This document shows, one piece after another, positions 1 through 64,000 of a stretch of 64,000 bases of DNA (positions within the stretch are counted from its first letter, which is position 1; every line of letters starts with the position of its first letter). Both the position numbers and the translations under genes were made by a program. Source of the stretch: Armatimonadota bacterium (lineage in GTDB: Bacteria > Armatimonadota > UBA5829 > JAUSEB01); assembly GCA_030649165.1 (NCBI GenBank), contig JAUSGG010000096.1, positions 1 through 64,000 on the forward strand, written 5' to 3'. The notes below the pieces were generated by a model that ran no database searches, was not told the DNA's origin, and saw only the letters and a program-made list of their open reading frames with translations.

Positions 1-97
1 GAACATCACCAATTGAGATGGTTCCATCGGCATCCGCTTGAAGTTGGGCATCGTCATCCTCCATATAAGGTGTTCGACACCCATCTCCAATATTCAT
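1..97 (-). CDS. possible 5' end of a gene leaving the window
   Basis: A short open frame on the minus strand begins with an ATG at 97 and runs off the left edge. It encodes about 32 acidic residues ending in a D-x-DGTISIGDV stretch, which resembles a calcium-binding or dockerin-like Asp loop. There is no convincing ribosome binding site or signal peptide, so this may be chance. The rest of 98-302 holds no gene I recognise. Confidence 0.25.
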   Translation of the reverse strand, partial: MNIGDGCRTPYMEDDDAQLQADADGTISIGDV

Positions 98-302
98 GCC
101 TGTTTACTAATAGTGAACAGAAAAGTTTTGCAACAGCCTGCAAGCCGCCGCACTCCAAAATGTTCCGCCCCCATAACCACAATCTTGACGCGCACCCATT
201 CACCACCAAAGCACGAAACTTGGGAAAACATCGAGATGTGGAAAGCGGCGACAATCGGATTTGCGACTTAGACGAAGACGCCGATTCGCGGCATCTACTA
301 TA

Positions 303-863
303 ATGAAAGTGATGATCGGCAGCACTCCTCGATCGCAGGCGCCGACGATGACGGAAGCGCGGGACACAGCAGGTCACACGAAGAGCCAGCGTGAGGCGCT
401 TGAACGCGCCTACGATCTTTACGCGGCGAGTCTATTGAGGTATGCGAGGGCTCTGCTTGGCTCGACGGAAGACGCCGAAGACGCCGTGCAGGAGGTCTTC
501 GTCAGGCTCGCGCGGGACGCCGGGCGGCTCCGGCGAATCGAGGACCTGCAGAGGTACCTGTTGCGATCAACCAGAAACGCGGCTTACGAAGTCCTGCGAG
601 GCAGGCAGAGAAGGCAGAGGCTGCACGAAGATGAGGCGGTCCGGTTGAGCGAGGCCGCGTCGGACTCCGAAAACCCTGAGATTGAAGCTGTCCTGGCGGC
701 GTTTGAGACTCTTCCGCCGGAGCAGCGCGAGGTAATGGCGCTCAAGATCTTCCAAGGGCTGACTTTCCGGGAGATCGGACAGGTGATCGGCAAATCGCAG
801 AACACCGTGTCAAGCCGGTACCGGTATGCGATAGAGGGGATTCGGAGAATCATAGGGTCATAG
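303..863 (+). CDS. ECF-family RNA polymerase sigma factor
   Basis: The 186-residue protein has the two-domain layout of extracytoplasmic-function sigma factors. A sigma-2 region at about 32-95 contains the acidic DAEDAVQEVFVR core helix. A sigma-4 region at about 130-180 contains LPPEQREVMALKIFQGLTF followed by a helix-turn-helix (REIGQVIGKSQNTVSSR). It would direct RNA polymerase to a small regulon. The ATG at 303 is used; an alternative ATG at 348 would drop 15 poorly conserved residues, and neither has a strong ribosome binding site. A small membrane protein and a larger membrane protein follow on the same strand, the usual arrangement of a sigma factor with its regulator. The membrane partner suggests envelope signalling, but the stimulus cannot be read from sequence. 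Confidence 0.9.
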   Translation: MKVMIGSTPRSQAPTMTEARDTAGHTKSQREALERAYDLYAASLLRYARALLGSTEDAEDAVQEVFVRLARDAGRLRRIEDLQRYLLRSTRNAAYEVLRGRQRRQRLHEDEAVRLSEAASDSENPEIEAVLAAFETLPPEQREVMALKIFQGLTFREIGQVIGKSQNTVSSRYRYAIEGIRRIIGS

Positions 864-906
864 GGTTCTGGGGTTTCAGGGTTCTAAGGTTCCAAGGTTC
901 TAAGGT
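858..906. repeat. G/T-rich micro-repeat between sigma factor and next gene
   Basis: Short units of the type GGTTCTAAGG and GGTTCCAAGG are repeated head to tail. Similar degenerate runs built on GGTTAGAAG, GTTGAGGG or their complements recur in other gaps of this window (3087-3118, 3534-3561, 7588-7620, 57935-57967). No coding or promoter role is apparent. Confidence 0.6.
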
Positions 907-914
907 GGACTGGG

Positions 915-1265
915 ATGGAAGATGACAGGATAGAGGAGATACTGCAGGAGAGGTATCCGGCTCCGGACGCGGAGGGGGCGCGGGGGCGTATTCTCGGACG
1001 CGCGGCGCGGGAGCTGCGTTCGGCCAGGCCGCGGACCTGGTTCAGGACGGCATGGGCTTTCGCAGCCGCGGCCGCCGTCATCCTGTCCGCCAACGTATGC
1101 GATCACGCCCGGCAAGCCCGGCTGTCGCAGAGGACACACGTCACATCGGCGGCACCCGCGAGCAGCGCAGCAGCGGTGATTGAGAGGCAGAGACTGGCTC
1201 GCGAAACGCTCGCCTGGGCGAAGTGCGGTTCGGAAGTCGAGAAGCAGAAGGAGGACCAGCTATGA
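915..1265 (+). CDS. small single-pass membrane protein, anti-sigma-like
   Basis: This 116-residue protein starts with a short acidic/basic cytoplasmic part (residues 1-43) and has one hydrophobic segment at about 47-61 (TAWAFAAAAAVILSANV). A polar tail without recognisable domains follows. It sits directly downstream of the ECF sigma factor gene and its TGA overlaps the ATG of the next gene (ATGA at 1262-1265), so the two are probably translated together. Position and topology fit a non-canonical anti-sigma factor. I see no zinc-binding HxxxCxxC motif of the ZAS type, so the assignment rests on context. Confidence 0.5.
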   Translation: MEDDRIEEILQERYPAPDAEGARGRILGRAARELRSARPRTWFRTAWAFAAAAAVILSANVCDHARQARLSQRTHVTSAAPASSAAAVIERQRLARETLAWAKCGSEVEKQKEDQL

Positions 1266-2728
1266 GCAGCGAATTCCTCGACTCCGATTTTCCGACCTTC
1301 CGACGGATGTGGCGGTCAATCAAGACCGCCATTCGAGCGGTGTTCAATAGGAGAGTCGCGTTGAGGCTACTCGCGATCATCGCGGTCTTGTTTGTCGTTC
1401 ACGCCATGTTGATGGTCGTGTGGGGGCGGCAGTTAGAGGCCAGGTTCGCTCAGCTTCGCGCGCGGGGAGAACCCTTGAACGGCATCGATCTCGCGCGGAG
1501 GGTCCCTGACAGCGAGAACGGAGCCGTCGTCTATGAGAAGGTTTTTGCCGCTCTGAAAGCGGCGGGCGTCCCACTGTGGAGCAGCGGTCTGCTGGATGTC
1601 ACCACGACGGCGAAAGACCGCGCGGCGCTGGAACCGGAAGCGCGGAAAGCGATTGCCGCGCGGGCTTCCGTGTTCCCACTGATCGAGGAAGGCGCTCGCA
1701 AGCCAAAGTGCGTTTTCCCGGTGCGCTGGCAGGACGGAGCGGATGCGCTTTTTCCCCATACCTCGGGCCTGCGCGAGACGTGCAGAGTAGTATCTCTGAA
1801 AGCCATAATCGACGCGCGCGACGGCAAGGTGGATGCGGCATTGAAGGATGTGACGCTCGGCCTCAAAGTGTCGCGGGCGTTGGAGAAGGAACCGGGCCTG
1901 ATTTCGTACCTGACTCGAATATCGTGCACTAAGATGATCACCGGAGGGCTAAGGGAGGCGACCCGAAGCCGATCTCTTTCGATATCACAAGCGCGGCGGA
2001 TGTACGACGAGGTGGGCGATATCTCATTAGCAGAAGGTTTCGTCCTGGCCATGCAGGGGGAGCGGACATTCATCAATTGGTGTTTTGACACAATCCGTAC
2101 TGGCAGCTTCCTCCGTGCGTCCGCGGGTAGCTTCAAGAAGGTCAGCTACACCATCAGGCGCTATCTTTGGCGTCCGATATCATACAAGGACCAAATGGTC
2201 GCGATGGACGTAATAGACAGGCAGATGCGACGCGCGAAACTGCCGTATCGTCAGGCATTAACGCCGATCCGATCTTCCGAGAACGGCGGGTTAAACTGGT
2301 TCGACGTGACAGCGGATAGAATTCTGTTCTGGGCTTTCCTTCCCGACATTCCCCCGAGCTATGAATCATGCGACAACGCTCTGTGTGTCCCCAGGTACGC
2401 AATGCTGACACGGTTTCTTGCTTCGGCCCATTACTCTACTCTCCAAGGTCGAGATTCGGCAATGGCGGAACTCGGCCTGGGACAGGTTGCGATGGCGCTC
2501 AAAGCTTACAAGAGCGAATTCGGCGCGTATCCGGCGTCCCTGAAGGATCTGAAAACGAAGCTTTCGTGGCGGCTGCCCGACGACCCGTTCACCGGCAAGC
2601 CTTTCGTCTACAAACGGGCCGGGCACGGCTTTCTCCTCTACAGTTGGGGTCCGGATCTCAAGGATGACCACGGCAAACAGCGCGAAGCGCCCGGCGACGG
2701 CGATCAGACCTGGGTATCGGAGATATAG
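1262..2728 (+). CDS. membrane-anchored protein with GspG-like C-terminal segment
   Basis: The ATG at 1262 is preferred over an upstream in-frame start because a GGAGG ribosome binding site lies about 8 bases before it and it overlaps the stop of the previous gene. The 488-residue product has an N-terminal cytoplasmic tail, one transmembrane helix at about 28-50 and a long extracytoplasmic part. The last 90 residues (GLGQVAMALKAYKSEFGAYP, then LPDDPFTGKPFVYKR, then LLYSWGPD) follow the pattern of the C-terminal half of type II secretion pseudopilins. I do not recognise the middle. It is co-transcribed with the sigma factor module and could be its sensor or an effector. Confidence 0.55.
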   Translation: MSSEFLDSDFPTFRRMWRSIKTAIRAVFNRRVALRLLAIIAVLFVVHAMLMVVWGRQLEARFAQLRARGEPLNGIDLARRVPDSENGAVVYEKVFAALKAAGVPLWSSGLLDVTTTAKDRAALEPEARKAIAARASVFPLIEEGARKPKCVFPVRWQDGADALFPHTSGLRETCRVVSLKAIIDARDGKVDAALKDVTLGLKVSRALEKEPGLISYLTRISCTKMITGGLREATRSRSLSISQARRMYDEVGDISLAEGFVLAMQGERTFINWCFDTIRTGSFLRASAGSFKKVSYTIRRYLWRPISYKDQMVAMDVIDRQMRRAKLPYRQALTPIRSSENGGLNWFDVTADRILFWAFLPDIPPSYESCDNALCVPRYAMLTRFLASAHYSTLQGRDSAMAELGLGQVAMALKAYKSEFGAYPASLKDLKTKLSWRLPDDPFTGKPFVYKRAGHGFLLYSWGPDLKDDHGKQREAPGDGDQTWVSEI

Positions 2729-2761
2729 TTGAGAGTTGAGGGAAGGGAGTCGAGCAAGACC

Positions 2762-3068
2762 GTAACAGTTCAGGAATAGGAAGTACGTGGCGCTGAATGT
2801 CATTTCGAGCAACCGACCCCGACGGATCGGGGTTATTTCGGAAAGGAATCACCCTGTTGTTTCGGGATTTGAGGGTTGGGCGGCATACGTATGCTATAGC
2901 GGACAGCTTCGGGTTCCAACCCGGAAATCCCGAAACCGGGCGCTTCCTTAGGAGCGGAGCGCCAGCGGAGTCGAGAAATCTGCTTCTGTCAAGTGGCCGG
3001 GAAAAGCAGATTCCTCGTTCCTCGGAATGACGTTGCCCGGCAGGCGCTCACCATTCCTGAACTGTTAC
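2762..3068. repeat. nested palindromic element A (outer + middle + inner)
   Basis: The element is bounded by near-perfect terminal inverted repeats, GTAACAGTTCAGGAAT at the left and ATTCCTGAACTGTTAC at the right. Inside them lies a second inverted repeat (GTCATTTCGAG at 2799 against CTCGGAATGAC near 3030). Inside that sits an inner hairpin at 2859-2936 with arms GTTTCGGGATTT and AAATCCCGAAAC. No open frame is plausible as a gene. This element plus the micro-repeats at 3087-3118 fill the gap between the membrane protein gene and the tmRNA. Confidence 0.8.
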
Positions 3069-3134
3069 GCAAGACCGCGGTTGCCAACTATCAACCAACA
3101 ACTAACCACCAACAACCAAAACGTTGAGTTCTGT

Positions 3135-3163
3135 TTGATTTTGCCTCTCGCGCAAGGTATAAT
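3135..3163 (+). promoter_or_regulatory. sigma-70-type promoter of the tmRNA gene
   Basis: A -35 hexamer TTGATT (3135-3140) and a perfect -10 TATAAT (3158-3163) are separated by 17 bases. They end about 20 bases before the mature 5' end of the tmRNA. Confidence 0.8.
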
Positions 3164-3183
3164 AACCATGCTCCAAGATATGT

Positions 3184-3529
3184 GGGGGCGATAGGTTTCG
3201 ACAGGGAAATAGCATCATAAGTTGCGCGCCGAGGACCCGCTGGCCTCGTTAAAAGCGGGAAGCCTATAAACGGCACAAATCAGTACGCATTGGCTGCTTA
3301 ATGCAACCCGTCCGCCCGGTCTAAGCCGAAGTGACCGGATACGGGCGTCACAAGATTCGGCTAACCTGTAGGAAAGGCTCGTGGTCCTCCAGGGAAACCA
3401 AGCGAGCTGGCGTATAGGAATCCTGCCTGTGGGAGTCTGAAAGCGCGAGAACCAAATCGCAGGACACGCGCGTAGACGCTTATGAATGCTTTTCCTTGGA
3501 CCCGGGTTCGAATCCCGGCGCCTCCACCA
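3184..3529 (+). ncRNA. ssrA: transfer-messenger RNA (tmRNA)
   Basis: This is a one-piece tmRNA of about 346 nucleotides that rescues stalled ribosomes and tags their products for proteolysis. The 5' GGGGGCG pairs with CGCCTCC just before the ACCA end to form the acceptor stem. The T-arm GGTTCGAATCC stands 3' as in tRNA, and the 5' end carries the hallmark GATAGGTTTCGACAGGG. The tag frame at 3269-3301 reads NGTNQYALAA then TAA, with the typical YALAA end. The pseudoknot-forming 3' portion continues to 3470. Its own promoter lies upstream. No clear intrinsic terminator follows. Confidence 0.97.
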
Positions 3530-3597
3530 TTCTAGAGGTTAGAAGTTAGGGGTTAGAAGGCTCCGGTCGTGATGGCTGGGGCTTTCGGCGTTTTTCT

Positions 3598-3920
3598 GCT
3601 TCGGGACGAAAGGCGGGTGTGTTCAAGAACCCTGCGGAGGGCGTCAGACGTCATTTCGAGCAACCGACCCCGCAGGCGGGGTTATTTCGGAAAGAAAGCG
3701 GCCTATGCCGGTGTTTCGGGATTTGAGGGTTGGGCTTCACACGTATGCTATGGCGGACAACTTCGGGTCCCAACCCGGAAATCCCGAAACGGGGCGCTTC
3801 ATTAGGAGCAGAGCGAGAAATCTGCTTTTGAGCACGATCTTGCATTCCGAAAAAGCAGATTCCTCGTCGTTTCTCCTCGGAATGACGGTTGTTGAACACG
3901 CCCAAGGCGCGTCCCGAAGC
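3598..3920. repeat. nested palindromic element B (second outer type)
   Basis: The outer terminal inverted repeats are GCTTCGGGACG (left) and CGTCCCGAAGC (right), followed inward by GTGTTCAA and TTGAACAC. Within them are the same middle inverted repeat (GTCATTTCGAG ... CTCGGAATGACG) and the same inner hairpin (3713-3790) as in element A. It fills most of the gap between the tmRNA and the next gene and produces a spurious N-terminal extension of that gene's open frame. Confidence 0.8.
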
Positions 3921-3956
3921 ATAGGAAAAGGTCCCAATACACGAAGGAGCGTATGC

Positions 3957-6900
3957 ATGAAGTTCTTTGTTCCGCTATTCATCCATCTCACATGCGTTCT
4001 GGCCATTGCCGCGCCGGTGTTTGGAGTGGTCAATGTTCGCTATGACGCGAAAGTCGCTACCCTGGAGTTCGCGACTTCCGAGTTAACGAATGCTCTGCGC
4101 GCGGCGAAACAGCAGGCCGCGGTAACCACGTTCGATCAGGATCCCGCCAATAATGGCGGATGGACCATCATCATCGGCCTTCAGGATGAGATGAAGAAGG
4201 TTAATCCTTCTCTCGCCGGCATTAAGCTGGTAGAGGAAGGATTCGCCATTCGCCCCAACTCCAAGAAGAAGCTGATCTATGTGGTCGGAGCTGACGCGCG
4301 TGGGGCTATGTATGGCGCTTTGGACGTCACCGAGCACATCGAGATGGGCGGAAAGCTGAACGCAGTTAAGGCAAAGGTGGAGAAGCCCTCCGTTACCATA
4401 CGCGCTCTCAAGCTCAACTTCCCCGACTGGGGTACCCACGAGATCACTCCTGAGTGGGATTGGTTCACCAAACCCGACTACTGGCGCGCCTATTTCCGAA
4501 TGATGGCTCGCAACAGGTACAATGTTACCACACTCTGGCACGGGCATCCCTATCACCTTATGGCAAGGATTCCGAAGTATCCTGAGGCAACGATACTGAG
4601 TGACGCGGACATGGAGCGATTGCACAAGGTGTTCAGCTTCATCTTTGCCGAAGCCGCCAGGCACGGAGTCGACACCTATCTGGTCACGTGGAACATTGCC
4701 TACTCGCCGGGATTCGCGAAGGCGCACGGCTTGGAGCCCGGCGGTCAGGACAAGCCGATCATTCGAGACTACATGCGCGAGGCGATCAAGGCGGTGTTGC
4801 GAGAATATCCCGGCCTCACCGGCCTGGGCACGTGCCCGGGAGAGGCCATGTATGGAACCCCCGCGGAGAACGAAGCGTGGCTTATGGACACGTACGTTCC
4901 CGCCATTCTGGAGGTTCGCGGACCGCAGAAGTTCATCCATCGCTACTGGTGCTCTGAGCCAAAGCCGATGCAGGAAGTCTTTGCGGCGCACTACCCGGGC
5001 AAGGTCTACCTCGATCTCAAATACAATGGGGAATCCATGTACTCCAGTCCCAATCCGCACTTCGTCGATCAGGTCTGGCTCAACCAGAAGCCTCGCGACT
5101 ACGATATCCTGTGGCATCTGCGAAACGACGACTTGTATCTGTTCCGCTGGGGTGACTCTTCATTTGCCCGCGGACTGCTGAAGCGCTGCATGGGTCCCGG
5201 TATCGCCGGCTACGTCACAGGCTCCGAATATGAGCGACCCGGTCCGGACACACTCTACACTGACTACGGCAAGCATTACCAAACGTGGTATGCGGACTTC
5301 GAGAAGCACTGGTACAGGTATATGCTCTGGGGCAAGCTGGCCTACAACATCGACCTGCCGGACTCCTACTTCCGCAAGGTTTTCGCCGCGCGGTTCGGCT
5401 CGCAATATGGGCCAAAGCTCCTTCAGACCGAGACGGCGGCAAGCAAGATACTGCCGCTGGTCGAGTCTTTCCACTGGAATTATATGAACTTCGACTGGGC
5501 CGGCGAATCCTGCGAAAACCCGAATCCCTACATCAACACCGCGCGTGACGGGAAAGGCAGAAATCCCAACTTCCGCGACGGTTCGGAGTATGTGACGAAC
5601 TTCAACGATATACGCGAGTGGATATTCAACTGGACCATCGACGACAATGAATTCATCGGTATTCCCGAGTACGTCGGCAACCTGATGGCGGGATGCAAAA
5701 AGAGCCTGGGTGAAGAGAAGAAGCAAACCCCGGAGGACGTCGCCAACGCGTTGGATGCCTATGCGAACCAGATAGACGCTGGTCTCAGGGAACTCACCCC
5801 AGAGTCCGGGATGCTCGCATACAAAGAGGCTGTGAGTTGGAATTGGGACCTTCAGCTTCTCGCTTACCTGGGACATTACTACGCCGACAAGACGCGCGGC
5901 GGGACCGACCTACTCTACTACTGGTGCACTGGTGACAAGGCCGCGCAGCAGCGGGCAATCGCCTCCATGACGAGGTGCAAGGACTGGTGGCTGAAGATAG
6001 TGGAGTTGGGGGAGAAAGTATACACGTTTCCCAACACCAGTATCTATCCTGAGATGAGGTGGTCGAGATACGTTAAATCCGTGGATCAGGATATCAAGTT
6101 CTGCGAGGGCCCGCCGGCGTTCCAATCCCGTACGATTACAAGCGCCCGATCCGTGTGGGTTCCGCGGTCCTGCGCCCCGGAGGATATCGATAGGATCGAG
6201 AAGCAGATCGAGAGTGGTATCGATCCGACGAAAGCCGGCAGCCAGACTGTTCAGACGACCGAAATCGACACCACCAACGCCGGAGGCTTCGCGTTCTGGC
6301 TGAACACGATGACCAACCGCCGAGCCGGTTTCGTGAACCTTGCCGGCGCGGCCGGGGGCAAGAAGACCGGTGTCGGCTACTTCACCCATCCGCTGGTCGA
6401 GAGTCGCAGGAGATGGGTCGTCGTCAGCAACGACTTGGGCAGCGCGAACAAGATATGGTACGGCGGCAAGCTCATCTTCGACGCCGGGAAGCAGAGCGCG
6501 GAAGATCTGAGAAAAGGTCTGACCTTCCTCCGCGAGGATAAGGCCGGGCCGCTCATGGTCCGGTGCGACGGGGTTGAAGGACAGCCGTGGGGCTGCTCGC
6601 CGCGGTACGAGTACAGAGACACCTTCTCGATCTCGTCAGAGGCTGAAGGACCGGACACGGTACAGATCACCGTCACTAACAACTTCCCCCAGTTGGAGAT
6701 GAAAGACGTTAAGCTGTCCGCAATTCCCTGGGCATCAGGTTGGCAAGTCACACCGGCTGAGACAGTCGTGGATATTCGCACGGACGGCCAGGCCAAGTTC
6801 ACGCTGAAGCAGACCGATCCCTCCTCTACCTGGACCGGCATCACCGCCTACGCCGACTACGGCAGCGAACGGCTATCCGTATCTGATTTCACGGCGCTTC

Positions 6901-7334
6901 CCAGTCTCAATACCGTCCCCGGAAGACAGGGTGGCGACGGCTATTGGCGGGGAGAGTCGATCGACGGCAAATGGGCGATGGTCACCCGGCCCGAGGACCA
7001 CAGCCCCTATATCTACTATGACGTGAAGGACACGTTTCTTTTCGGCATCGACAAGGATGTCACACTTTCCGTCGAGTACTACGATACGGGACTGGCGCAG
7101 GAGATTGGCATCGACTACGATTCCCACCTCGAAGGGCCCGGCGGAGGAGCCTTCCATTGGGTAGCGCTCAATACAACCGGCGAGAAGGGCTGGCGCACAC
7201 AAACCGTCGTGCTGCCGCGCGCAAGCTTCAGGAACCGAGAGCAGGGCGTGTCGGACTTCAGGCTTTCCGGCCCCGCGGGCGGGACCATTCGCCTGGGCCG
7301 GGTGGAAATCGTCAAGGAAACGCTGGGCAAATAG
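3957..7334 (+). CDS. large secreted glycosidase, GH67/GH115-like
   Basis: The start at 3957 is chosen because AAGGAG lies 8 bases upstream and a signal peptide follows at once (KFFVPLFIHLTCVLAIAAP). The open frame upstream is only repeat element B. The 1125-residue protein begins with a small alpha/beta domain typical of the N-terminus of alpha-glucuronidases and related hexosaminidase-type enzymes. A TIM-barrel-like core follows at about 140-480 (YWRAYFRMMARNRYNVTTLW, then GLTGLGTCPGEAMYG with a candidate catalytic Glu). A long helical region comes next and a beta-rich, CBM-like C-terminus ends the protein. It probably removes glucuronosyl groups from hemicellulose outside the cytoplasm. The exact family is uncertain; other GH18/GH20-clan relatives are possible. 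Confidence 0.6.
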   Translation: MKFFVPLFIHLTCVLAIAAPVFGVVNVRYDAKVATLEFATSELTNALRAAKQQAAVTTFDQDPANNGGWTIIIGLQDEMKKVNPSLAGIKLVEEGFAIRPNSKKKLIYVVGADARGAMYGALDVTEHIEMGGKLNAVKAKVEKPSVTIRALKLNFPDWGTHEITPEWDWFTKPDYWRAYFRMMARNRYNVTTLWHGHPYHLMARIPKYPEATILSDADMERLHKVFSFIFAEAARHGVDTYLVTWNIAYSPGFAKAHGLEPGGQDKPIIRDYMREAIKAVLREYPGLTGLGTCPGEAMYGTPAENEAWLMDTYVPAILEVRGPQKFIHRYWCSEPKPMQEVFAAHYPGKVYLDLKYNGESMYSSPNPHFVDQVWLNQKPRDYDILWHLRNDDLYLFRWGDSSFARGLLKRCMGPGIAGYVTGSEYERPGPDTLYTDYGKHYQTWYADFEKHWYRYMLWGKLAYNIDLPDSYFRKVFAARFGSQYGPKLLQTETAASKILPLVESFHWNYMNFDWAGESCENPNPYINTARDGKGRNPNFRDGSEYVTNFNDIREWIFNWTIDDNEFIGIPEYVGNLMAGCKKSLGEEKKQTPEDVANALDAYANQIDAGLRELTPESGMLAYKEAVSWNWDLQLLAYLGHYYADKTRGGTDLLYYWCTGDKAAQQRAIASMTRCKDWWLKIVELGEKVYTFPNTSIYPEMRWSRYVKSVDQDIKFCEGPPAFQSRTITSARSVWVPRSCAPEDIDRIEKQIESGIDPTKAGSQTVQTTEIDTTNAGGFAFWLNTMTNRRAGFVNLAGAAGGKKTGVGYFTHPLVESRRRWVVVSNDLGSANKIWYGGKLIFDAGKQSAEDLRKGLTFLREDKAGPLMVRCDGVEGQPWGCSPRYEYRDTFSISSEAEGPDTVQITVTNNFPQLEMKDVKLSAIPWASGWQVTPAETVVDIRTDGQAKFTLKQTDPSSTWTGITAYADYGSERLSVSDFTALPSLNTVPGRQGGDGYWRGESIDGKWAMVTRPEDHSPYIYYDVKDTFLFGIDKDVTLSVEYYDTGLAQEIGIDYDSHLEGPGGGAFHWVALNTTGEKGWRTQTVVLPRASFRNREQGVSDFRLSGPAGGTIRLGRVEIVKETLGK

Positions 7335-7350
7335 AGGCGGTCTACGCGGA

Positions 7351-7575
7351 TTGTCTGATGGCGCATGGTGCGCTGTGCCGAAGGAGTTCAGCAGTGTCTA
7401 CCTTGACATGGACGCTGTCACAGAGGGCGCGAGTGTCAAGGTGAACGGCAAGTTCGCGGGAGGCATGATAGGCGCCCCATACAGGCTCAATGTGACCAGC
7501 TTCATCAAGCCGGGCGGCAACATCTTCGAGATCGAGCCGTACGCGCCGAAGGCAGTTCGGCTGCTGGTATACTAG
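7351..7575 (+). pseudogene. C-terminal fragment of a glycosidase (jelly-roll domain)
   Basis: Seventy-four codons encode an isolated piece of a galactose-binding-like jelly-roll (SSVYLDMDAVTEGASVKVNG ... LNVTSFIKPGGNIFEIEPY), the kind found at the end of GH2- or GH106-type glycosidases. It has no catalytic part, only a TTG start without a ribosome binding site, and begins 17 bases after the preceding gene in another frame. The last 28 residues recur in the chimeric frame at 9461-9916. The gap 7576-7843 that follows contains only G/T micro-repeats and no gene. Confidence 0.6.
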
Positions 7576-7843
7576 GAGTGCCCACTTTGGAAGTTGGAAG
7601 TTAGAGGTTGGAGGTTAAAATGCCTCGGCGTGATCACCGTGGCTTTCGGCGTCCTGCGGTCCAAAGGCCATCTTGCGTTCAGGCCTGCAAGTTTCCCCAA
7701 CTGTTCCGCGCTGGCGTGACCTGAACAGCGGACAATACCGTCACGGCTGAAGGAGATGGGAAGCCCCTTGCAGAAGTAGTACGACAAGAGTCTTGGCTGC
7801 TAAGGAAGGGCCGTGCGTTTCGGAAAAGGAGGAGGTTATACCG

Positions 7844-8530
7844 ATGAATCTGAAAAGGGCGTTAATCGCAGTGGGAGTGTTGGTGCTGTTGGTGGGGGCG
7901 TTACCCTTTGCGAGAGTACTGGCGCGTTACCAGGACGACAAGGCCTTTGAAAAGTCGACGGAGGCAGCGACACAGGCAAGTGAGCCCGGAGGCGCAGTGG
8001 CTGCTCTTGAAGCGTACGTGCGCGAGCATCCGCGTGGCCAGCACGTCGTAGAAGCGCGTACGAGGTTATCCGAGGCGCGCGCGGCAATGCGCCGGGCGAA
8101 TCAACGGGTCGCATTCGAGCAAGCCATCAAGAATGTGCTGAAGAACGAATCGTTTGCGGAGAGTCGAAAGCAATTGCTTGCGAGGCTTGCACGCGAGGGA
8201 GATGGTGTGGACCTGTTGCTTCAGCTTGCCTTCCTCACGTTCGGAACAGAATTGGATAACTTCACCACCACCGCACTCGAGAGGTCAAACCGGTACGTGG
8301 CTCGGGCGCTTAAGCTTGATCCCCAAAATCAGATTGCGCCGCGGCTCAGGGCAGCCAACCAGCGGCAGTACGAGAGCGTTGTAAAAAACAACCTGCCCAA
8401 TGGCCCTGCCATTCTCTCCGACAAGACCGGTGCAATCCTCATCACAATTCCTGGAGAGGGTCTGGTGCCCCTCAGCCAAATCAGAGAAGCGCGGCTGCAA
8501 TACGTTGTTGACGTCAGCGGTGAGAACTAA
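7844..8530 (+). CDS. membrane-anchored protein of unknown function
   Basis: The ATG at 7844 follows a strong GGAGGAGG ribosome binding site. The 228-residue product has one N-terminal transmembrane helix (residues 5-25, ALIAVGVLVLLVGALPFARV) and then an alpha-helical extracytoplasmic part. One helical hairpin (AVAALEAYVREHPRGQHVVE) reads like a TPR unit of the type found in outer-membrane assembly and tol-pal accessory proteins. The last 50 residues look like a small beta domain. I recognise no catalytic motif. It stands alone between gene remnants, so its partners are unknown. Confidence 0.6.
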   Translation: MNLKRALIAVGVLVLLVGALPFARVLARYQDDKAFEKSTEAATQASEPGGAVAALEAYVREHPRGQHVVEARTRLSEARAAMRRANQRVAFEQAIKNVLKNESFAESRKQLLARLAREGDGVDLLLQLAFLTFGTELDNFTTTALERSNRYVARALKLDPQNQIAPRLRAANQRQYESVVKNNLPNGPAILSDKTGAILITIPGEGLVPLSQIREARLQYVVDVSGEN

Positions 8531-8633
8531 AGGGGTTCCCCCGTGCGACGGCCCCGTAACCTTACACCGAAACAACTGTAGGTGTCATTTGAGCGAGGTG
8601 ACGAGATGGCTGGCCTCGCAAGCCCCTTGTCTC

Positions 8634-8996
8634 CTACTTCGGCCAGATGATTCCAGCACTCTTCTTGATTCTTTGTGCCCGCGTACCGGGAACCACTGCG
8701 AGCACAGCGCCCACCAGCCAGGATACGGGCGGTACCAGCAGTCCCCATATGACCACCCAGGGAGAGTTGCTGCCAGACGGGCTGGTTAACACGGCAAGAA
8801 CTACCCCAACGATGCTGAGTGCTGTTGCCCCCAAGACGGTCCACGCAAAGTATTCGAGGCTCTGAACTTCAAGTCTGCGCCACTCATCGAACATGTCGGA
8901 TGAAACCGTGGGGAAGTCTTCAATGGTAAGACGCTGCAGCACGCCCCTTTTCCGAAGGTATAACGTGGCCCACACCACCAATATGATCTGAAACAC
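8634..8996 (-). CDS. small membrane protein, possibly missing its 5' end
   Basis: About 120 residues with three hydrophobic segments (FQIILVVWATLYL; about 44-70; about 80-105 WVVIWGLLVPPVSWLVGAVL). The only start is a GTG at 8996 with no ribosome binding site, and it falls inside the first transmembrane helix. The same frame stays open upstream to a stop at 9063-9065 without an ATG, so the true N-terminus was probably lost, perhaps when the repeat at 9149-9345 arrived. The family is not recognised. Confidence 0.4.
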   Translation of the reverse strand: MFQIILVVWATLYLRKRGVLQRLTIEDFPTVSSDMFDEWRRLEVQSLEYFAWTVLGATALSIVGVVLAVLTSPSGSNSPWVVIWGLLVPPVSWLVGAVLAVVPGTRAQRIKKSAGIIWPK

Positions 8997-9148
8997 CGCC
9001 GTCCCTCCAAGCCAGGAAACTCCTCCTCGACCCCGGCGAGTTTGTGCGATCCGGGTCTCTACCTAGCCACTCACCCCTTCCGCGTCTGTTCGCATGTGTC
9101 CTCCGTGTTTCGTTGCCACGCCCCGACCTCAACACCGGATGAGGACTG

Positions 9149-9345
9149 TTGGTGTTTCGGGAACTTGTTCCCGAAACGCGCTGCCTTCGGCCTTGAGACA
9201 AGACCGCCTTCACTGCTAGGACCGATTCCCCGCCAAACCCAGTAAACCCTCATAGGCTCCGCAGTCTGATTGTCCCCTGCACGTGCGCTGCAAACGCTCC
9301 CTGACGTTCGCCAGCAGGTAGCGCGCCCCTCTATGGCGAAGAATT
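9149..9345. repeat. dispersed repeat, copy 1 (with 11915-12095)
   Basis: It begins with a perfect hairpin whose 11-base arms are GTTTCGGGAAC and GTTCCCGAAAC (9154-9177), and continues with GCCTTCGGCCTTGAGACAAG and about 150 bases similar to 11915-12095. A short related piece stands at 20086-20130. It occupies the gap between the truncated membrane gene and the chimeric frame at 9461; the remainder of 8997-9460 shows nothing else. Confidence 0.65.
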
Positions 9346-9460
9346 CATAGATCGGTGTAGCAACAGAAGCTGACGGCTGACAACTGAAAGCTGACAGCTT
9401 CCTACTCCTTCCGGAACGAAGGAAGCTGCCGAAGCAAGCGTCCGGCGCTGGAGGGCAACA

Positions 9461-9916
9461 ATGGACATTCAAGACAAGGTAACTCTCATCACGGGCGCGT
9501 CGGAGGGCATCGGCCTCGCCACCGCGCGGCGGTTTGCCCGGGCCGGAGCGAAACTGGCGCTGGTGGCCCGCTCAATGGAGAAACTGACCGCGCTGGCGGA
9601 TGAACTGCGCGGGCGAGACGTCGAGGCGATTGCCGTACCCGCGGATTTGCGTGACCCGGCAAACGCGCTCAACGTAACCGGCTTCATCAAGCCGGGCGGC
9701 AACATCTTCGAGATCGAGCCTTACGCGCTTAAGCGGGTTCGGTTGCTGGTCTACCAGCCTTCGCTACTACTTGGAGACGATCCCAGCGACGATGCGTGTG
9801 GCCCATACTGGTCTTTTCTGCTTCCGCTTGTCCTTGAGGGCTCCACTATTGCTTACGATCAACACCATCGAGGCGCTGATAGCCCGCGTAGCCCGCCGGA
9901 TAGACGGCCACCGTGA
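9461..9916 (+). pseudogene. chimeric frame: short-chain dehydrogenase start fused to glycosidase tail
   Basis: Residues 1-69 are the beginning of a classical short-chain dehydrogenase, with the NAD(P)-binding TGASEGIG motif and the following Rossmann strand and helix. At about base 9665 the sequence switches to the jelly-roll tail seen at 7351-7575 (LNVTGFIKPGGNIFEIEPYA). The homologous stop codon TAG has become CAG, so the frame runs on into unrelated DNA that overlaps the end of the convergent GH30-like gene. The catalytic YxxxK of the dehydrogenase is missing, so this is a recombination product and not a working enzyme. Confidence 0.75.
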
Positions 9917-11786
9917 GGCTCTCAGACACTATGTGCGATGGGTCTGTCGCGCCGAGCGGATCTGCAACCTGAGCCTTGAAAACATAGTTCCCAGCTACGG
10001 TCATATTGGACGCCTTGCAGCTTGTTGTTGTGTTATTGGCAAGTGAGACCGACGCGCCGGCTGGCTGGCTGACGACGCTCCAAAGGTATGTTAGCGTATC
10101 GCCTTCCAGGTCGCGAACCGAGCATCGAAGAGTCGTGCCGGTTGTTGGCAGCGTCACTGTCACTGGAAGTCGGTTGTGGCTGGAGTCAATCACGGGCGGC
10201 TGGTTTCCGGAGAAGACCGTAATCTTGACACTTCGATTTACGGTGTGCGAGGCATCGCGCACGGCAATGTTGAAAACATAGTCACCGACTGCTGTCAATC
10301 CGCTCGCGGAGCAACTTACCGAACTCGGCGACGCCAGCGAGACCTTCGCCCCCGAAGGCTTGCCGGCGATCGACCAGGTATAGGATAGCGCCTCGTTCTC
10401 CGGATCGGTCGCTGATACCGAAAGCGTCGTGCTGCTCGACGGCTTTTCCAGGTAGTTCGGCGTTGCCGCCCAATTGGTTACCCTCGGCGGCAGGTTAGCG
10501 CCGGAATATGGATAGATCGTCATTACGCTGTTTGATGGCACGGTGGTTGTCAGCGTTCCTCCGCTTCCAACACGCTGAAGGCCGACTTCCTGATACGCCG
10601 CTCCGGCGATGCTCCGGCAAACTCCGTAAGTCCCTCGCGGAAGGCCGTTTACTGTGACGCTTCGGGCCTGCGACGGGGCCGTGTTGTTCAGCAGAACAAC
10701 GACGGTCTTCCGGTCCTTCACAAAGGCAAGCGGGCGAAGGGCGGTATCGTCGGAGGTCGCATCGATCCGCACAGCGCCGGGCCGGACGTAGCGCATTATC
10801 TGGCGGAAGTTCCAGTAGTCGCTGTATCGAGTGAACGACGTATTATTGTAATTCGCGCCGAAGTAGTCGGCCCTCCCCGCGGTGCTCCCATAGTATGCAA
10901 GTACGTAGTGCTCCCAATAGGAGACCCCGCCCAGGGTGAGATCGTTGTAGAGATCATTCACAGTCGTGTTCATGTATTCGGTTTGGCCTGTCGGAAGGCC
11001 TCTTGAGAGTGCAAAGTCACGGATACTTGGCCGGGAGTCATTGCCGCCGTAGAGATGGTACGTAACTACCCCGACGTACCGCCACATCTCCGCGTCGTTC
11101 TGAGTCGACTGGATATAGGACCAGCTTTCATCAGCGTTCACACACTCGGGGAACTCGATCTTCGTCGGCAGGCCGAGCGCCTTCATCTTCGGACCGAGGG
11201 CCTTTATCATGTTGCTGACGACATCGGCCGAGAACGCGTTGCCGTTCCCCGCTTCGTTGCAGATACAGTAGTAATCCGCCGTGATATTGTAGGTTTTCTT
11301 CAGGTATGTCAGGAACGCGGCCGCACACTCGGCATATTCGGCGGGGCTGTTCAGCATCCAGGCAGGAACCGTGCCGCTGCTGCGGCTATCGAAGAACGAC
11401 GGGCTCACGTAGAGGTTGAACGAGTCGCCGTTAGCTTCCACTCGCCGCTTGAATGGCTGTATCCAGTTCCGGACCTTGAAGTCCGTCTTTGTCGTCTTGA
11501 AGGCGCTCCAGTTGACGGTATTTGGGTCGCTGTTATCGTTGACCGCGTCTTCCCAGTCGCGCCGTGGAATCTCGAAGCGGAGGCGTGTCAGACCCAGATC
11601 ATTGACCGCCTCGTCGAGTATCTGGTCTCGGAGCATTTTAGGAATACTGACGTTAGGGGCGGTAGCGCCCCAGCCAAGGATTGTCTGATGGTGCGCGGAC
11701 GGACTGAGCGTCACCGTGACGCCAAAGATGGTTTGAGGGGAAACGATAATGACGGCAACGAGGATCGAAATATAGGCCGGACGCAT
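9846..11786 (-). CDS. secreted GH30-like glycosidase with Ig/PKD-like repeats
   Basis: The 646-residue protein starts with a signal peptide (AYISILVAVIIVSPQTIFG). A GH30-type barrel and side beta-domain follow to about residue 440. The acid/base Glu is seen at about 178 (CNEAGNGNAF) and the nucleophile Glu at about 270 (TEYMN). Two Ig- or PKD-like repeats follow (YLEKPSSSTTLSVSATDPEN and LPTTGTTLRCSVRDLEGD). GH30 enzymes cut xylan, glucuronoxylan or beta-glucosyl linkages, so this is probably an extracellular hemicellulase. No anchor is seen at the C-terminus. A promoter and an AGGTG ribosome binding site precede the ATG at 11786. The last 24 codons overlap the chimeric frame on the other strand. 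Confidence 0.82.
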   Translation of the reverse strand: MRPAYISILVAVIIVSPQTIFGVTVTLSPSAHHQTILGWGATAPNVSIPKMLRDQILDEAVNDLGLTRLRFEIPRRDWEDAVNDNSDPNTVNWSAFKTTKTDFKVRNWIQPFKRRVEANGDSFNLYVSPSFFDSRSSGTVPAWMLNSPAEYAECAAAFLTYLKKTYNITADYYCICNEAGNGNAFSADVVSNMIKALGPKMKALGLPTKIEFPECVNADESWSYIQSTQNDAEMWRYVGVVTYHLYGGNDSRPSIRDFALSRGLPTGQTEYMNTTVNDLYNDLTLGGVSYWEHYVLAYYGSTAGRADYFGANYNNTSFTRYSDYWNFRQIMRYVRPGAVRIDATSDDTALRPLAFVKDRKTVVVLLNNTAPSQARSVTVNGLPRGTYGVCRSIAGAAYQEVGLQRVGSGGTLTTTVPSNSVMTIYPYSGANLPPRVTNWAATPNYLEKPSSSTTLSVSATDPENEALSYTWSIAGKPSGAKVSLASPSSVSCSASGLTAVGDYVFNIAVRDASHTVNRSVKITVFSGNQPPVIDSSHNRLPVTVTLPTTGTTLRCSVRDLEGDTLTYLWSVVSQPAGASVSLANNTTTSCKASNMTVAGNYVFKAQVADPLGATDPSHIVSESLTVAVYPAGYAGYQRLDGVDRKQ

Positions 11787-11828
11787 TGCTATTCACCTAT
11801 CAAGTGTGTATCAGTATCTGTCATTCCC

Positions 11829-11857
11829 AGCATACAAGCGCGGATACCGAAGGTCAA
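11829..11857 (-). promoter_or_regulatory. promoter of the GH30-like gene
   Basis: On the minus strand TTGACC and TATGCT are spaced by 17 bases, about 43 bases before the start codon. Confidence 0.5.
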
Positions 11858-11914
11858 GTGGTTGAGTTGCCTCACGAGAGGTCTTGCCGAAACAGAACCT
11901 ACGACTCGTTAAGA

Positions 11915-12095
11915 ATCGTCGGTGTTTCGGGAGCTTGTTCAGAAACCGAGCGGCCCTCGGCCTTGAGACAAAACCGCCATCACTAGTAGGACCGATTCGC
12001 CGCCAATCTCAGTGAACCCCTGGGAGTTCCGCCGCCTGATCGACCAGCGCGCGCTGCAAGTCCTTCCTGACGTCGGTAGGTCGCGCCCCATCCTC
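11915..12095. repeat. dispersed repeat, copy 2 (with 9149-9345)
   Basis: This is a degenerate version of the repeat at 9149-9345: GTTTCGGGAGCTTGTTCAG, then CCTCGGCCTTGAGACAA, then a shared run around AGGACCGATTC. The rest of the 11787-12177 gap has only the GH30 promoter and, near 12163, the ribosome binding site of the next gene. Confidence 0.6.
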
Positions 12096-12177
12096 TTGCG
12101 CATGTAATGTATGGGAGGAATCCGGGGCTTGTCTGTCCAATATCTACCAAGCATCGGTTATTGTAGGAGCAAGCGGA

Positions 12178-12963
12178 ATGCGGTTGGAACAGGTGGTAGT
12201 AGATAGTCTGACGGAGATAGAACCCGCCATAAAGGCGGCCAAGAAGGGCGCCGCGGCGGCAAGCGCATCCGGCAGAATGCTGGGTGATGGAGAGATCAAG
12301 AACTTGGGCAAGAAGCTCGCCGAAGCTGAAGAGGAATTGGCCCGCGCGGTGGAAGGGTTTCGCGCGTTCAGAGAGCAATGGGAGACGGTCGATGTCAGCG
12401 GCTACTTCGGCTCGGAAGACTATATTGGGGAGCTTTCCGCCGCCCTCGATGATTCCGGCGTAGACGCGCACAGACTCGCGGACGTGTTGTACGTCTATCC
12501 GGCGCTCGTCAGGTTGGACGCCGGCGCTCTCGCGGCCCGCATAGATAAGAAGATCGAAGCAAGGGTCAGGCCATCCACGCTGGCGAGGATTCTGAAGAAC
12601 ATCCAGAACCGCCCCAGCAGGTTCCCCGCAGGCAGGTTCCTCACCTCGCTCTTCAAAGTCTACAAGGCCCTTGGCGCTCGTAATCTCAGAAAAGGTGAGG
12701 AATGGGCGGGCAAGTCTATGTTCCTGAAGGACATTTACGAGATACTGTCCGCCGCTCCAGGCAGCGACTACACCGAGCAGGAGTTCGTGCGTGACATTTA
12801 TCTGCTGGACGCTTCCGGAGAAGCTCTGGAGGTCCGCGGCCACATCGCTTCACTGGAAGCAAGCAGCTCCACACGAGATGAGAGGAAAACCCTTTCGATC
12901 ATTACGCGGGACGGACAGAGAAGGCTCTACTCCTCCATCTGTTTCAACCCGGTGACGAGGTAA
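12178..12963 (+). CDS. coiled-coil protein opening the ATPase/SNF2 operon
   Basis: Its 261 residues include an early heptad-rich helix (GEIKNLGKKLAEAEEELARA, about 38-75) and a middle helical domain (about 75-190). The C-terminal part is short and beta-rich. No enzyme motif is visible and I do not recognise the family. AGGAG stands 9 bases before the ATG. It is the first gene of a tight plus-strand run (6-base gap to the next), so it is probably a structural or adaptor subunit of that system. GC content and codon use match the following two ATPase-like genes. Confidence 0.6.
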   Translation: MRLEQVVVDSLTEIEPAIKAAKKGAAAASASGRMLGDGEIKNLGKKLAEAEEELARAVEGFRAFREQWETVDVSGYFGSEDYIGELSAALDDSGVDAHRLADVLYVYPALVRLDAGALAARIDKKIEARVRPSTLARILKNIQNRPSRFPAGRFLTSLFKVYKALGARNLRKGEEWAGKSMFLKDIYEILSAAPGSDYTEQEFVRDIYLLDASGEALEVRGHIASLEASSSTRDERKTLSIITRDGQRRLYSSICFNPVTR

Positions 12964-12969
12964 CCGACA

Positions 12970-13956
12970 ATGGAATCAGCGTTGGGCGACTGGCTGGAAG
13001 CAGTAGATAAATACTACCTGAGCGACTTCGTCAATTCGGGTGGATCAGCGTTCAAGCTGCTGCTGGCACGGGACATTTCCGGCGTATCGACCGTTCTGGA
13101 GAAGGTGCGGTCTCTGGCGGAAGGCAGGGGCTATATCTACGTCCAAGTATCGGCCGCCGACACGCGTATCGACAGGATAGACCAACTCTTTTTCGCGGTA
13201 GCCAGGCAAATCGACTGGGATTCACTTGTAGCCAGGGACGCGGCGGACTTCCTTCGGCGCCGCGACTATGAGATTCCTGAAGGGGTGGCGACTAGCGATA
13301 CCGCGGCGATTGCCCAGGCAAACGATTGCGACGAAGAGGATTTGCTCAAAGAGATCCGCCGCGCCACGAGGCAGGAGATAGTCCAGGACAGGCGGATGTG
13401 CAAAGAGTTCAGGACGGCGGTCGCGCAGCTTCGCGGCGCTCAGTTCTTCCCCAGAAGCGTCACGCCCAGCGACACCGAAACGCTGAGCGGCTGGATGCGA
13501 GGCGCCAAAGTCAGCGCGGCGGCCCTGAGAGACCTTCGCATCTACTCGAAGATAGGACGTCACAACGCCAGGGAGATGCTGATCGCATTGGCGCACTGGC
13601 TGGCGACGTCGCTCGGCATGGGTCTGGTTATAGGATTGGACCTGAGCGCTCTTCTCCTGACGCGCCCATCGGCAACGGATGAGATTTCTGCTTCGCTCCA
13701 CTACAGCCGAAGCGCTCTCCTCGACGCATACGAGGTCATCAGACAGTTCATCGATGAGACCGACGATATTACACACTGCCTTATCTGCGCCGTCGCCCCG
13801 CCGGAGATCGAGACCGACGAGAAGAGGTCCGTGTTCAAGTATTACGCGCTGCAGAGCAGGCTTCTGAGCGAAGTCCACGATCTTGATCGCCAGGATTTGC
13901 TTGCCGCGATGGTGCGATTTGGCGATACGAACGCCGAAAAGAAGGACGGCATGTGA
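12970..13956 (+). CDS. degenerate P-loop ATPase-like protein, paired with the next gene
   Basis: The 328-residue protein has the outline of the DUF2791/BrxD-type ATPase next door but lacks its key residues. The place of the Walker A loop reads NSGGSAFKLLLAR instead of GxxGxGKS. The Walker B-like strand (GLVIGLDLSALLL) keeps one Asp and lacks the catalytic Glu. It therefore probably folds like an ATPase without hydrolysing ATP and may pair with the active subunit. Its TGA overlaps the ATG of the next gene by one base (TGATG), a sign of coupled translation and fixed stoichiometry. Kinship to DUF2791 is inferred from order and secondary-structure pattern. Confidence 0.55.
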   Translation: MESALGDWLEAVDKYYLSDFVNSGGSAFKLLLARDISGVSTVLEKVRSLAEGRGYIYVQVSAADTRIDRIDQLFFAVARQIDWDSLVARDAADFLRRRDYEIPEGVATSDTAAIAQANDCDEEDLLKEIRRATRQEIVQDRRMCKEFRTAVAQLRGAQFFPRSVTPSDTETLSGWMRGAKVSAAALRDLRIYSKIGRHNAREMLIALAHWLATSLGMGLVIGLDLSALLLTRPSATDEISASLHYSRSALLDAYEVIRQFIDETDDITHCLICAVAPPEIETDEKRSVFKYYALQSRLLSEVHDLDRQDLLAAMVRFGDTNAEKKDGM

Positions 13957-15215
13957 TGAGCAATGATTCGGTCCTTATGGCAAGGCGAGCAATAGAGGCG
14001 CTGCGCGCGGGAGTTCCTAATCGTGACGCGGTGCGACAGCTTCCCGTGTTCCAGGGAGATATAACCCAGAAGTTTACCGAGACATTGTGGGAGGTGCAAC
14101 AGGCCCCTGCAAACGATGTCACCCCCAGGTCGATGGCGGTTTCGGGGTCATTCGGTTCCGGGAAGAGCCACTTGCTGGCCTATCTGCGGCACGTGGCAAT
14201 AGAGCACAATTTCGTGTGCAGCCAGGTCGTGATAAGCAAGGAGACCCCGCTTTTCGATCCCCTGAAGCTCTTGCGGTCGGCGGTGGAGACGGCGACCGTT
14301 TCCGAGACCGCGGGACGCGCGGTTCCGGAGATACTGTTCGCCGGCAAGTTTGACCGAGACCGGTTCGCCGAACTCGTAAGGTGGGTATGCGAGCAGCCCG
14401 TGCTTGGGGACAGGATCACGCCGTTGCTGAGGATAATCGACGAGCGCCCCGCCGGCGGTGAAGAGTTCCTCGACGAGATCGCCTGGGAATGGTCCGGTTA
14501 CCCCATGAGGGTCAGCGCCATTCGCTCCGCGCTCAAGGAGATCGGCTGTCAGGCTGAGTATCGGGTGAAGACGATGCCGCGGCGCGAGCTTGGACTAAGC
14601 CTCTGGCGGTTCTTGCCTCGACTTTTCCAGGCTGCCGGGTATAGCGGATGGGTGACGCTGATCGACGAAGGCGAGTTGATGCTGCGTTACAGCAAGCTGC
14701 AGCGCGCGAAATCTTATGCGCAGGTGGCCAGGCTCACCGGGACCGCAAAGGACTTTAAGATATCCGGGTTCGTTCCGGTGTTTTCCGTTACGGATGACTT
14801 CTGGGCCACTGCCGAAGCTGAAAAGCGCGACAGCGAAATCCCGGAATGGCTTCGCGACCGAGGCAGGCCGGGAGACGCGGAACTCGCCCGCGACGCTGAA
14901 GCCGGCATGAAGTTCCTCAGACGCGCCAAACCGCTGCGCCCTGCCCGTGGGGAGGAGTTTACCGAACTCAGAGAACGGGTCCGTGACCTGCACTCGCTGG
15001 CATTCAACTGGAATGCGCCGCCGGCCCGCGAACGCGAGGCGCTCTCCTCGCGTTCCGTCAGGGAGCATGTGAAATCGTGGATAACCGAATGGGACCTTAT
15101 GCTTCTCTACCCCGACTACAGGCCGGAGGTCGTGATCGAGGACGTGAAGACGGACTACTCAGAGGATAAGGATCTTTCCCACGAGAACAGCGAAGCGGCG
15201 GAGGGGATGGAGTAA
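13956..15215 (+). CDS. BrxD/DUF2791-like P-loop ATPase
   Basis: ATG at 13956 (AAGGA 8 bases upstream) gives 419 residues. Walker A is GSFGSGKSH, with the Lys at about 70, and Walker B is GWVTLIDEGE at about 231-240, with the DE pair. A sensor-like strand (FVPVFSVTDDFW) follows and the C-terminus is charged and helical. This layout fits the DUF2791 family that includes BrxD of type 2 BREX and, as I recall, the ATPase of the Shango system. Such proteins are thought to remodel DNA-bound complexes. There is no PglZ, methyltransferase or BrxC neighbour here, so it is not a standard BREX locus. Its 3' end is duplicated at 16321-16352. Confidence 0.72.
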   Translation: MSNDSVLMARRAIEALRAGVPNRDAVRQLPVFQGDITQKFTETLWEVQQAPANDVTPRSMAVSGSFGSGKSHLLAYLRHVAIEHNFVCSQVVISKETPLFDPLKLLRSAVETATVSETAGRAVPEILFAGKFDRDRFAELVRWVCEQPVLGDRITPLLRIIDERPAGGEEFLDEIAWEWSGYPMRVSAIRSALKEIGCQAEYRVKTMPRRELGLSLWRFLPRLFQAAGYSGWVTLIDEGELMLRYSKLQRAKSYAQVARLTGTAKDFKISGFVPVFSVTDDFWATAEAEKRDSEIPEWLRDRGRPGDAELARDAEAGMKFLRRAKPLRPARGEEFTELRERVRDLHSLAFNWNAPPAREREALSSRSVREHVKSWITEWDLMLLYPDYRPEVVIEDVKTDYSEDKDLSHENSEAAEGME

Positions 15216-15226
15216 GAGCGTATAAT

Positions 15227-16264
15227 ATGGGAGACATCAAGGCATACAATACTAATATGATAGACGACGTCCGGAGTAAGCTTGCCACATTGCCGCAAGG
15301 CAGCAGGGTTCGGTGTGCTCTATCAGATCAGGAAATAGAGAAGATATCAAGAGCCGTAGAGTCGGAACGGATTGAAGATCTGCGAGGCCGGTCCTATCCA
15401 CCTCTTTTTGTACTCGTCCATAAGCTTGATGTTTCTCAGATCAACGATCTTGACAGCGACATAGAGCTTGTTCTTTCCAGAACCAAACCTAGAGACGCCG
15501 GTCCTCTGCTCCTCAAGCAACTGCTGGAAGACCGCAAATATCGAGCTGGCATATTTGAGATCTACGCAAAGTCTCAGCTATTGAAAGCAGACGAGACGAG
15601 CGTCGAGTTGGATTCCCCCCTTCCCAATGGATGTAACGCAGACATGCGTCTCAGCCTTGGAGGGCGTGAATTCTACCTGGAGTGCACGATACTTTCAGAA
15701 TCCAATGAGGATCGGAAGCGGCTCGAGGAACTCATCGAAGCGAAGAAAAGTAATCCGTCCGCCAGCCAAAGCTGGATGGGCAGCTTTTTGTACGACGCCA
15801 TTCGCCTTTATTACAAGGTATACGACAAGTTGGCAAGGAATTGGAACCCAAAGAAGAGCCAGCTAAGCGACGCGCATCCGAGTGTTCTTGTGATCTCTTT
15901 ATTCGTTGGAAACGGGTCAGTGTCAGCGGAAAGTCCGGGAACTCGCTTCGCTTTGGAGACGCTCTTTTCAGAGAGTTTAGGCAATCCTGAAGAAGAACAG
16001 TCCCAGCCGCCGGAGAACGCGTCCTTGCGCGGGTGGTTGCATGATGCGTGTATACATGGCCGGAACCCTCTTACGGAGAATGAGTACAAGACAAGGTACT
16101 TAGACTTGCTCAGCTCCCGAAAGAAGATCAGTGGTATCCTGCTTTTCCAGGATTGTGAGTTGAAGGAATCGAGAGTCAATTACTCCGCAAATCATCGGAT
16201 AACTCACGGCGAAATGGCGAGATTGGAAGAGTTGTTCGCATCCTCGCCTCGTTGGTGGCCGTAG
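15227..16264 (+). CDS. nuclease-like protein (PD-(D/E)xK-type pattern), probable cargo gene
   Basis: The 345-residue protein has a pattern seen in restriction-endonuclease-like folds. A helix carries Glu 111 (FEIYAKSQLL), then comes NADMRLSLGG with Asp 139 and a strand FYLECTI with Glu 152, in which the usual Lys is replaced by Thr. Around it are helical segments of unknown function. GC content is visibly lower than in the ATPase and SNF2 genes, and a second copy of the upstream gene's last 24 bases lies just after it, so it looks inserted. The ATG at 15227 has only a distant GGAG; an ATG at 15257 is possible. Nuclease activity is a prediction. Confidence 0.45.
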   Translation: MGDIKAYNTNMIDDVRSKLATLPQGSRVRCALSDQEIEKISRAVESERIEDLRGRSYPPLFVLVHKLDVSQINDLDSDIELVLSRTKPRDAGPLLLKQLLEDRKYRAGIFEIYAKSQLLKADETSVELDSPLPNGCNADMRLSLGGREFYLECTILSESNEDRKRLEELIEAKKSNPSASQSWMGSFLYDAIRLYYKVYDKLARNWNPKKSQLSDAHPSVLVISLFVGNGSVSAESPGTRFALETLFSESLGNPEEEQSQPPENASLRGWLHDACIHGRNPLTENEYKTRYLDLLSSRKKISGILLFQDCELKESRVNYSANHRITHGEMARLEELFASSPRWWP

Positions 16265-16320
16265 CCCGGCACATAGAGGACACTTCTTGGTATGCCGCCA
16301 GAATGGCCACTCTAGTGCCA

Positions 16321-16352
16321 CAGCAGAGAAGCGGCTGAGAGGATGGAGTAAC
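16321..16352 (+). repeat. duplicate of the 3' end of the ATPase gene
   Basis: GAAGCGGC(T)GAG(A)GGATGGAGTAA here matches 15191-15214 at 22 of 24 positions, including the stop codon. The two copies flank the low-GC nuclease-like gene, as expected if that gene was inserted by recombination. The remaining bases to 16429 hold a possible -10 (TATAAC at 16384-16389) for the Phd gene. Confidence 0.6.
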
Positions 16353-16429
16353 CTCCGGAGCGGTGACAAAAGCTAGAGCATGGTATAACACACGGGAAAC
16401 CTGTGGGTGTCCACCCGGAGGTCTTGACG

Positions 16430-16699
16430 ATGGTTACGGTTTCATCCGAAGAAGTCAGAGACGGACTGGGAGAACTCATCAATCGGGTCGCCTATGGCGG
16501 CGAGAGGGTCATGGTGACCAGGCGGGGCAAGAAGATCGTCGGCATCATATCGGCGGAGGAACTGGAACTGCTGGAAGAGGTGTTGGATGCCATCGAGGAT
16601 GAAATTGATATACCGCTTATCAAGGAGCGGATGGCTGAGATAGAGCGGGGAGAGTCTGTTACTCTGGAACAGCTCGAGCGCGAAGTCCGTGATCAGTAG
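16430..16699 (+). CDS. Phd/YefM-type antitoxin without a neighbouring toxin
   Basis: ATG 16430 is chosen over an upstream GTG because GGAGG stands 8 bases before it. The 89-residue product has the Phd/YefM N-terminal fold (VSSEEVRDGLGELINRVAYG, then GERVMVTRRGKKIVGIISAE), which binds operator DNA, and an acidic C-terminal tail that would wrap a toxin. No RelE, ParE or Doc gene follows; instead a palindromic element and the 168-residue gene do. It may regulate the surrounding operon or be the remnant of a toxin-antitoxin pair. Confidence 0.85.
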   Translation: MVTVSSEEVRDGLGELINRVAYGGERVMVTRRGKKIVGIISAEELELLEEVLDAIEDEIDIPLIKERMAEIERGESVTLEQLEREVRDQ

Positions 16700-16717
16700 C
16701 CCCGAAGCAGGTATTAG

Positions 16718-16860
16718 CAACAGTTCAGGGTTGGGGAGAACGTCATTCCGAACGAAGATAGGAATCTGCTTTTCCAAGCAGCTCTAAAGCAGATTTCTCG
16801 TCGTTCCTCCTCGAAATGACGTACTGCGGAGCGATGTACTCACTATTCGTGAACTGTTAC
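16718..16860. repeat. nested palindromic element E (outer + middle only)
   Basis: Outer arms AACAGTTCA and TGAACTGTT enclose the middle inverted repeat (CGTCATTCCGA ... TCGAAATGACG, with AATCTGCTTTT against AAAGCAGATTT). The inner hairpin of elements A-D is absent. It sits inside the putative operon, 13 bases before the next gene. Confidence 0.8.
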
Positions 16861-16872
16861 AGGTATTAGGAT

Positions 16873-17379
16873 ATGCCCATACCCTTCCAAGATCAGAACA
16901 CCGTCTCCACCGGCACGGCAGGCTATCTGAAGTTTCTGACGCCTGCCGCGAAGGGCGTGTGGCTTGGGGCGCTGTTCATCATGAATGATCGGGGGGAACC
17001 GGTTGAGTTCACACACGCCCGCGTCTCTTCTCCAAAACCCCTGCTGTGGAGGCCGAACGATCTCCGAATGCGCTGCATCGAGTCGCTTTGCGCTTCCATG
17101 TTCGACGTTTGCCCCGTTGTCCCCGATCTGCTCCTCTGTCTGTCAGAAGAGGGCGACTTGCGTTCTCTTGCCGAGAGCATTAGCTTGAGAGTTCCGGTTG
17201 GCCGGATCACTCACGATGGCTCCGGTGGCGACGTCTCCACCCGGTGGAGCATGGATTTCGCTCCCCATTCGCCTCCCGCCCGGATACACAAGCGTCTTTG
17301 CGAGCGCGGGCTGCTCGTGGAGCCGTTCGAGCGAGCCGAAGCCGGCCTGCGCGAGGTCTACTCGGAGTTGCTGCGTTAA
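16873..17379 (+). CDS. unrecognised 168-residue protein coupled to the SNF2 gene
   Basis: The protein opens with GTAGYLKFLTPAAKGVWLGA and continues FIMNDRGEPVEFTHARV, a compact beta-rich start, followed by alternating helices and strands. I do not recognise a named family and see no catalytic signature. Its stop TAA overlaps the ATG of the SNF2 gene (TAATG at 17377-17381), so the two are surely co-translated, and a direct partnership with the helicase is likely. It could be a specificity or adaptor subunit. Confidence 0.6.
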   Translation: MPIPFQDQNTVSTGTAGYLKFLTPAAKGVWLGALFIMNDRGEPVEFTHARVSSPKPLLWRPNDLRMRCIESLCASMFDVCPVVPDLLLCLSEEGDLRSLAESISLRVPVGRITHDGSGGDVSTRWSMDFAPHSPPARIHKRLCERGLLVEPFERAEAGLREVYSELLR

Positions 17380-19499
17380 TGGCTCGATTCAAGCGCCGGA
17401 AGAATGTAGGAGGAGATTCCGGTCGCCGATTCCTTGCACGGAGTGTCGGGGTTCGGAAACCCCTCCTACGTAAGCTCAGACTCCATCCTCCCCTCAATCC
17501 CGCCCCAGCAAGCGGAGATTTGCGTCTGACTCCTGTAACCGGGACGCTCGACCTCACCCCGCGCAAGCCGGTTGTTGTTCACTCGGGAACGGTCTCCATG
17601 AGGGAATACGCGCTCGATGGTCGGGATTGGGAGCCGGCGCCTCCCGCGTGGCGGCCGCCGGCCGACGCATCAGGCTTCGGCCACTCCAACGAGGGCGGTA
17701 CGGTCGCGCGGGGCTTGCCGCTTTCTCGGATTCTGGCGCTGCTGCTTCAACCTCCACTTTCGGTTTGGATGTCCAGCGAAGGTCCGCTCTGCTGGCAACG
17801 TGAACTGCTCGGCTTTCAAAAGGTCGGCGTGGCGGCGCTGATCGAACACACGTCCATGCTCCTGGCGGACGACATGGGCCTTGGTAAGACGATTCAAGCC
17901 GTTGCGGCCATGCGACTGCTGGTACGCCGCGCGGAAGCGGAACGGATACTTGTGGTGGCGCCGGCGGCGGTTACCAGAAACTGGCGCGAGGAACTGAGGA
18001 CGTGGGCTCCCGAATTACGGACCATCGAGGTGACGGGAACGGCGGCTCAGCGCGTTTGGAAGTGGGACGCCAGAGTCCACGTCAAGATAGTCAGCTACGA
18101 AACCCTTAGGTCGGACTCACAGCGCGCGATAAAGAGGCACGGGGAGTGGGATATTGTTTGTCTGGACGAAGCCCAGCGCATAAAGAACAGCGAATCCGCG
18201 ATCAGCGGCGTAGTCAAAAGCATCAAGTGTCGACGCCGCTGGGCGCTCACGGGGACGCCGCTGGAGAACAGCCTGGATGATGTTCGCTCTATCCTCTCGT
18301 TCCTGCAGCCGGGGGAAATGGAAGCAAGGAGAGGCGGCGACCTCGACGTAAATGCTCTCGGATCGGCGCTGCGCCGGGTCCAACTGCGCCGCAAGAAGTC
18401 GGAAGCGCTGCCGGACTTGCCGCCGAAAACTATCAAGGAAGTATTCGTGCCGTTGACCGGGCGGCAGCGCGATGAGTATGATGCGTTGATCGGAAAAGGC
18501 GTGGAAGAGCTTCGCGGGAAGGGCTCGGACGCTACCGTGACGGATGTGCTCGCCCTGATCACGCGGCTGAAGCAGGTCTGCAATTTTTCCCTGGCGAGTG
18601 GTCGATCTTCCAAGCTGGATGACATGGCCCCCAGGCTTGCCGTGCTCCGGGATGAAGGACACAAGGCCCTCATATTTTCCCAGTTCACGAATGAATCCTA
18701 CGGCGTGCGGCGCATTGCCAGGGCTTTGGAGGAGTTCCGCCCAGTCATCTATACTGGCGACATGACCGCCGAACAGCGCAGACAAGCGCTGGATGCGTTC
18801 CGATCCGACCCGGAGGCCGCGGCGCTCATCCTTTCGCTCAAGGCGGGCGGTGTGGGGCTCAACCTTCAAGCCGCGTCGTACGTCTTTCATTTCGACCGAT
18901 GGTGGAATCCGGCGAGTGAAGCCCAGGCCGAGGACAGATCTCACAGGATCGGGCAGACGAGGGGCGTAAGCGTCTACAAGTACATCTGCGAAGATACCAT
19001 CGAAGAGCGTATTCACGAGATACTGCTCGCAAAACGCGCCCTGTTTGCCGAACACGTGGACGATGTCTGCCTTGACCTCGGACAACGCCTCAGCGATGAT
19101 GATCTTTTCGGCTTGTTCGGCCTGCGGCCGCCGCCGTCACGGGCGGGACAATTACCTAAGCGCGAGGATGACGCGCCGGCGGTCACGGACGTGGAAGCAA
19201 TGGTGCGGATGAGGCTGGCCGAAGAAGGCTACAATGTGGAAGTTCGTGCCGAGGCCGCCGAAGACGTTATCGACCTGGTGGCGGTTAGAACGGACGAACT
19301 GGGAATGGAAACAGCCCTGATGGTTCGCTGCGTTGCGCGGTCAGGCCCGGCGGACGCTGGAGTCATCGAGGATCTCAGCGACTTGCTGCCCGTCGAGCAG
19401 ACCTCAGTCCGCGGGATGGTAGCATGTTCGGCGGGGTTCACCGACAGCGCGGCCCGACTCGCACGGAGACATCACATCTCGTTGTGGACGCCAGAATGA
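17379..19499 (+). CDS. SNF2-family ATPase with C-terminal Mrr-like domain
   Basis: The 706-residue protein has a full SNF2 motor. Motif I is ADDMGLGKT (Lys 170), motif II DEAQ (263-266) and motif III TGTPLEN (291-297). In the second lobe GDMTAEQRR, LSLKAGGVGLNL and the motif VI region AEDRSHRIGQ are present. From about residue 605 a small domain follows with IDLVAV, a strand LMVRCVA and GMVACSAGFTDSAARLARRH. This is the order seen in Mrr-type restriction domains, but the catalytic (Q/E)xK is replaced by RxV. The start at 17379 overlaps the previous stop; an upstream in-frame ATG lies inside that gene. It probably translocates on DNA as the motor of the 12.2-19.5 kb system. Confidence 0.88.
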   Translation: MARFKRRKNVGGDSGRRFLARSVGVRKPLLRKLRLHPPLNPAPASGDLRLTPVTGTLDLTPRKPVVVHSGTVSMREYALDGRDWEPAPPAWRPPADASGFGHSNEGGTVARGLPLSRILALLLQPPLSVWMSSEGPLCWQRELLGFQKVGVAALIEHTSMLLADDMGLGKTIQAVAAMRLLVRRAEAERILVVAPAAVTRNWREELRTWAPELRTIEVTGTAAQRVWKWDARVHVKIVSYETLRSDSQRAIKRHGEWDIVCLDEAQRIKNSESAISGVVKSIKCRRRWALTGTPLENSLDDVRSILSFLQPGEMEARRGGDLDVNALGSALRRVQLRRKKSEALPDLPPKTIKEVFVPLTGRQRDEYDALIGKGVEELRGKGSDATVTDVLALITRLKQVCNFSLASGRSSKLDDMAPRLAVLRDEGHKALIFSQFTNESYGVRRIARALEEFRPVIYTGDMTAEQRRQALDAFRSDPEAAALILSLKAGGVGLNLQAASYVFHFDRWWNPASEAQAEDRSHRIGQTRGVSVYKYICEDTIEERIHEILLAKRALFAEHVDDVCLDLGQRLSDDDLFGLFGLRPPPSRAGQLPKREDDAPAVTDVEAMVRMRLAEEGYNVEVRAEAAEDVIDLVAVRTDELGMETALMVRCVARSGPADAGVIEDLSDLLPVEQTSVRGMVACSAGFTDSAARLARRHHISLWTPE

Positions 19500-19542
19500 A
19501 CTCATCAAAGGTAGAGAGAATAGACAGGAGGTCTGTAGGGTC

Positions 19543-19755
19543 TTGAGCAAGGGCAAGAACGCAAGAGACGCGGCATGGATCGAAGCGAAGCAGAAATGCC
19601 GCTTGAACGACGAGACCATTCGTATGGCGAAGGAACTGGGGATGACGCCGAAGACACTGATCAAGAACATCCCCAGTAAGAGCGAGATGTGGAAGGCGTC
19701 GGTAAGTGATTGGGTACGTGATTTGCACGATAAGCGCTTCAACAGGTCTGGCTGA
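19543..19755 (+). CDS. small basic protein of a widespread uncharacterised family
   Basis: Seventy residues from a TTG start, with AGGAGG about 11 bases upstream. The sequence KNARDAAWIEAKQKCRLNDE ... LGMTPKTLIKNIPSKSE ... DWVRDL matches a short family I know from many bacteria without an assigned function. It is helical and lysine-rich. It lies 43 bases after the SNF2 gene and could be the last gene of that operon or an independent passenger. Confidence 0.6.
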   Translation: MSKGKNARDAAWIEAKQKCRLNDETIRMAKELGMTPKTLIKNIPSKSEMWKASVSDWVRDLHDKRFNRSG

Positions 19756-19770
19756 GGAATTGGGTTCTAT

Positions 19771-20088
19771 GCTTCGGGACACGCCCTGGGAGTGTTCAAA
19801 AAGTCCGAGATCCGCCGCTAACCTCATTTCGAGCAACCGACCCCGCAGGCGTGGTTATTTCGGAAAGAAATCACCCCGTTGTTTCGGGATTTGAGGGTTG
19901 GGCGGCATACGTATGCTATAGCGGACTACTTCGGGTCCCAACCCGGAAATCCCGAAACCGGACGCTTTCTTAGGAGCGAAGCGAGAAATCTGCTTTTGAG
20001 CACGATCTTGCATTCGGAAAAAGCGGATTCCTCGTCGTTCCTCCTCGGAATGACGGTTTTTGAACACTCCCGCCTTTCGTCCCGAAGC
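19771..20088. repeat. nested palindromic element C (second outer type)
   Basis: It has the same build as element B: outer arms GCTTCGGGAC and GTCCCGAAGC with GTGTTCAA / TTGAACAC inside, then the middle inverted repeat, then the inner hairpin at 19881-19958. It is followed by a short piece of the dispersed repeat (20086-20130). Nothing gene-like is seen in 19756-20311. Confidence 0.8.
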
Positions 20089-20311
20089 AAAACCGCCTTT
20101 GGCCTTGAGAGAAAACCGCCATCACTTTTTGCGGAGGCAACGCTCGGGCCACCAAACAACTGAATACAACGATTCTATCTACCAAGAGCGCCGGTGATGT
20201 ACGATCCGGCGCTTTCGGCGTCTTGCGCGTGTAATCCGTGCTCAGAAACGATGTGCGAGCCGGTTCCTCCCCCTCCATCCTTTGGACTGGCTTCCCGGCC
20301 AAAATCACACA

Positions 20312-20566
20312 TCGAGGGCCGAGCCAATCGTCGTGAGGGCGGGACTCCGCGCAGAAACCGCCGTTGTGCACTTCGGCCATCTTGTCGATATACAGGTTCA
20401 GCCGGTCCTTCGACTCAGTCCCGTGCAGCCAGAACAGCGGCTGGACGAAGCGTCGGGCCTCCATCGGCATGGTTTGGAATTGTTTTTCCAGGATTTGCAT
20501 GCTTGGTTCCGACGCCTGAGCGGCGGCGGCGATTAACAAGAGGATTAGAGTGATGATGCGTTTCAT
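20312..20566 (-). pseudogene. N-terminal fragment of a secreted glycosidase
   Basis: The frame starts with a signal peptide (MKRIITLILLLIAAAAQA) and about 65 residues with VQPLFWLHGTESKDRLNLYI and GGFCAESRPHDDWLGP, the start of a GH106-like or related family of large glycosidases. After WLGPR the sequence stops resembling a protein and the open frame runs into repeat DNA down to 19970. The catalytic barrel is missing. The gene was probably cut by recombination near the repeats. Confidence 0.65.
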
Positions 20567-20608
20567 GGTTTTTCCTTACTCGGAGGCTGAAAGTCCCCGA
20601 AGCGCCTA

Positions 20609-21607
20609 TTAGTAGTAAGCTATCGCGCGGTAACATACCTCATACGGCGCCATTTCCGGCTTGCCGTTCTTTGTCACCTGCCTGAATACCATTCGCTTAG
20701 TCCAATTGCCTTTGGAGTCGAAAGTGTACTCGGAGCTTTCCTTCAACTTGATGCTTCCGTTTGCGTTCCATTCCGTGTGAACGAGGACGTTGCCTTTGGC
20801 GTCGAGGGACCAGGCTCTCTTGGACATGAGTCTGCCGTCCGGCTTGCTCCAAACGTCCTCGGTAGCATTCCAGTGGGCGTCGAAACGGCAAACGTGTTTG
20901 TTCTGCAATCTGCCGTTCCCGTCGCTGAACACAGCTTCAAAGCCATTGCCCTTGGCGAGAGGAATAGACACAGACACAGACTCCAGCTTTCCGTTCGGCC
21001 CATATTGGCTCGATTGTTCAGTGCCGCCCGTCTCATATTTCATCGTGCGCTTCCAGGATACCGACCCATCCGGCCGATAGGACCTCTCTTCAGTCTCTCG
21101 CCCGTCGGCGTCGTATTGGCGCACGAATTTACCCTGCAGCGAACCGTCCGGCCCGTAACAATCAGTTTCCGGCAGCTTGTCCCGACCGTCGAACGTGAAT
21201 ACGATCTTTTCGTTCAGCTTGCCGTCGCGACCATAGCAGAGCTGCTCGCCATTCCTTCCATCCACACTCCATCGGTTCACGACCCTTGAACTGCGGCCCT
21301 CCGGATCTTGTAAAGGCGAATTGCGCACGATGATCTCCGATAGTCTGCCGTCCCGGCGGTAGCGCCTGCTAAACACCTGTTTCCAGCCGGCTTCTACCGG
21401 CCCCCGCTCTCCTGCGCGAAGGGCAACCGTTCTGCATCGTTGTTCTCGGACCGGACCGACAAGACCGTACCTCTCCCTGTCGGACGCACCGGAACGATTC
21501 AGCTTCTGGGATATCGTCAGAGGAGGGCTCGCTTTCTTAGCAGCCTTGTGCCCACAGCCCGCGAGCAAAAAGGCCATTATGCATATCCAGACGCAGACCC
21601 TGTTCAT
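20609..21607 (-). CDS. lipoprotein with YD/MORN-like repeats
   Basis: Starting at the ATG at 21607 (AGGAG upstream), the product is a 332-residue lipoprotein precursor with lipobox LLAGC at residues 15-19. The rest is made of repeats of the form Y-GPDGSL-GK-V-YDADGRE, at least eight units of about 22 residues, as in YD/RHS or MORN-type surface proteins. These form beta-sheet stacks and often bind carbohydrate or other proteins. No enzymatic motif is seen. The longer open frame upstream crosses a hairpin repeat and is not coding. Confidence 0.7.
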   Translation of the reverse strand: MNRVCVWICIMAFLLAGCGHKAAKKASPPLTISQKLNRSGASDRERYGLVGPVREQRCRTVALRAGERGPVEAGWKQVFSRRYRRDGRLSEIIVRNSPLQDPEGRSSRVVNRWSVDGRNGEQLCYGRDGKLNEKIVFTFDGRDKLPETDCYGPDGSLQGKFVRQYDADGRETEERSYRPDGSVSWKRTMKYETGGTEQSSQYGPNGKLESVSVSIPLAKGNGFEAVFSDGNGRLQNKHVCRFDAHWNATEDVWSKPDGRLMSKRAWSLDAKGNVLVHTEWNANGSIKLKESSEYTFDSKGNWTKRMVFRQVTKNGKPEMAPYEVCYRAIAYY

Positions 21608-21675
21608 GTCGTTTCTCCTGAGGAGATTGGCCACGGGAATGTTCGGCGCGAACACGAACTCCTCCTTGTGGTATG

Positions 21676-21699
21676 TTTCGGGAACAAGTTCCCGAAACA
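21676..21699. repeat. perfect 11-base-arm hairpin
   Basis: Arms GTTTCGGGAAC and GTTCCCGAAAC around AA. It is the same palindrome as at 9154-9177. It lies between the dehydrogenase stop and the lipoprotein start and could act as a bidirectional terminator-like structure. Confidence 0.7.
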
Positions 21700-21728
21700 C
21701 CGATATCAGTGCGTAGGCCTCATACCAT

Positions 21729-22679
21729 TCACGCCCAGTCGAACACAACTCCGAAGAGTTCCGTTGGGTTGTCGCGCATGATGCCGTATATCCTCGGCGC
21801 CTCGTCAATCGACACCAAGTGCGAGATGATTGCCCCAGGCTTGATCGTGCCGATCTGGATCCCGTAGATGATCACGCGCAGGTCATCGAGCCCGAAGTGA
21901 CACGACACTTCGATCCTCCCGTCGGTCTGATGGAGCATGCTCCACGGGAACCTCGCCTCCGTGCGAACCGCCATTGGGCAAATGACGCCGTTGTAGGCCA
22001 GAAGCCCCTTCTCGAAGATGTCGAAGAACAGGTTCTCGTAGCCCGAGCCGTCTATGATGTAGTTGAACTTCCCCAACGCCTTTAGCTTATCCCAGTAATC
22101 GGGATCGGCGGCGTTTATCACGTGATCGCAGCCCTGCTCCAGCGCGATCCTCAGGCGTTGGTCGTTGAAGTCCGTCACGGTGACCTCCGCCCCATGCGCC
22201 TTGGCCGAGATCGCGGAGAAGTAACCGATCGGGCCGATTCCCGTTACCAGAACCTTGTCCGCGGGTTTGATGCCGAAGCGGCGGACACCCTTCATCGCAA
22301 CGCCCGCAGTTCCGAGCAGGGCGTATTTCTTGTAGTCGTCGTCCAACGGCAACTTGAAAAGTAGATTGCCTCCGGCGAGGTCGATGATATTCCAGCCGCG
22401 GTGGCCAACGTATTCACCATAAAAAGTCCAGTCGCCCGGCGCGAAGTCCTTAACTTCCGATCCAACTGCCGTGACCGGCCCAACATGCTGATAGCCGTGC
22501 CTGCTGGGGAACTTCCCCCAGAAGTGCTCGGCCATCAAGGCATGACGCTCGGTGCCGTTCGTGATGCCGGAGTAGCGAGTCTCAATCAGCGCCTCGGTCG
22601 GCTTGAGATCCCTGGGCTGCCCTTCATCGATAAATGCCAACTTGCCCCGCTCGGGATACTCCAGCGCTATTGTACGCAT
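21729..22679 (-). CDS. zinc-type (MDR) alcohol/polyol dehydrogenase
   Basis: The 316-residue protein has the medium-chain dehydrogenase outline: a GroES-like N-terminal half (ITNGTERHAL, GYQHVGPVTAVG) and a Rossmann half with GIGPIGYFSA and an acidic strand end (VTDFND) typical of NAD preference. The classical structural zinc cysteines are absent, as in several sugar-related branches. The ATG at 22679 stands 1 base after the cupin stop codon, so the two are co-translated. The substrate is unknown; a sugar, inositol or aldonate derivative fits the neighbours. Confidence 0.75.
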   Translation of the reverse strand: MRTIALEYPERGKLAFIDEGQPRDLKPTEALIETRYSGITNGTERHALMAEHFWGKFPSRHGYQHVGPVTAVGSEVKDFAPGDWTFYGEYVGHRGWNIIDLAGGNLLFKLPLDDDYKKYALLGTAGVAMKGVRRFGIKPADKVLVTGIGPIGYFSAISAKAHGAEVTVTDFNDQRLRIALEQGCDHVINAADPDYWDKLKALGKFNYIIDGSGYENLFFDIFEKGLLAYNGVICPMAVRTEARFPWSMLHQTDGRIEVSCHFGLDDLRVIIYGIQIGTIKPGAIISHLVSIDEAPRIYGIMRDNPTELFGVVFDWA

Positions 22680-22680
22680 C

Positions 22681-23043
22681 CTACTTCTTACCTCCACGAT
22701 ACTCCTCGATGGGAACCTTCGCCACGCACATGACAGGCATATACTGCTCCTTCTCCAGGTAGTAGTGGCCGGGTTTGTGAGAACCCAAAGGGATCGTGCC
22801 GTTGAACGGGAAAATAAGCAGTTCGTCAGTCGTCGGCATGACGCCATGCTCGACTCCGGCTTCAACCATCCAGATGTCACCGTCTTCGATCTCGAACTCG
22901 GTCGTCATCCCGTCCCTGTCGATCATGGTGGCGATGCCTTTTCCGCCCATCATGATCCACGTCTCGTCGTGATCGTGGAAGTGCATCTCCACGGGGGACG
23001 TGGGGGTGAAACGCAGCGGCTGCGGTTTCCTGAAGAAAGCCAT
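22681..23043 (-). CDS. single-domain cupin
   Basis: A 120-residue cupin barrel with metal ligands visible as HFHDHDETW in the first motif and EAGVEHG in the second. Such proteins act as isomerases, epimerases or sensors of sugar-like ligands. The gene is directly coupled to the dehydrogenase downstream, suggesting consecutive steps on the same compound. The ATG at 23043 has a weak GGAGA-like site upstream. Confidence 0.75.
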   Translation of the reverse strand: MAFFRKPQPLRFTPTSPVEMHFHDHDETWIMMGGKGIATMIDRDGMTTEFEIEDGDIWMVEAGVEHGVMPTTDELLIFPFNGTIPLGSHKPGHYYLEKEQYMPVMCVAKVPIEEYRGGKK

Positions 23044-23053
23044 TGGTAATCTC

Positions 23054-23122
23054 CTAATCCTGTGATCTCAGAAACGCGACGCCAGCGATCAATAGCAGAC
23101 CGAGAACTATGATGCGTTTCAT
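23054..23122 (-). pseudogene. signal-peptide remnant
   Basis: Twenty-two codons (MKRIIVLGLLLIAGVAFLRS then QD) look like the start of a secreted protein and resemble the signal peptide of the glycosidase remnant at 20566. A stop follows at once. It is probably a residue of a deleted gene. Confidence 0.4.
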
Positions 23123-23172
23123 GGTTATCCTCTTACTTCCACGAAAGCCTGTATCCTGCTGGAACCGACTCC

Positions 23173-23201
23173 CTGGGTGGCGAAATCCATTCGCCACCCA
23201 G
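23173..23201. repeat. TGGGTGGCGAA hairpin, copy 1
   Basis: Arms CTGGGTGGCGAA and TTCGCCACCCAG enclose five bases. The same hairpin occurs at 24930-24958 and 26619-26648. There is no U-run, so it is not a classical intrinsic terminator. Confidence 0.75.
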
Positions 23202-23235
23202 AGAGGTGCGACTACTCGTAAGGCAACGAGGTTTA

Positions 23236-23264
23236 TTGACATTGGGAGCACCTGGGGGTAAGAT
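23236..23264 (+). promoter_or_regulatory. promoter of the LPO_1073-like module
   Basis: A perfect TTGACA (23236-23241) and TAAGAT (23259-23264) are 17 bases apart, giving a leader of roughly 95 bases before the small membrane gene. Confidence 0.6.
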
Positions 23265-23365
23265 GGCCTAGTTCAGATGGGATCAACAGCCGCAGCCGAC
23301 GATAACGCACCGCGCATGATGCTCGTCGCGCATCTTGGCAATCGTTAGGTATCGCGAGGTTGTGT

Positions 23366-23617
23366 ATGGTTTATGTGAAGTTCTTGGCGGCGATAGGCTT
23401 GATAGGTTCAATTGGCTGGGCCATCGCAGCCCCAGGCTTCGAGTCCGCCCTGGCGGTCATAGGCTCGATCACGGCACTGATCTCAGCGTGTCTCGCTGGA
23501 AAACGAAAGGCACAGCGTGCGCAACAGCATCAGTCTGTCTCAGAGTCCTCGATAGGCGTGCAGGCCGGTGGAGATGTGAATATCGGAAGCATTGGCGGCG
23601 ACAAGCATGCTGAATAA
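23366..23617 (+). CDS. small membrane protein with QAGGDVNI motif
   Basis: From the ATG at 23366 (GAGG upstream) 83 residues are encoded. Two hydrophobic stretches (about 5-21 and 27-46) are followed by a basic segment and then SSIGVQAGGDVNIGSIGG. The second gene starts with a closely similar NSTAIQAGGNVTI. The shared motif, plus an 11-base overlap of the two genes, argues that both proteins assemble through it, with this one as membrane anchor. Confidence 0.6.
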   Translation: MVYVKFLAAIGLIGSIGWAIAAPGFESALAVIGSITALISACLAGKRKAQRAQQHQSVSESSIGVQAGGDVNIGSIGGDKHAE

Positions 23618-24662
23618 AGACCAACAACAAGATGTCGCTGAGAATAGCACTGCTATCCAAGCAGGAGGGAATGTCACTATCACAAAGGCGGGCCTTACTT
23701 ACGCAGAGGTCCGAGCTGTTGCGCTGGACGTGGCTAAAGCGACCTTGTACGAGCTTGCGGAAGTTGCCAAAGAGACAGCGAGAGCTAGAGTTGAGGAGAT
23801 CACCGAAGGATTCCTGTCGAGACTTCAGAAGGAACACCCCGCCGGCCTTGAGAAAGCACACGACCCCGACTTCCAGTACGCGCTCTTTACAGTTCAGAGA
23901 GAATACGCCAGGAGTGGAGACAAGGACCTTGGCGATCTTCTGGTCGATCTTTTGGTCGACAGAAGCAAGCAAGAGCAGCGCGATATTCTACAGATTGTCT
24001 TGAACGAGTCCCTCAACACTGCACCTAAGCTAACTGAGAGTCAGCTGGCCGCCTTGGCTGTGATCTTTCTGTTCAAGTACACGCAGAATTTCGGTGTTGG
24101 CAATCATCACATGTTTGGCGAATACCTTGACAGGTATGTCTCTCCGTTTGCTTCAAAAGCCGTAAAGAACCTAGCCTGCTATCAGCATCTTCAGTTCTCT
24201 GGTTGCGGAGCGATTGAGCTTGCATCAAATAGCCTTGAGTCCATGCTGGGCAAGGCATACCAAGGGCAGTTCCTGAAGGGATTTGAGGAGAAGGAAGTTG
24301 CGGATAGGGCCGTGTCTATCGGGCTCGATCGGAGACTCTTTATGCCGTGCCTTAACGACCCGTCCAAAGTGCAAGTCGGTGTAAATAGCAAAGAGTTGCT
24401 AGACAAGGCTTTTGAGGAATATGCAATTCCGCCCGAGGATCGAGACAAGATAACTGAACTGTTTGACCTGGGAAAAATGAATGGCACGGAAATCAAAGAC
24501 AAATGCATTGAGATCAGACCCTACATGTCCGGACTGTTTGAGACATGGTCGGAGTCTGCGATGAAACAGTTCAGCCTCACGAGTGTAGGAATCGCGATTG
24601 GTCATGCGAATATCAAGCGGTTGGCTGGCGAGTTCTCGGATCTATCCATCTGGATAAACTGA
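23607..24662 (+). CDS. LPO_1073/Vpar_1526-like protein
   Basis: The 351-residue protein starts with a short tail, NSTAIQAGGNVTI, then LTYAEVRAVALDVAKATLYE and a long helical part. This order matches the LPO_1073/Vpar_1526 family, which is widespread in bacteria and has no established function. No transmembrane segment or enzyme motif is visible. GC content is below that of flanking genes, a sign of transfer. The start overlaps the upstream gene. The layout resembles two-gene immunity modules with a membrane part and a soluble sensor, but that is inference. Confidence 0.65.
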   Translation: MLNKDQQQDVAENSTAIQAGGNVTITKAGLTYAEVRAVALDVAKATLYELAEVAKETARARVEEITEGFLSRLQKEHPAGLEKAHDPDFQYALFTVQREYARSGDKDLGDLLVDLLVDRSKQEQRDILQIVLNESLNTAPKLTESQLAALAVIFLFKYTQNFGVGNHHMFGEYLDRYVSPFASKAVKNLACYQHLQFSGCGAIELASNSLESMLGKAYQGQFLKGFEEKEVADRAVSIGLDRRLFMPCLNDPSKVQVGVNSKELLDKAFEEYAIPPEDRDKITELFDLGKMNGTEIKDKCIEIRPYMSGLFETWSESAMKQFSLTSVGIAIGHANIKRLAGEFSDLSIWIN

Positions 24663-24705
24663 AGCATAACGCCACCTGACGCTGACCCCCGATACCGTCC
24701 CTCAC

Positions 24706-24750
24706 GTTTCGGGATTTTCATTCGGCTATGCTCCATTCAAATCCCGAAAC
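24706..24750. repeat. solo inner hairpin
   Basis: Perfect 12-base arms GTTTCGGGATTT and AAATCCCGAAAC with a 21-base loop. These are the same arms as the inner hairpins of elements A-D, here without the middle or outer layers. Confidence 0.75.
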
Positions 24751-24769
24751 AACATCCTATGCTCACATA

Positions 24770-24932
24770 TTGCCGACCACAACCCCTATTCGCACGTCCT
24801 GTCCAGTGACGCCGTCTTCTTGAACTTGCCGGCTTCCGTGGCGTTCACGTGCCGCTGGAGCCGGATCAGGTTCAGCGCCAGGTATCCGGCGCCGCCGCGC
24901 GCGTCGTAGATCTTGACCCTCGGTCCTCCCTG
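24770..24932 (-). pseudogene. duplicated 3' end of the gene at 26676-28208
   Basis: About 160 bases are nearly identical to 26661-26822, covering the last 48 or so codons and the stop of the Tat-exported protein, in the same orientation. The copy ends where a TGGGCGGC hairpin begins. The remainder of 24933-25077 shows no gene. Confidence 0.85.
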
Positions 24933-24958
24933 GGCGGCAAAATCCATTCGCCACCCCA
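24930..24958. repeat. TGGGTGGCGAA hairpin, copy 2 (degenerate)
   Basis: CTGGGCGGCAAA and TTCGCCACCCC arms around four to five bases. It lies exactly at the breakpoint of the duplicated fragment. Confidence 0.55.
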
Positions 24959-25077
24959 CAACCAGGAAGGGATTTCCCTATCCCAACAATGATGTATCTC
25001 CGTTTCTTGGTGGAGGACGTGTTGCCGCCGCAAGAAATGACGGCGGTCTTCTCTGAAGTCCCGAGGTGGTCCAATCC

Positions 25078-26421
25078 CTAAATTGGGGGATAAGCCCTAT
25101 CGAACAGCCTCAGAATCGGAAGTGCCGCTTCAAGTGCAACCTTCTGAACGGGTGCAATTCTGGCCTGAGTGTTCAATATCTTGTTGAACATCGTCAATGC
25201 CTGCTTATCAGGGCAGTTCGCACAACCTCCAGGCGTTGTACAGGCGTAAGCTGCCCACTCTCGCGCTTTCCTCACCGCCTCGCACAAGTCGCCCCACTGG
25301 AAGTCCGGCTTGCCGATCAATTGCGACACAAGGCCTGCGCCGAATGCATCACCAGCTCCTGTCGTGTCCACGATGTTTTCGATGTCGAACGGCCAAGCGA
25401 TGATCAGATCCTCATCGTCGCCTTTGTAGGTTGCAACCGCACCGAACTTGTCCAGTGTGACAACAGCCGTCACATTCCTCTCACGGAACCATTCTATCAT
25501 GTCTACAAGAGACTTTGACACTCCGTTGCCGGAGAAGAACGCTCGTGCTTCATCCAAGCTCAACTGGAAGACGCCGACGTTCGCGATGTCCTCTGCCCAG
25601 AAGTCCGAGCCAAGCTTGAACTGCGTGCCCCCAAAGTTCGTGAACACAAGAGCATCGTCTTTGTACCTTGAGATCAGGTACTTCGTGCACTCTCCCCCGA
25701 TCTTGCCGGTCGCCTCGTCCTCGTAGTCACAGTAAAGGTGGCCTATCATTACGGCCCCAGGGTCTTTTTCCTCAAGAGTCTTGATGGCCTTAAGACGCGC
25801 CTTGGCGAAATTCGCAAATTCGTCCATTCCCCCCGGTTGCTGGGAGAAGATGGTTCGCCGTGTGCCATCAACAACGATAGTAGTGCCCGGTGTTTTCATT
25901 TTGGGAGCAAAGAAATTCGAGGGATCAAGGAATGTGATCACGTTATGGCTGTCACCACGGCCTTGGGCTATATCCAGGATATGCTGCCTGATCTTCTCTC
26001 CTCGCTCGTCTTCGCCTGTGGAAAGAACCGGATACGCCCGCATTCCGCAACTGAGCATTCTGGAAACGTAGTTAAGGCCGCTACCTCCGACGTACTCTGC
26101 CGCTTCCCTGATCGAGTGCTTTAGACCGACTTCAACCTTGTCGACCCACAAGACATACTCAATATTGCTGCTTCCGATCGCGATAACGTAGTCTCCTGGG
26201 GAGTCATGATTAGCGTTCTCCAAGACCTTTCTCAGCAGACCGAGTATCTCCTCATGCTGATCCTCGTGCTTAGCGATGAACTCGTCAATCTTCTGCTCGA
26301 TTTGGTCGCCGCATAGCAGGGTAGCCAATCCGGGCCAGGTTGCTTCCAACGCAGCCTTGGTGATCCTATGGTTACGAATACCATCCGCAACTCGGATTAG
26401 CGTCTGTCTGAGATTCTCCAT
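25078..26421 (-). CDS. PfkB-family carbohydrate kinase with helical N-terminal extension
   Basis: The 447-residue protein carries the ribokinase/PfkB fold. A GGSGLNY loop (about 112-118) matches the substrate signature, and DTTGAGDAFGAG is the catalytic motif with the Asp base. The first 75 residues are an extra helical segment (IRVADGIRNHRITKAALEA) not typical of the family. A cysteine pair near the end (GGCANCPDK) is also unusual. It would phosphorylate a sugar or nucleoside-like substrate with ATP. It has its own strong promoter with an operator-like palindrome, so it is probably induced by its substrate. GAGGAGG precedes the ATG. Confidence 0.85.
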   Translation of the reverse strand: MENLRQTLIRVADGIRNHRITKAALEATWPGLATLLCGDQIEQKIDEFIAKHEDQHEEILGLLRKVLENANHDSPGDYVIAIGSSNIEYVLWVDKVEVGLKHSIREAAEYVGGSGLNYVSRMLSCGMRAYPVLSTGEDERGEKIRQHILDIAQGRGDSHNVITFLDPSNFFAPKMKTPGTTIVVDGTRRTIFSQQPGGMDEFANFAKARLKAIKTLEEKDPGAVMIGHLYCDYEDEATGKIGGECTKYLISRYKDDALVFTNFGGTQFKLGSDFWAEDIANVGVFQLSLDEARAFFSGNGVSKSLVDMIEWFRERNVTAVVTLDKFGAVATYKGDDEDLIIAWPFDIENIVDTTGAGDAFGAGLVSQLIGKPDFQWGDLCEAVRKAREWAAYACTTPGGCANCPDKQALTMFNKILNTQARIAPVQKVALEAALPILRLFDRAYPPI

Positions 26422-26529
26422 CGGGTAACCTCCTCAGGTGACGGGAACGGACGCACACATGCTTTATACATCGCCGCAACCGGCGAGCATCATTTAGATG
26501 GCGGATTTGGGAATCAACCGGCAGTTGAC

Positions 26530-26545
26530 AAACTACCCGTAGTTT
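26530..26545. promoter_or_regulatory. operator-like palindrome at the pfkB start site
   Basis: AAACTACCCGTAGTTT is an inverted repeat with perfect 7-base arms around two bases. It lies just downstream of the -10 box, where the transcript should begin, the usual place of a repressor site. Confidence 0.6.
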
Positions 26546-26554
26546 CACAGTCGT

Positions 26555-26584
26555 ATTATATGCCTGAGCTTGATTGCGTGTCAA
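26555..26584 (-). promoter_or_regulatory. strong sigma-70 promoter of the PfkB kinase gene
   Basis: On the minus strand a perfect TTGACA (26584-26579) and a perfect TATAAT (26560-26555) are 18 bases apart, 134 bases before the start codon. Confidence 0.8.
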
Positions 26585-26618
26585 TTGCGCGTGCTGCATC
26601 TGAAACCTGGAATCTCTT

Positions 26619-26648
26619 CCTGGGTGGCGAACAGATTTCGCCACCCAG
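26619..26648. repeat. TGGGTGGCGAA hairpin, copy 3
   Basis: Arms CCTGGGTGGCGAA and TTCGCCACCCAGG enclose five bases, right after the stop of the Tat-exported protein gene and before the pfkB promoter, so it may end that transcript. Confidence 0.7.
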
Positions 26649-26675
26649 GAAGCTCAGTTCTTGCCGACACAACCC

Positions 26676-28208
26676 CTATTCGCACGTCCTGTCCAGTGAC
26701 GCCGTCTTCTTGAACTTCCCGGCTTCCGTTGCGTTGGCATGCCGCTGGAGCCGGATCAGGTTCAGCGCCAGGTATCCGGCGCCGCCGCGCGCGTCGTAGA
26801 TCTTGACCCTCGGTCCTTCCTGGTTGTCCATGTTGAACCGCATGTGGCCGACGAACAAGCCCTTGTACAGGAAGTTGCCGATCGCATCGTCAGCGAACTC
26901 TCGGGCCTTGGCAAGATACTTCGCGTCGGCGGTCAGCTCGTAAAGGTCCAACGCGGCGCTCAGCGCGTCGCCCAACTCCTCTGTGTCGCTCGTAATCAGC
27001 GACCGCTCGATCTCGCCTCCGTGCAGTTGCTCCGGCTTGATCGCGCTGATGATGTTGTCCGCGGTTTTGAGGAACGAGTCGTCACCGGACAATGAGTAAG
27101 CGACCGCCGCCGTCTTCGCCCACCTCGGCTGTCCGCCTGAAGGCTGCGCAAGATGGTTCTGATAGGCGCGCATGTAGGCGAGGGCCCTGTCCAGAAACAT
27201 CGGGTCGGGGTGCCATTGGTAGGCCCGCATGTAGGCCCTTACCGAAAAGGCCTCGATCCCGCCGGATTTGTCGTCCGGCCATTGGGGGCAATAAGTCACA
27301 AGGTCGGTCTTGAGGTCTCGTATCTTCCAGAACACGTCGCACGATTTCCGGGCCCAGTCCAGGTACTTGCGGTCCTGCGTCTTGGAGTACGCCAGCGCAA
27401 ACGCGTGGACGAAGAGCGCGGTGTGCTTGTGGAACGTGAACACGTCGCTGGTCTTCCCGATGAAGTAGTCCGAATGCCGGTTGTTGATGAATGTGTCGTG
27501 GTCGACGATCTTGTACTCATATATCGCATCGATTTCCGCCAGGGTTTTCTCCGGGCTCTTTTCCCAGAAGAGGTCGTAGATCGGCGCGCACCGGTCGAAC
27601 TCGTGGCCGTAGAAGTACTCGTGCCAGCCGGCGACGCGAAAGCACCCGCCGATCAGAATGTCCGCGAAGACGTTGTAGAAGATGTGCTCGCCCCAGCCGA
27701 AGATTCCGGTCTGAGGGCTGATCAGGTTGTCCAGGAAGAAGTCCAGGTAGGCGTCGGCCGCTTTCCTGTACTTGGGCTTGCCGGTGGCTTCGGTCAGCGC
27801 GTAGAGGGCCCGTATGGTTCCCTGGTCGTAGATGAGGCCCGATCCGTGCATGTGGCTCTTCCAGTAAAACCCGTAGTCCTGGTAGAGGTACTCGAACCCC
27901 CTTATGTAGTCCCAGTCGACCTTTGCCGGCGGCTTGGGAGGAGAGTATGTCTCCGGGTCCAGTGAGAGGCAGAACACCGGCGTGTGCTTCTTTCCGTATC
28001 GATCCGTTCCTTTGTCCACAAGCGTGTCCAGGAACGTGCGGGCCGCATCCAGGTACGGCCCATGGCCCACCTTCCTCCCCGCGGGCGCGCCCGCGCCCGA
28101 TTCCGACGCCGGACCCGCTCCGATGGCTCCGGTTCCCGCCAGCGCGAGGATGGCGGCGGATGCGCCCGCCTCCGCAAGAAACTCACGTCTGGTTGGTTTG
28201 GGTTTCAA
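26676..28208 (-). CDS. Tat-exported alpha-helical-barrel glycosidase/lyase-like protein
   Basis: The TTG at 28208 is used (AAAGGAGAT 9 bases upstream). The 510-residue precursor begins with a twin-arginine signal (TRREFLAEAGASAAILALAG). The mature part is almost wholly helical with paired-helix repeats (GTIRALYALTEATGKPKYRK, FVHAFALAYSKTQDRKYLDW), as in (alpha/alpha)6 barrels of glycoside hydrolases, polysaccharide lyases and epimerases. Catalytic residues cannot be assigned. Export by Tat suggests a cofactor or early folding. Its last 48 codons are duplicated at 24770-24932. Confidence 0.65.
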   Translation of the reverse strand: MKPKPTRREFLAEAGASAAILALAGTGAIGAGPASESGAGAPAGRKVGHGPYLDAARTFLDTLVDKGTDRYGKKHTPVFCLSLDPETYSPPKPPAKVDWDYIRGFEYLYQDYGFYWKSHMHGSGLIYDQGTIRALYALTEATGKPKYRKAADAYLDFFLDNLISPQTGIFGWGEHIFYNVFADILIGGCFRVAGWHEYFYGHEFDRCAPIYDLFWEKSPEKTLAEIDAIYEYKIVDHDTFINNRHSDYFIGKTSDVFTFHKHTALFVHAFALAYSKTQDRKYLDWARKSCDVFWKIRDLKTDLVTYCPQWPDDKSGGIEAFSVRAYMRAYQWHPDPMFLDRALAYMRAYQNHLAQPSGGQPRWAKTAAVAYSLSGDDSFLKTADNIISAIKPEQLHGGEIERSLITSDTEELGDALSAALDLYELTADAKYLAKAREFADDAIGNFLYKGLFVGHMRFNMDNQEGPRVKIYDARGGAGYLALNLIRLQRHANATEAGKFKKTASLDRTCE

Positions 28209-28226
28209 CGTCCATCTCCTTTCTAT

Positions 28227-28327
28227 CCCGCGGGAACGGCATTAACCGGCCAAATCTACGTAAACGCACACCCCTCCTCGCAAGGCTCCCAAGCTGACAA
28301 AGACACCAGCGTCAGTTCCCGCGGGAA
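28227..28327. repeat. CCGCGGGAAC inverted-repeat element, copy 1
   Basis: ATCCCGCGGGAACGG at the left and CAGTTCCCGCGGGAA at the right enclose about 75 bases. Related elements are at 52439-52497 and 62379-62444. The rest of the 28209-28427 gap holds no gene. Confidence 0.65.
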
Positions 28328-28427
28328 CGCGGCGACCCGGCAGTTGCCCAACGGGCTTATGAGCGGACTTTCGCCGTAAATTGACGAGCCTGGACGATCA
28401 AGCGCGCTAAAGCGAGCTGCCAAATAC

Positions 28428-29072
28428 CTACTTGCTCGCCCAGAGAAGGCCGCGCTTGGTTATCTCCAGGCACTCCGGCACATCGAAGTCTCCGGCGCTG
28501 TGGCCGAGAGTGGTGTAAAATACGCGGCCTCTGCCGTAGACGCGCTTCCAGACGGCGGGCATGATGGTATCCTTGATCCACGGCAGGTGATCGCCGGAGA
28601 AGGTGGTCGTCGCCAGAACGACGTTGGACGGGTCCACGTGCATGTAGTACTGCTCGGATTTCATCTTGAAGTCGGAGATCCCTTCGGTGACTGGGTCGAA
28701 CGGGTTGGTGATGTGGACCTCATACTCGACTTCGCCGCCGGGGTGCTGGACCCACTGCCCGCCGCACATGAACTGGTATTCCGTTTGGTCGCGGAAGGAG
28801 TCGCCCATGCCGCCGTGCCAGCCGCCGATGCCGACTCCGTTTCTGACGGCCTCCAGCAATCCGCCGAGCTGCTCACCGGTGATATTGCCCATCGTCCATA
28901 TCGGCACGACAAGGCTCAGAGAGTTCATCAGGTCTTTGTCCGTATAGGAATCCATCGTGTCGGATACCGTTACGTCGTAACCCTCCGCCTTCAGAATCGG
29001 CGCGAAGATATCGGCGCACTGCTTCGGCTCGTGGCCTTCCCATCCGCCCCAGACAATCAAAGCTTTTTTCAT
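28428..29072 (-). CDS. ThuA-like domain protein
   Basis: The 214-residue protein has the glutamine-amidotransferase-like ThuA fold. It starts KALIVWGGWEGHEPKQCADI, then SLVVPIWTMGNITGEQ, GVGIGGWHGGMGDSFRD, and ends RVFYTTLGHSAGDFDVPE. ThuA proteins are linked to trehalose and other sugar use and to glycan-binding exoenzymes, with the reaction unsettled. The ATG at 29072 (GGAG upstream) is preferred to the TTG three bases earlier. No signal peptide, so it acts in the cytoplasm. Confidence 0.85.
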   Translation of the reverse strand: MKKALIVWGGWEGHEPKQCADIFAPILKAEGYDVTVSDTMDSYTDKDLMNSLSLVVPIWTMGNITGEQLGGLLEAVRNGVGIGGWHGGMGDSFRDQTEYQFMCGGQWVQHPGGEVEYEVHITNPFDPVTEGISDFKMKSEQYYMHVDPSNVVLATTTFSGDHLPWIKDTIMPAVWKRVYGRGRVFYTTLGHSAGDFDVPECLEITKRGLLWASK

Positions 29073-29325
29073 CAACCGTCTCCACTCCTGGTGTGTTTAT
29101 CGAAAGCCGCCTGGTGAAGCGGCCCACCAAACAGATTAGCGCCCGGCGGCGGAGATTGCAACCGGAAAAACAGTTCTGAGTTCCGAGCGCTGAGGACTGA
29201 GTGACCTTCCCCTAACCCCCTCCTGGGAGGAGGGAGGATTCAGCGCTCGCAGGGAAGAGCGACGCTGACGGCGAAGTTATTCCAATAGCCGATCCGTATC
29301 TGCGAGTCGGCGGAGGAGAGAAGAA

Positions 29326-29838
29326 GTGGACAATGGATTCAGAATCATACGGCCAGAGGAGATAGCGGATAACCCGTTCAAGCTGGTCGGGGCGGACTGG
29401 ATGTTGATCACGGCCGGTCCGCCGGATGCGTATAACACAATGACCGCCAGTTGGGGCGGGCTTGGCGTGCTCTGGAACAAGAACGTGTGCTGGTGCGTGA
29501 TCAGGCCGCAGCGATACACATATCAGTTCATCGAGAAGGCGGAGAGCTTCACACTGTCGTTCTTCGAGGAGCGGTACAGGAGCGCGCTGAACGTGTGCGG
29601 AAGCAGTTCGGGTCGCGACGTCGATAAGGCCGCCGCGACCGGGCTGACTCCCGTTGCCGCCACGCTGCCCGGCGCCACGAGCTTTGCGCAGGCTCGATTA
29701 GTGATCGAGTGCAGGAAGATATACTTCCAGGATTTGGCCCCGGAGCATTTCCTGGACCCGATCATACACGATAACTATCCGCAGAAGGACTATCATCGGA
29801 TGTACTTCGGCGAAGTGATGAACTGTCTTGTTAAGTAG
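29326..29838 (+). CDS. flavin reductase-like FMN-binding protein
   Basis: A GTG start with GGAGGAG 8 bases before gives 170 residues with the flavin reductase-like split-barrel pattern: PFKLVGADWMLITAGPP, NTMTASWGGLGVLWNKNVC, VIRPQRYTYQFIEKAESFTL, and a Tyr/Phe-rich end. Relatives bind FMN and reduce it or serve as electron-transfer partners. It precedes the alpha-galactosidase-like gene by 17 bases but belongs to another function, so co-transcription may be incidental. Confidence 0.8.
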   Translation: MDNGFRIIRPEEIADNPFKLVGADWMLITAGPPDAYNTMTASWGGLGVLWNKNVCWCVIRPQRYTYQFIEKAESFTLSFFEERYRSALNVCGSSSGRDVDKAAATGLTPVAATLPGATSFAQARLVIECRKIYFQDLAPEHFLDPIIHDNYPQKDYHRMYFGEVMNCLVK

Positions 29839-29855
29839 GAAGGAAGATTAGGACT

Positions 29856-31997
29856 TTGAGACACTTGGCTACCTTCATCTTGTTTGCAGCTTCAGCAATT
29901 CTGATACTGAGCATTAGCGCGGCATCAGCGAAAGAGAACAAGCCTGGCACGGGATTCGGCATTCACACCCAGGACATCACTATGCGGTTTGGCAAGGTCA
30001 ATGGGGAGCCGGTTATTACATCCATATCCGCCAACGGATCGTACAAATGGCTCGGTCAATCTCCGGAGACCGCGCTGCCCCATACAGCTACAGTTAACGG
30101 CAAGGAAACGCCGTTGAAGTGGAAACCGTCGGGTGGAATGCATCTGGCCGTCCGCGCTGGAATTGCCCTTGTCAGATTTACCTATGAGTGTTCTGATCTT
30201 CACCTTGTCCTCAAGTCCGCTTGGTTTACAGTCCCCAAGTTCCCCGGCCCAATCGAGCATTCAGTTACCATTGAAAACAAAGGCAGCGAGACTGTGATAT
30301 TTGCTCCATCGCCTACTATTGCCCTGACGCTGCGTCCGCGGAACGGCCATTCCCTGGAACACTGGTGGATCGAGAAGACCTCGGGCCACGTGGGCGATCC
30401 GGGGACGCACACGGACGCAATGCAGCCGGGCTATCAGAAAGCGCTTAACTGCGGTCCTTACAGCCTGAGTGAGGTGAAGCGCGACGAGCTGCCGTGGTTC
30501 TGCATACATGATGCGACGGGCAAGTTCGGTTTGTACGGCGGCATAGAATTCAGCGGCTGGACGCGCACGAGTGTGGGCATGGCAAATGACAAATCGGTCA
30601 GCGTGAGCATGGGGCTGAACCCGTGGGACGGCGGATCTCGAAGCGCCATCAAGCCGGGCGAGACCCTGAGTTACCCGACCTGCTTCATCGGCGCGTATAA
30701 GGGCGAAGTAGACGACGGGTGCAATCAGCTTCATCGTTGGGTGGAGAAGCATTTGCGGCCCGCTATTCCATACGGCGTGACCCCCGTGCTTGTGAACAAC
30801 AGTTGGGGAAGCGGCATGGCCGTGGACGAGGCCCTCGCTAAGCGGATGATCGACGACTGCGCCGATCTCGGAATCGAGATATACCACGTGGACGCCGGCT
30901 GGTATAAGGCTGTCGGCGACTGGCGCTCCAACCCGGAGAAATTCCCAAATGGCCTGGAGAAGACTGTCGATTACGTGCATTCAAAGGGCATGAAATTCGG
31001 CCTGTGGGTCGGTTGGACGCAGGGCGGGCATCAGAAGAACGCCGGCCCTGAATCGCTGAACGTGTTCACGCCGTCGCAGAGATCATGGTTCGGGCACGAC
31101 ACGCCCGACGATTGGCATACAGGCCCGTTCACGGGCGAAACGGTTTGTCTGGGCTGCGCCGACGCGAGGGCATGGTGCCTCAACGACCTCAGGCGTATGG
31201 TCAAGGAGTTCAAGCTGGACCTCCTGGAGCACGACCAGACTATGGTCCGCGATTCCTGCGGCCGCGAAGGACACGGCCACATCCCAAATGACAGGACAGA
31301 TGTTAGCAGGGCGTGCGCGGAGGGTTACTACCAAATCTACGATCAGCTTCGTTCGGAGAACCCGAAACTGCTGTTTGAGGACTGCGTGAACGGCGGGAGG
31401 TTCTTCGACTTTGGGGTCGCCAAACGCAATCACTATATGTGTATGACGGACGATTACGATCCGGTCAACCTGCGCAAATGCTTTTACGACGCCAGTTATC
31501 CGTTCCCGCCGAGTATGTTGGAGTCCTATATCGCCGACCATCGCGGGCAGACGCTTGCGAGTTTCCGATACATGCTGCGAAGCGCGATGATGGGTTGGTG
31601 CACTATAATGATGGACACCTCCAAATGGACACCCGAGCAGCGCGAAGCGGGCAAGAGGGAGTTCAAGATGTACAAAGAGCGTCTGCGTCCGCTGATTGCC
31701 TCCGCCAACATATACCACGTTCTGCCGAGGCCGGATGGGAAGCAGTGGGACGGCATCCAGTACGCTGACCCGAAGACGGGAAATGGTGTTCTCTTCGTCT
31801 TCCGGCCCCAGTCGGACCAGGAGTCGCAGGCCGTAATACTGCGCGGCCTGAATCCGAAGAAACGGTACGCAATAGACGCAGCGGACGGGTCGGCAAGCGG
31901 AACGTACAGCGGGGCCGAGTTGATGCAGTCGGGGCTTATGGTGCGGCTGGCGGAGAAGAACAGCTCGGATTTGGTGTTCTTTGGCACCGTGAGATGA
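29856..31997 (+). CDS. secreted alpha-galactosidase-like enzyme (GH36/GH27 type)
   Basis: TTG at 29856 directly precedes a signal peptide (about residues 1-25). The 713-residue protein has an N-terminal beta-sandwich (to about 290) and a clan-D barrel with EIYHVDAGWYKAVGDW and GMKFGLWVGW. The likely nucleophile Asp is at about 460 (LDLLEHDQT). Further on come LLFEDCVNGGRFFDFG and MTDDYDP, the expected region of the acid/base Asp. The last 80 residues form a small beta domain. It should release galactose or related alpha-linked sugars from oligosaccharides outside the cytoplasm. Confidence 0.82.
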   Translation: MRHLATFILFAASAILILSISAASAKENKPGTGFGIHTQDITMRFGKVNGEPVITSISANGSYKWLGQSPETALPHTATVNGKETPLKWKPSGGMHLAVRAGIALVRFTYECSDLHLVLKSAWFTVPKFPGPIEHSVTIENKGSETVIFAPSPTIALTLRPRNGHSLEHWWIEKTSGHVGDPGTHTDAMQPGYQKALNCGPYSLSEVKRDELPWFCIHDATGKFGLYGGIEFSGWTRTSVGMANDKSVSVSMGLNPWDGGSRSAIKPGETLSYPTCFIGAYKGEVDDGCNQLHRWVEKHLRPAIPYGVTPVLVNNSWGSGMAVDEALAKRMIDDCADLGIEIYHVDAGWYKAVGDWRSNPEKFPNGLEKTVDYVHSKGMKFGLWVGWTQGGHQKNAGPESLNVFTPSQRSWFGHDTPDDWHTGPFTGETVCLGCADARAWCLNDLRRMVKEFKLDLLEHDQTMVRDSCGREGHGHIPNDRTDVSRACAEGYYQIYDQLRSENPKLLFEDCVNGGRFFDFGVAKRNHYMCMTDDYDPVNLRKCFYDASYPFPPSMLESYIADHRGQTLASFRYMLRSAMMGWCTIMMDTSKWTPEQREAGKREFKMYKERLRPLIASANIYHVLPRPDGKQWDGIQYADPKTGNGVLFVFRPQSDQESQAVILRGLNPKKRYAIDAADGSASGTYSGAELMQSGLMVRLAEKNSSDLVFFGTVR

Positions 31998-32133
31998 TCC
32001 GGAGTTCAGGATCCGGCACTTCAAGTACACTTCCGCCACGCGGGAAACGTCTGAAGACATGTCTGCGGCGGGTCTGCAAGGCCGCCCAGCTTTGTCTCGC
32101 GGCGAAAGGTTGCGAGAATTGGAAGGAGCCTGC

Positions 32134-34041
32134 GTGAGACGTATCGAATTGTCAGCAGTTGTACTGGCGGCATTCGCATTCTCGGTGGTGTCGGCGTATG
32201 CTGTGACCGCGACCCCCAGGCCGGCTGGCTCGGAAGTCAGCGCGTCAGGCGAAAGGGCGGACCGCGATCCACGGCTCGACCAGAAGGTCACGTACGAGGC
32301 CGGCTATAAGCGGCTTCACCAGGTGACGGACGATCTGAGCAAGCAGACAGGCGTGACCATCTACTGCGGGAAGAACGACAGCGATTGGCCGGTAAGAGAC
32401 ATTCCGCTTGTGGTCTGTGTCAGAGACATGCCGTTGGGGAAACTGCTGCGGCTGCTGGCGCTGACCACACACGCTCAGTATGTGTCCAAGAAGACATCGA
32501 GCCAAGCGGAGAGCGAGCGAACTTACCGAATCTATCGGACGGCGGAGCAGGAGAAAGAGACCGCTTCACTCCTGCAGAAACGTCGGGATGCCAGACTTGC
32601 CTTGGCTGACTGGTCCTGGGAAGCCCTCATGAAGCTCGGTAACTCGCCGGAATCGGTTGGAGGCTCCAAGGAGTCAAGGCTCGTGGGCAAGATTCTGGCT
32701 TGCCTCGGACCCGATGCAAGAACGAAGGTGTTGGCGGGAGACCCCATCAGTGTCTACAACCAGGACTTCTCGCAGCCTGACCTGTTTCAGGATCTTTCGC
32801 AGTTGGCTCTCGAATCGACGAAGAGTGCGGCAACGGGAAATTTCTCGCTGCCTGGTCCTATGCACGCTGCCTTCTTGCTTGAGGTTGGACTAGATGACGC
32901 CACCGGCGTGGAAAACCGTACGGGAGTCCGGTTCGATCTGTACACTAGTTACCATTGCCGGATAGAAGACATAGCCCGGCCTCTCCAGAAGATAACGGAA
33001 CTAGAACTCGCACCGCCACCAAAGGAAGTAGCCCCCCAGCAACCGCGGGACGAAATGCCGGACAAGACTCTGCAGTTCCTGAAGGGCGACAGAGACCAGG
33101 ACTGGCAACGAACGTCGCTGCAAGCCAAAGTCGTCCTGCAACAGGAGGGAGCCGACGAAGCGACGTTCGCGGATCTGATACGCGCGCTCTCCAAAGCGAC
33201 CGGCTTCAACATCATCTGCGAGGATTTTGTGAGCCAGAAGAACCTCGGGCAGCAGATCGCGAGTTCTTGTTTTGGCCAGAAGATAGACGCGGGGGCGACC
33301 TTGCGACGTGTCTCATCAGGGTCCACGAACTGGTTCACTAACGATGATCAGAAGGTCCTGGTAGGATGGTCCGAGGGCTGGCGCGATCATCACTCGAGTC
33401 TTGTGTCAGCGGACTATCTAGCAGGCCTCCGCAAGAAGCTCGATGGCGATGGCGTTGACATCGACGATATCTGCTGTTTCGCCAATATGACGGAAGGTCA
33501 ACTCCGTGAATGGATAGCCAGGACGCGGGACTTCAGCGCGCTATCTCCGCTCTCCCTGGAATATCCCTGGAAGCTGTATGATTTCCTCGACCCAAAAGGT
33601 AAGGCCCTGGCGAAGTCTGAGAAAGGGATACCACTCGGGCAGTTCGATCCGGAGACGCTTGCTACATTTTGTCGTCAAAGGCAGCTTCCGCGCAAATCCG
33701 TCATGCTCTTGAGCGATGATCAGGGGCGACATCTGGAGAGTGAGCAAGACCGCAGAGACCGCATCCTGTCCGATCCGAAGCTGATTTCCACGCTAGTGAT
33801 GCGAGTCAAGAGTGAGTTGGGGGGCATCGGGGGCTTTGTCCGCGATATGCTTCAGTCTATGATTTCCAAATCTCCGTCAGGTCACGTCAGCGATCGGTCT
33901 TACAGTCTGGAATTCGAAGGTGAGGAAAACGGGCAAGTCCTCAAAATGGCCGTGCAGGGGCCGAGTGTGTGCTTCCCTATCTACTCTCCCGAACGCGAGG
34001 CTGAGATACTCAAGGAAAAGACCGGCAAGGAAACGAAGTGA
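32134..34041 (+). CDS. secreted protein with STN/secretin-N-like domains
   Basis: GTG at 32134 (AAGGAG 5-6 bases upstream) starts a clear signal peptide (RRIELSAVVLAAFAFSVVSA). The 635-residue product has two regions resembling the short STN domain of secretins and TonB receptors: VTDDLSKQTGVTIYCGKND with VRDMPLGKLLRLLA near residues 70-120, and LIRALSKATGFNIICEDFVS near 360. No beta-barrel or secretin core follows, so it is probably periplasmic or surface-associated. I know no named function; similar architectures are common in repeat-rich environmental genomes. Confidence 0.55.
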   Translation: MRRIELSAVVLAAFAFSVVSAYAVTATPRPAGSEVSASGERADRDPRLDQKVTYEAGYKRLHQVTDDLSKQTGVTIYCGKNDSDWPVRDIPLVVCVRDMPLGKLLRLLALTTHAQYVSKKTSSQAESERTYRIYRTAEQEKETASLLQKRRDARLALADWSWEALMKLGNSPESVGGSKESRLVGKILACLGPDARTKVLAGDPISVYNQDFSQPDLFQDLSQLALESTKSAATGNFSLPGPMHAAFLLEVGLDDATGVENRTGVRFDLYTSYHCRIEDIARPLQKITELELAPPPKEVAPQQPRDEMPDKTLQFLKGDRDQDWQRTSLQAKVVLQQEGADEATFADLIRALSKATGFNIICEDFVSQKNLGQQIASSCFGQKIDAGATLRRVSSGSTNWFTNDDQKVLVGWSEGWRDHHSSLVSADYLAGLRKKLDGDGVDIDDICCFANMTEGQLREWIARTRDFSALSPLSLEYPWKLYDFLDPKGKALAKSEKGIPLGQFDPETLATFCRQRQLPRKSVMLLSDDQGRHLESEQDRRDRILSDPKLISTLVMRVKSELGGIGGFVRDMLQSMISKSPSGHVSDRSYSLEFEGEENGQVLKMAVQGPSVCFPIYSPEREAEILKEKTGKETK

Positions 34042-34075
34042 CGCGCGGACAATAGACATTCTTGAGGTGGCTGAT

Positions 34076-35095
34076 ATGACAAGTCGCGAACGAATCAAGA
34101 CCATTATTTCGGGCAAGGCGGCGGACCGGTGCGGGTTTTGGCTGGGTATGCCGCACCACGAGACGTGGCCGATCTATCTAAAGCATTTCGGCTTTACGGA
34201 ACAGGAGGACCTCCGGCGGTTCCTGCGGGACGATCTTCGCTGGATTCCGGCGGACGACAGCCCATATAAGAGCGCCAACAACAGGCCGCCTTTCGATCTC
34301 GTCAGGCTCGACGGCCTGGACGTGAGCAATCCGGTTCTTGCCGATTGCGAGGACGCCGCCGAGGTCGAGAAATACGACTGGCCGAATGCCGACTACCAGG
34401 ATTTCTCGCCCGTGCTGGAGACCCTGCGCAACGCCGGCGACGTGTACCGGGCGAGCGGGACCTGGACCTGCTTCTTTCACATCATCGCGGACCTGTTCGG
34501 GATGGAGAACTACTTCGTCAAAATGTACACCCATCCGGAAGTGGTGGACGCGGTCACCAGTCACGTCTGCGATTTCTTCTATGAGGCAAACGAACGCTTC
34601 TTCGCGCTCGCCGGCGATGAGGTGGATGGATATTTCTTCGGCAACGACCTGGGGACCCAGCTCGACTTGCTTCTCAGTCCCGAGCTTTTCGACAGGTTCA
34701 TCCGGCCGCAAATGCAGCGGTTTATCGACCAGGGACACAGGTGGGGTTATCAGGTTATGCTGCACTGCTGCGGCGCGGTCAGCAGGCTGATCGACCGGTT
34801 CATTGACTGCGGAATCGACGCGCTGCACCCACTGCAGGCTATGGCGCTCAACATGGACGCGGAGACACTGGCCCGGCGGTTCAAGGGCAAGATAGCGTTC
34901 GTCGGCGGGATCGACACCCAGGACCTGTTGATGAACGGAACGCCCGCGGATATCCGGGCCGATGTCCGGCGCGTGAAGGAACTGCTGGGTCCCTGCCTGG
35001 TGGTCAGCCCTAGCCACGAGGCCCTGCTGCCGAACGTGCCGCCGGAGAACGTGCTGGCGATGGCGGAGGAGGCGAGGGAGAGTGCTGAGTGCTGA
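34076..35095 (+). CDS. MtaA/UroD-like corrinoid methyltransferase, first copy
   Basis: ATG at 34076 after GAGGTGG; 339 residues. The protein has the uroporphyrinogen-decarboxylase fold with the HxCG zinc motif of MtaA-type methyltransferases (LHCCGAVSRLIDRFIDCGID) and a C-terminal VSPSHEALLPNVPPEN. True UroD enzymes lack the zinc motif, so methyl transfer from a corrinoid is more likely than haem synthesis. A paralogue follows 39 bases later. Such proteins are abundant in genomes using methoxylated or quaternary-amine substrates, but no corrinoid protein is in the window. Confidence 0.75.
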   Translation: MTSRERIKTIISGKAADRCGFWLGMPHHETWPIYLKHFGFTEQEDLRRFLRDDLRWIPADDSPYKSANNRPPFDLVRLDGLDVSNPVLADCEDAAEVEKYDWPNADYQDFSPVLETLRNAGDVYRASGTWTCFFHIIADLFGMENYFVKMYTHPEVVDAVTSHVCDFFYEANERFFALAGDEVDGYFFGNDLGTQLDLLLSPELFDRFIRPQMQRFIDQGHRWGYQVMLHCCGAVSRLIDRFIDCGIDALHPLQAMALNMDAETLARRFKGKIAFVGGIDTQDLLMNGTPADIRADVRRVKELLGPCLVVSPSHEALLPNVPPENVLAMAEEARESAEC

Positions 35096-35134
35096 GTCGG
35101 AGGAGTCGGAAGCGCAAAGGAGTTAGACAATCTT

Positions 35135-36175
35135 ATGGACCTTAGGCGTCAACCTGATTACGAGCAGTTTTTGAAGATGCTGTGGAGAAAGGGAAAGCCG
35201 GACCATCTGCCATTTTACGAACATTACGTCAGCCCTGAGTTCGTGGCGGAGCGGACTGGAACCGATTTCGACAGGATGGGGTTTGACGATCCCGGTTACT
35301 GGAACATCTACGTCGATTTCTGGCTCGGTATGGGTTTCGACGTTGTTCCGATGGAGATTCCGCTGAACTGCCCGCTCGGCGAAGGGCACGGCGCCGCAAG
35401 CGAGGGCAGCGAGGCAAGGGCGATGGTCCGGACGTGGGAGGACTACGAGAAGTACCCTTGGCCTGCCGAGTCGCACCCGCTGGAGTTCAGGCACTTCGAG
35501 ACGGTGGCGGGACTGCTGCCGGGGGGAGCGAGAATCGTCGGCGGGGTCTGCATGGGCCCGTACGAGTGGACCTCTCAGTTGATGGGCGTCATGGGTCTGT
35601 CTTATGCGCTCGTGGACTCACCCGGACTCGCTGAGGAGGTGTTCGCCCGGCTCAGCAGGCTAATCCTCAGCGGCGACCGGCAGATAGCCGGCATGGACGC
35701 CGTCTGCGCGCTGAGGCAGGGCGACGATCTCGGCTTCAAGACATCCACATTCCTCCCGCCCGAGTATCTGCGCGAGCACGTGCTCCCTACTTACAAGAAG
35801 GCCGCGGAGATAGCCCACGCCGAGGGCAAGCCGTACATCCTGCACTCGTGCGGCAACCTGCTTGAGATATACGACGACCTGATTGAAGTCTGCAAGATCG
35901 ACGCGAAACACTCCTTTGAGGACGCCATTATGCCGGTGGGCGAGTTCAAGAGGCGGTTCGGCAGCCGCATAACGCCCCTTGGCGGCCTCGACGTGGATAT
36001 GATCTGCAGAAGCTCGCAAGAGGATCTTCGCGCCTACACCCGCAGGCACATAGAGGAGTGTTTCCTCTCCGGCGACGGCTACTGGACCCTCGGCACGGGC
36101 AATTCGCTGACGGATTACATGCCGGTAGAGAATTACCTGCTCGTGCTTGAAGAGGGGATGAGCGTGAGCAGGTAG
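35135..36175 (+). CDS. MtaA/UroD-like corrinoid methyltransferase, second copy
   Basis: ATG 35135 with AAAGGAG upstream; 346 residues of the same fold as the preceding gene but only distantly similar. The zinc motif appears as ILHSCGNLLEIYDDLIE and the C-terminal part GGLDVDMICRSSQEDL matches the family's last strand. The pair may form a heteromer or act on different substrates. The gap 36176-36316 carries a small GAAGTCCCCCTTCGGGGACT hairpin and no gene. Confidence 0.75.
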   Translation: MDLRRQPDYEQFLKMLWRKGKPDHLPFYEHYVSPEFVAERTGTDFDRMGFDDPGYWNIYVDFWLGMGFDVVPMEIPLNCPLGEGHGAASEGSEARAMVRTWEDYEKYPWPAESHPLEFRHFETVAGLLPGGARIVGGVCMGPYEWTSQLMGVMGLSYALVDSPGLAEEVFARLSRLILSGDRQIAGMDAVCALRQGDDLGFKTSTFLPPEYLREHVLPTYKKAAEIAHAEGKPYILHSCGNLLEIYDDLIEVCKIDAKHSFEDAIMPVGEFKRRFGSRITPLGGLDVDMICRSSQEDLRAYTRRHIEECFLSGDGYWTLGTGNSLTDYMPVENYLLVLEEGMSVSR

Positions 36176-36316
36176 GTTTTGGTGAGAGTTGCCCGGCGAA
36201 TGAATTCACGGCTACAACTACACGAAGTCCCCCTTCGGGGACTATTTGCGTTGCTGCGCAAGGCCCCACGTTCGGGGGGGGCAGGTTGGCGCCGGCGTGC
36301 TGCGAAGCTCACCCGG

Positions 36317-37735
36317 TTACATCCGATGCCGGGACTCGAAGAGCCGGTTGCGGGGGGCTTTGGTCGCATATTCCAGTGTTGTCCGGCAGAAGGTCAGCAT
36401 GTTGGGCAGGCTGTGCCGCCAGATGCTCGCCTGTTTGATAAATGACGGATGCAGATAGAGCTTCAGCCCCTCGGCGGCAATAAGGCGGACGATCTGCCGG
36501 TTCGTCAGTTTTCTGGTGGAGACGTTGCAGATGAAGCCGTTGTAGCGATCATAGCGGTCCGGATTGGCCACGAGTCCCTCGGCCATCAGGTCCTCCCGGA
36601 CCTCGGTCCCCGGATACGGCGTCAGACACCACATAATGGCGTGATCCAGTCCAAGGCTGATCGGGGCGCGGAAGGACGCCCGGACGGAATCGGCATCGTC
36701 GTCGGGGTTGCCGACTATGAGGCCGCCCGCGACGGCTATGCCCTTCGCGTGCAAAGCGTCTACTACCTTCCTGGTCGATTCCCACGAATTGCTCTTGCGC
36801 AGGAACCGCCAGGTGTCCCTGTTCACGCTTTCGATGCCGAGGAACACGCCGCTGAAGCCGGCGCGGCGCATCTCCGAGGGGAGATCGGGCAACTCCAGGA
36901 AGCCCGCGACGTCGGCCTGGCTGATGAACTCCATATCGGCGAGCCTGCGGTCCACTATCGCGCGGCAGAGTTCGCGGAACCGCTCGGGCCGGAGGTTGAT
37001 GTTGTCGTCGCTGAAGAATATCCCCCTCGCCCCGGCCTCCCCGGCCCGCCGGATGTCCTCCACGACCCGCTCGATGGGATACTCGCGATAGCTGCCGCCG
37101 TACATCCCGCGGATGCAGCAGAAACGGCAGTTGCGCGGGCATCCGCGGGATGTCTCGACCACGTCGAACGGCTTCCCGAAATAGTGAAATCCGCCGCTCA
37201 GGCGCGAGCTTCTGTCGGGGATATCGACCTCGTCCAGGCTGTTCAGTCCGCCGGATGGATTGTGGACAAAACCCTCTTGTGATCTGTGCGACAGGCCGGG
37301 AATAGCCGCGAAGTCGCCGCCTTTGCCGAGCGCGGCGATCAGCATATTGAGCGGGGTTTCTCCCTCGCCGCGTATGATGAAATCGATGCCGGCGGCATCC
37401 GGATCGCCGGCGATTTCCAAATAAGCCAACGTCGCGTGATAGCCGCCCAGGACGATCTTCGCCCGTGGAAGCGTCTTGCGAACGAGCTTGGCCACTTTGC
37501 GGGCGGTCGGATACTGGAAAGTCATCGCGCTCAGACCGACGAGGTCGGGCTCGATCTTTCGCAGCGCGTCCTCGACAGCTTGTCCTACGTTTCTGGAGTG
37601 CAAGACCAGGTCGAGCGTGGACACCTCGGCGTCGCGGACATTGGCAGCAAGCGAGACGATGGCGAGGTTCGGAATCCGCATAACGCGGTCGAACGAGCTG
37701 GCTACGTCGGGCATCGAAAGCAGCAAGATACGCAT
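36317..37735 (-). CDS. B12-binding-domain radical SAM protein
   Basis: The 472-residue protein has an N-terminal cobalamin-binding-like domain (RILLLSMPD ... ARKVAKLVRKTLPRAKIVLGGYHATL), then the radical SAM motif as SRGCPRNCRFCC, then a TIM-barrel with GIFFSDDNINLR and FLGIESVNRDTW. This family does methylations, ring contractions and other radical reactions on lipids, tetrapyrroles and natural products. The ATG at 37735 is chosen; a TTG at 37744 has a closer GAGGT site. The next gene upstream on the strand is a U32-type protein with its own Fe-S cysteines, so the two may act together. Confidence 0.88.
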   Translation of the reverse strand: MRILLLSMPDVASSFDRVMRIPNLAIVSLAANVRDAEVSTLDLVLHSRNVGQAVEDALRKIEPDLVGLSAMTFQYPTARKVAKLVRKTLPRAKIVLGGYHATLAYLEIAGDPDAAGIDFIIRGEGETPLNMLIAALGKGGDFAAIPGLSHRSQEGFVHNPSGGLNSLDEVDIPDRSSRLSGGFHYFGKPFDVVETSRGCPRNCRFCCIRGMYGGSYREYPIERVVEDIRRAGEAGARGIFFSDDNINLRPERFRELCRAIVDRRLADMEFISQADVAGFLELPDLPSEMRRAGFSGVFLGIESVNRDTWRFLRKSNSWESTRKVVDALHAKGIAVAGGLIVGNPDDDADSVRASFRAPISLGLDHAIMWCLTPYPGTEVREDLMAEGLVANPDRYDRYNGFICNVSTRKLTNRQIVRLIAAEGLKLYLHPSFIKQASIWRHSLPNMLTFCRTTLEYATKAPRNRLFESRHRM

Positions 37736-37795
37736 TATCGGCAATCTACCTCACATTCAGGGCCAGATTGCGAAAGCACGAAATGGAGGAGCAGA

Positions 37796-37832
37796 AAAAG
37801 CAGATTCTTCGTCGTTCCTCCTCAGAATGACG
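37796..37832. repeat. half of the middle palindrome
   Basis: AAAAGCAGATTCTTCGTCGT and CTCCTCAGAATGACG form the right arm of the middle inverted repeat found in elements A-F; the left arm is missing. It lies between the U32 and radical SAM genes. Confidence 0.65.
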
Positions 37833-37891
37833 TTATCACGGCCTTTTTCAACAGCCCCCATTGCCCTTTTCGCCTTTTCGTGATTTCGTGA

Positions 37892-39118
37892 TTAGCGGTA
37901 CTTCCACATTGCGCCGGAGCGCATATCGTCGAGCAGACCTTGCGCCAGATCGATACAGCGGTCGCGGTAAGCCGGGTCGAGCCTGACCACTTCCTGGGCG
38001 ATGTTCCTGCAATAGCCGCACAGGTCGCAATCGCGCCCGCCGCAGTCGCGATCGATCAGCCCTTCGACAAATCCGTCAAGAGCGCGATTGTCGATGACAA
38101 GCGGCGACCGTTGATCGGACTCGTACAGCATCCCGTGCATTTTGGCGAACTCCCGCCAGCGGAGCAGGCGCGCGGGATTTGCCTTCCACGGGCGCAAGAA
38201 AGTGCGAACGTCCCACAGACGGCCCCGGCGCGGTTGAGAGCCGGACCGCTTCTCTTTGTAGCCGTAGGGCTGGATGAGCTCGATCAGATTGCCGTCGAAG
38301 CGGCGCTCGTGATAGGCACGGACGCGGTTCACGAGGGTGTCGGTCGGCGCATCGCGTTCCAGTATCTTGAACGACTTGTACCCGATGGCTTCGTACAGCC
38401 GGAGGTCTTCCGGGCGAATCCACGGGGACATCAGGTAGTTGGCAGGATCGGCCAGCTTCATCGCGGAGCACGCGAGGAGGCAGTAGTCGATCATGAACCT
38501 TTCACTGTGGGTCTGAGACGCATGCGACAAGCTCACCATGTGGTAGGGCGAGAGCGGACATTCCTTGAGACAGGCCGCGTTGGCAAGAAGCTGCAGATCG
38601 CACTTGACGCTATCGCGGATCGCTCGGAGCCGCCGGAAATCGCGGTTCGCGGTGAGCGGCTCGACAGTGATACAGTCCGCGCCCAAATCCTCCCAGTACC
38701 TGGCGCGGACCGGGGAGTTGACCTGCGCGTAGACCCCTACCCTGATCTTGAGGTCCGGATACCGGGCTTTGACGATCTCAAGGAGCATAGGTATTGAGAT
38801 AGTGACCCACTCGACGCCGATTTGCGAAATCCAGTCGAGCAGCCGGCGCAGGTCGCGCTGACCGACGGCGGTGAACTCGCGGTTGCCCATGCACGCTGGG
38901 TTGATGAGGTAATCGAAGGCCATGCCATGCCGGCGGGCTTCCCGCACGTGCTCTTCCAACCTATGGCGCGATACCGGCGCGAGCATGTAACTCGCTCTCC
39001 CGCCGCCGGCGGCGTCACGCGGCAGTTTGCCGAAAAGCTCCACGACCGAGTGCGACGCGAGGCGAGCTGGAAGCTCATTATCGAAGTTCGTGGCTGCGCT
39101 GAAACGGAGTTTGCACAT
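37892..39118 (-). CDS. peptidase U32-family-like protein with Fe-S cysteines
   Basis: The 408-residue protein follows the U32 layout: an N-terminal barrel with FDYLINPACMGNREF and RVGVYAQVN, a strand LGADCITVEP, and the cysteine cluster LLANAACLKECPLSPYH as in the UbiU/UbiV and hydroxylase branches, which hold a 4Fe-4S cluster. Two more Cys pairs near the end (DCDLCGYC) could bind metal. U32-family members hydroxylate or modify RNA, ubiquinone or other substrates without O2. It is adjacent to the B12-radical SAM gene. AGGAG precedes the ATG at 39118. Confidence 0.7.
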   Translation of the reverse strand: MCKLRFSAATNFDNELPARLASHSVVELFGKLPRDAAGGGRASYMLAPVSRHRLEEHVREARRHGMAFDYLINPACMGNREFTAVGQRDLRRLLDWISQIGVEWVTISIPMLLEIVKARYPDLKIRVGVYAQVNSPVRARYWEDLGADCITVEPLTANRDFRRLRAIRDSVKCDLQLLANAACLKECPLSPYHMVSLSHASQTHSERFMIDYCLLACSAMKLADPANYLMSPWIRPEDLRLYEAIGYKSFKILERDAPTDTLVNRVRAYHERRFDGNLIELIQPYGYKEKRSGSQPRRGRLWDVRTFLRPWKANPARLLRWREFAKMHGMLYESDQRSPLVIDNRALDGFVEGLIDRDCGGRDCDLCGYCRNIAQEVVRLDPAYRDRCIDLAQGLLDDMRSGAMWKYR

Positions 39119-39176
39119 GAGAATCTCCTGAACAGTATAACCAGTCGGAGGGGGTGTTAAGCAAGGGACGGTTGAT

Positions 39177-39333
39177 GTAACAATTCAGGAATGGTCTGTA
39201 CGACTTTCCCCGCTGCTCACCCTTGGGAAAACACGAGCGTAATCCCCTCTCCCTTGAGGGAGAGGGTTAGAGCCTGCCCTGAGCGCAGCGAATGGGGTGA
39301 GGGTGAAAATTCTCTCCATTCCTGAACCCTTGC
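39177..39333. repeat. palindromic element I (outer layer with different filling)
   Basis: The outer arms GTAACAATTCAGGAATGG and CCATTCCTGAACCC are those of elements A, D, E and F, but the inside holds a CCCTCTCCCTTGAGGGAGAGGG-type hairpin (39244-39268) instead of the usual middle palindrome. It fills the gap between the U32 gene and the PEP-CTERM promoter. Confidence 0.7.
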
Positions 39334-39380
39334 GTTGATGATTGGTGGTTGACTGTGGCGGAGAAGAAACACCGCAAAAT

Positions 39381-39396
39381 CAGGTAATATTACCTG
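39381..39396. promoter_or_regulatory. perfect 16-base palindrome before the PEP-CTERM gene
   Basis: CAGGTAATATTACCTG is self-complementary and ends exactly where the -35 box begins, the position of an activator or repressor site. Confidence 0.65.
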
Positions 39397-39425
39397 TTGA
39401 CACCGGATCGATCTTGGGGTACTCT
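39397..39425 (+). promoter_or_regulatory. promoter of the PEP-CTERM gene
   Basis: A perfect TTGACA at 39397-39402 is followed after 17 bases by the weak -10 TACTCT. A strong -35 with a poor -10 fits an activated promoter. Confidence 0.5.
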
Positions 39426-39482
39426 GGACTATGAGAGTGGGCGACATTTGGGCGGGCCGCGCCACTCACGAGGGGGAAAAGG

Positions 39483-40244
39483 ATGTGTCATGTAATACGC
39501 CCCGCATTGGCTGCCCTGGCGATCTTATGCCTAGCTGCTGTTTCGCCCGGCCTCGCGGTAAGTTACTCAGGTAGTCTCACCTATTCACCCGGTCCGCCTC
39601 CCGACTCCGGAGACGGCCTTTACGTCGGCATTCCGGGGCTGCAATGGGTCAACTACAACGTGTCGATTTCCTGGACCGTGACCAACGATGACCCGATCTC
39701 CGGCAATCCGTGGAAATATACCTACACGTTTGGCCACGACGGGACCCAGGCGGGAATCAGCCACGTCATAATCGAAGGCTCAGAGGGGATTTCTGCGTCG
39801 GACATCGCCGGACTGACCGGAGCGACACTCTATTCGACGGGCATCCAATACGCAAATCCCGGCACGCCGGGTATGCCTGAGGATCTTTATGGGCTGAGGT
39901 TCAACCCGCTGGCCGAGGGCCAGTTCGGCATGACCTGGTCTTTCTGGAGCGACCGCGCTCCGGTTTGGGGCGATTTCTACGCCCGTTGCGGAGGCAAGAT
40001 GGGCGGGATAAACAGAGTTTACAACTACAACAACACCGGCGGAGTGGAGAATGGTTTTCTCGATCCCAACGGTGACGACGCGCTCCTCGACGACATCGAC
40101 CCCGCCGGCCCGGCCTCGAACGGCTCTCTCGATTTCCACATTTTGCGACCCGACTCAGTGGTTCCCGAGCCGTCCGGACTGCTTGCCCTGTTGTGCGGCG
40201 CGGTCGGCCTCGGAGGGATCATAACCAGATCGAGACGTCGATAG
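39483..40244 (+). CDS. PEP-CTERM surface protein
   Basis: The 253-residue protein has an N-terminal signal peptide (ALAALAILCLAAVSPGLA). The beta-rich middle is rich in Gly, Asn and Pro. The C-terminus is the sorting signal VPEPSGLLALLCGAVGLGG followed by basic residues (TRSRRR), recognised by an exosortase. Such proteins are anchored or released at the surface and often belong to extracellular matrix. No exosortase gene is in the window. GGGGGAAAAGG precedes the ATG. Confidence 0.9.
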   Translation: MCHVIRPALAALAILCLAAVSPGLAVSYSGSLTYSPGPPPDSGDGLYVGIPGLQWVNYNVSISWTVTNDDPISGNPWKYTYTFGHDGTQAGISHVIIEGSEGISASDIAGLTGATLYSTGIQYANPGTPGMPEDLYGLRFNPLAEGQFGMTWSFWSDRAPVWGDFYARCGGKMGGINRVYNYNNTGGVENGFLDPNGDDALLDDIDPAGPASNGSLDFHILRPDSVVPEPSGLLALLCGAVGLGGIITRSRRR

Positions 40245-40412
40245 CCCTCCTGTATTCTAAGGGTGGGAAGGTTATCGGATAGGGATCGCCCGGGAGAAGC
40301 TTCCGGGCGATCCGTTTGTACCGGCGTGTCCGTCGTGTCCTCTCTCCCCCCGGACGGTTTATAGGGAAGAGGACTTGGGTGAGGGGGAATCCGCTCAAGA
40401 ACCGTAATCAAG

Positions 40413-41384
40413 CTATGGAATTGGAACGTCCTCAAAGACCGCCTCTGCCCGGCCTTTGAGGCACGGAATCGTCAGGTCAAGGTCAAAGCTTTTTGGTTCC
40501 GGATAGATTGCCGGGAACATATAGAGGTAGATATCGTGGTTAATGGCGGCGTTGGCCGTATTCCGAGCGCGGCGGTCGACCATCTTCCCCGCGAACCTCG
40601 GGGCCAGCGTACCCGCCGCTCTCTCGATGATCGTCCAGTGTTTGGTCCCTTTAGCGAACACGTCTGTCTGACCGTCGGCGGCGTTCTCGTCATAGGCGAC
40701 ATCCGCAACGGCGTGAACCCGCCCGACGTCATCTGTCAGCCTCGCTCTCCGATCTTCGTGCATTTCGTAGGAGCCGGACCAATGGAACGAATCTCCGTTC
40801 TTCCAGCAATCATAACGGAAGTGCAGCGTAGCCACCCAGGCGGGTTTGACCTCCAGTTCGACTGCATACACAGGTCGTCCCTCATAGCGGTCCGAATAGC
40901 CCCACCAGCGGCGGTCTTTCAATATGTCCTTTGCTGTCCTATTGCAGTAGGTGCGGCGCAGCGTGACCTGACCTTTACCGATTCGCCTGGTAACAGGCAG
41001 CGTCCCGCCGGACGCCCCGGCGAACCGGAAGCGACGTTTCTCGACGACGCGCACCTCCTGCACAATAGTAAGCCGTCGGGCGCGAGGTTTAACCTTGAAG
41101 CTCGCCGTCTTCCATATTCGTCCGCGCTTTGACCAATGGTCACACTGGGGGCTGGTCTCTTTGCCGTCTACGAAGACTCTGATATCGCCGAGGCTGACGT
41201 AAGCTCTTTTTGCTCCCTCGGGCCTCGCGTCAATTGTCAATTCTATTTTGACCAGTCCGTTTCTCGTCCGCGTGACCTTCCTCAACGTCACATTGACTCC
41301 GACAAGGGAGCGTGTCCACGAAATCGGTTTGAGTCCGTGAAAACACAACCTCAGCAGAATCCAGCCCGCGAGCAGCAGGCCCAA
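40413..41384 (-). CDS. exported/membrane protein, function unknown
   Basis: About 323 residues with a hydrophobic N-terminus (LGLLLAGWILLRLCFHG) and a beta-rich remainder full of Lys/Arg and aromatic residues. The first possible start is a TTG at 41384. The frame remains open upstream to a stop near 41454 without a better start, so the N-terminus is uncertain. No known domain was recognised. It follows the DUF4424-like gene by 90 bases on the same strand, and the two may form an operon. Confidence 0.45.
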   Translation of the reverse strand: MGLLLAGWILLRLCFHGLKPISWTRSLVGVNVTLRKVTRTRNGLVKIELTIDARPEGAKRAYVSLGDIRVFVDGKETSPQCDHWSKRGRIWKTASFKVKPRARRLTIVQEVRVVEKRRFRFAGASGGTLPVTRRIGKGQVTLRRTYCNRTAKDILKDRRWWGYSDRYEGRPVYAVELEVKPAWVATLHFRYDCWKNGDSFHWSGSYEMHEDRRARLTDDVGRVHAVADVAYDENAADGQTDVFAKGTKHWTIIERAAGTLAPRFAGKMVDRRARNTANAAINHDIYLYMFPAIYPEPKSFDLDLTIPCLKGRAEAVFEDVPIP

Positions 41385-41474
41385 TATTGCGGAAACCGCA
41401 AGTAAGCGTCTAGTTGTTGAGCGAGAACTGCGGATGTTGGCGTCCCCCGTTTGTCATGCCGCCGGCTTGGCGCG

Positions 41475-42575
41475 TCAGGATGTCGAGCTTCCTCGCTTTG
41501 CGCTTGCCGGCGCCAGCCACAGGTTGAGGCGGCGGCTTTTCCAATCGTACCTGGCTTTGCCGCCGAGAACTCTCACCACCGCGGCGACAGGTACGGAAAA
41601 CTGGTCATACTTGCCGGCTATTGGCGCAACGGGGAGAGTTATCCTACGGGAGCCGTCCAACTGAGCGGTTCCGGAGCCGGCCTTTAACGTCAGGGTCCGG
41701 CCGGCGTACTTGATCACGCGAATGCGCTTCGCTTTGTCGTCCACTGACCCGCCCAGCGCATCTTCGATGAAGCCGAGTCCGGTCATCGCTCTACCGTTGA
41801 CCACCGAGAAAGGCGACCAACTGTAGCCGTTAATCATCTTACCGTTCAGCTTTGGGGAGCGCGGGACGAACTCGATCTCTATATCACCTGTGGGCTCGAA
41901 ATTCCTCATAGTCCAGGTGAGCGTGCGTTTTCGACTCGTATATCCTTTGGGCAGCGCCGAGATGTCGTAATACGTCCGCGGGAAACGGGAGGCGTCCACA
42001 ATCACAACAGCTTGGCCGATCGGACCCTTCCAGTTTCGTCCGGTCTTCAGGATGTAGTTGAAGAGCGAGATGGCATCATACTCCGAACCAACGGAGCCCG
42101 ATCCGCCCAGTTCGGAAGTGTACTCGTCCACAACCGTTCGTGTCTGTCCGGCCTCAAATGGGATCTTCTTGACGTACCAGGCGCGGTACTCTTCGTGGCG
42201 AGGTATTTCTCCCTTTTTGCCGGAAGGCGCGTACCGCGTTCTGACCAGCCGTCCGTCGACCCAGGACCTGAAGCCTTTCAGCCGCATCTCCGTGCTGCCG
42301 TCACCGTATGCCCACGCCTTTTCCGGAAATCCCATTGTGACCGTGACCGCCTTGCCTTCGTTCTTGAACACGAATTCGCACCGCACACGGGCGCTTTCTG
42401 AGTCCAACCTCGCGGTAGCCTTCTCGCGGACCATGCGAATCGACTTGTGCCGGCCCATCGGCTCGACGGCGCCGCCGCCGATTGCGCTCAGGGCGCTGTC
42501 ATTGGCGAGCGCGCGTCCTCCCGCCACAGCGATGCACGCCGTTAGAACTGCCGCAACATGGATTTGCCTGAGCAT
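41475..42575 (-). CDS. secreted DUF4424-like protein with copper-amine-oxidase-N-like domain
   Basis: The 366-residue precursor has a signal peptide (residues 1-24) and then the start typical of DUF4424 (NDSALSAIGGGAVEPMGRHK and MGFPEKAW). The C-terminal 70 residues (ITLPVAPIAGKYDQFSVPVA ... RVLGGKARYDWKSRRLNLWL) match the small repeat domain seen in copper amine oxidase N-termini and many envelope proteins. It is probably a cell-surface or periplasmic structural protein. GAGGAGG precedes the ATG at 42575. Confidence 0.7.
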   Translation of the reverse strand: MLRQIHVAAVLTACIAVAGGRALANDSALSAIGGGAVEPMGRHKSIRMVREKATARLDSESARVRCEFVFKNEGKAVTVTMGFPEKAWAYGDGSTEMRLKGFRSWVDGRLVRTRYAPSGKKGEIPRHEEYRAWYVKKIPFEAGQTRTVVDEYTSELGGSGSVGSEYDAISLFNYILKTGRNWKGPIGQAVVIVDASRFPRTYYDISALPKGYTSRKRTLTWTMRNFEPTGDIEIEFVPRSPKLNGKMINGYSWSPFSVVNGRAMTGLGFIEDALGGSVDDKAKRIRVIKYAGRTLTLKAGSGTAQLDGSRRITLPVAPIAGKYDQFSVPVAAVVRVLGGKARYDWKSRRLNLWLAPASAKRGSSTS

Positions 42576-42738
42576 CTTGCCTCCTCCTCGTTTCGCAATA
42601 GCTATCTAGTTTGACGCCGCTTATACGAGTTTAGTTTACAGAGGCGGACGGGCACGGGTCGGGCCGTGTCTCTGGGCCGTCACTTCAACCCCACCCCAAC
42701 CCTCCCCTGAATGGGGAGGGGGTTACCCTCGACTCCCT

Positions 42739-43260
42739 GTAACAGTTCAGGAATGGTGAGTACCTGCCGGGCAACGTCATTCCGAGGAACGAGGAATCCG
42801 CTTTTTCCGGCCACTTTACAGAAGCAGATCCCGTTGTTTCGGGATTTGAGGGTTGGGTGTCATACACATGCTATAGCGGACAACTTCGGGTCCCAACCCG
42901 GAAATCCCGAAACGGGGGCGCTTCCTTAGGAGCGGAGCGCTGGCGGAGTCGAGAAAGCCGTTGTTTCGGGATTTGAGGGTTGGGCGCCATACGCGTGCTA
43001 TAGCGGACAACTTCGGTCCCAACCCGGAAATCCCGAAACGGGGCGCTTCCTTAGGAGCGGAGCGCTGGCGGAGTGCCGTTGTTTCGGGATTTGAGGGTTG
43101 GGCGCCATACGCGTGCTATAGCGGACAACTTCGGGTCCCAACCCGGAAATCCCGAAACGGGGCGCTTCCTTAGGAGCGGAGCGCTGGCGGAGTCGAGAAA
43201 TCTGCTTTTCAGCGCGACGCAACCGGAGAAACCAGATTTCTCCACTTCGGTCGGAATGAC
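42739..43260. repeat. nested palindromic element D with three tandem inner hairpins
   Basis: The outer arm GTAACAGTTCAGGAATGG stands at the left only; the right arm is lost. Between the halves of the middle palindrome lie three copies of the inner hairpin (42836-42913, 42963-43039, 43081-43158), with starts 127 and 118 bases apart, each followed by GGCGCTTCCTTAGGAGCGGA. The loops of copies two and three carry CCATACGCGTGC where A and C have GCATACGTATGC. The rest of the 42576-43390 gap holds a CCCTCCCCTGAATGGGGAGG hairpin (42703-42722) and no gene. Confidence 0.85.
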
Positions 43261-43390
43261 ATTCCCGCGAAACTGACCTCATTCGACCCTCGACTCCCTA
43301 TAGCAAACTCTCTGCTGCGCTGATATACTTGAGTTGTTTTGCTCAGCTTTCGCGATTCCCTCTCTATATATATCACAGGAGGACTGTAAC

Positions 43391-45364
43391 TTGGAACGAT
43401 GTTTCGCGCTTGCCATTATCCTTGGCGTCGTCTGCTTGTGCTCTGTGCGAGCGGCGGCGGGCAGCGGACTGCTCGCCGTGCCGAAGGACTTCCCGAAGAT
43501 CGAGCTGACGTTCGACGCGGGCGGTCAGGAGCTGAAGTGGGTTTGCGACCCTCAGAAGGAAAACCAAAGCAGCGTTGAACTTAACGGCTGCTCGCTGGGC
43601 GTCAAGATCGAGGAGAAAGGCATCCAGAGGATACTCCGCTTCAACCTGCAGGCTCCGACCGGCGAAAAGCTGTCGGTCAAGTCCTACACGGCAAAGGTCA
43701 TACTGCCCACTGAAGGACTTCACGCCGTAATGGTCCCGAACACCAGGATACTCGCGCATACGCTTATTTACTACCACGAACATCACAAGTGGCCGGAGAA
43801 CGTTCCGCTGACTCGCTGTCTCGTCCCTGAGGACTTCGGAGAAGCGGCCTGTGCGAACAGCGAGGCGCCGTTTATCCTGCTCACCGACAACAAAGGCCGC
43901 AATGCGTTCGCCGTGGGGTGGGCGGTCGCCGACACGGCTTCGATGCTCAATGGGCAAGGCGAGGGGAACGATTACGTCTTAACGCTTTCCAGGCAGAACG
44001 ACACCCCTTTCACGGGGGAGGCGCTTGAAGACGCTTTGATCATCAGCTCCGCCGCCAAACCGTGGCAGGATGTCGAGCTTGCCTACGCCAAAACATTCGA
44101 CAAGTTCAACGGCAGAGCGGGCAGGCCCGCCGCGCCCGCCTGGACGTCCGAGCCGGTATTCTGCACTTGGTACTGTTATCTGGATCATATAGACCAGGAG
44201 GGCGTGCTCAAGATCGCCCGGAAGTGCAAGGAACTCGGCTTCGGGACGATTTTGATCGACGCCGGTTGGGACTGCAGGCCCGACGGCGGTTACGGCGATT
44301 TCGAAAACGGGATACTTGGTGATTTCGAGGCCCAAAAGGACCGGTTCCCCGATCTGCCGGGAGCAGTCAGGCAAATGCACGACATGGGCCTGAGGGTCGA
44401 GCTTTGGTCGGCGCCGTTCTGGCAGGGCAAGAAAAGCCGCGTGTATCAGGAGAAGACGAAGGATTGGCACGCGCGAACCGCTGAAGGAGAATCCCGCGAC
44501 CTGTGCCCAAAATATCCGGGCACCCGGCAGTTCTTCAAGGAGCAATACCAGAGAGTTGCCCGAACTTATGGGATTGACGGAATGTGGTTCGACGGCGCTG
44601 ATGGTGTGCCGCCGAGTTGCGCTTCCAGTCATCAGCATCTCGACCAGCCGATGGGCGACGCCTTCGTCGACTGCCTGGCCGCCGCGCGGGAGGGGCTGCG
44701 CTCCGTTAATCCGGAAGCGATCACGGAGGTGCGCGTGCTCCACGGCAACCTCAACAGCAAGCGGGCGATTGACATTGTGCAGCCGTCCGACGCGCCGGAA
44801 AGTTTCGAGATGCTCAGGTTGGCGGGGATTCACCTCCGCCCGTGGACATACGACATCGTCCTCAAAAACGACCCGATGATCTGGGAAAAGGACGCCGACG
44901 CCGCCACCGTGGGCAAGTTCCTGGCCACAATGGTCTGCAACGGCGTGCCGGCCCTTTCGGTGGATTTCCTGACGGCTTCGGAGGAGCAGTGCAAAATAAC
45001 GAAAGCCTGGCTGGCGTTCTATAAGGAGCACAAGCGGACCCTGCTGAAGGGCGAGTTCAAGCTGTTCGGCGCGGATTATACCCACCCGGATATGATGCTC
45101 ATCGGTGACAAGGAAGCCGTGGTCTACGTCCAGAACTCGAAAACCGATGAGGTCCTCCTGCCGAAGTCGATTGAAAGGGTAACGCTTCTGAACTGCACGA
45201 ACTCGGACAAGCTCAACCTCAAGATCGCAATGGCCAAGGGGAAATGCGTTGTGCAGCCTTACGGCCCTGACTGGTCGCCCACGGGCGCGCCGGTATCCGT
45301 CGCCAACATCGGCGCGGGGACGGAGCTGTCCGTGCCGCGGGGTGGGGCGGTGGTCATAGAGTAA
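43391..45364 (+). CDS. secreted GH36/GH27-like glycosidase, first tandem copy
   Basis: TTG 43391 with AGGAGG 8 bases before it starts a signal peptide (residues 1-22). The 657-residue protein has a beta-sandwich domain (about 25-240) and then a clan-D barrel: FCTWYCYLDHIDQEG, LGFGTILIDAGWDC, GLRVELWSAPFWQGK, and the likely nucleophile region DGMWFDGADGVPP. The acid/base Asp candidate is in IDIVQPSDAPESFEM. A beta-rich C-terminus follows. Substrate is probably an alpha-galactoside or related alpha-linked glycan. The upstream open frame without a ribosome site is not used. Confidence 0.8.
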   Translation: MERCFALAIILGVVCLCSVRAAAGSGLLAVPKDFPKIELTFDAGGQELKWVCDPQKENQSSVELNGCSLGVKIEEKGIQRILRFNLQAPTGEKLSVKSYTAKVILPTEGLHAVMVPNTRILAHTLIYYHEHHKWPENVPLTRCLVPEDFGEAACANSEAPFILLTDNKGRNAFAVGWAVADTASMLNGQGEGNDYVLTLSRQNDTPFTGEALEDALIISSAAKPWQDVELAYAKTFDKFNGRAGRPAAPAWTSEPVFCTWYCYLDHIDQEGVLKIARKCKELGFGTILIDAGWDCRPDGGYGDFENGILGDFEAQKDRFPDLPGAVRQMHDMGLRVELWSAPFWQGKKSRVYQEKTKDWHARTAEGESRDLCPKYPGTRQFFKEQYQRVARTYGIDGMWFDGADGVPPSCASSHQHLDQPMGDAFVDCLAAAREGLRSVNPEAITEVRVLHGNLNSKRAIDIVQPSDAPESFEMLRLAGIHLRPWTYDIVLKNDPMIWEKDADAATVGKFLATMVCNGVPALSVDFLTASEEQCKITKAWLAFYKEHKRTLLKGEFKLFGADYTHPDMMLIGDKEAVVYVQNSKTDEVLLPKSIERVTLLNCTNSDKLNLKIAMAKGKCVVQPYGPDWSPTGAPVSVANIGAGTELSVPRGGAVVIE

Positions 45365-45449
45365 GGCCAGGTTAAACCGAAGGACAAAATGGACGGGGTG
45401 GACTGGGTGGACGGAATGGACCCACTTCTGACTAAATAAGGAGATCCAA

Positions 45450-47435
45450 TTGACGCGCGGATTTGCGCTTGTGACAGCGGCTCTTGTCGTAATGCTGATT
45501 TCAGCGGCGGGCGGGGCCGCCCCTTTGCGAATACCTTTCGAGGGTCTGCCTGCGACGGACCTTGTCTTTACCGTCGGCGGCCAGGAACTGGACTGGAGAT
45601 TTGAGTCGCGAGACCGGTCGTCGGCGCGGTATTCCAGCAAGCCGTGGCGCGATGGAGAATATACTCTCAACCTGCGGCTGGAGCGGAACGGGATACAGAA
45701 GATAGTGCGGTTCGAACTGCGGCCACCGAAAGGGCGGAAGCTGTCGGTCGATTCCTACTCAGCCAAAATCACGACTCCTCAGGCCGGTCTGCACTCCGTC
45801 ATGGTGCCGAACATCGGACCGATCGGGCGGACGCTCGGCTATTACCACCAGCACAACAAGTGGCCGGAGAACGTGCCGCTGTATCGCTGCCTGCTGCCTC
45901 AGGGATTCGAGGAGGACGCGCGCGCCAACTCGGACGCCCCGTTCATTCTGCTCTGCGACAACAAGGGCAACAACGGGATATCGGCCGGCTGGGCGGTCGC
46001 GGAGCGAGCGACCACCTTGAGGGGGGCCGCCGGGGACGGCGATTACGTTCTCACGCTCTCGCGGCGGGAAGATATTCCGCTCACCGGCGAGTCGCTTGAA
46101 GACGCGCTGATAATAAGCACGGCGCGAAAGTCGTGGCTTGACGTGGAGCGTCAATACGCGAAGACGTTCGACCGCTTCAACGGCAGACGCCACGATCCGC
46201 TTCCGGAATGGACATCCGAGCCCGTTTTCTGCACCTGGTACTGCTATCTCCACAATATCGACCAGAAGCTCGTGCTGAACTCCGCGCGGAAATGCCGGGA
46301 GCTGGGCATCGGGACGTACCTGATCGACGCCGGATGGGACGCCAAGCCCGGGCAGTGGTGGGGCGACCTGGACAACGGAATCCTTGGCGATTTCATCGTC
46401 GCGCCGGACCGGTTCCCCGATATGCCGGGCGCGGTCAAAGAGATGCACGATATGGGGCTGCGCGTCGAACTCTGGTCGGCGCCGTTCTGGCAGGCCAGGC
46501 AGAGCAAGATCTACCTGGAGAAAACGAAAGACTGGCACGTCTGGGAAGACAGCGAGACTTACAACCTGTGTCCCAAGTATCCCGGGACGCGCGGTCTGTT
46601 TAAGGAGCAGTTCGAGAAGCTCGCGCGGACGCTGAAGATCGACGGAATATGGATCGACGTTGCCGATTCCGTGCCGCACACGTGTAACGCGAAACACCAG
46701 CATCTCGATCAGCCGATGGGCAACGCGGTCGTTGATTGCCTGGCGGCGGTCCGCGACGCCCTTAGGTCGGTCAATACCCAGGCGATCACCGAAGCTCGAA
46801 TCCTGCACGCAAATATCAACACAAAGCGGGCGCTGGACATCGTTCAGTGCGGGGATTCGCCGGAGAGTTTCGAGATGATACGGCTCGCGAACCTGCACAT
46901 GAGGCCGTGGGCTTACGACGTGGTACTGAAGACCGATCCGACCATCTGGCCGAAGAACTCAGGGGCTTCGACTGTCGGCAAGTACATGGCGACGATGGTC
47001 TGCAGCGGCGTGCCCGCCCTTTCCGTGGACTTCCTCACCGCAACAGACGAGCAGTGCGCAATAACCAAGGCGTGGCTGTCCTTCTATAGGGAGCACAGGA
47101 AGACGCTTCTCAAAGGCGAGTTCAAACTGTTCGGCGAGAACTACGCGATCCCGGACATGATGTTCATCGGCGACCGGGAAGCGATCGTGTATATGAAGAA
47201 CACGAAGACTTCGGAAATCGTTGTGCCGAGGTGGGTTGATAAGGTGATATTGCTCAATTGCACGGATACGGACAGGCTGGACCTGCGCATCTCCACGGGC
47301 GGGAGGGCGACGGTCCAATCGTATAGACCGGACTGGTCGCGGAGCGGGCCGTTCTCCAGGGTTGACGATATAGGCTCGTCGCCGACGGCGATTTACGTTC
47401 CGCGGGGCGGGGCGGCGGTACTAGAAGTTTCGTAG
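45450..47435 (+). CDS. secreted GH36/GH27-like glycosidase, second tandem copy
   Basis: TTG at 45450 with AAGGAGAT upstream; 661 residues, a close paralogue of the preceding gene along its whole length (for example FCTWYCYLHNIDQKLV, YLIDAGWDAKPGQWWGDLDN, LDIVQCGDSPESFEM). The candidate nucleophile region reads DGIWIDVADSVPH, so the loop differs from the first copy (FDGADG), which may change specificity. The 85 bases between the genes hold only a GGACGGGGTGGACTGGGTGG run. Its TAG overlaps the first base of element F. Confidence 0.8.
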   Translation: MTRGFALVTAALVVMLISAAGGAAPLRIPFEGLPATDLVFTVGGQELDWRFESRDRSSARYSSKPWRDGEYTLNLRLERNGIQKIVRFELRPPKGRKLSVDSYSAKITTPQAGLHSVMVPNIGPIGRTLGYYHQHNKWPENVPLYRCLLPQGFEEDARANSDAPFILLCDNKGNNGISAGWAVAERATTLRGAAGDGDYVLTLSRREDIPLTGESLEDALIISTARKSWLDVERQYAKTFDRFNGRRHDPLPEWTSEPVFCTWYCYLHNIDQKLVLNSARKCRELGIGTYLIDAGWDAKPGQWWGDLDNGILGDFIVAPDRFPDMPGAVKEMHDMGLRVELWSAPFWQARQSKIYLEKTKDWHVWEDSETYNLCPKYPGTRGLFKEQFEKLARTLKIDGIWIDVADSVPHTCNAKHQHLDQPMGNAVVDCLAAVRDALRSVNTQAITEARILHANINTKRALDIVQCGDSPESFEMIRLANLHMRPWAYDVVLKTDPTIWPKNSGASTVGKYMATMVCSGVPALSVDFLTATDEQCAITKAWLSFYREHRKTLLKGEFKLFGENYAIPDMMFIGDREAIVYMKNTKTSEIVVPRWVDKVILLNCTDTDRLDLRISTGGRATVQSYRPDWSRSGPFSRVDDIGSSPTAIYVPRGGAAVLEVS

Positions 47436-47588
47436 TAAGTTCAGTAATGGTGAGTACGTACCGGGCAACGTCATTCCGAACGAAGTGAGGAATCTGCTTT
47501 TTCCGGGGTACTCCGCAGGAAAAGCAGATTTCTCGACTCCGCTGGCGCTCCGCTCGAAATGACGCCCTCCCCAACTCTGAACTGTTAT
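47435..47588. repeat. nested palindromic element F (outer + middle only)
   Basis: Outer arms GTAAGTTCAGTAATGG and CTGAACTGTTA enclose the middle inverted repeat (ACGTCATTCCGA ... TCGAAATGACG with AATCTGCTTTT/AAAAGCAGATT). As in E, the inner hairpin is missing. It begins at the stop codon of the second GH36-like gene. Confidence 0.75.
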
Positions 47589-47604
47589 CGTTCGTAGGAA
47601 CCCC

Positions 47605-47633
47605 TTTACGGGAATAACCATTATGGCTATAAT
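47605..47633 (+). promoter_or_regulatory. promoter of the toxin-antitoxin pair
   Basis: TTTACG (47605-47610) and TATAAT (47628-47633) are 17 bases apart. The -10 overlaps two upstream ATG codons that would otherwise look like starts, so the antitoxin must start further on. Confidence 0.65.
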
Positions 47634-47670
47634 GTCCATAAGGGTCGTTTTGTTATCGGGGAGGATCGAA

Positions 47671-47925
47671 GTGGTAACGGTGTCTTCTAAAGAAGCCAAG
47701 GAAAAGTTCGGGACATTGATGGACACCGCTCAAAGAGAGCCGGTGACCGTAACCAAGCATAACCGGCCGGCGGTGGTCGTCATATCGAGCGCGCGATACG
47801 CCGAGCTTGAGGCCCTCGAGGACGAGCTTTGGGCCGCAAAAGCGAAGGAAGCTGAGAAGGCGGGATATCTGAGCGTTGAAGAAAGCGAAGCAGTCATTCA
47901 AGGGATTCTGAATGCTGAGGCTTAG
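47671..47925 (+). CDS. Phd/YefM-type antitoxin
   Basis: The GTG at 47671 has GGGGAGG 6 bases before it and lies after the promoter; the ATGs at 47623 and 47632 sit on the -10 box and are rejected. The 84-residue product starts VTVSSKEAKEKFGTLMDTAQ with VTVTKHNRPAVVVISSARYA, the DNA-binding part of Phd/YefM. The acidic helical tail (EDELWAAKAKEAEKAGYLSV) would neutralise the toxin. It overlaps the RelE gene by 14 bases and probably autorepresses the pair. Confidence 0.92.
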   Translation: MVTVSSKEAKEKFGTLMDTAQREPVTVTKHNRPAVVVISSARYAELEALEDELWAAKAKEAEKAGYLSVEESEAVIQGILNAEA

Positions 47926-48184
47926 ACTCTCTCGGACCGCGAACAGTTTTCTCACGACCAGACAACCGAATCATCAGCGGCGGATAGCGGCCCGCATTCA
48001 GACTTTGCGCGCCGATCCGTCGCCCACCGACTCCATTGCTCTCAAAGGCGCGGGCCAGCCGTTCAAACGGGCCGACATCGGCGAATACCGGATCATCTAC
48101 AGGGTTGAGGCTGACACGTTATTCGTTGCGGCCATCGGCAAGCGGAACGATGCTGAAGTGTACCGGAGGTTCAGGAAGAAATAG
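47912..48184 (+). CDS. RelE/ParE-family toxin
   Basis: The 90-residue basic protein has the RelE/ParE fold: a helix pair ending RRIAARIQTLRADP, then DSIALKGAGQPFKRADIGEY, RIIYRVEADTLFVAAIGKRN, and a basic end (RRFRKK). It is translated from an ATG inside the antitoxin's last codons, the standard coupling. RelE-type members cut mRNA on the ribosome and ParE-type ones poison gyrase; the sequence alone does not decide between them. Confidence 0.88.
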   Translation: MLRLRLSRTANSFLTTRQPNHQRRIAARIQTLRADPSPTDSIALKGAGQPFKRADIGEYRIIYRVEADTLFVAAIGKRNDAEVYRRFRKK

Positions 48185-48198
48185 CGCAACAGGTCTGA

Positions 48199-48888
48199 TC
48201 ACCCGGCCAACAGATCTCGTATCTCGCCCAGAGACTCCGCGGTATAGTCGGCCAGGTCTTGCTCGTCCCTGGGTTCCTGCAGACTTCCCCAACCGCTCAG
48301 AACCCTGATCGTCTTCATGCCGAGCAGTTTGGCTGGTCTGATATCGTTGTCTATCCTGTCGCCGATCATCAAGGCCTTGGCGGGTGGGCATTTGGCCGCC
48401 TCCAAAGCGATCTCGAATATGCGGGGATCGGGCTTGGCAACCCCGACTTCCTCGGACGCGATTACGACGGAGAAGTACTGCCGTATTCCTCGCTGCTCCA
48501 GCCTCTCGACGACCCCGCGCGGCTGGTTCGCTATAACTCCCAGTTTGAACTTGCGGCTCAGGATTTCCAAGAGGTCGATTGCGCCGGGCATCAACTCCTC
48601 GAGGTCGGATCGCCAGGGGGTCCGTGAGATCACAAATCTCCTCCGCTCCCGGTTCAGGCCCAGCCGTTTCAGCCCCTCGTCGTACTGCTTAGTGACGTAG
48701 TCGCAAGCCGCGCTCTTGCAGGCTTCCTCCAACTGACGCAGAAACCGCGGCCTGCCGATTTCGGCCATGAGTCTGACGGCCTGCTCCAGCCTGTCCCGCA
48801 GGGCGATGCGCTCGTCGATCAGGGTTTCGCCGAGGTCCGTGAAGACCCATTCGATCTTTGAGAATGGCAGCTCGGCGCGATTTCCCAC
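48199..48888 (-). CDS. HAD-superfamily phosphatase
   Basis: The 229-residue protein has HAD motif I as VFTDLGETL (nucleophile Asp, with Gly where the acid/base Asp often stands), motif III around GVAKPDPRIFE and motif IV as MIGDRIDNDI. A helical cap occupies about 25-95. This fits the phosphoglycolate-phosphatase/haloacid-dehalogenase-like branch acting on small phosphates. GTG 48888 has AGGAGC upstream, placed at the end of the esterase gene, so translation may be coupled. Confidence 0.85.
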   Translation of the reverse strand: MGNRAELPFSKIEWVFTDLGETLIDERIALRDRLEQAVRLMAEIGRPRFLRQLEEACKSAACDYVTKQYDEGLKRLGLNRERRRFVISRTPWRSDLEELMPGAIDLLEILSRKFKLGVIANQPRGVVERLEQRGIRQYFSVVIASEEVGVAKPDPRIFEIALEAAKCPPAKALMIGDRIDNDIRPAKLLGMKTIRVLSGWGSLQEPRDEQDLADYTAESLGEIRDLLAG

Positions 48889-48900
48889 AGTTCGCTGCTC

Positions 48901-49635
48901 CTACTTTCGCCGCTGGTCAAGAAGCCATTTCCAGAACTCAGGGTTGCCGTAGGTGGCGTCCCAGGAATAGTGGCCGACTCCGGGATAGAGGGTGAACTTC
49001 GGGTTGCCGCCGGCGGCCCTGACGGCATCGACCATTTCCTGAGATTTTGCGGGCGGCACAACGTTGTCCTTGTCTCCGTGGAACACCCACATAGGGATGT
49101 CCTTGAGCATATAGGCGGTGTACGGCTGGCCCGCTCCGCAGATTGGGGCAATGGCCGCAAATCTCTTCGGCTGTCTGGTCGCCAGCGCCCAAGCGCCGAA
49201 TCCGCCCATGCTCACGCCGGTTAGATATATCCGCCTCTTGTCAACGCTGTATTTGGCCTCCACCTCGTCGATCATAGCCGCGAGCACGTCAGTCTGCTCG
49301 GTCCACCAGGAATCCTCGGGGCACTGAGGCGAGACGAGTATGAACGGAAACTTCTTGCCGTCCGCCACCATCCTGGGCGGCCCGAGCAGCTTCACTTTTT
49401 CGAGATCGTTCCCCCGCTCGCCCGCGCCGTGCAGAAAGACCAGCAGCGGCCAGTGTTTGTCTTTGATCTTGCCATAGTCCGGCGGCAGGTAAAGCAGGTA
49501 GCCGCCCTGCGCCGTCTTGGTTATGGTCTTGTTGAATGTACACTGCGTCTGCGTGTCGGTTGCGGGTTCGCCCATGGCCGCCGTCACAACCAATATGCCG
49601 CAAGCCGCGCCCAAGAGAATCTGAACTGTGTTCAC
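48901..49635 (-). CDS. secreted alpha/beta-hydrolase esterase
   Basis: GTG at 49635, after GGAGG, starts a signal peptide (about residues 1-22). The roughly 244-residue protein has the alpha/beta-hydrolase core: LVFLHGAGERG (oxyanion hole), the nucleophile elbow TGVSMGGFGAW with Ser, an Asp in WVFHGDKDNVVPP and the catalytic His near GVGHYSW. It resembles polyhydroxybutyrate-depolymerase or feruloyl/acetyl-xylan esterase types, which would remove acyl groups from hemicellulose next to the glycosidases. Confidence 0.82.
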   Translation of the reverse strand: MNTVQILLGAACGILVVTAAMGEPATDTQTQCTFNKTITKTAQGGYLLYLPPDYGKIKDKHWPLLVFLHGAGERGNDLEKVKLLGPPRMVADGKKFPFILVSPQCPEDSWWTEQTDVLAAMIDEVEAKYSVDKRRIYLTGVSMGGFGAWALATRQPKRFAAIAPICGAGQPYTAYMLKDIPMWVFHGDKDNVVPPAKSQEMVDAVRAAGGNPKFTLYPGVGHYSWDATYGNPEFWKWLLDQRRK

Positions 49636-49712
49636 TGTTTGGGAATCCTCCAAATGTCAGCCTTGTCAACCCTGGCCGGCCTGGAAGACTGTTCTGTGCG
49701 CCAGGCGACCCG

Positions 49713-50678
49713 TCAATGAGCGAGGTCGGCCGCGTAGATGGGCCCGCCTATCTCCTTGACGTAGCAGCGCTCCGCCGGCTGGACGGCTCTCTTCTCGGCG
49801 GCGCAGTCCACGTACTCCACGACCAGCCACCTCGGATTATCCATCACGCGCACCTGCACGTACCCCGGCTTGCTTCCGGGGGCGGGATAGGTGACCGAAC
49901 CTGTGTTGATGCACAGTGGGCCCTCCCACTCGTGTCCCTTGGTATCGATCTTCTGCCAGAAATGAGTGGTCGCGGAAAGGACCAGATCGGCCTTATCGAT
50001 GAGAACCTGTCGGTGATTGTTGGACAGGACCTCGATCCACGACCCGCTTATGCTGTGCGCTCCCACAACGACTATGTCACGCGGTCCCTTCTTTATAGAC
50101 TTCAAAGTGTCCACCATCCACTGGCGAGATTCCGCTCGAAAGGCTATAGCCGGATCGGGGGGCGAATCGGAGAAGTGCGGCATTACAATATGGACTGTGT
50201 ACGATCTAACACGGACTTTGGCATAGTATTCGCAGCCATTGGGCCTTACGGTCACTCCGTCACGACTTCGCAGATCGACCGTATCCAGGATAGGCGCGCC
50301 GGCGCCCCAGTCATCCTGGCCCTTGCCGTAGTATTCGTTTTCGCCGTCGGCTACGCACGGATAGAAATGGCTGTGCCACCAGTTGTCCGACTTCAGAAGA
50401 TCCAGGAAATCATTGCGGAAACCCTTCTTGACCAGATCACCCATCCCGATCACGAATTTGCAGTCAGCCTCCTTAATCCAGAGGGCCATGCGAGCGAACT
50501 CCTGTCTGCTGGCGGGTGAATCGCCCTTGTTGTCGCTCATGATGGAGAACGTGAAGGCTGCCGAGCGGTCCAGGAGTTTCACCTGGTCGATTGTCTCCGC
50601 GAACGCGCCTCCGCATAGTGACATAGCTATCAGGACAATGGAGGCAATGATGGCCGCGTTTCTGCGCAGAATGCTCAT
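49713..50678 (-). CDS. secreted metallophosphoesterase
   Basis: ATG 50678 precedes a signal peptide (ILRRNAAIIASIVLIAMSLC). The 321-residue protein has calcineurin-like phosphoesterase features: FTFSIMSDNKG and VIGMGDLVKKG as metal-ligand strands, then DIVVVGAHSISGSW and SATTHFWQK. Asn or Asp replaces some of the usual His/Asp ligands, so the metal site is somewhat atypical. Substrates are unknown. A GAAAGGA site precedes the start. Confidence 0.75.
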   Translation of the reverse strand: MSILRRNAAIIASIVLIAMSLCGGAFAETIDQVKLLDRSAAFTFSIMSDNKGDSPASRQEFARMALWIKEADCKFVIGMGDLVKKGFRNDFLDLLKSDNWWHSHFYPCVADGENEYYGKGQDDWGAGAPILDTVDLRSRDGVTVRPNGCEYYAKVRVRSYTVHIVMPHFSDSPPDPAIAFRAESRQWMVDTLKSIKKGPRDIVVVGAHSISGSWIEVLSNNHRQVLIDKADLVLSATTHFWQKIDTKGHEWEGPLCINTGSVTYPAPGSKPGYVQVRVMDNPRWLVVEYVDCAAEKRAVQPAERCYVKEIGGPIYAADLAH

Positions 50679-50844
50679 TGTAGGTCCTTTCCGATAGTCG
50701 TAAATGACTAACGCCTTAGGAATTATACGTCGCATTCCAGGGACATCGGTTCTGCTCCCAGTGAATTGCCTCGGCCGGGCTGGTCAGGTCTATGTCCATG
50801 TTCGCGCCGGCCAATCTCCTGACTTCCGCGTTAGGTTCCACTTG

Positions 50845-52419
50845 TCACTTCCCCTCCGGCTTCATCTGCGGGAACAGTATCACGTCCCGTATCGACGGCT
50901 TATCCGTAAACGCCATCACCAACCGGTCGATGCCGAGGCCGAGGCCGCCGGTCGGCGGCATGCCGTATTCGAGGGCGCGGACGAAATCCTCGTCGAACGG
51001 GTGGGCTTCTTCGTCGCCCTTTGCCTTCTGGGCCATTTGCGCCTCGAAGCGTTCTCGTTGGTCGATCGGGTCGTTCAGCTCGCTGAAGGCGTTCCCGACC
51101 TCCAGGCCGCCGAGGAACGGCTGGAACCGGTGGGTCAGCCTGGGGTTGTCCGGGTCGCGCTTGGCAAGAGGAGACAGTTCCACGGGATATTCGATCAGGA
51201 AGGTCGGCTGGATGAGCTTCGGCATGATGAGCGTCTTCAGGACCTCGTCCACGATCTTGCCGTAGCCGACCACGCCGTCCATATCCACGCCGGCCTTCTT
51301 CGCTCGTTCGCGGGCAACTGCTTCGTCGTTCGTGTCCGCAAAATCAACGCCGGCGTATTCGCGAATCGCCTCGAACAGGTTCAGCCTGCGCCAGGGCGGC
51401 GTCAGGTCGATCTCGTTGCCCTGGTAGGTTATCTTCGTAGTGCCAAGAGACTGCTCGGCGGCATAGGCGACGAGTTGCTCGGCCAGTTCCATAATGCCGT
51501 TGTAGTCCGCGTAAGCCTGGTAGACCTCCAGCATCGTGAACTCGGGATTATGGCGGAAGGAGATGCCCTCGTTGCGGAAATTCTTGCATATCTCGAAGAC
51601 GCGCTCGAACCCGCCGACGATCAGCCGCTTGAGGTAGAGCTCCGGCGCGATGCGGAGGTAAAGGTCCACGTCCAGCGCGTTGTGGTGCGTGATAAACGGC
51701 TTGGCCGCCGCGCCGCCGGGGATCGGCTGGAGCGTGGGGGTTTCGACCTCCATGAAGCCCCGGTCATTCAGCAACCGGCGAATCGCCGCGATCAGGTCCG
51801 CGCGGACTCTGAAGTCCGAACGGACTTCTCTGTTGACCATCAGGTCGAGGTAACGCTGGCGGCGGCGTTGTTCGGGGTCTTCGAGCGCGCTGTACTTCTC
51901 CTCGCCCTTCTGCTTACCAAGGGGAGCGGGACGAAGGGACTTGGAGAGGATTTGCAGCGTCTGCGCGGCGACGGTGACCTCGCCGGTGCGCGTGCGAAAC
52001 ACGTCGCCGGCCACGCCGACGAAATCGCCCAGGTCGAGCAGCCGGACAAGCGAGTAGACTTCCTCACCCAGCTTGTCGATTCGCAAGTATACCTGGATCC
52101 TTCCCGATTCGTCTTCTATGTGCGCGAAGGCGGCCTTGCCCATCTCGCGCATGGCGACCACCCGACCGGCTACTGCCGTGTGGACGCCAGAAGCTTGGTC
52201 GGATTCCTGCGCGCTGGGCTCCGACTCCAGCTTCTCGAACTCCTCGATCACTCCAGCCGCACCGGGAAAGGCGCGCTCCTCGCCCGCCACCCGCAGCCGG
52301 CGCTCAAATACCTCTACTTTGAACGGGTCGATGCCGCGCGCTCGCAGCTCCGCGAGCTTCTGCCTGCGGGCCTGGATAAGATCGTTTTCGTCCAGGATTA
52401 TGTTGTCCGAATCCACCAA
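50845..52419 (-). CDS. lysS: lysyl-tRNA synthetase, class II
   Basis: The 524-residue enzyme charges tRNA-Lys. An OB-fold anticodon-binding domain (about 80-180: VAGRVVAMREMGKAAFAHIE) is followed by the class II catalytic core with motif 2 (FRNEGISFRHNPEFTMLE) and motif 3 (GLGLGIDRLVM). The first 60 residues are charged and helical, as usual. It follows greA, a common order in bacteria, with a 300-base spacer that contains an intrinsic terminator. Confidence 0.97.
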   Translation of the reverse strand: MVDSDNIILDENDLIQARRQKLAELRARGIDPFKVEVFERRLRVAGEERAFPGAAGVIEEFEKLESEPSAQESDQASGVHTAVAGRVVAMREMGKAAFAHIEDESGRIQVYLRIDKLGEEVYSLVRLLDLGDFVGVAGDVFRTRTGEVTVAAQTLQILSKSLRPAPLGKQKGEEKYSALEDPEQRRRQRYLDLMVNREVRSDFRVRADLIAAIRRLLNDRGFMEVETPTLQPIPGGAAAKPFITHHNALDVDLYLRIAPELYLKRLIVGGFERVFEICKNFRNEGISFRHNPEFTMLEVYQAYADYNGIMELAEQLVAYAAEQSLGTTKITYQGNEIDLTPPWRRLNLFEAIREYAGVDFADTNDEAVARERAKKAGVDMDGVVGYGKIVDEVLKTLIMPKLIQPTFLIEYPVELSPLAKRDPDNPRLTHRFQPFLGGLEVGNAFSELNDPIDQRERFEAQMAQKAKGDEEAHPFDEDFVRALEYGMPPTGGLGLGIDRLVMAFTDKPSIRDVILFPQMKPEGK

Positions 52420-52438
52420 TCACCTCTCCCAGCGTTCG

Positions 52439-52497
52439 CCGCGGGAACTAGCTACTATCAATCCGTTACGATCGCCGGTAGAGGCCGTTCCCGCGGG
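52439..52497. repeat. CCGCGGGAAC inverted-repeat element, copy 2
   Basis: CCGCGGGAACTAG at the left and GTTCCCGCGG at the right, about 35 bases apart, lie in the lysS leader. Copies also stand at 28227-28327 and 62379-62444. Confidence 0.6.
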
Positions 52498-52576
52498 ATA
52501 GAATCTTTCCACTGGTCATCGTTTCGGAGTCGAGGGCTGTTTCCGGAATCTCTCAACACTCAACAAGCTCTCACAC

Positions 52577-52612
52577 AAAAAACAGCCCTATGGCCGACGG
52601 CCACAGGGCTGT
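52577..52612 (-). terminator. intrinsic terminator after greA
   Basis: On the minus strand a stem ACAGCCCTGTGGCC / GGCCATAGGGCTGT with loop GTC is followed by a run of six T. It lies 108 bases after the greA stop codon and before lysS, so part of the transcripts should end here. Confidence 0.85.
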
Positions 52613-52656
52613 ATTAGTCTCAGGCAAACTCTTTTCCTGCCCGACCCCACCCTAAC

Positions 52657-52708
52657 CCTCCCCTAAAGAGGGAGGGAGCCATTCCCCCTCTCTTTAGGAG
52701 GGGGTCAG
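52657..52708. repeat. CCCTCCCTAAAGAGGGAGGG hairpins
   Basis: Two neighbouring C-run/G-run hairpins (CCCTCCCC ... GGGAGGG and CCCCCTC ... GAGGGGG). Similar ones are at 42703-42722 and 59412-59456 and inside element I. Confidence 0.6.
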
Positions 52709-52719
52709 GGGGAGGTTTC

Positions 52720-53199
52720 CTACTTGCGGATGGAGACCACCTGATACCGGGCCAGTCCGGCCGGAATCTCCACCTCCACAGTGTTGCCCACTTTTCTGCC
52801 CATGAGGGCTTCGCCCACGGGGGACTCGTTCGAAATCTTGTCTTCGCCGGGGTTTGCCTCGACAGAACCAACGATGAAAAACTCCCACTCATCGCTGTTC
52901 TCCAGATCGCGCACTTTCACTATGGAACCCACGCCTACCACGTCGGTCATCACGTCGGCCTCGTCTATCACAGCCGCGTGCATCAAGACCTGTTTGAGCT
53001 CCTCGATGCGGCCTTCCACAAATGCCTGCTCGGTTTTGGCATCTTCATACTCGGAATTCTCGGAGAACTCGCCAAACTGCTTGGAATCGCGTATTCTGTC
53101 GGCCACTCGTTTGCGATGAACGCTGCGAAGCTCTTCCAGCTCCAGCTCGATCTTCTTGAGACCGCTTGCGGTTAGTAGAATCTCCTTGTCCGTTTGCAT
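52720..53199 (-). CDS. greA: transcription elongation factor GreA
   Basis: The 159-residue protein has the GreA build: an N-terminal antiparallel coiled coil (residues 1-75; ELEELRSVHRKRVADRIRDS, ENSEYEDAKTEQAFVEGRIE with the acidic tip) and a C-terminal domain ending NESPVGEALMGRKVGN and PAGLARYQVVSI. It reactivates backtracked RNA polymerase. A strong promoter and a stem-loop leader precede it. Confidence 0.97.
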   Translation of the reverse strand: MQTDKEILLTASGLKKIELELEELRSVHRKRVADRIRDSKQFGEFSENSEYEDAKTEQAFVEGRIEELKQVLMHAAVIDEADVMTDVVGVGSIVKVRDLENSDEWEFFIVGSVEANPGEDKISNESPVGEALMGRKVGNTVEVEIPAGLARYQVVSIRK

Positions 53200-53238
53200 A
53201 GGACGTCACCTCTCGGTACTTACAACAATTAACAATTT

Positions 53239-53279
53239 AAGCGCTGACCGCCCCTAATGTTTCAGGCCCGTCAGCGCTT
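53239..53279 (-). promoter_or_regulatory. stem-loop in the greA leader
   Basis: Perfect 10-base arms AAGCGCTGAC and GTCAGCGCTT with a 21-base loop form a hairpin in the 5' untranslated region of greA, followed by AAATTGTTAATTG. It could attenuate transcription or sequester the leader. The remaining gap to 53614 holds the greA promoter and no gene. Confidence 0.5.
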
Positions 53280-53309
53280 AGTAAGGTCATGCCTTGCCGC
53301 TTCAATCGG

Positions 53310-53338
53310 ATTATACCACAACCATACCGGTCTGTCAA
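53310..53338 (-). promoter_or_regulatory. strong sigma-70 promoter of greA
   Basis: On the minus strand a perfect TTGACA (53338-53333) and a perfect TATAAT (53315-53310) are 17 bases apart. Confidence 0.85.
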
Positions 53339-53614
53339 ACAAAATCTTTTACAGGCGCGGTTGCGGCTGTCCGCACGACTACAATGGCTCAGCTACTTTC
53401 TCAGACGCACTGTATTTGTGGTTTGTTCCATCTTTACGACCGGCCGTAAAGCGGTTTCTGTGGCTGCCGAACTGACGCTCGACTTGCGGGACCGCTCCCA
53501 CAGCACAACCAGGGAGGGACCTTCGGGTCAGAAAGCCTCTTGAAGCATGGGAGATACATCCCTCATGCCGGACAAGGGCATTTTGTGCGGGCCAACAGGA
53601 AGCTGAACGGCACG

Positions 53615-54049
53615 TCACGATTGCTTGCCGAGTCTACGGTGAGCATCCCGTATGGCTTGTAGAAGCTCATGAGGTCGTGCCTGGTATTGATCGAAAAGTC
53701 TGATGTTATCCCTGTTCAAATGAAGCTGTCCTTCTCCGACGTTGCCGCGGTGCTGTCCGTTCGAGAAGTAGCTGTTGGACTCGACCTCTTCGGAGTTCAA
53801 CACCCAATATCTGATGACATCACGCCACACTGCGACCCATATGAACACATCGCAACATCGGCATTTGACCTGTTGGAAGTTCATATCGAATTGTTCAACA
53901 GAGTCCGATGCCAATGCCTTGACGTATAGTGGCTCGTCTGTCTGAAAGGCAACCGCACGTGAGGCTTTGACTTCCACTCGAATGCGACCATCCAAATGGA
54001 AGTCGTAGTCACCCGAATACGCCGGATCGAGTTTCCTCGAAGGCTTCAC
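53615..54049 (-). CDS. catalytic part of a type II restriction endonuclease
   Basis: The 144-residue frame starts with a GTG whose bases overlap the TGA of the preceding frame (GTGA). It contains the PD-(D/E)xK core as DYDFHLDGRIRVEVKASRA, with Asp, then ExK. A helical end follows. It looks like the second half of a restriction enzyme whose first half is the previous frame, since VPEL / KPSRKLDPAYSGDYDF reads as one continuous stretch. It is either a separately translated subunit or the result of a frameshift. Low GC and the adjacent methyltransferase mark an acquired R-M unit. Confidence 0.7.
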   Translation of the reverse strand: MKPSRKLDPAYSGDYDFHLDGRIRVEVKASRAVAFQTDEPLYVKALASDSVEQFDMNFQQVKCRCCDVFIWVAVWRDVIRYWVLNSEEVESNSYFSNGQHRGNVGEGQLHLNRDNIRLFDQYQARPHELLQAIRDAHRRLGKQS

Positions 54050-54338
54050 AGCTCGGGAACCAGCTCTTTAAGATGGCCCTGCGCCCAAGCTTCCCCGAAG
54101 CCTCGCGGCGCGCTGATCTCGAAGACGTACAGGAAGAGGTTGCGCGCTACGTAGTCGTCTCGCAACTCGTAATAGCCATCCAGTGTCAGCTTGTCTCGCC
54201 CCAGAAGGGTAGAGATCACATACTCATATTCGTTGAAAGGGTAGACAGAGATCAACTGCGACAACCGCTCCACCACATCATCGGAGTCGCTGAGCTGCGA
54301 GATCAACTCGTTCAACCGCTTGCGGACTTTTTTTCCAT
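54046..54338 (-). CDS. N-terminal part of the restriction endonuclease, frame-shifted start
   Basis: The open frame from a TTG at 54315 encodes a helical 89-residue piece (NELISQLSDSDDVVERLSQL ... PRGFGEAWAQGHLKELVPEL). That TTG has no ribosome site. The ATG at 54338, just after AGGAGGGG, reads MEKK and then leaves frame at a run of seven A (54328-54334). One extra A or a -1 slip would join it to the long frame. The ATG therefore looks like the real start, making the gene phase-variable or broken. Confidence 0.5.
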
Positions 54339-54345
54339 GCCCCTC

Positions 54346-55347
54346 CTAGAACAGTGTAGATTGGCAAATGGCGGGCGTCTGTTCTTGCGCGCGGAATTTC
54401 GTTAAGAAATGCCCTGCTGTTTCTCCGAGTTCCTTCTCGAACGGGTGTCCGTTTTGCCAGCCCGTCAATCCTTGCTGCCTGTAGCGCTCTAGGCGCCTGA
54501 TCACGATCTCACAGTACACGGGATCTATCTCTGCCGTGTAGCAGCGTCTCTTGAGTCTCTCACATGCGAGAAGGGACGTCCCAGAGTGCGCGAATAGGTC
54601 CACAACCAAGTCCCCTTGCTTGGAGCTGGCGGAAACAATACGCTCAATTGACTTGAGAGGCTTTTGGGCGTAACATCCAGAGACATTCTCCTCCATGCGA
54701 TAGAAGACTTGCTGCACATCCACCCAGACGTTTCCAGCCCGGATGTTTTCGGACTTGCCTCTCTCCAGATTTTCAGTGGTCTTGCCGTTTACTTCTTTGT
54801 AGTATCCACGAAGTATTTTCGGTATATCGGTATACTGCACCTCGAAGTCCGGATTACCCTTTGTGTAGTACAGCAACTCTTGGCGAACCGCCATCCAGTT
54901 ACATTGGGTTCCGTACCCTCTCTGGTTTCGCATCGTTATGAAGGACCTGGCTTTGAGTCCGCTAATGCCACGCATCATTATCATAAAATCCGGAAGAGGC
55001 TGGAATTCGTTGTTCTGATCAGCGCCCAACCAGACATATAGTGCGGAATCGCCTGCCAGTATACTCGCAGTAATCTCGACCCACTTCTTGCACCACTCGA
55101 CGTAATCATGGATTTGGCGTTCCTCGAATGCGACTAAGTTGTAGGGAGGATCCTGTATAGCTATTGCCGCGAGATCGCCATCTATCAGTTGGCCGACAGA
55201 CGTGCGATCCGTTGCGTCAATGCACGCGACTCTGTGGGATCCCTGCCGGTCGCGCCAAATGTCTCCGGGGCGCAGTCTGCAGAATGGCAACAGCCTCTGC
55301 CTTGTGTCTCCGTCAATATCGAGGCGTGGTAAAGGGTTATTCCTCAA
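54346..55347 (-). CDS. DNA methyltransferase (N6-adenine/N4-cytosine, DPPY type)
   Basis: TTG at 55347 is used because AAGGAG lies 8 bases before it. The 333-residue protein has the beta-type order, with catalytic motif IV DPPYNLVAFEERQIH before the AdoMet motif I region LVVDLFAHSGTSLLACERLK. In the middle a target-recognition region (about 120-215) is rich in Asn and Lys. It modifies A or C within the site cut by the neighbouring endonuclease and so protects the host. The gene overlaps the endonuclease's ribosome site, so they are co-transcribed. GC is clearly below the window average. Confidence 0.88.
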   Translation of the reverse strand: MRNNPLPRLDIDGDTRQRLLPFCRLRPGDIWRDRQGSHRVACIDATDRTSVGQLIDGDLAAIAIQDPPYNLVAFEERQIHDYVEWCKKWVEITASILAGDSALYVWLGADQNNEFQPLPDFMIMMRGISGLKARSFITMRNQRGYGTQCNWMAVRQELLYYTKGNPDFEVQYTDIPKILRGYYKEVNGKTTENLERGKSENIRAGNVWVDVQQVFYRMEENVSGCYAQKPLKSIERIVSASSKQGDLVVDLFAHSGTSLLACERLKRRCYTAEIDPVYCEIVIRRLERYRQQGLTGWQNGHPFEKELGETAGHFLTKFRAQEQTPAICQSTLF

Positions 55348-55494
55348 CCTAATTGCTCCTTCCACTACCTGGCATATCCCCAACTAATCCTGGCGACGGC
55401 TACCATATATGCTTCTTGGGGACCTTCTGCCGCAGAGATGTTGAGACGGCCATTGTCGATCTTTTCGCCGTGCACTAATCGCATTCCTGCTTTC

Positions 55495-58400
55495 TTATTG
55501 TACCTCCGTATGCTCCGTGCGGCCATCGGCCCTGGCGTAGTGGACATGGCCATTGTATACCAGCCTGGCAATTGCCCAGTATCCCGGCTTCGCTCTTGCT
55601 TCGATCGGAAACCTGTATGTCTCGCTCGCTCCCGGTTCCAGCTCGAAACCGTACCGCCACGGGCTGATGTCCGCCACCGCAAGCTCGGGATAGGCGGCAA
55701 TCGGCCAGGTCTCGATCGGCGTGATCAGATCTAGTTGGCCTTCGATCGTCATATCCGTGGGATTGGTCAACGTGACCCTGATCTCGCGCGCGCCGGCCTT
55801 AGCCTTGCACTTCAGCAAATGCTCCTGCCCGACCTCGATGATATCCTGAAACACCTGTCCCTCGTGCGCGATTCTGGCTTTGATGATCCCGGTCCGCCGC
55901 CTCGACAGGAAGGCCAGCAGCAGCTCGCGCGTACAGCTCGCGCCCGCATCGAGGGCGAAATCGACTTTGTCAGGGACGATCCTCCAACCTTCAGGGGCCA
56001 TCAGCTCCACGGTTCCGGATGCTCTTCGATCAATGTAGTTATTGGCAATTCCGAGCTTGAACGTGTTGATGGTCACTCCGCCTTGGACGATATGGATGCC
56101 GGTTTTGATCTCGCCCGAAAGGGCAATGGTCACGGGCAGGTAACCGATAGGATCCGCGCCGAGGTTGTGCTGCCAATAGCGAATGTGCTGGACCGGCGCA
56201 ATCTCCTTTTTGCGGGCGATGGCCGCGGCCGGAAGCGATCCCGGGACTTTATCGGGCACAAGCTCGAAAGTTTCAATTGAGAAGGGCTCGACCGACAGCT
56301 TGAGCCCGCCGTCGAGAGAGACGGGAAGTTTGCTTCGGCGCTCCTCAAGCAGATTGGATGACGAGGCGCCCGCAAGTCCGGTAAAGAACCTTACGTTGGC
56401 CTCGGCTTTTCGACCGAACGGCTCGTAAAGGCGCAGCGTGATCCACGAGGAGGCGTCGGCCTCGGCGCCGCTGAGCGACGCGGTGGGATTGCCCTTCGGC
56501 TTCATTGCGGTCACGACGAGGGCGTCGGAGTCGATCTCCAGGAAGGGCATCTCCGCCGGCAGGAATCCGTTGTGCGAAGTGAGCTGCCTCGCGACAAGCG
56601 GGTTGTTGTACGCCATCGCGGCGGCGGGGACGTTAGCCTCCCGCCAGCTTCCTTCGTGCGGGTACAGCGAGTACGTGAAGCGGTGCGTCTTCCACTCGGA
56701 AACGAAGAAGAACGGCAGCAGGTTAGGTCCCCACGGAATGTATGCCCAGCCCGCGTTGTGCATCAGTGGAAGGACAAGCGTGCCGTCGTTCTCCATTCCT
56801 GCAAGCGCGTGGCCGCGGTTCAGAATTGCCATGCCGTAATCCGCGACGCTCGGAACCGCGCCGGCGACTGCTTCCGGCGGCAGTGTTATGACTTCGCTCT
56901 CGACCTGGGCGATCAGCGAATCCACGGCCGAATCAAGAGCCTTGGCGTCCCTGGCGGAGACAACAAGTGTGGGAAGCGACGGCCAGCCTTCGGGTACATT
57001 CGGGTCCGTGAAGAAGAGATAGGCGAATCCGTTCAGTTCGAGCCGCGCGCGAAACTCCTTCTCCACCTGCTCTCCGAGTGTCTTAAAAATCGGCGTAAGG
57101 CGACGATTTGCTCCGGCTATGTCCAGATGCAGTCGAAAGGCCGTGCCGTACGACAAGTCCTCGTTCATCACTCCCGGAATCGTGCATTCTTCGACCTTGA
57201 GGTCTCGCCGCCGGCCCGACTCCAGATCGTCGTACATCGGCGTGCAGCAAATGCCCTTCTTGACAAGCGCTTCCTGCAGGCGGTAACACGCGGCCAGCGC
57301 ATCATCATCGTGCGGAACGACAATCGCGGTCGGCCCCAGGCTGACCGCGGCATCCGGCCTTCCCTCGATCTTGAGAAGCATGCTCCAGTTCGAGTCAACA
57401 AACTGGTTCATCGCGCGAAGGCCGTGGTCGGAATAGTTGTGGTATTGCCAGGTCCGAAAGTCGAACTTCCCTTTGCTTCTGCGGCCCGTGACCGCGCCGA
57501 ACCGCTCCTCGAAGACAGGCATGGTTCCCGGCGCGCCGGGGAAGGTCATTGCAAACAGGTTGTCTTTGCCGCGATAGTTCTCCAGGCTCGTTATGAAGTC
57601 GATCCTCTTCACGCCGGGATAGAGCGCGATCTCCTGCAGGTATGGCGTATCGGACGCTTCGCCTCTTACGATGATCCTCGACATCGCGGGTCCCTGCTCG
57701 ACCGTCACCGCGGCGGCAAAATCCGACGAACGCCAGCGGACGCCCTGAGTGAATATCTCCCACGGCGGCTCGTTCCGGTCGAACTTCTCCTGAATGACAA
57801 CCAGCTCATTGCCGGGGTTTGCGGAATCGGCGATCAGCTCGCGGCCGGAGGTCTTGTCTATCAGGCTGGTCATGCAGCCGCCCTTTGCCGGATCGACCGT
57901 GATCCTGTAGAACTCGTTTTCGATCTCGTGAGGCGGTTGAGGGTTGAGGGTCGAGGGTCGAGGGTTGTTTGCCGGGTGGATGTAGAAGAGCTTGTAACCA
58001 AGAGAAGGCACGTTGCTTGCAATGAACATGATCTCGGCGGAGGTGATGCCGGAGGCCGTCTTCGCGTTCAAAAGCCGGCAGGAGACTTCAACGCCGGACG
58101 CGTCTTTGATCGCAATTCCTTTGACCGGCTTCTTGAACTGCAGCGTCGCGCGGCAAACATCGGTCCGCTTACCGGCAACAGGATTAAAAACAGCCAACGG
58201 GACGGCGCCGCGCTTGCCGGAGGTGTCGATAGCCTGCCCGATATAGTCAAGCGACCCGGTCAGGGCCTCGCCGGCCAGTTCGATGGCGTCGCGATATCCG
58301 GCCAAAAGGTCGAGGTACGCCCTGTCGCAGCTCGGACCGGCCATGCCGTCGTGATGCTGCCCCAGCAGAAGCTGTCGCCAAGCCTTGTCGAGCGCCTTGT

Positions 58401-59328
58401 CGGGGTACTTCGCTCCAAGCAGATTTGCCACTGTTCCGAACTTCTCCGCCGACACGATGAGATTCTCGGCCAGGCGGTTCGCGATCTTGAAATCGACGCG
58501 GGTGAGGCGGGTTCCCTGGTGGTAGTACTCCATATCCCGCGCCGTCACCGGCAGCTTCAGCTCGCCCTTCTCCGATCTCTCGATGACGGACCGGAAGAAC
58601 TTCCGGTGCGCCGAGCCGCTGACCCGGATGGACGGTCTGCGCTCCTTCATTGTCCCGCACTCGCCGGCCATCCATCCGGCCGGAGGCAGGAAATCCAACG
58701 CGCTGACGCGGACATCCTCCGTCAGTCCGTAAGAAGCGGCCTCCGGCAGTTCATTCCTCAACATCGACAGCATCATATCCAGATCTGGCGCCCCGTATGT
58801 GTAAGTCGTGCGGCGATAGAGCATTTTGCTGCCATCCAGCGACTGGTGCTGGAAGAGCGGATGGAACCCGACGACGGCTTTGGACCAAATGCATGCGGAA
58901 AACCGCGACTTGGCGAGGATTTGGGAGAGCTGCGGAATGTGGCCGAATACATCCCACGGCATATAGACCTCGGGCCGGTCGCCGAGGACCTTCTCGTGGT
59001 ACAGCCGTCCGTAGAGTATATTGCGGACCAGCCCTTCGGGGCCGATGCACGTCTCCATCGGCTGGCTGTGCGAGCCGCCGGTCGCAATACGGCCCTCTCT
59101 GATAAGCTGCCTTATGTACTCGCGGTCTTCGATCTCCGTGTCGAAGTACGGCTTCAGGTAAGTCAACTCGTGTAGGAACACGCCGTAGTCCGGATCGTGC
59201 CGGCAGAGGAGCAGGTTTTGTTTCACGTCGCCCATCAGCGAGACGGCGTAATCCCGCTGGTCCTCCAGCCAGACAACGTCTGAGTGGAAGCCGGGGGTCA
59301 GGTGCACGATGAAGTCGTCGGTGGACAT
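55495..59328 (-). CDS. GH38-type alpha-mannosidase
   Basis: ATG at 59328 with AGGAG 9 bases before it; the longer open frame upstream lacks a site. The 1277-residue protein has the GH38 catalytic part: zinc ligands H15 and D17 in PGFHSDVVWLED, the nucleophile Asp at about 126 in YMPWDVFGHIPQ, and RQLLLGQHHDGMAGPS with the fourth ligand His. A long beta-rich C-terminal half follows. No signal peptide, so it may act in the cytoplasm on imported mannosides. In the middle a run PRPSTLNPQPP is encoded by a G/T micro-repeat. Confidence 0.85.
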   Translation of the reverse strand: MSTDDFIVHLTPGFHSDVVWLEDQRDYAVSLMGDVKQNLLLCRHDPDYGVFLHELTYLKPYFDTEIEDREYIRQLIREGRIATGGSHSQPMETCIGPEGLVRNILYGRLYHEKVLGDRPEVYMPWDVFGHIPQLSQILAKSRFSACIWSKAVVGFHPLFQHQSLDGSKMLYRRTTYTYGAPDLDMMLSMLRNELPEAASYGLTEDVRVSALDFLPPAGWMAGECGTMKERRPSIRVSGSAHRKFFRSVIERSEKGELKLPVTARDMEYYHQGTRLTRVDFKIANRLAENLIVSAEKFGTVANLLGAKYPDKALDKAWRQLLLGQHHDGMAGPSCDRAYLDLLAGYRDAIELAGEALTGSLDYIGQAIDTSGKRGAVPLAVFNPVAGKRTDVCRATLQFKKPVKGIAIKDASGVEVSCRLLNAKTASGITSAEIMFIASNVPSLGYKLFYIHPANNPRPSTLNPQPPHEIENEFYRITVDPAKGGCMTSLIDKTSGRELIADSANPGNELVVIQEKFDRNEPPWEIFTQGVRWRSSDFAAAVTVEQGPAMSRIIVRGEASDTPYLQEIALYPGVKRIDFITSLENYRGKDNLFAMTFPGAPGTMPVFEERFGAVTGRRSKGKFDFRTWQYHNYSDHGLRAMNQFVDSNWSMLLKIEGRPDAAVSLGPTAIVVPHDDDALAACYRLQEALVKKGICCTPMYDDLESGRRRDLKVEECTIPGVMNEDLSYGTAFRLHLDIAGANRRLTPIFKTLGEQVEKEFRARLELNGFAYLFFTDPNVPEGWPSLPTLVVSARDAKALDSAVDSLIAQVESEVITLPPEAVAGAVPSVADYGMAILNRGHALAGMENDGTLVLPLMHNAGWAYIPWGPNLLPFFFVSEWKTHRFTYSLYPHEGSWREANVPAAAMAYNNPLVARQLTSHNGFLPAEMPFLEIDSDALVVTAMKPKGNPTASLSGAEADASSWITLRLYEPFGRKAEANVRFFTGLAGASSSNLLEERRSKLPVSLDGGLKLSVEPFSIETFELVPDKVPGSLPAAAIARKKEIAPVQHIRYWQHNLGADPIGYLPVTIALSGEIKTGIHIVQGGVTINTFKLGIANNYIDRRASGTVELMAPEGWRIVPDKVDFALDAGASCTRELLLAFLSRRRTGIIKARIAHEGQVFQDIIEVGQEHLLKCKAKAGAREIRVTLTNPTDMTIEGQLDLITPIETWPIAAYPELAVADISPWRYGFELEPGASETYRFPIEARAKPGYWAIARLVYNGHVHYARADGRTEHTEVQ
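57935..57967. repeat. G/T micro-repeat inside the GH38 coding sequence
   Basis: Units GGTTGAGGGTTGAGGGTCG and AGGGTCGAGGGTTG form a run of about 33 bases, like those of intergenic DNA (for example 2727-2740 and 7588-7620). In the antisense reading they encode NNPRPSTLNPQPP in the mannosidase, a proline-rich linker, without breaking the frame. Confidence 0.65.
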
Positions 59329-59409
59329 GAGAATATTACTCCTGAGGAGAGTGGCTCGTGGCTGGCAAGGACCGGATAAAGTCCAATCACCAAGCAACAC
59401 CTCACCCCA

Positions 59410-59456
59410 GCCCCCTCCTAAAAGGAGAGGGACTCCCCCCTCCTCTTAGGAGGGGG
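59410..59456. repeat. paired CCCTCCTAAAAGGAGAGGG hairpins
   Basis: CCCCTCCTAAAAGGAGAGGG (59412-59431) and CCCCCTCCTCTTAGGAGGGGG-type arms (59436-59456) lie between the mannosidase and the coiled-coil gene. They belong to the same hairpin family as 42703-42722 and 52657-52708. No other feature is seen in 59329-59540. Confidence 0.6.
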
Positions 59457-59540
59457 TGGGGAGGTCAAGGCGTTGCCTCGACTTTATCCGACCGCTGCTA
59501 GTGCGGATGGCGGGGCGTCTAATCACTAGCCACTCCCGAA

Positions 59541-59885
59541 TCACTCCTCGCCGGACTGCAACGCGGAAGTCAGCGCTCGAAGGCCGTCGCCCGCCGCCGA
59601 CCGCATACCGGCAATCTCCCGCTCCTTCTCCAAGGCGGCGCGGGCAAGTTCCAACTCCTTGCGCTCCTCAAAGAGCGCCCTTCTATCGGCCTCTACCGCC
59701 CGTTCTTGCTGCTCCAGAAGCTCCCGTTCGGCGCGCACGACCTGCCGCTCGCCGTCGACTCCGCGCTCGATCAGCATTATCGCGTGCGTGATGATAGCCG
59801 CGGCCGCTTCGAACTGAGCGTCGGGCAGGTCAGCCCGCAACTGCTCCACAAGTTTTTCTAATTCCAATCTGGTTGGCATGTCCAT
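59541..59885 (-). CDS. coiled-coil protein of unknown function
   Basis: About 114 residues from the ATG at 59885 (or 59879). The second half is a long heptad-rich helix (VVRAERELLEQQERAVEADR ... KELELARAALEKEREIAG), clearly a coiled coil. The start is a short helical domain (LELEKLVEQLRADLPDAQFE). No transmembrane segment or motif identifies a partner. Confidence 0.45.
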   Translation of the reverse strand: MDMPTRLELEKLVEQLRADLPDAQFEAAAAIITHAIMLIERGVDGERQVVRAERELLEQQERAVEADRRALFEERKELELARAALEKEREIAGMRSAAGDGLRALTSALQSGEE

Positions 59886-59956
59886 GATAAGTGCCTCCAC
59901 TCAACAAAACGTGCGCCTCCCTGCGCAGGGCTAACTCAATCCCCTTCCTGGGAGAG

Positions 59957-60190
59957 CTACCTTCTTTCCAAGTCTGCGGCCAGCCTGAAAAACACTGCGA
60001 ACAGCATAAACTCCATGCCGGGCAAGGCCACAGTCCTATGTCTCCACGAGTAAGATGTCAGCAGAAACAGTCCAAGCGCCAACATCACTGCCGAGAGATG
60101 ACGATATATCTCCCTCTTTCTGAATCTGAATCCGATCACGACCAGAGATAAAGCGATGACAGTCGCCGCCCCACTGTAGTAAACAGCCAT
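59957..60190 (-). CDS. small two-helix membrane protein
   Basis: Seventy-seven residues with hydrophobic helices at about 7-22 (GAATVIALSLVVIGF) and 33-47 (LSAVMLALGLFLLTS) and a third weak one near 58-72. GGAGG stands 7 bases before the ATG. It precedes nothing obvious on the same strand. Unknown function. Confidence 0.5.
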   Translation of the reverse strand: MAVYYSGAATVIALSLVVIGFRFRKREIYRHLSAVMLALGLFLLTSYSWRHRTVALPGMEFMLFAVFFRLAADLERR

Positions 60191-60221
60191 GCTTGCGCCT
60201 CCGAAACAGGTCTCTCAACTC

Positions 60222-61973
60222 TCAACCTGCTGTTAAATCCAAATCCTTCGCGAGCTTCTCCAGGTACTCCACCGTCCGGCGAGTATACTCCTCCCGCACC
60301 GCATCCGAAACAGTATAGAACCGGTCGCGATACAGGAATTCACCCTTCTCATTCTTAGCGCCGACCATTCCGAACGAGAAGTCCGTGAAGAACAGGTCCT
60401 TTGGCGATTTCTTGAAGCTCGCCCCCTCGGCGGCCTTCCTCTCCTCCATCTTCGTGATGTAGGTTTTCGCGACTTCACTGCCGCGCGCCGCTTCGGCGCG
60501 GGCGGAGCCGAGCGTCCATTCCCACCAATCGTTGAAGAAATCCGTGTCCACGTCGGCCAGAACCTCGGAGAAGATGAGCTGCAGCTTGCCGGATACTTTC
60601 AGCTTAACGCCGTTTCCGGCCCTGGCTATGGTCTGATACGTCTCCGGGGCCTTGTCGCTGCCGGAGTGGAAATCCAGCATCGCGCCGTAGGCCCGCGCGA
60701 TCTCGTTCATCTTGCTCACTCGATCCGCCAGGCCCGGCAACCCGTCCGGTTTGCGATAGTCCACGCGCTTCTCGAAACCGACGTTTGGGGCTATGAAAGT
60801 CACCAGCACGCCGCGCTTCTTCAGCTCGTTCAGGACGAAAGTTTGCTCCACCGGCTCGGTGATCTCCGGACCTTCGTCGAGCGAGAACTCGAAGTCGAAC
60901 GGCTCACCTTTCTTCAGTGAGATGATATGTCCGTACATCTCCGCCGCGCCCTCGATGCTCGCCCAGTACGCCGCCGCAAGCTGCTTGACCAGTGTCTCGT
61001 CGGCCGGCCAGAACTCGGCCTTCACATTGTCCGGGCGCTCCTCGTAAGACGCCGGCAGGTCCTCACGCCACTCTTCGGGAACCGCCGCCTCGAACGCCGC
61101 ATCGAGCTCGGTACCTGTGAGCTTCAGCGCGCCAAGATTGAACAAAGCGGACGTGTCCAGAGTAAAGAAAGTGAAATGGCGTCCGGCGTCTATAAGCGCC
61201 TTCGCCCTGGCCAAGCCCTCCTCGTCGGCGGATTTGACCGGAATGTGGTCCAAATCCGCGCCGTACGGCAGATCAAATCCCGTCTCGATAGCGCTCGCCA
61301 CGCCCGCCAACCAGAGGCCCTCGATGGAGCTTCCGGTGTGACCGATGTTCAGGCTGCCGTGACCGGGCAGGTAAGTCACCTCGCTTGCGGGCGGAGACAG
61401 GATGAACGATACGGGCGCCAGTTCGCGATAGGCGGAGTTCTGGATGATCTCGGCGGTAATGCCCGTCTTGCGCAGGGCCGCGAATATGCCGGGCCAGACC
61501 ATCGCGCTCTGACGGTTACCGATCCCCAGCCGCGGCGTCGCGCCGAGAGCCCTCGGACCGAACTGCGGAGCGATGGAGCTGACGAAGGCCTTTGCAGTCT
61601 CTACATTGACTGGGCTCACACGAACCGTGAGTTTGCCGTCTTCGGCCACATCGAACGTCTTTTCCCAAATGCTCGGTAGGACGGCCGCGAAGCCGGGTTC
61701 GTAGACCGACACGAAAACCCTCTGCCCGTCGTTCAAGGCCGCCAGGGCATAAACTGCGCCATCTTTGGACACGATGGAGGGGGTGAATATCGTAATGCCG
61801 TCGCCGGGACCGGTGGCCTGAGCAAGCGCCGTGTTGACGGCCACCTCTGCAAACGCCTTCAGCGTCTGCTCCGACGCCGTCAAAGCTTGAGTCGCAGCCG
61901 CCAGGTCCCACGTCAGAGTGTCCAAAACCGCCGGGTTAACGGCGGGATCCAGGTTGATTCCATTTATCTGCAC
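60222..61973 (-). CDS. tagaturonate epimerase (UxaE)-like protein
   Basis: GTG at 61973 with GAGGAGG 8 bases upstream; 583 residues. The C-terminal part contains AYGAMLDFHSGSDKAPETYQ followed by GVKLKVSGKLQLIFSEVLAD, the pattern I know from UxaE-type tagaturonate/fructuronate epimerases, which use a metal held by His and Glu residues of the barrel. This places the gene in hexuronate use, consistent with release of glucuronic acid by the glucuronidase-like enzyme. The N-terminal 300 residues are less recognisable. Confidence 0.7.
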   Translation of the reverse strand: MQINGINLDPAVNPAVLDTLTWDLAAATQALTASEQTLKAFAEVAVNTALAQATGPGDGITIFTPSIVSKDGAVYALAALNDGQRVFVSVYEPGFAAVLPSIWEKTFDVAEDGKLTVRVSPVNVETAKAFVSSIAPQFGPRALGATPRLGIGNRQSAMVWPGIFAALRKTGITAEIIQNSAYRELAPVSFILSPPASEVTYLPGHGSLNIGHTGSSIEGLWLAGVASAIETGFDLPYGADLDHIPVKSADEEGLARAKALIDAGRHFTFFTLDTSALFNLGALKLTGTELDAAFEAAVPEEWREDLPASYEERPDNVKAEFWPADETLVKQLAAAYWASIEGAAEMYGHIISLKKGEPFDFEFSLDEGPEITEPVEQTFVLNELKKRGVLVTFIAPNVGFEKRVDYRKPDGLPGLADRVSKMNEIARAYGAMLDFHSGSDKAPETYQTIARAGNGVKLKVSGKLQLIFSEVLADVDTDFFNDWWEWTLGSARAEAARGSEVAKTYITKMEERKAAEGASFKKSPKDLFFTDFSFGMVGAKNEKGEFLYRDRFYTVSDAVREEYTRRTVEYLEKLAKDLDLTAG

Positions 61974-62033
61974 GAAAAAGCCTCCTCGTTTGAGCTGTCA
62001 GCTTTCAGCCGACAGCACTCTGTTGCAAACCAT

Positions 62034-62060
62034 GCTTCGGGACGAAAAGCGGTCCCGAAG
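62034..62060. repeat. solo copy of the second outer inverted repeat
   Basis: GCTTCGGGAC and GTCCCGAAG arms directly around eight bases. These are the outer ends of elements B and C with nothing inserted between them. Confidence 0.65.
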
Positions 62061-62090
62061 TATAGGGCAGCACAGGGGTACAATGCCGGG

Positions 62091-62330
62091 CTACTTGATC
62101 TTGCGCGTCTGCGGCTCGCTGATCTTGCCGCCGTCGCGGTCGCACCATACGACGCTCAAGACGCCGCTATCATATATGGCAAGACGAGAACCTCCCGACA
62201 CATCGAGGGGAGTGATGTCCGCCATAGCGACCTCACTTGACGGATGCGCCGTCAGCCCCCGCAGCGCCCAACCTGCAATTCCCCCAACCACCAGGCAGAG
62301 AGCAATCGAGACGATTATGGTTGCTTTCAT
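62091..62330 (-). CDS. small exported protein
   Basis: Seventy-nine residues from an ATG with GAGGAGG upstream. A signal-anchor helix spans residues 4-27 (IIVSIALCLVVGGIAGWALR) and a short polar domain (SRLAIYDSGVLSVVWCDRDG) follows. Unknown function; the gene precedes the epimerase on the same strand, with element-type repeats between them. Confidence 0.5.
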   Translation of the reverse strand: MKATIIVSIALCLVVGGIAGWALRGLTAHPSSEVAMADITPLDVSGGSRLAIYDSGVLSVVWCDRDGGKISEPQTRKIK

Positions 62331-62346
62331 CTAAGCCTCCTCATAC

Positions 62347-62486
62347 CTCATCCCTCAGAACTACGTAGTTCAGCAGCCTATCCTGCGGGAACGGTCTTGT
62401 GCAATCAGGCCATCGAATATCGTCGGAGTCAGTTCCCGCAGGCTATCACTCATACCTCATTACTCATCCCTCAGAACTACGTAGTT
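62347..62486. repeat. CCGCGGGAAC-type element flanked by a direct repeat
   Basis: The inverted-repeat element (ATCCTGCGGGAACGG ... CAGTTCCCGCAGG, 62379-62444) lies between two copies of CTCATCCCTCAGAACTACGT followed by AGTT, at 62347-62370 and 62463-62486. GAACTACGTAGTTC in the first copy is itself a palindrome. No gene lies in 62331-62614. Confidence 0.6.
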
Positions 62487-62614
62487 AAGGCCGGGACCTT
62501 CCGATCCCAGCCTTACACTCCATCTTTCTTATTTTCTCTGCTTTCCGCTTTTCCTCGCCAGGAAAATATTCCAGTATCCGCGTTTATCGGCGTTCATCGG
62601 CGGTTTCGGATTCT

Positions 62615-64000
62615 CTAGCTAACCGCCTCCCGCGCCGCTTTTGCCCGCGCCACGTTCTCGTTCCAGAACCCGATGAACTGGTTGAGAGTCGGCGGCACGT
62701 AGATCGTGTCGATATACTCCTCGGGCGGCACTCCGCCGACCTCATAAGCCTTTGCCCAATCGGGCCAAATTCGCCGGAGCGTCTTCTCGCGCTTGTCCCA
62801 GACCGAGCCCGGCTGCGGCGATCCGTCGGGGGTCATTCCCTCGACCAGCGTGTTCCACGAGTTCAGCTTCGGCCCGCCGCTCTTGTGCAGGTCGAGATAC
62901 ATCCGCTGGATGTTGCCGAAGTCGGTCGAGAACGGGACGTTGAGCAGGTTGGTGTTCTGATGGAATTTCCTCTTCGAGGCCGTCAGGAGCCTGCTCTTGG
63001 GCAGTCCGTACTTGCTCTGCAGGATCAGGGCGGTGCGCTTGGTGAGGAGCGTGCCCGCCTGGTCGATGGCGTCCTCTTCCGCCGCCGGATCGAACTCGAC
63101 TCCGGCCGCTTTCATAGCGCCGCGGAACTCGTCCGAGGCGAGGGAGGGATCCTCCAGCGTCTTGATCGCCGCCGGCTTGATCGAGCCGCGCAGAGGGCTG
63201 TTTTCCGGCAGCCCGTTCAGGAGGGACTCGACCCGATAGATTCTGATGGCGTCATTGAACCGCCCGATCATACTGGTCACGACCGAGCCGCCGCGCCCGT
63301 CGTCCACCTTCTCGCCGGTCCGCGCCGCGTAATCCTTGATTCCGTTCTCAGTCGCCAGGCTCGCGGCCACCATCTGCGGGACTTCATAAGAGAGAGTGAC
63401 GTTGGTGAACATCCGCTCTTCCAGGGCGTCCGGATACGCCGGGTGATGGCCCGCGTTGAACGCGCGCACCACGTTCAGCGCGACCTGCGACGTGCACGCG
63501 ATTTTGAAGTGGTTGTTCGACTTTCCGGCGCGATATTCAGTAGTGCTCTGGTAAGGCTCGCCGACGCCGTCCAGCAGGATTTCGTCGATTTCGCCCATAC
63601 GCCGGCAGAGTATGCGGTAAATCCGACCGCCCGCGCGCGTAAGCAGTTCTTCCTCAGCGTGCCAGTCCGGGCGAAGCTGGAAAGCAACGCGCCCCAGGCC
63701 CCTCAACAGGAACACGGAGCGAAGTCCGAGCATAGCGTCCACGACAACCCACTCGGTGAAAACCGTCGCGCCCCAGTCGTCCGCTTCACCGTTCCTCGCC
63801 TGCTCCTTCGCTATCACGCGGCGGATTTGCGTCCATTTGTTCGGATAATTCTTAATGAAGGCCGTCGCGTCTTCGCCCCAGATATTGCCTTTGCCGTCCA
63901 GGTCGTCTTCGCCCATGACCGCGATAGCGGGGTTGGTCGTCCCGCCCAGGCTGCCGATCTTGCGACAGCGGGCCGCGTGCAGGCCGTAATCGTTGAAGAA
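62615..64000 (-). CDS. transaldolase-like protein, cut by the window end
   Basis: The frame is open from 64000 to a TAG at 62615, about 461 residues without the N-terminus; an internal ATG at 63916 is not the start. It reads GSLGGTTNPAIAVMGEDDLD near the beginning, the transaldolase-type catalytic loop, then VAFQLRPDWHAEEELLTRAG and IACTSQVALNVVRAFNAGHH with helices of a TIM barrel. The C-terminal part is longer than in standard transaldolase. It would act in pentose-phosphate or aldol chemistry. The start is outside the window. Confidence 0.6.
   Translation of the reverse strand, partial: FFNDYGLHAARCRKIGSLGGTTNPAIAVMGEDDLDGKGNIWGEDATAFIKNYPNKWTQIRRVIAKEQARNGEADDWGATVFTEWVVVDAMLGLRSVFLLRGLGRVAFQLRPDWHAEEELLTRAGGRIYRILCRRMGEIDEILLDGVGEPYQSTTEYRAGKSNNHFKIACTSQVALNVVRAFNAGHHPAYPDALEERMFTNVTLSYEVPQMVAASLATENGIKDYAARTGEKVDDGRGGSVVTSMIGRFNDAIRIYRVESLLNGLPENSPLRGSIKPAAIKTLEDPSLASDEFRGAMKAAGVEFDPAAEEDAIDQAGTLLTKRTALILQSKYGLPKSRLLTASKRKFHQNTNLLNVPFSTDFGNIQRMYLDLHKSGGPKLNSWNTLVEGMTPDGSPQPGSVWDKREKTLRRIWPDWAKAYEVGGVPPEEYIDTIYVPPTLNQFIGFWNENVARAKAAREAVS

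Follow-up and report, generated by a model that had tools for sequence, protein, structure and literature searches.

Do the genes between positions 12178 and 19755 of a 64,000-nucleotide stretch of Armatimonadota DNA (hereafter, the window) form an undescribed system, and does that system serve defence? The original prediction, made from five of these genes, had proposed a multi-gene system distinct from the standard defence sets and devoted either to defence or to DNA maintenance. We lean towards reading the locus as one version of a modular system, undescribed so far and probably anti-phage, in which a complex of three proteins, A, B and C, would load or activate an SF2 motor on foreign DNA.

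The five genes all lie on the forward strand, in the order A (12178-12963, 261 aa), which is the first core gene, B (12970-13956, 328 aa), C (13956-15215, about 419 aa, starting at ATG 13956 or GTG 13953), E (16873-17379, 168 aa) and F (17379-19499, 706 aa, starting at ATG 17379). The 6-base gap between A and B, the TGATG overlap of B with C and the TAATG overlap of E with F are located exactly as predicted. All five genes are real, but they are not contiguous. The 1657 bp between C and E hold gene D (15227-16264, + strand, 345 aa), which is separated from C by 11 bp, and a Phd/YefM antitoxin gene on the same strand (16403-16699; PF02604, E-value 6.6e-11) with no adjacent toxin. They also include a piece of a dispersed MITE-like repeat (16743-16821; repeat families D6/D7). 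The end of the module had also been placed too far downstream, at 19755: F stops at 19499, and positions 19543-19755 belong to another ORF, of 70 aa and with no Pfam match. The five families originally picked are nevertheless exactly the conserved set, which recurs in other loci without the inserts.

Gene D has no family at a significant E-value in Pfam, PADLOC or NCBIfam and is present in one of the 291 genomes of the phylum, that of the window itself. We rejected it as a conserved component since it is absent from all other Armatimonadota genomes; a PD-(D/E)XK motif noticed in it by eye found no support and is not claimed. In the nearest relative of the locus, whose C is 76% identical, the same gap is occupied by a Phd-like antitoxin gene together with one for a PIN toxin. 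Because D is unique and the relative carries the Phd-like and PIN genes there, we regard the gap as an insertion spot of this lineage, with D lying outside the conserved set. The module as a whole is flanked by a 48-nt direct repeat (+ strand, left copy 11937-11984, right copy 20079-20126). The 26-nt core of this repeat is found at 9189-9214, 11959-11984 and 20101-20126, around the module and a neighbouring GH30-like gene, and has just these three occurrences in the 5.48-Mb genome with up to 2 mismatches. The repeats around the module are a possible insertion scar, and could conceivably be attachment sites.

Other features of the window were also observed. Two copies of about 325 bp of a MITE-like element with terminal inverted repeats of about 35 nt occur at 3597-3921 and 19767-20092 (89% alike over 214 bp), with fragments near 16743-16821, in the C-E gap, and near 37806-37832. 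A tmRNA gene (3184-3529, tag GTNQYALAA) lies close to one of the copies. A small possible membrane protein (23360-23617) and a 356-aa protein without Pfam or PADLOC match (23592-24662) have in common a QAGG(D/N)V motif, in the forms VQAGGDVNIGS or IQAGGNVTI.

To characterize the module proteins, we searched them against Pfam, PADLOC and NCBIfam. Both B and C match the BrxC_BrxD family (PF10923) above its gathering cut-off of 22.2 bits. C (E-value 1.8e-18, 67 bits) carries the motifs GSFGSGKSH and LIDEGE and is thus the P-loop ATPase with a DE Walker B that had been predicted. B (E-value 6e-10, 39 bits) is its degenerate twin and has no Walker A, again in agreement with the prediction. The difference between the two holds across the family: Walker A is retained in 98 of 98 relatives of C, and Walker B in 96 of them, while none of the 78 relatives of B has a Walker A. 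In 12 ORFs from Nitrospirota, Nitrospinota and CSSED10-310, B and C are fused. At locus L058, a distant version of the set includes a B whose P-loop is intact, and this comparison of sequences suggests that B is the decayed form of a once-active ATPase.

Neither A nor E, the unrecognised 168-residue protein of the original prediction, matched any family in the three databases. A is predicted by AlphaFold, with a pLDDT of 95.4, to form a long N-terminal helical hairpin followed by an alpha/beta C-terminal region. Its model returned nothing at E <= 0.001 from the PDB or a viral library, and the family as a whole, in an alignment of 57 rows, gave no consistent Pfam match. A is found in 19 Armatimonadota genomes; C is adjacent in 18 of them, and in the remaining one A is truncated by the end of the contig. 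The predicted model of E (pLDDT 83.2) matches the Endonuclease V (EndoV) structure 3hd0 in Foldseek (E-value 1.9e-6, probability 1.00) and also resembles Argonaute structures and the C-terminal part of UvrC; the predicted fold is of the Endonuclease V / RNase H-like kind. At the level of sequence, E has no match to Endonuclease V (PF04493) in Pfam, and the alignment of E with an Endonuclease V profile built from relatives is not significant (hhalign E-value 0.14), though the register agrees. We therefore assign E to EndoV by fold only. Across the E proteins, acids are not conserved at the columns that match the EndoV catalytic acids, which we placed by the positions generally known for EndoV. 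E would therefore probably be an inactive nuclease fold that serves to bind. All 14 strong matches of E in the phylum adjoin C, and the genomes with A-B-C and no adjoining E have no E elsewhere.

F is an SNF2 translocase (PF00176, E-value 6e-50) of the ZorD/DpdE type (PADLOC E-values of 1e-81 for ZorD and 1e-67 for DpdE), with an Mrr-like C-terminus (PF04471 Mrr_cat, E-value 6.6e-9). Both domains of the predicted SNF2 motor with an Mrr-like tail are therefore present, but the tail of the window copy is degenerate. Most relatives that bear the domain read GGIDL...QCKN or similar, and the window copy reads DVIDL...RCVA, with QCK replaced by RCV. Among the 31 F proteins that could be classified (14 more were unclassifiable), the motif is kept in 16, the domain is absent in 13, and the domain is present with a lost motif in 2, including the window copy. 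Since Mrr is often absent or its motif lost, the nuclease of F is not the essential part.

We then compared the module with the known systems to which these families belong. As the original prediction had noted, there is no PglZ, BrxC, methyltransferase or TerB protein among the seven module genes, and the 10 flanking window proteins that were tested contained no recognised defence system. The likeness to the BrxD-BrxHI pair of type 2 BREX lies in a BrxC/BrxD-family ATPase beside an SF2 helicase, but the module has no BrxC, PglX, PglZ or PglW, the BREX core (PglZ, BrxC, PglX) is equally absent from the 10 flanking proteins, and C scores 52.2 bits against the BrxD equivalog NF033438, whose cut-off in NCBIfam is 350. 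Shango, composed of the TerB-like SngA, the BrxD-like ATPase SngB and the Lhr-like helicase SngC, also combines a BrxC/BrxD-family ATPase with an SF2 motor. It differs from the window module, which has a pseudo-ATPase twin, an SNF2 rather than an Lhr-like motor and no TerB-like protein, and in which A and E correspond to no Shango protein. Neither the TerB-like SngA nor SngC appears among the best PADLOC matches of the module, and window C scores 34.5 bits with SngB, compared with 550 for the SngB of Actinoplanes (L135). F belongs to the same group of SNF2 translocases as DpdE and the ZorD of type I Zorya, and some of its relatives share the Mrr-like nuclease tail, but it lacks the long N-terminal regions of both. 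It reaches 181.8 bits with ZorD (cut-off 1500), with no match to ZorA, ZorB or ZorC in the module, and 78 bits with DpdE (cut-off 500), with no other Dpd match shown. The similarity to DrmD of DISARM is at the SNF2 level only (81-83 bits, cut-off 610-950), and no other Drm match is shown. A search of openly licensed PubMed Central papers gave no description of the module: DUF2791 had no match and PF10923 only an unrelated one. A 2026 BREX survey describes the BrxD-BrxHI pair, and searching its text by terms did not reveal the A-B-C module.

Is the set conserved elsewhere? Relatives of C occur in 26 of the 291 Armatimonadota genomes. Twelve further loci in Armatimonadota have the genes in the order A-B-C-E-F, without any additional gene family in common in their flanks, and the order is also found in several other phyla, a recurrence beyond what chance would give. 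This conserved order in unrelated genomes, together with the lack of a BREX, DISARM or Shango core in the module and tested flanks, supports the proposal that the set is separate from the standard ones; most of the loci found elsewhere also lack a known core. A wider scan of one genome per species gave 170 encoded relatives of C, and the best 80 loci span 11 phylum-level groups. A, B and C are three ordered genes in 58 of 81 loci, and apart from those with the B-C fusion most of the remainder run into the end of a contig or have gene starts that are hard to place. The tree of C clusters by phylum (18 changes, compared with 50.8 when the labels are shuffled), with incomplete congruence. Since the tree partly follows phylum, transfer has not been rampant. 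C was found in no phage or viral contig, and the only plasmid match was a distant one, in Persicobacter. Within families the genes are patchy, being present in 7 of 81 genomes around Solibacter (one of them weak) and in 7 of 251 Micromonosporaceae. Such a distribution is typical of an accessory system, and on these grounds we rejected a universal housekeeping role.

The five genes do not always stay together. We examined the partners of A-B-C in the 70 loci with enough downstream sequence: E and SNF2 are present in 23, SNF2 without E in 12, a PbeA-like helicase directly after C in 9, Shango lies alongside in 2, and there is no motor nearby in 24. The alternative partners were identified in PADLOC as DpdE/ZorD-type SNF2 proteins and as PbeA-like helicases (5e-61, with one full-length match at 5e-207). 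A likeness to PbeABCD is found in the motor of some A-B-C loci, with SNF2 instead in the window. The partner state changes 16 times on the C tree, compared with 36.9 for shuffled states. Motorless loci include a recurrent A-BC arrangement in Nitrospirota and solitary A-B-C sets in Bryobacterales; because no motor is in reach in these 24 loci, A-B-C may work by itself or with a partner encoded elsewhere. Conversely, a conserved E-like/SNF2 pair occurs without A-B-C in several Armatimonadota (L142-L148, for example L146:4006-6337). Since A-B-C is constant, E-F is exchanged and E-like/SNF2 pairs occur alone, the five-gene set looks like two joined units, an A-B-C core and a separable E-F motor unit. 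The boundary of the predicted system is revised accordingly: A-B-C stays together, but E-F is often missing or replaced by other motors. At one locus with A-B-C and the full-length PbeA-like helicase (L202:1830-15202), SbcC-like, SbcD-like, RNase_H_2/AAA helicase and MerR genes lie alongside, in what is possibly a larger defence or repair cluster.

A-B-C and SngA-SngB-SngC are arranged divergently in Actinoplanes and in an actinobacterial MAG. The Actinoplanes genes match SngA, SngB and SngC in PADLOC at 1e-58, 8e-166 and 6e-263, and the matches beside A-B-C range overall from 1e-58 to 4e-263. Among 251 Micromonosporaceae genomes, A is present in 7, SngA in 10 and both in 5. In all five of the latter, A-B-C is adjacent and divergent to SngA; Shango is complete in four, and in the fifth SngA lies at a contig edge. 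The co-occurrence is significant (P-value = 6e-7, hypergeometric test; 2e-4 when the two genomes that were already known are left out), with counts that represent species rather than independent events. The five Shango-linked loci may descend from a single joining, given that L132 and L135 fall into a single clade when C is used for the tree. Shango protects against phages when expressed (PMC10250203). Another gene beside Shango and A-B-C (L197:13846-19001) encodes a protein of more than 1430 aa, possibly an SMC-like ATPase, which has a GGGKSS motif but matches nothing in Pfam. In Armatimonadota, the flanks of the loci contain 91 PADLOC families at 1e-15, compared with 33 in control regions. 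This excess is driven by few genes (type I-C CRISPR, a methyltransferase and DarTG), so that enrichment near defence genes, which the original prediction had named as a possible support, is suggestive only. The defence reading gains independent support from the Shango adjacency in Micromonosporaceae and from the defence-type motors that serve as partners.

From these patterns we infer a mechanism. A, as scaffold or sensor, B, as pseudo-ATPase, and C, as active AAA+ ATPase, would form one complex. C, a member of the BrxC/BrxD, ORC/Cdc6-like group, would hydrolyse ATP, with B as its fixed, catalytically dead partner subunit. The complex, perhaps by means of A or B, would recognise the DNA of an invader and would load or switch on an SF2 DNA motor. 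We propose motor loading by analogy, because a constant A-B-C with changing motors fits the idea put forward for BrxD-BrxHI of type 2 BREX, namely that the ATPase may load the helicase (PMC12839542). In the window, the motor would be the SNF2 translocase F together with E, a putatively dead Endonuclease V-fold partner that may grip nucleic acid. Translocation would disrupt replication or expression of the invader DNA, the nuclease domain on the motor being optional. Elsewhere, the same core would work with a PbeA-like helicase or beside Shango.

Several observations count against this reading, namely the motorless loci, the C tree that partly follows phylum, the possible origin of the Shango-linked loci in a single joining, the lack of C in phages and viral contigs and the absence of a recognised defence system among the 10 neighbours tested. 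Could the module instead serve DNA repair or chromosome maintenance, with the ATPase complex and the SNF2/E pair remodelling damaged or stalled DNA and taking no part in immunity? The resemblance of E to Endonuclease V and to the C-terminal fold of UvrC would fit such a role, as would the E-like/SNF2 pairs that lie without A-B-C among ordinary genes in several Armatimonadota, and a C tree that partly tracks phylum. We nevertheless consider it unlikely, given the patchy distribution even within families (7 of 81 and 7 of 251 genomes), the exchange of motors, the recurrent Shango adjacency and the loss of the EndoV catalytic acids from E.

The Shango adjacency in five Micromonosporaceae genomes and the variable partners elsewhere might also mean that A-B-C is an accessory, which widens or regulates motor-based defences (Shango, PbeA-like, ZorD-type) and is no system of its own. 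This seems rather improbable to us, since A-B-C has no motor nearby in 24 of 70 loci and SngA is found in the absence of A in a further five Micromonosporaceae genomes, which means that Shango does not need A-B-C. It is more doubtful still that the system is aimed at plasmids or conjugation and not at phages: an ATPase with a translocase would suit a general exclusion of foreign DNA, but the sole linked system of proven function, Shango, is anti-phage (PMC10250203). We give very little credence to the idea that the locus is the decayed remnant of BREX, DISARM, Zorya or Shango. C and F do come from families common to those systems, but the equivalog scores reported above for BrxD, ZorD, DrmD and DpdE are far below their cut-offs, A and E have no PADLOC counterpart, and the same set recurs in many phyla.

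Our preferred reading thus remains a modular, probably anti-phage system with A-B-C as its core. Since the family is widespread, includes two proteins without a match in Pfam, PADLOC or NCBIfam and has no description in the openly licensed papers searched, surveys of defence systems probably miss this module. More speculatively, A-B-C may be a motor-agnostic AAA+ licensing complex of immunity in many phyla, in which a pair of active and dead ATPases couples the sensing of an invader to any SF2 motor linked with the complex (SNF2 and its inactive partner of Endonuclease V fold, a PbeA-like helicase or the Shango machinery); the loading of motors by ATPases would then be a principle common to type 2 BREX, Shango and the A-B-C family. 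No role has been settled for the BrxD-type ATPases found in BREX and Shango. With its always-dead twin, the occasional fusion of B and C and a constant ATPase that meets changing motors, the A-B-C family makes the idea of motor loading testable by motor swaps.

Follow-up and report, generated by a model that had tools for sequence, protein, structure and literature searches.

An ORFan gene flanked by a duplicated ATPase gene end is inserted into a conserved, defence-like five-gene operon of an Armatimonadota bacterium

The locus lies on contig JAUSGG010000096.1 of an Armatimonadota bacterium (assembly GCA_030649165.1) and was analysed within a stretch of 64,000 nt, hereafter the window (positions 1 to 64,000, forward strand). 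Five core genes of a conserved operon lie here in their usual order, and a block containing an ORFan gene, an orphan YefM antitoxin, and a MITE separates the third from the fourth. The features are as follows.

12178–12963, + strand: core gene 1 (w261), with an N-terminal helical hairpin and a C-terminal winged-helix-like part
12970–13956, + strand: core gene 2, BrxC/BrxD-like ATPase 1 (PF10923, 6e-10; PADLOC BrxD, 1.1e-10)
13953–15215, + strand: core gene 3, BrxC/BrxD-like ATPase 2 (PF10923, 1.8e-18; PADLOC BrxD, 9e-14, and SngB, 2.9e-9)
15188–15215, + strand: upstream repeat copy, the ATPase 2 C-terminus plus stop (gapped extension from 15179)
15216–16872, + strand: inserted block, missing from 32 of 34 homologous operons
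15227–16264, + strand: cargo gene, an ORFan of 345 aa, possibly a PD-(D/E)XK-like protein (by eye only)
16324–16351, + strand: downstream repeat copy (gapped extension from 16318)
16381–16429, + strand: yefM upstream region, common to the closest relative G005, ATGGTATAA ... CACGGGAA ... CGGAGGTC
16430–16699, + strand: YefM/Phd-family antitoxin with no adjoining toxin gene (PF02604, 4.9e-11)
16718–16860, + strand: MITE-like element of 143 nt with terminal inverted repeats (a copy on contig 130 is identical at 142 of 143 positions)
16873–17379, + strand: core gene 4 (s168), without a family, occurring in 34 operons
17379–19499, + strand: core gene 5, SNF2 helicase with a C-terminal Mrr domain (PF00176, 5.6e-50; PF04471, 6e-9)

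The host operon is widespread. Profile searches found the order w261, ATPase 1, ATPase 2, s168, and SNF2 helicase, the last sometimes carrying an Mrr nuclease domain, in Chloroflexota, Myxococcota, Nitrospirota, Gemmatimonadota, Actinomycetota, Verrucomicrobiota, and others. The profiles were built from seven or fewer seeds, and one search took the best 80 of 214 relatives. After duplicates were removed (L018, L023, L027, and L038, equal to L012, L013, L014, and L112, respectively), 96 distinct loci were examined, the window included. In 34 of these s168 follows the ATPase; in the remainder SNF2 occurs without s168, the genes differ in order or kind, or the contig ends. Some variation within the family was also observed. 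Three Nitrospirota loci (L034, L035, and L039) have a variant architecture with two long BrxD-like ATPases of ~690–795 aa in tandem. The s168 of L091 (~9302–9850) shares only 46% identity with its L047 counterpart, compared with 71–78% for the other four operon genes, which suggests a putative single-gene replacement.

Matches of the core genes to known families pointed towards defence systems. Both ATPases match the BrxC/BrxD family that includes BrxD of Type 2 BREX (NF033438, PF10923), with PF10923 scores of 39 and 67 bits, above the cut-off of 22.2; they did not reach the BrxD equivalog (NF033438; cut-off 350 bits, scores 41.1 and 52.2). Unlike Type 2 BREX BrxD, the window has two tandem ATPases and an SNF2-type helicase, and no match to PglX, PglZ, or DUF499 was found among the Pfam, PADLOC, and NCBIfam matches listed for the seven genes between 12178 and 19499. 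SngB is the ATPase of Shango (SngABC), of which SngA is TerB-like. ATPase 2 matches PADLOC SngB over residues 11–283, with BrxD scoring higher, and ATPase 1 matches it weakly (3e-5). As in Shango, a helicase follows the ATPase in the window operon, and neither SngA nor SngC was among the PADLOC matches listed for the seven genes (for the helicase, 25 of 45). The helicase matched PADLOC SNF2 models of the ZorD, DpdE, and DrmD type. For w261, no Pfam family was matched by more than one member and no PADLOC model by more than one of 28 members, with SngA not among the matches. Its structure model is of high confidence (pLDDT 93.8); comparison with PDB folds gave no significant match, only weak winged-helix ones, and a second look gave a best Z of 9.2 to ESCRT-III helices over 72 residues, with winged-helix proteins at 5–6. 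Because the PADLOC matches are to BrxD/SngB on one side and ZorD/DpdE/DrmD-type models on the other, the operon is defence-like, yet no catalogued system matches it in full, and it looks like a defence system not yet catalogued. We infer this function from the BrxD-type ATPases and the SNF2/Mrr helicase. In the open-licence literature, we found no description of the five-gene operon or of a toxin-antitoxin slot within it.

The junction between ATPase 2 and s168 is closed in nearly all homologous operons. No insert was present in 32 of the 34, and s168 begins −19 to +30 nt from the ATPase 2 stop in 30; in L047 and L122 the ATPase gene is frame-broken, and its last fragment ends ~20 nt before s168. 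The junction is open only in the window (1.66 kb) and in its closest relative, G005 (2.2 kb), and in both genomes the block genes differ in composition from the core genes (GC3 of 52–64 compared with 69–78). G005 belongs to the same taxonomic order as the window genome, and its ATPase 2 is 76% identical. Its block pairs a Phd antitoxin with a PIN toxin and YefM with a ParE-family toxin; it also encodes a HicB-like antitoxin and a 79-aa protein that matches no family, and one stretch of it has no recognisable genes. Since 32 of the 34 operons are closed and G005 is differently filled, the gene downstream of ATPase 2 is inserted cargo and the site is variably loaded. The preliminary description had proposed such an insertion of an accessory gene into a conserved operon and had anticipated that other genomes may hold different cargo, and the comparison agrees on both points. 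The empty form it predicted, with the ATPase followed by sequence like that from 16353 onward, was not the one found: in the actual empty form s168 follows the ATPase directly, and no locus with YefM directly after the ATPase was seen among the operons examined. Its view of the position as a swap site gains one supporting comparison, that with G005, but only two genomes hold any cargo; these two suggest that accessory genes get swapped at the ATPase 2–s168 junction.

The cargo gene has a GC content of 50.2% (GC3 57), compared with 58–61% (GC3 69–74) in the core genes, a difference in the direction noted earlier. Its start codon lies 11 nt after the ATPase stop, and its frame of 345 codons is intact. 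The protein had no match in Pfam, PADLOC, NCBIfam, PHROGs, or PDB sequences. Only the gene itself was recovered from 291 genomes of the phylum, from 100 relatives plus its own genome, from the ORFs of the examined operon loci, and, with peptide patterns, from genome contigs and viral contigs; plasmids and phages gave no homologue. A search of the 30 operon-carrying genomes and 400 genomes of the phylum of G292 was also empty, an answer that shows nothing, as the search had no positive control. With the gene in no other genome examined, there was no set of operons that always contain it without a flanking duplication. A single-sequence AlphaFold model (mean pLDDT 33.9) was too poor for a fold search. 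The catalytic motif of PD-(D/E)XK enzymes is D ... (E/Q)xK, and by eye the arrangement D139 ... E152-C-T appears reminiscent of these enzymes, although the lysine expected of them is absent from its position. The earlier label "nuclease-like" was not confirmed, as no search gave a family match; "nuclease" and "effector" are, for this gene, motif-level guesses.

The rest of the block connects the two filled junctions. YefM is common to both, with 82%–83% protein identity between the window and G005 in local alignment (80.7% in global alignment), and the yefM upstream region is homologous as well. The ParE/RelE protein of G005, used as a query against the window, found nothing beside yefM and only a distant match at 47981–48163. 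By Pfam, the neighbouring cargo genes are members of type II toxin-antitoxin modules (YefM-RelE/ParE, VapBC, HicAB). Unlike such modules, the window YefM has no toxin gene, and the G005 HicB-like gene has no recognised HicA. Each of the two MITE copies has its own target duplication of ~9–10 nt; because the MITE flanks carry matching target duplications, the contig is not falsely joined at this point. About 50 partial matches to the MITE (16718–16860) were seen in the genome. A promoter scan of the block found no plus-strand promoter-like site exceeding shuffled sequence.

The cargo gene is flanked by a direct repeat of the 3' end of the ATPase 2 gene. Sequence comparison gave two ungapped copies, 15188–15215 and 16324–16351, identical at 25 of 28 bases; a gapped extension reaches 15179–15215 and 16318–16351 with two small gaps (3 nt in total). 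The 24-nt core is 15192–15215, ending with the ATPase gene at 15215, and 16328–16351. The preliminary description had seen the tail recur after the next gene and had placed it at 16329–16352, one base too high. Both copies end in the shared bases GGATGGAGTAA. Within the whole 5.48-Mb genome there are exactly two copies at ≤3 mismatches, and none is expected at 3 mismatches in shuffled window sequence. Repeats of such length are not unique within the 64-kb window, where 26 clustered 28-mer pairs with at least 24 of 28 matches and a spacing of 100–3000 nt were counted, the ATPase-tail pair included. A few tandem or duplicated stretches account for most of these pairs; yet the ATPase-tail repeat is not due to chance. 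Translated by hand, the downstream copy would read HSREAAERME-stop, compared with HENSEAAEGME-stop upstream, so that the three substitutions and the 3 nt of gaps keep the overall frame. This pattern of differences is as expected of a diverged gene-end copy rather than of a fresh target-site duplication. Because the in-frame reading resembles the present gene end and the gaps are frame-keeping, the downstream copy is probably an old ATPase end. The ATPase tail sequence is not conserved even between the window and G005.

Downstream of the block, the window operon differs from that of G005 more than the upstream half does. The s168 and SNF2 proteins are 50%–52% and 58%–60% identical, respectively, compared with 66%–76% in the 5' half, and the 3'/5' distance ratio stands out (z 5.9) when all pairs of 30 operons are compared. 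Branch lengths from a FastTree tree place the extra length mostly on the window branch (0.68 compared with 0.37), and synonymous sites are saturated in both halves (35%–45% identical at four-fold sites). On these two grounds, we rejected a module swap as the explanation of the divergent 3' half, and we read the pattern as probable faster evolution of s168 and SNF2 in the window, with no proof of recombination. Over its first 120 aligned residues, the SNF2 protein is only 25%–32% identical to that of G005. Its first codons also hold a palindromic stretch, seen by eye, at 17402–17475 (GTAGGAGG ... CCTCCTAC), possibly a repeat element that has become part of the coding sequence.

The Mrr domain of the window helicase has a degenerate catalytic motif. 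Mrr-type enzymes carry the motif D-G-G-[IVL]-D ... Q-C-K, whose residues are catalytic. We aligned 41 SNF2 proteins, a set that excluded hits below 400 bits, such as L026 (broken into pieces), L049, L065, L080, and L081. An Mrr domain was present in 18, and 23 showed none, among them L015, which is cut by a contig end. QCK was kept in 16 of the 18 Mrr-bearing homologues and changed in L063 (RCEN) and the window (RCVA), where EDVID ... RCVA replaces DGGID ... QCKN. The window domain scored 36.5 bits, compared with 82.6 bits in G005, and judging by the motif the window nuclease has lost its catalytic lysine. Among the genes next downstream at the 41 SNF2 loci, we saw, by eye, no recurrent nuclease. 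Because 23 of the 41 proteins are without Mrr and no such nuclease recurs, the operon may not require a nuclease.

We considered several explanations of the insertion and its repeat. That the second copy arose by chance, or by functional convergence on a purine-rich, ribosome-binding-like sequence, is exceedingly improbable: purines dominate both copies and a start codon follows closely on the upstream one, but the best 28-mer match between the two flanks (25 of 28) compares with a maximum of 19 in 300 dinucleotide shuffles, and the 5.48 Mb held no further copy. Site-specific integration at the ATPase 3' end, by which an element carrying the ORFan regenerated the gene end and left attL/attR-like repeats, with the integrase acting in trans or since lost, would account for the position of the repeat at the exact end of the gene, stop codon included, as is usual for gene-end attachment sites, and for the presence of just two copies in the genome. 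We nevertheless regard it as distinctly unlikely. No ORF of the 1.66-kb block matches an integrase, the copies are set apart by 3 mismatches in 28 positions and by 3 nt of gaps, and a tail that is not conserved even in G005 is an unlikely attachment target.

A reading in which the junction is a neutral gap collecting mobile genes, the ORFan and antitoxins being unrelated to operon function, deserves more weight, although we hold it to be somewhat unlikely. It would be in keeping with the antitoxin without a toxin and the fresh MITE in the window, the orphan HicB-like antitoxin and geneless stretch in G005, and the fast evolution of s168 and SNF2 in the window genome. However, an intact ORFan frame of 345 codons begins 11 nt past the ATPase stop, and the core genes further downstream still have open frames, which speaks against simple destruction of the operon. 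The absence of the catalytic lysine from the window Mrr domain also makes effector replacement possible: in this lineage, Mrr would have lost its active site, and the unrelated ORFan protein, encoded behind the ATPase at a docking position, would have taken over as effector. This seems unlikely to us. In G005, where the Mrr domain is intact, the same junction is loaded with toxins (PIN and ParE); if the reading is true, the operon would serve as a sensor chassis into whose slot different effectors can be fitted.

The history that we favour, and think rather probable, is one of successive landings at a single junction, and from the arrangement of the block we infer the following order. In the lineage of the window genome and G005, the ATPase 2–s168 junction would have turned into an entry point for foreign genes. 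The first to arrive was probably a YefM(-ParE) toxin-antitoxin module, found there in both genomes. In a second event, in the window genome, the ORFan would have been placed between ATPase 2 and yefM. The 28–37-nt tail copy upstream of yefM would then be a remnant of the ATPase 3' end that formerly adjoined yefM, left when a fragment ending in ATPase tail and ORFan recombined in. The scar event most likely occurred in the window lineage, because G005 has no tail copy. Subsequently, the toxin partner of YefM would have been lost, and the MITE would have jumped in just before s168. An intermediate state, with the ATPase tail directly upstream of yefM, was found in no genome. The short-homology recombination proposed in the preliminary description fits the duplicated tail, but no comparable flanking duplication of the ATPase tail was found around the G005 block, so that a mechanism common to both insertions is only a possibility. 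The cargo gene follows the ATPase stop by 11 nt, and the purine-rich tail upstream occupies the position of a ribosome-binding site, so co-expression of the gene with the operon is probable. We predict that the protein most likely serves the system as an accessory effector.

Many reports describe accessory genes within defence operons, but how such genes enter can usually not be seen. PMC12839542 deals with auxiliary nucleases that lie inside BREX and BREX-related loci, including PIN and PD-(D/E)XK enzymes. Those auxiliary or backup nucleases and the window have in common an extra gene inside a conserved ATPase/helicase defence operon, and the window case is of that kind. Compared with the nucleases described there, the window cargo is an ORFan to which no nuclease fold is assigned; both the insertion scar and an alternative toxin-antitoxin cargo are visible at base level. 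At this junction, an unfilled form, two forms with different fillings, and a scar allow a base-by-base comparison. The five-gene operon, with two families that lack a Pfam entry, seems worth testing as a defence system, and with the helicase nuclease decayed in a filled operon, effector exchange becomes directly testable in an ATPase-helicase system.
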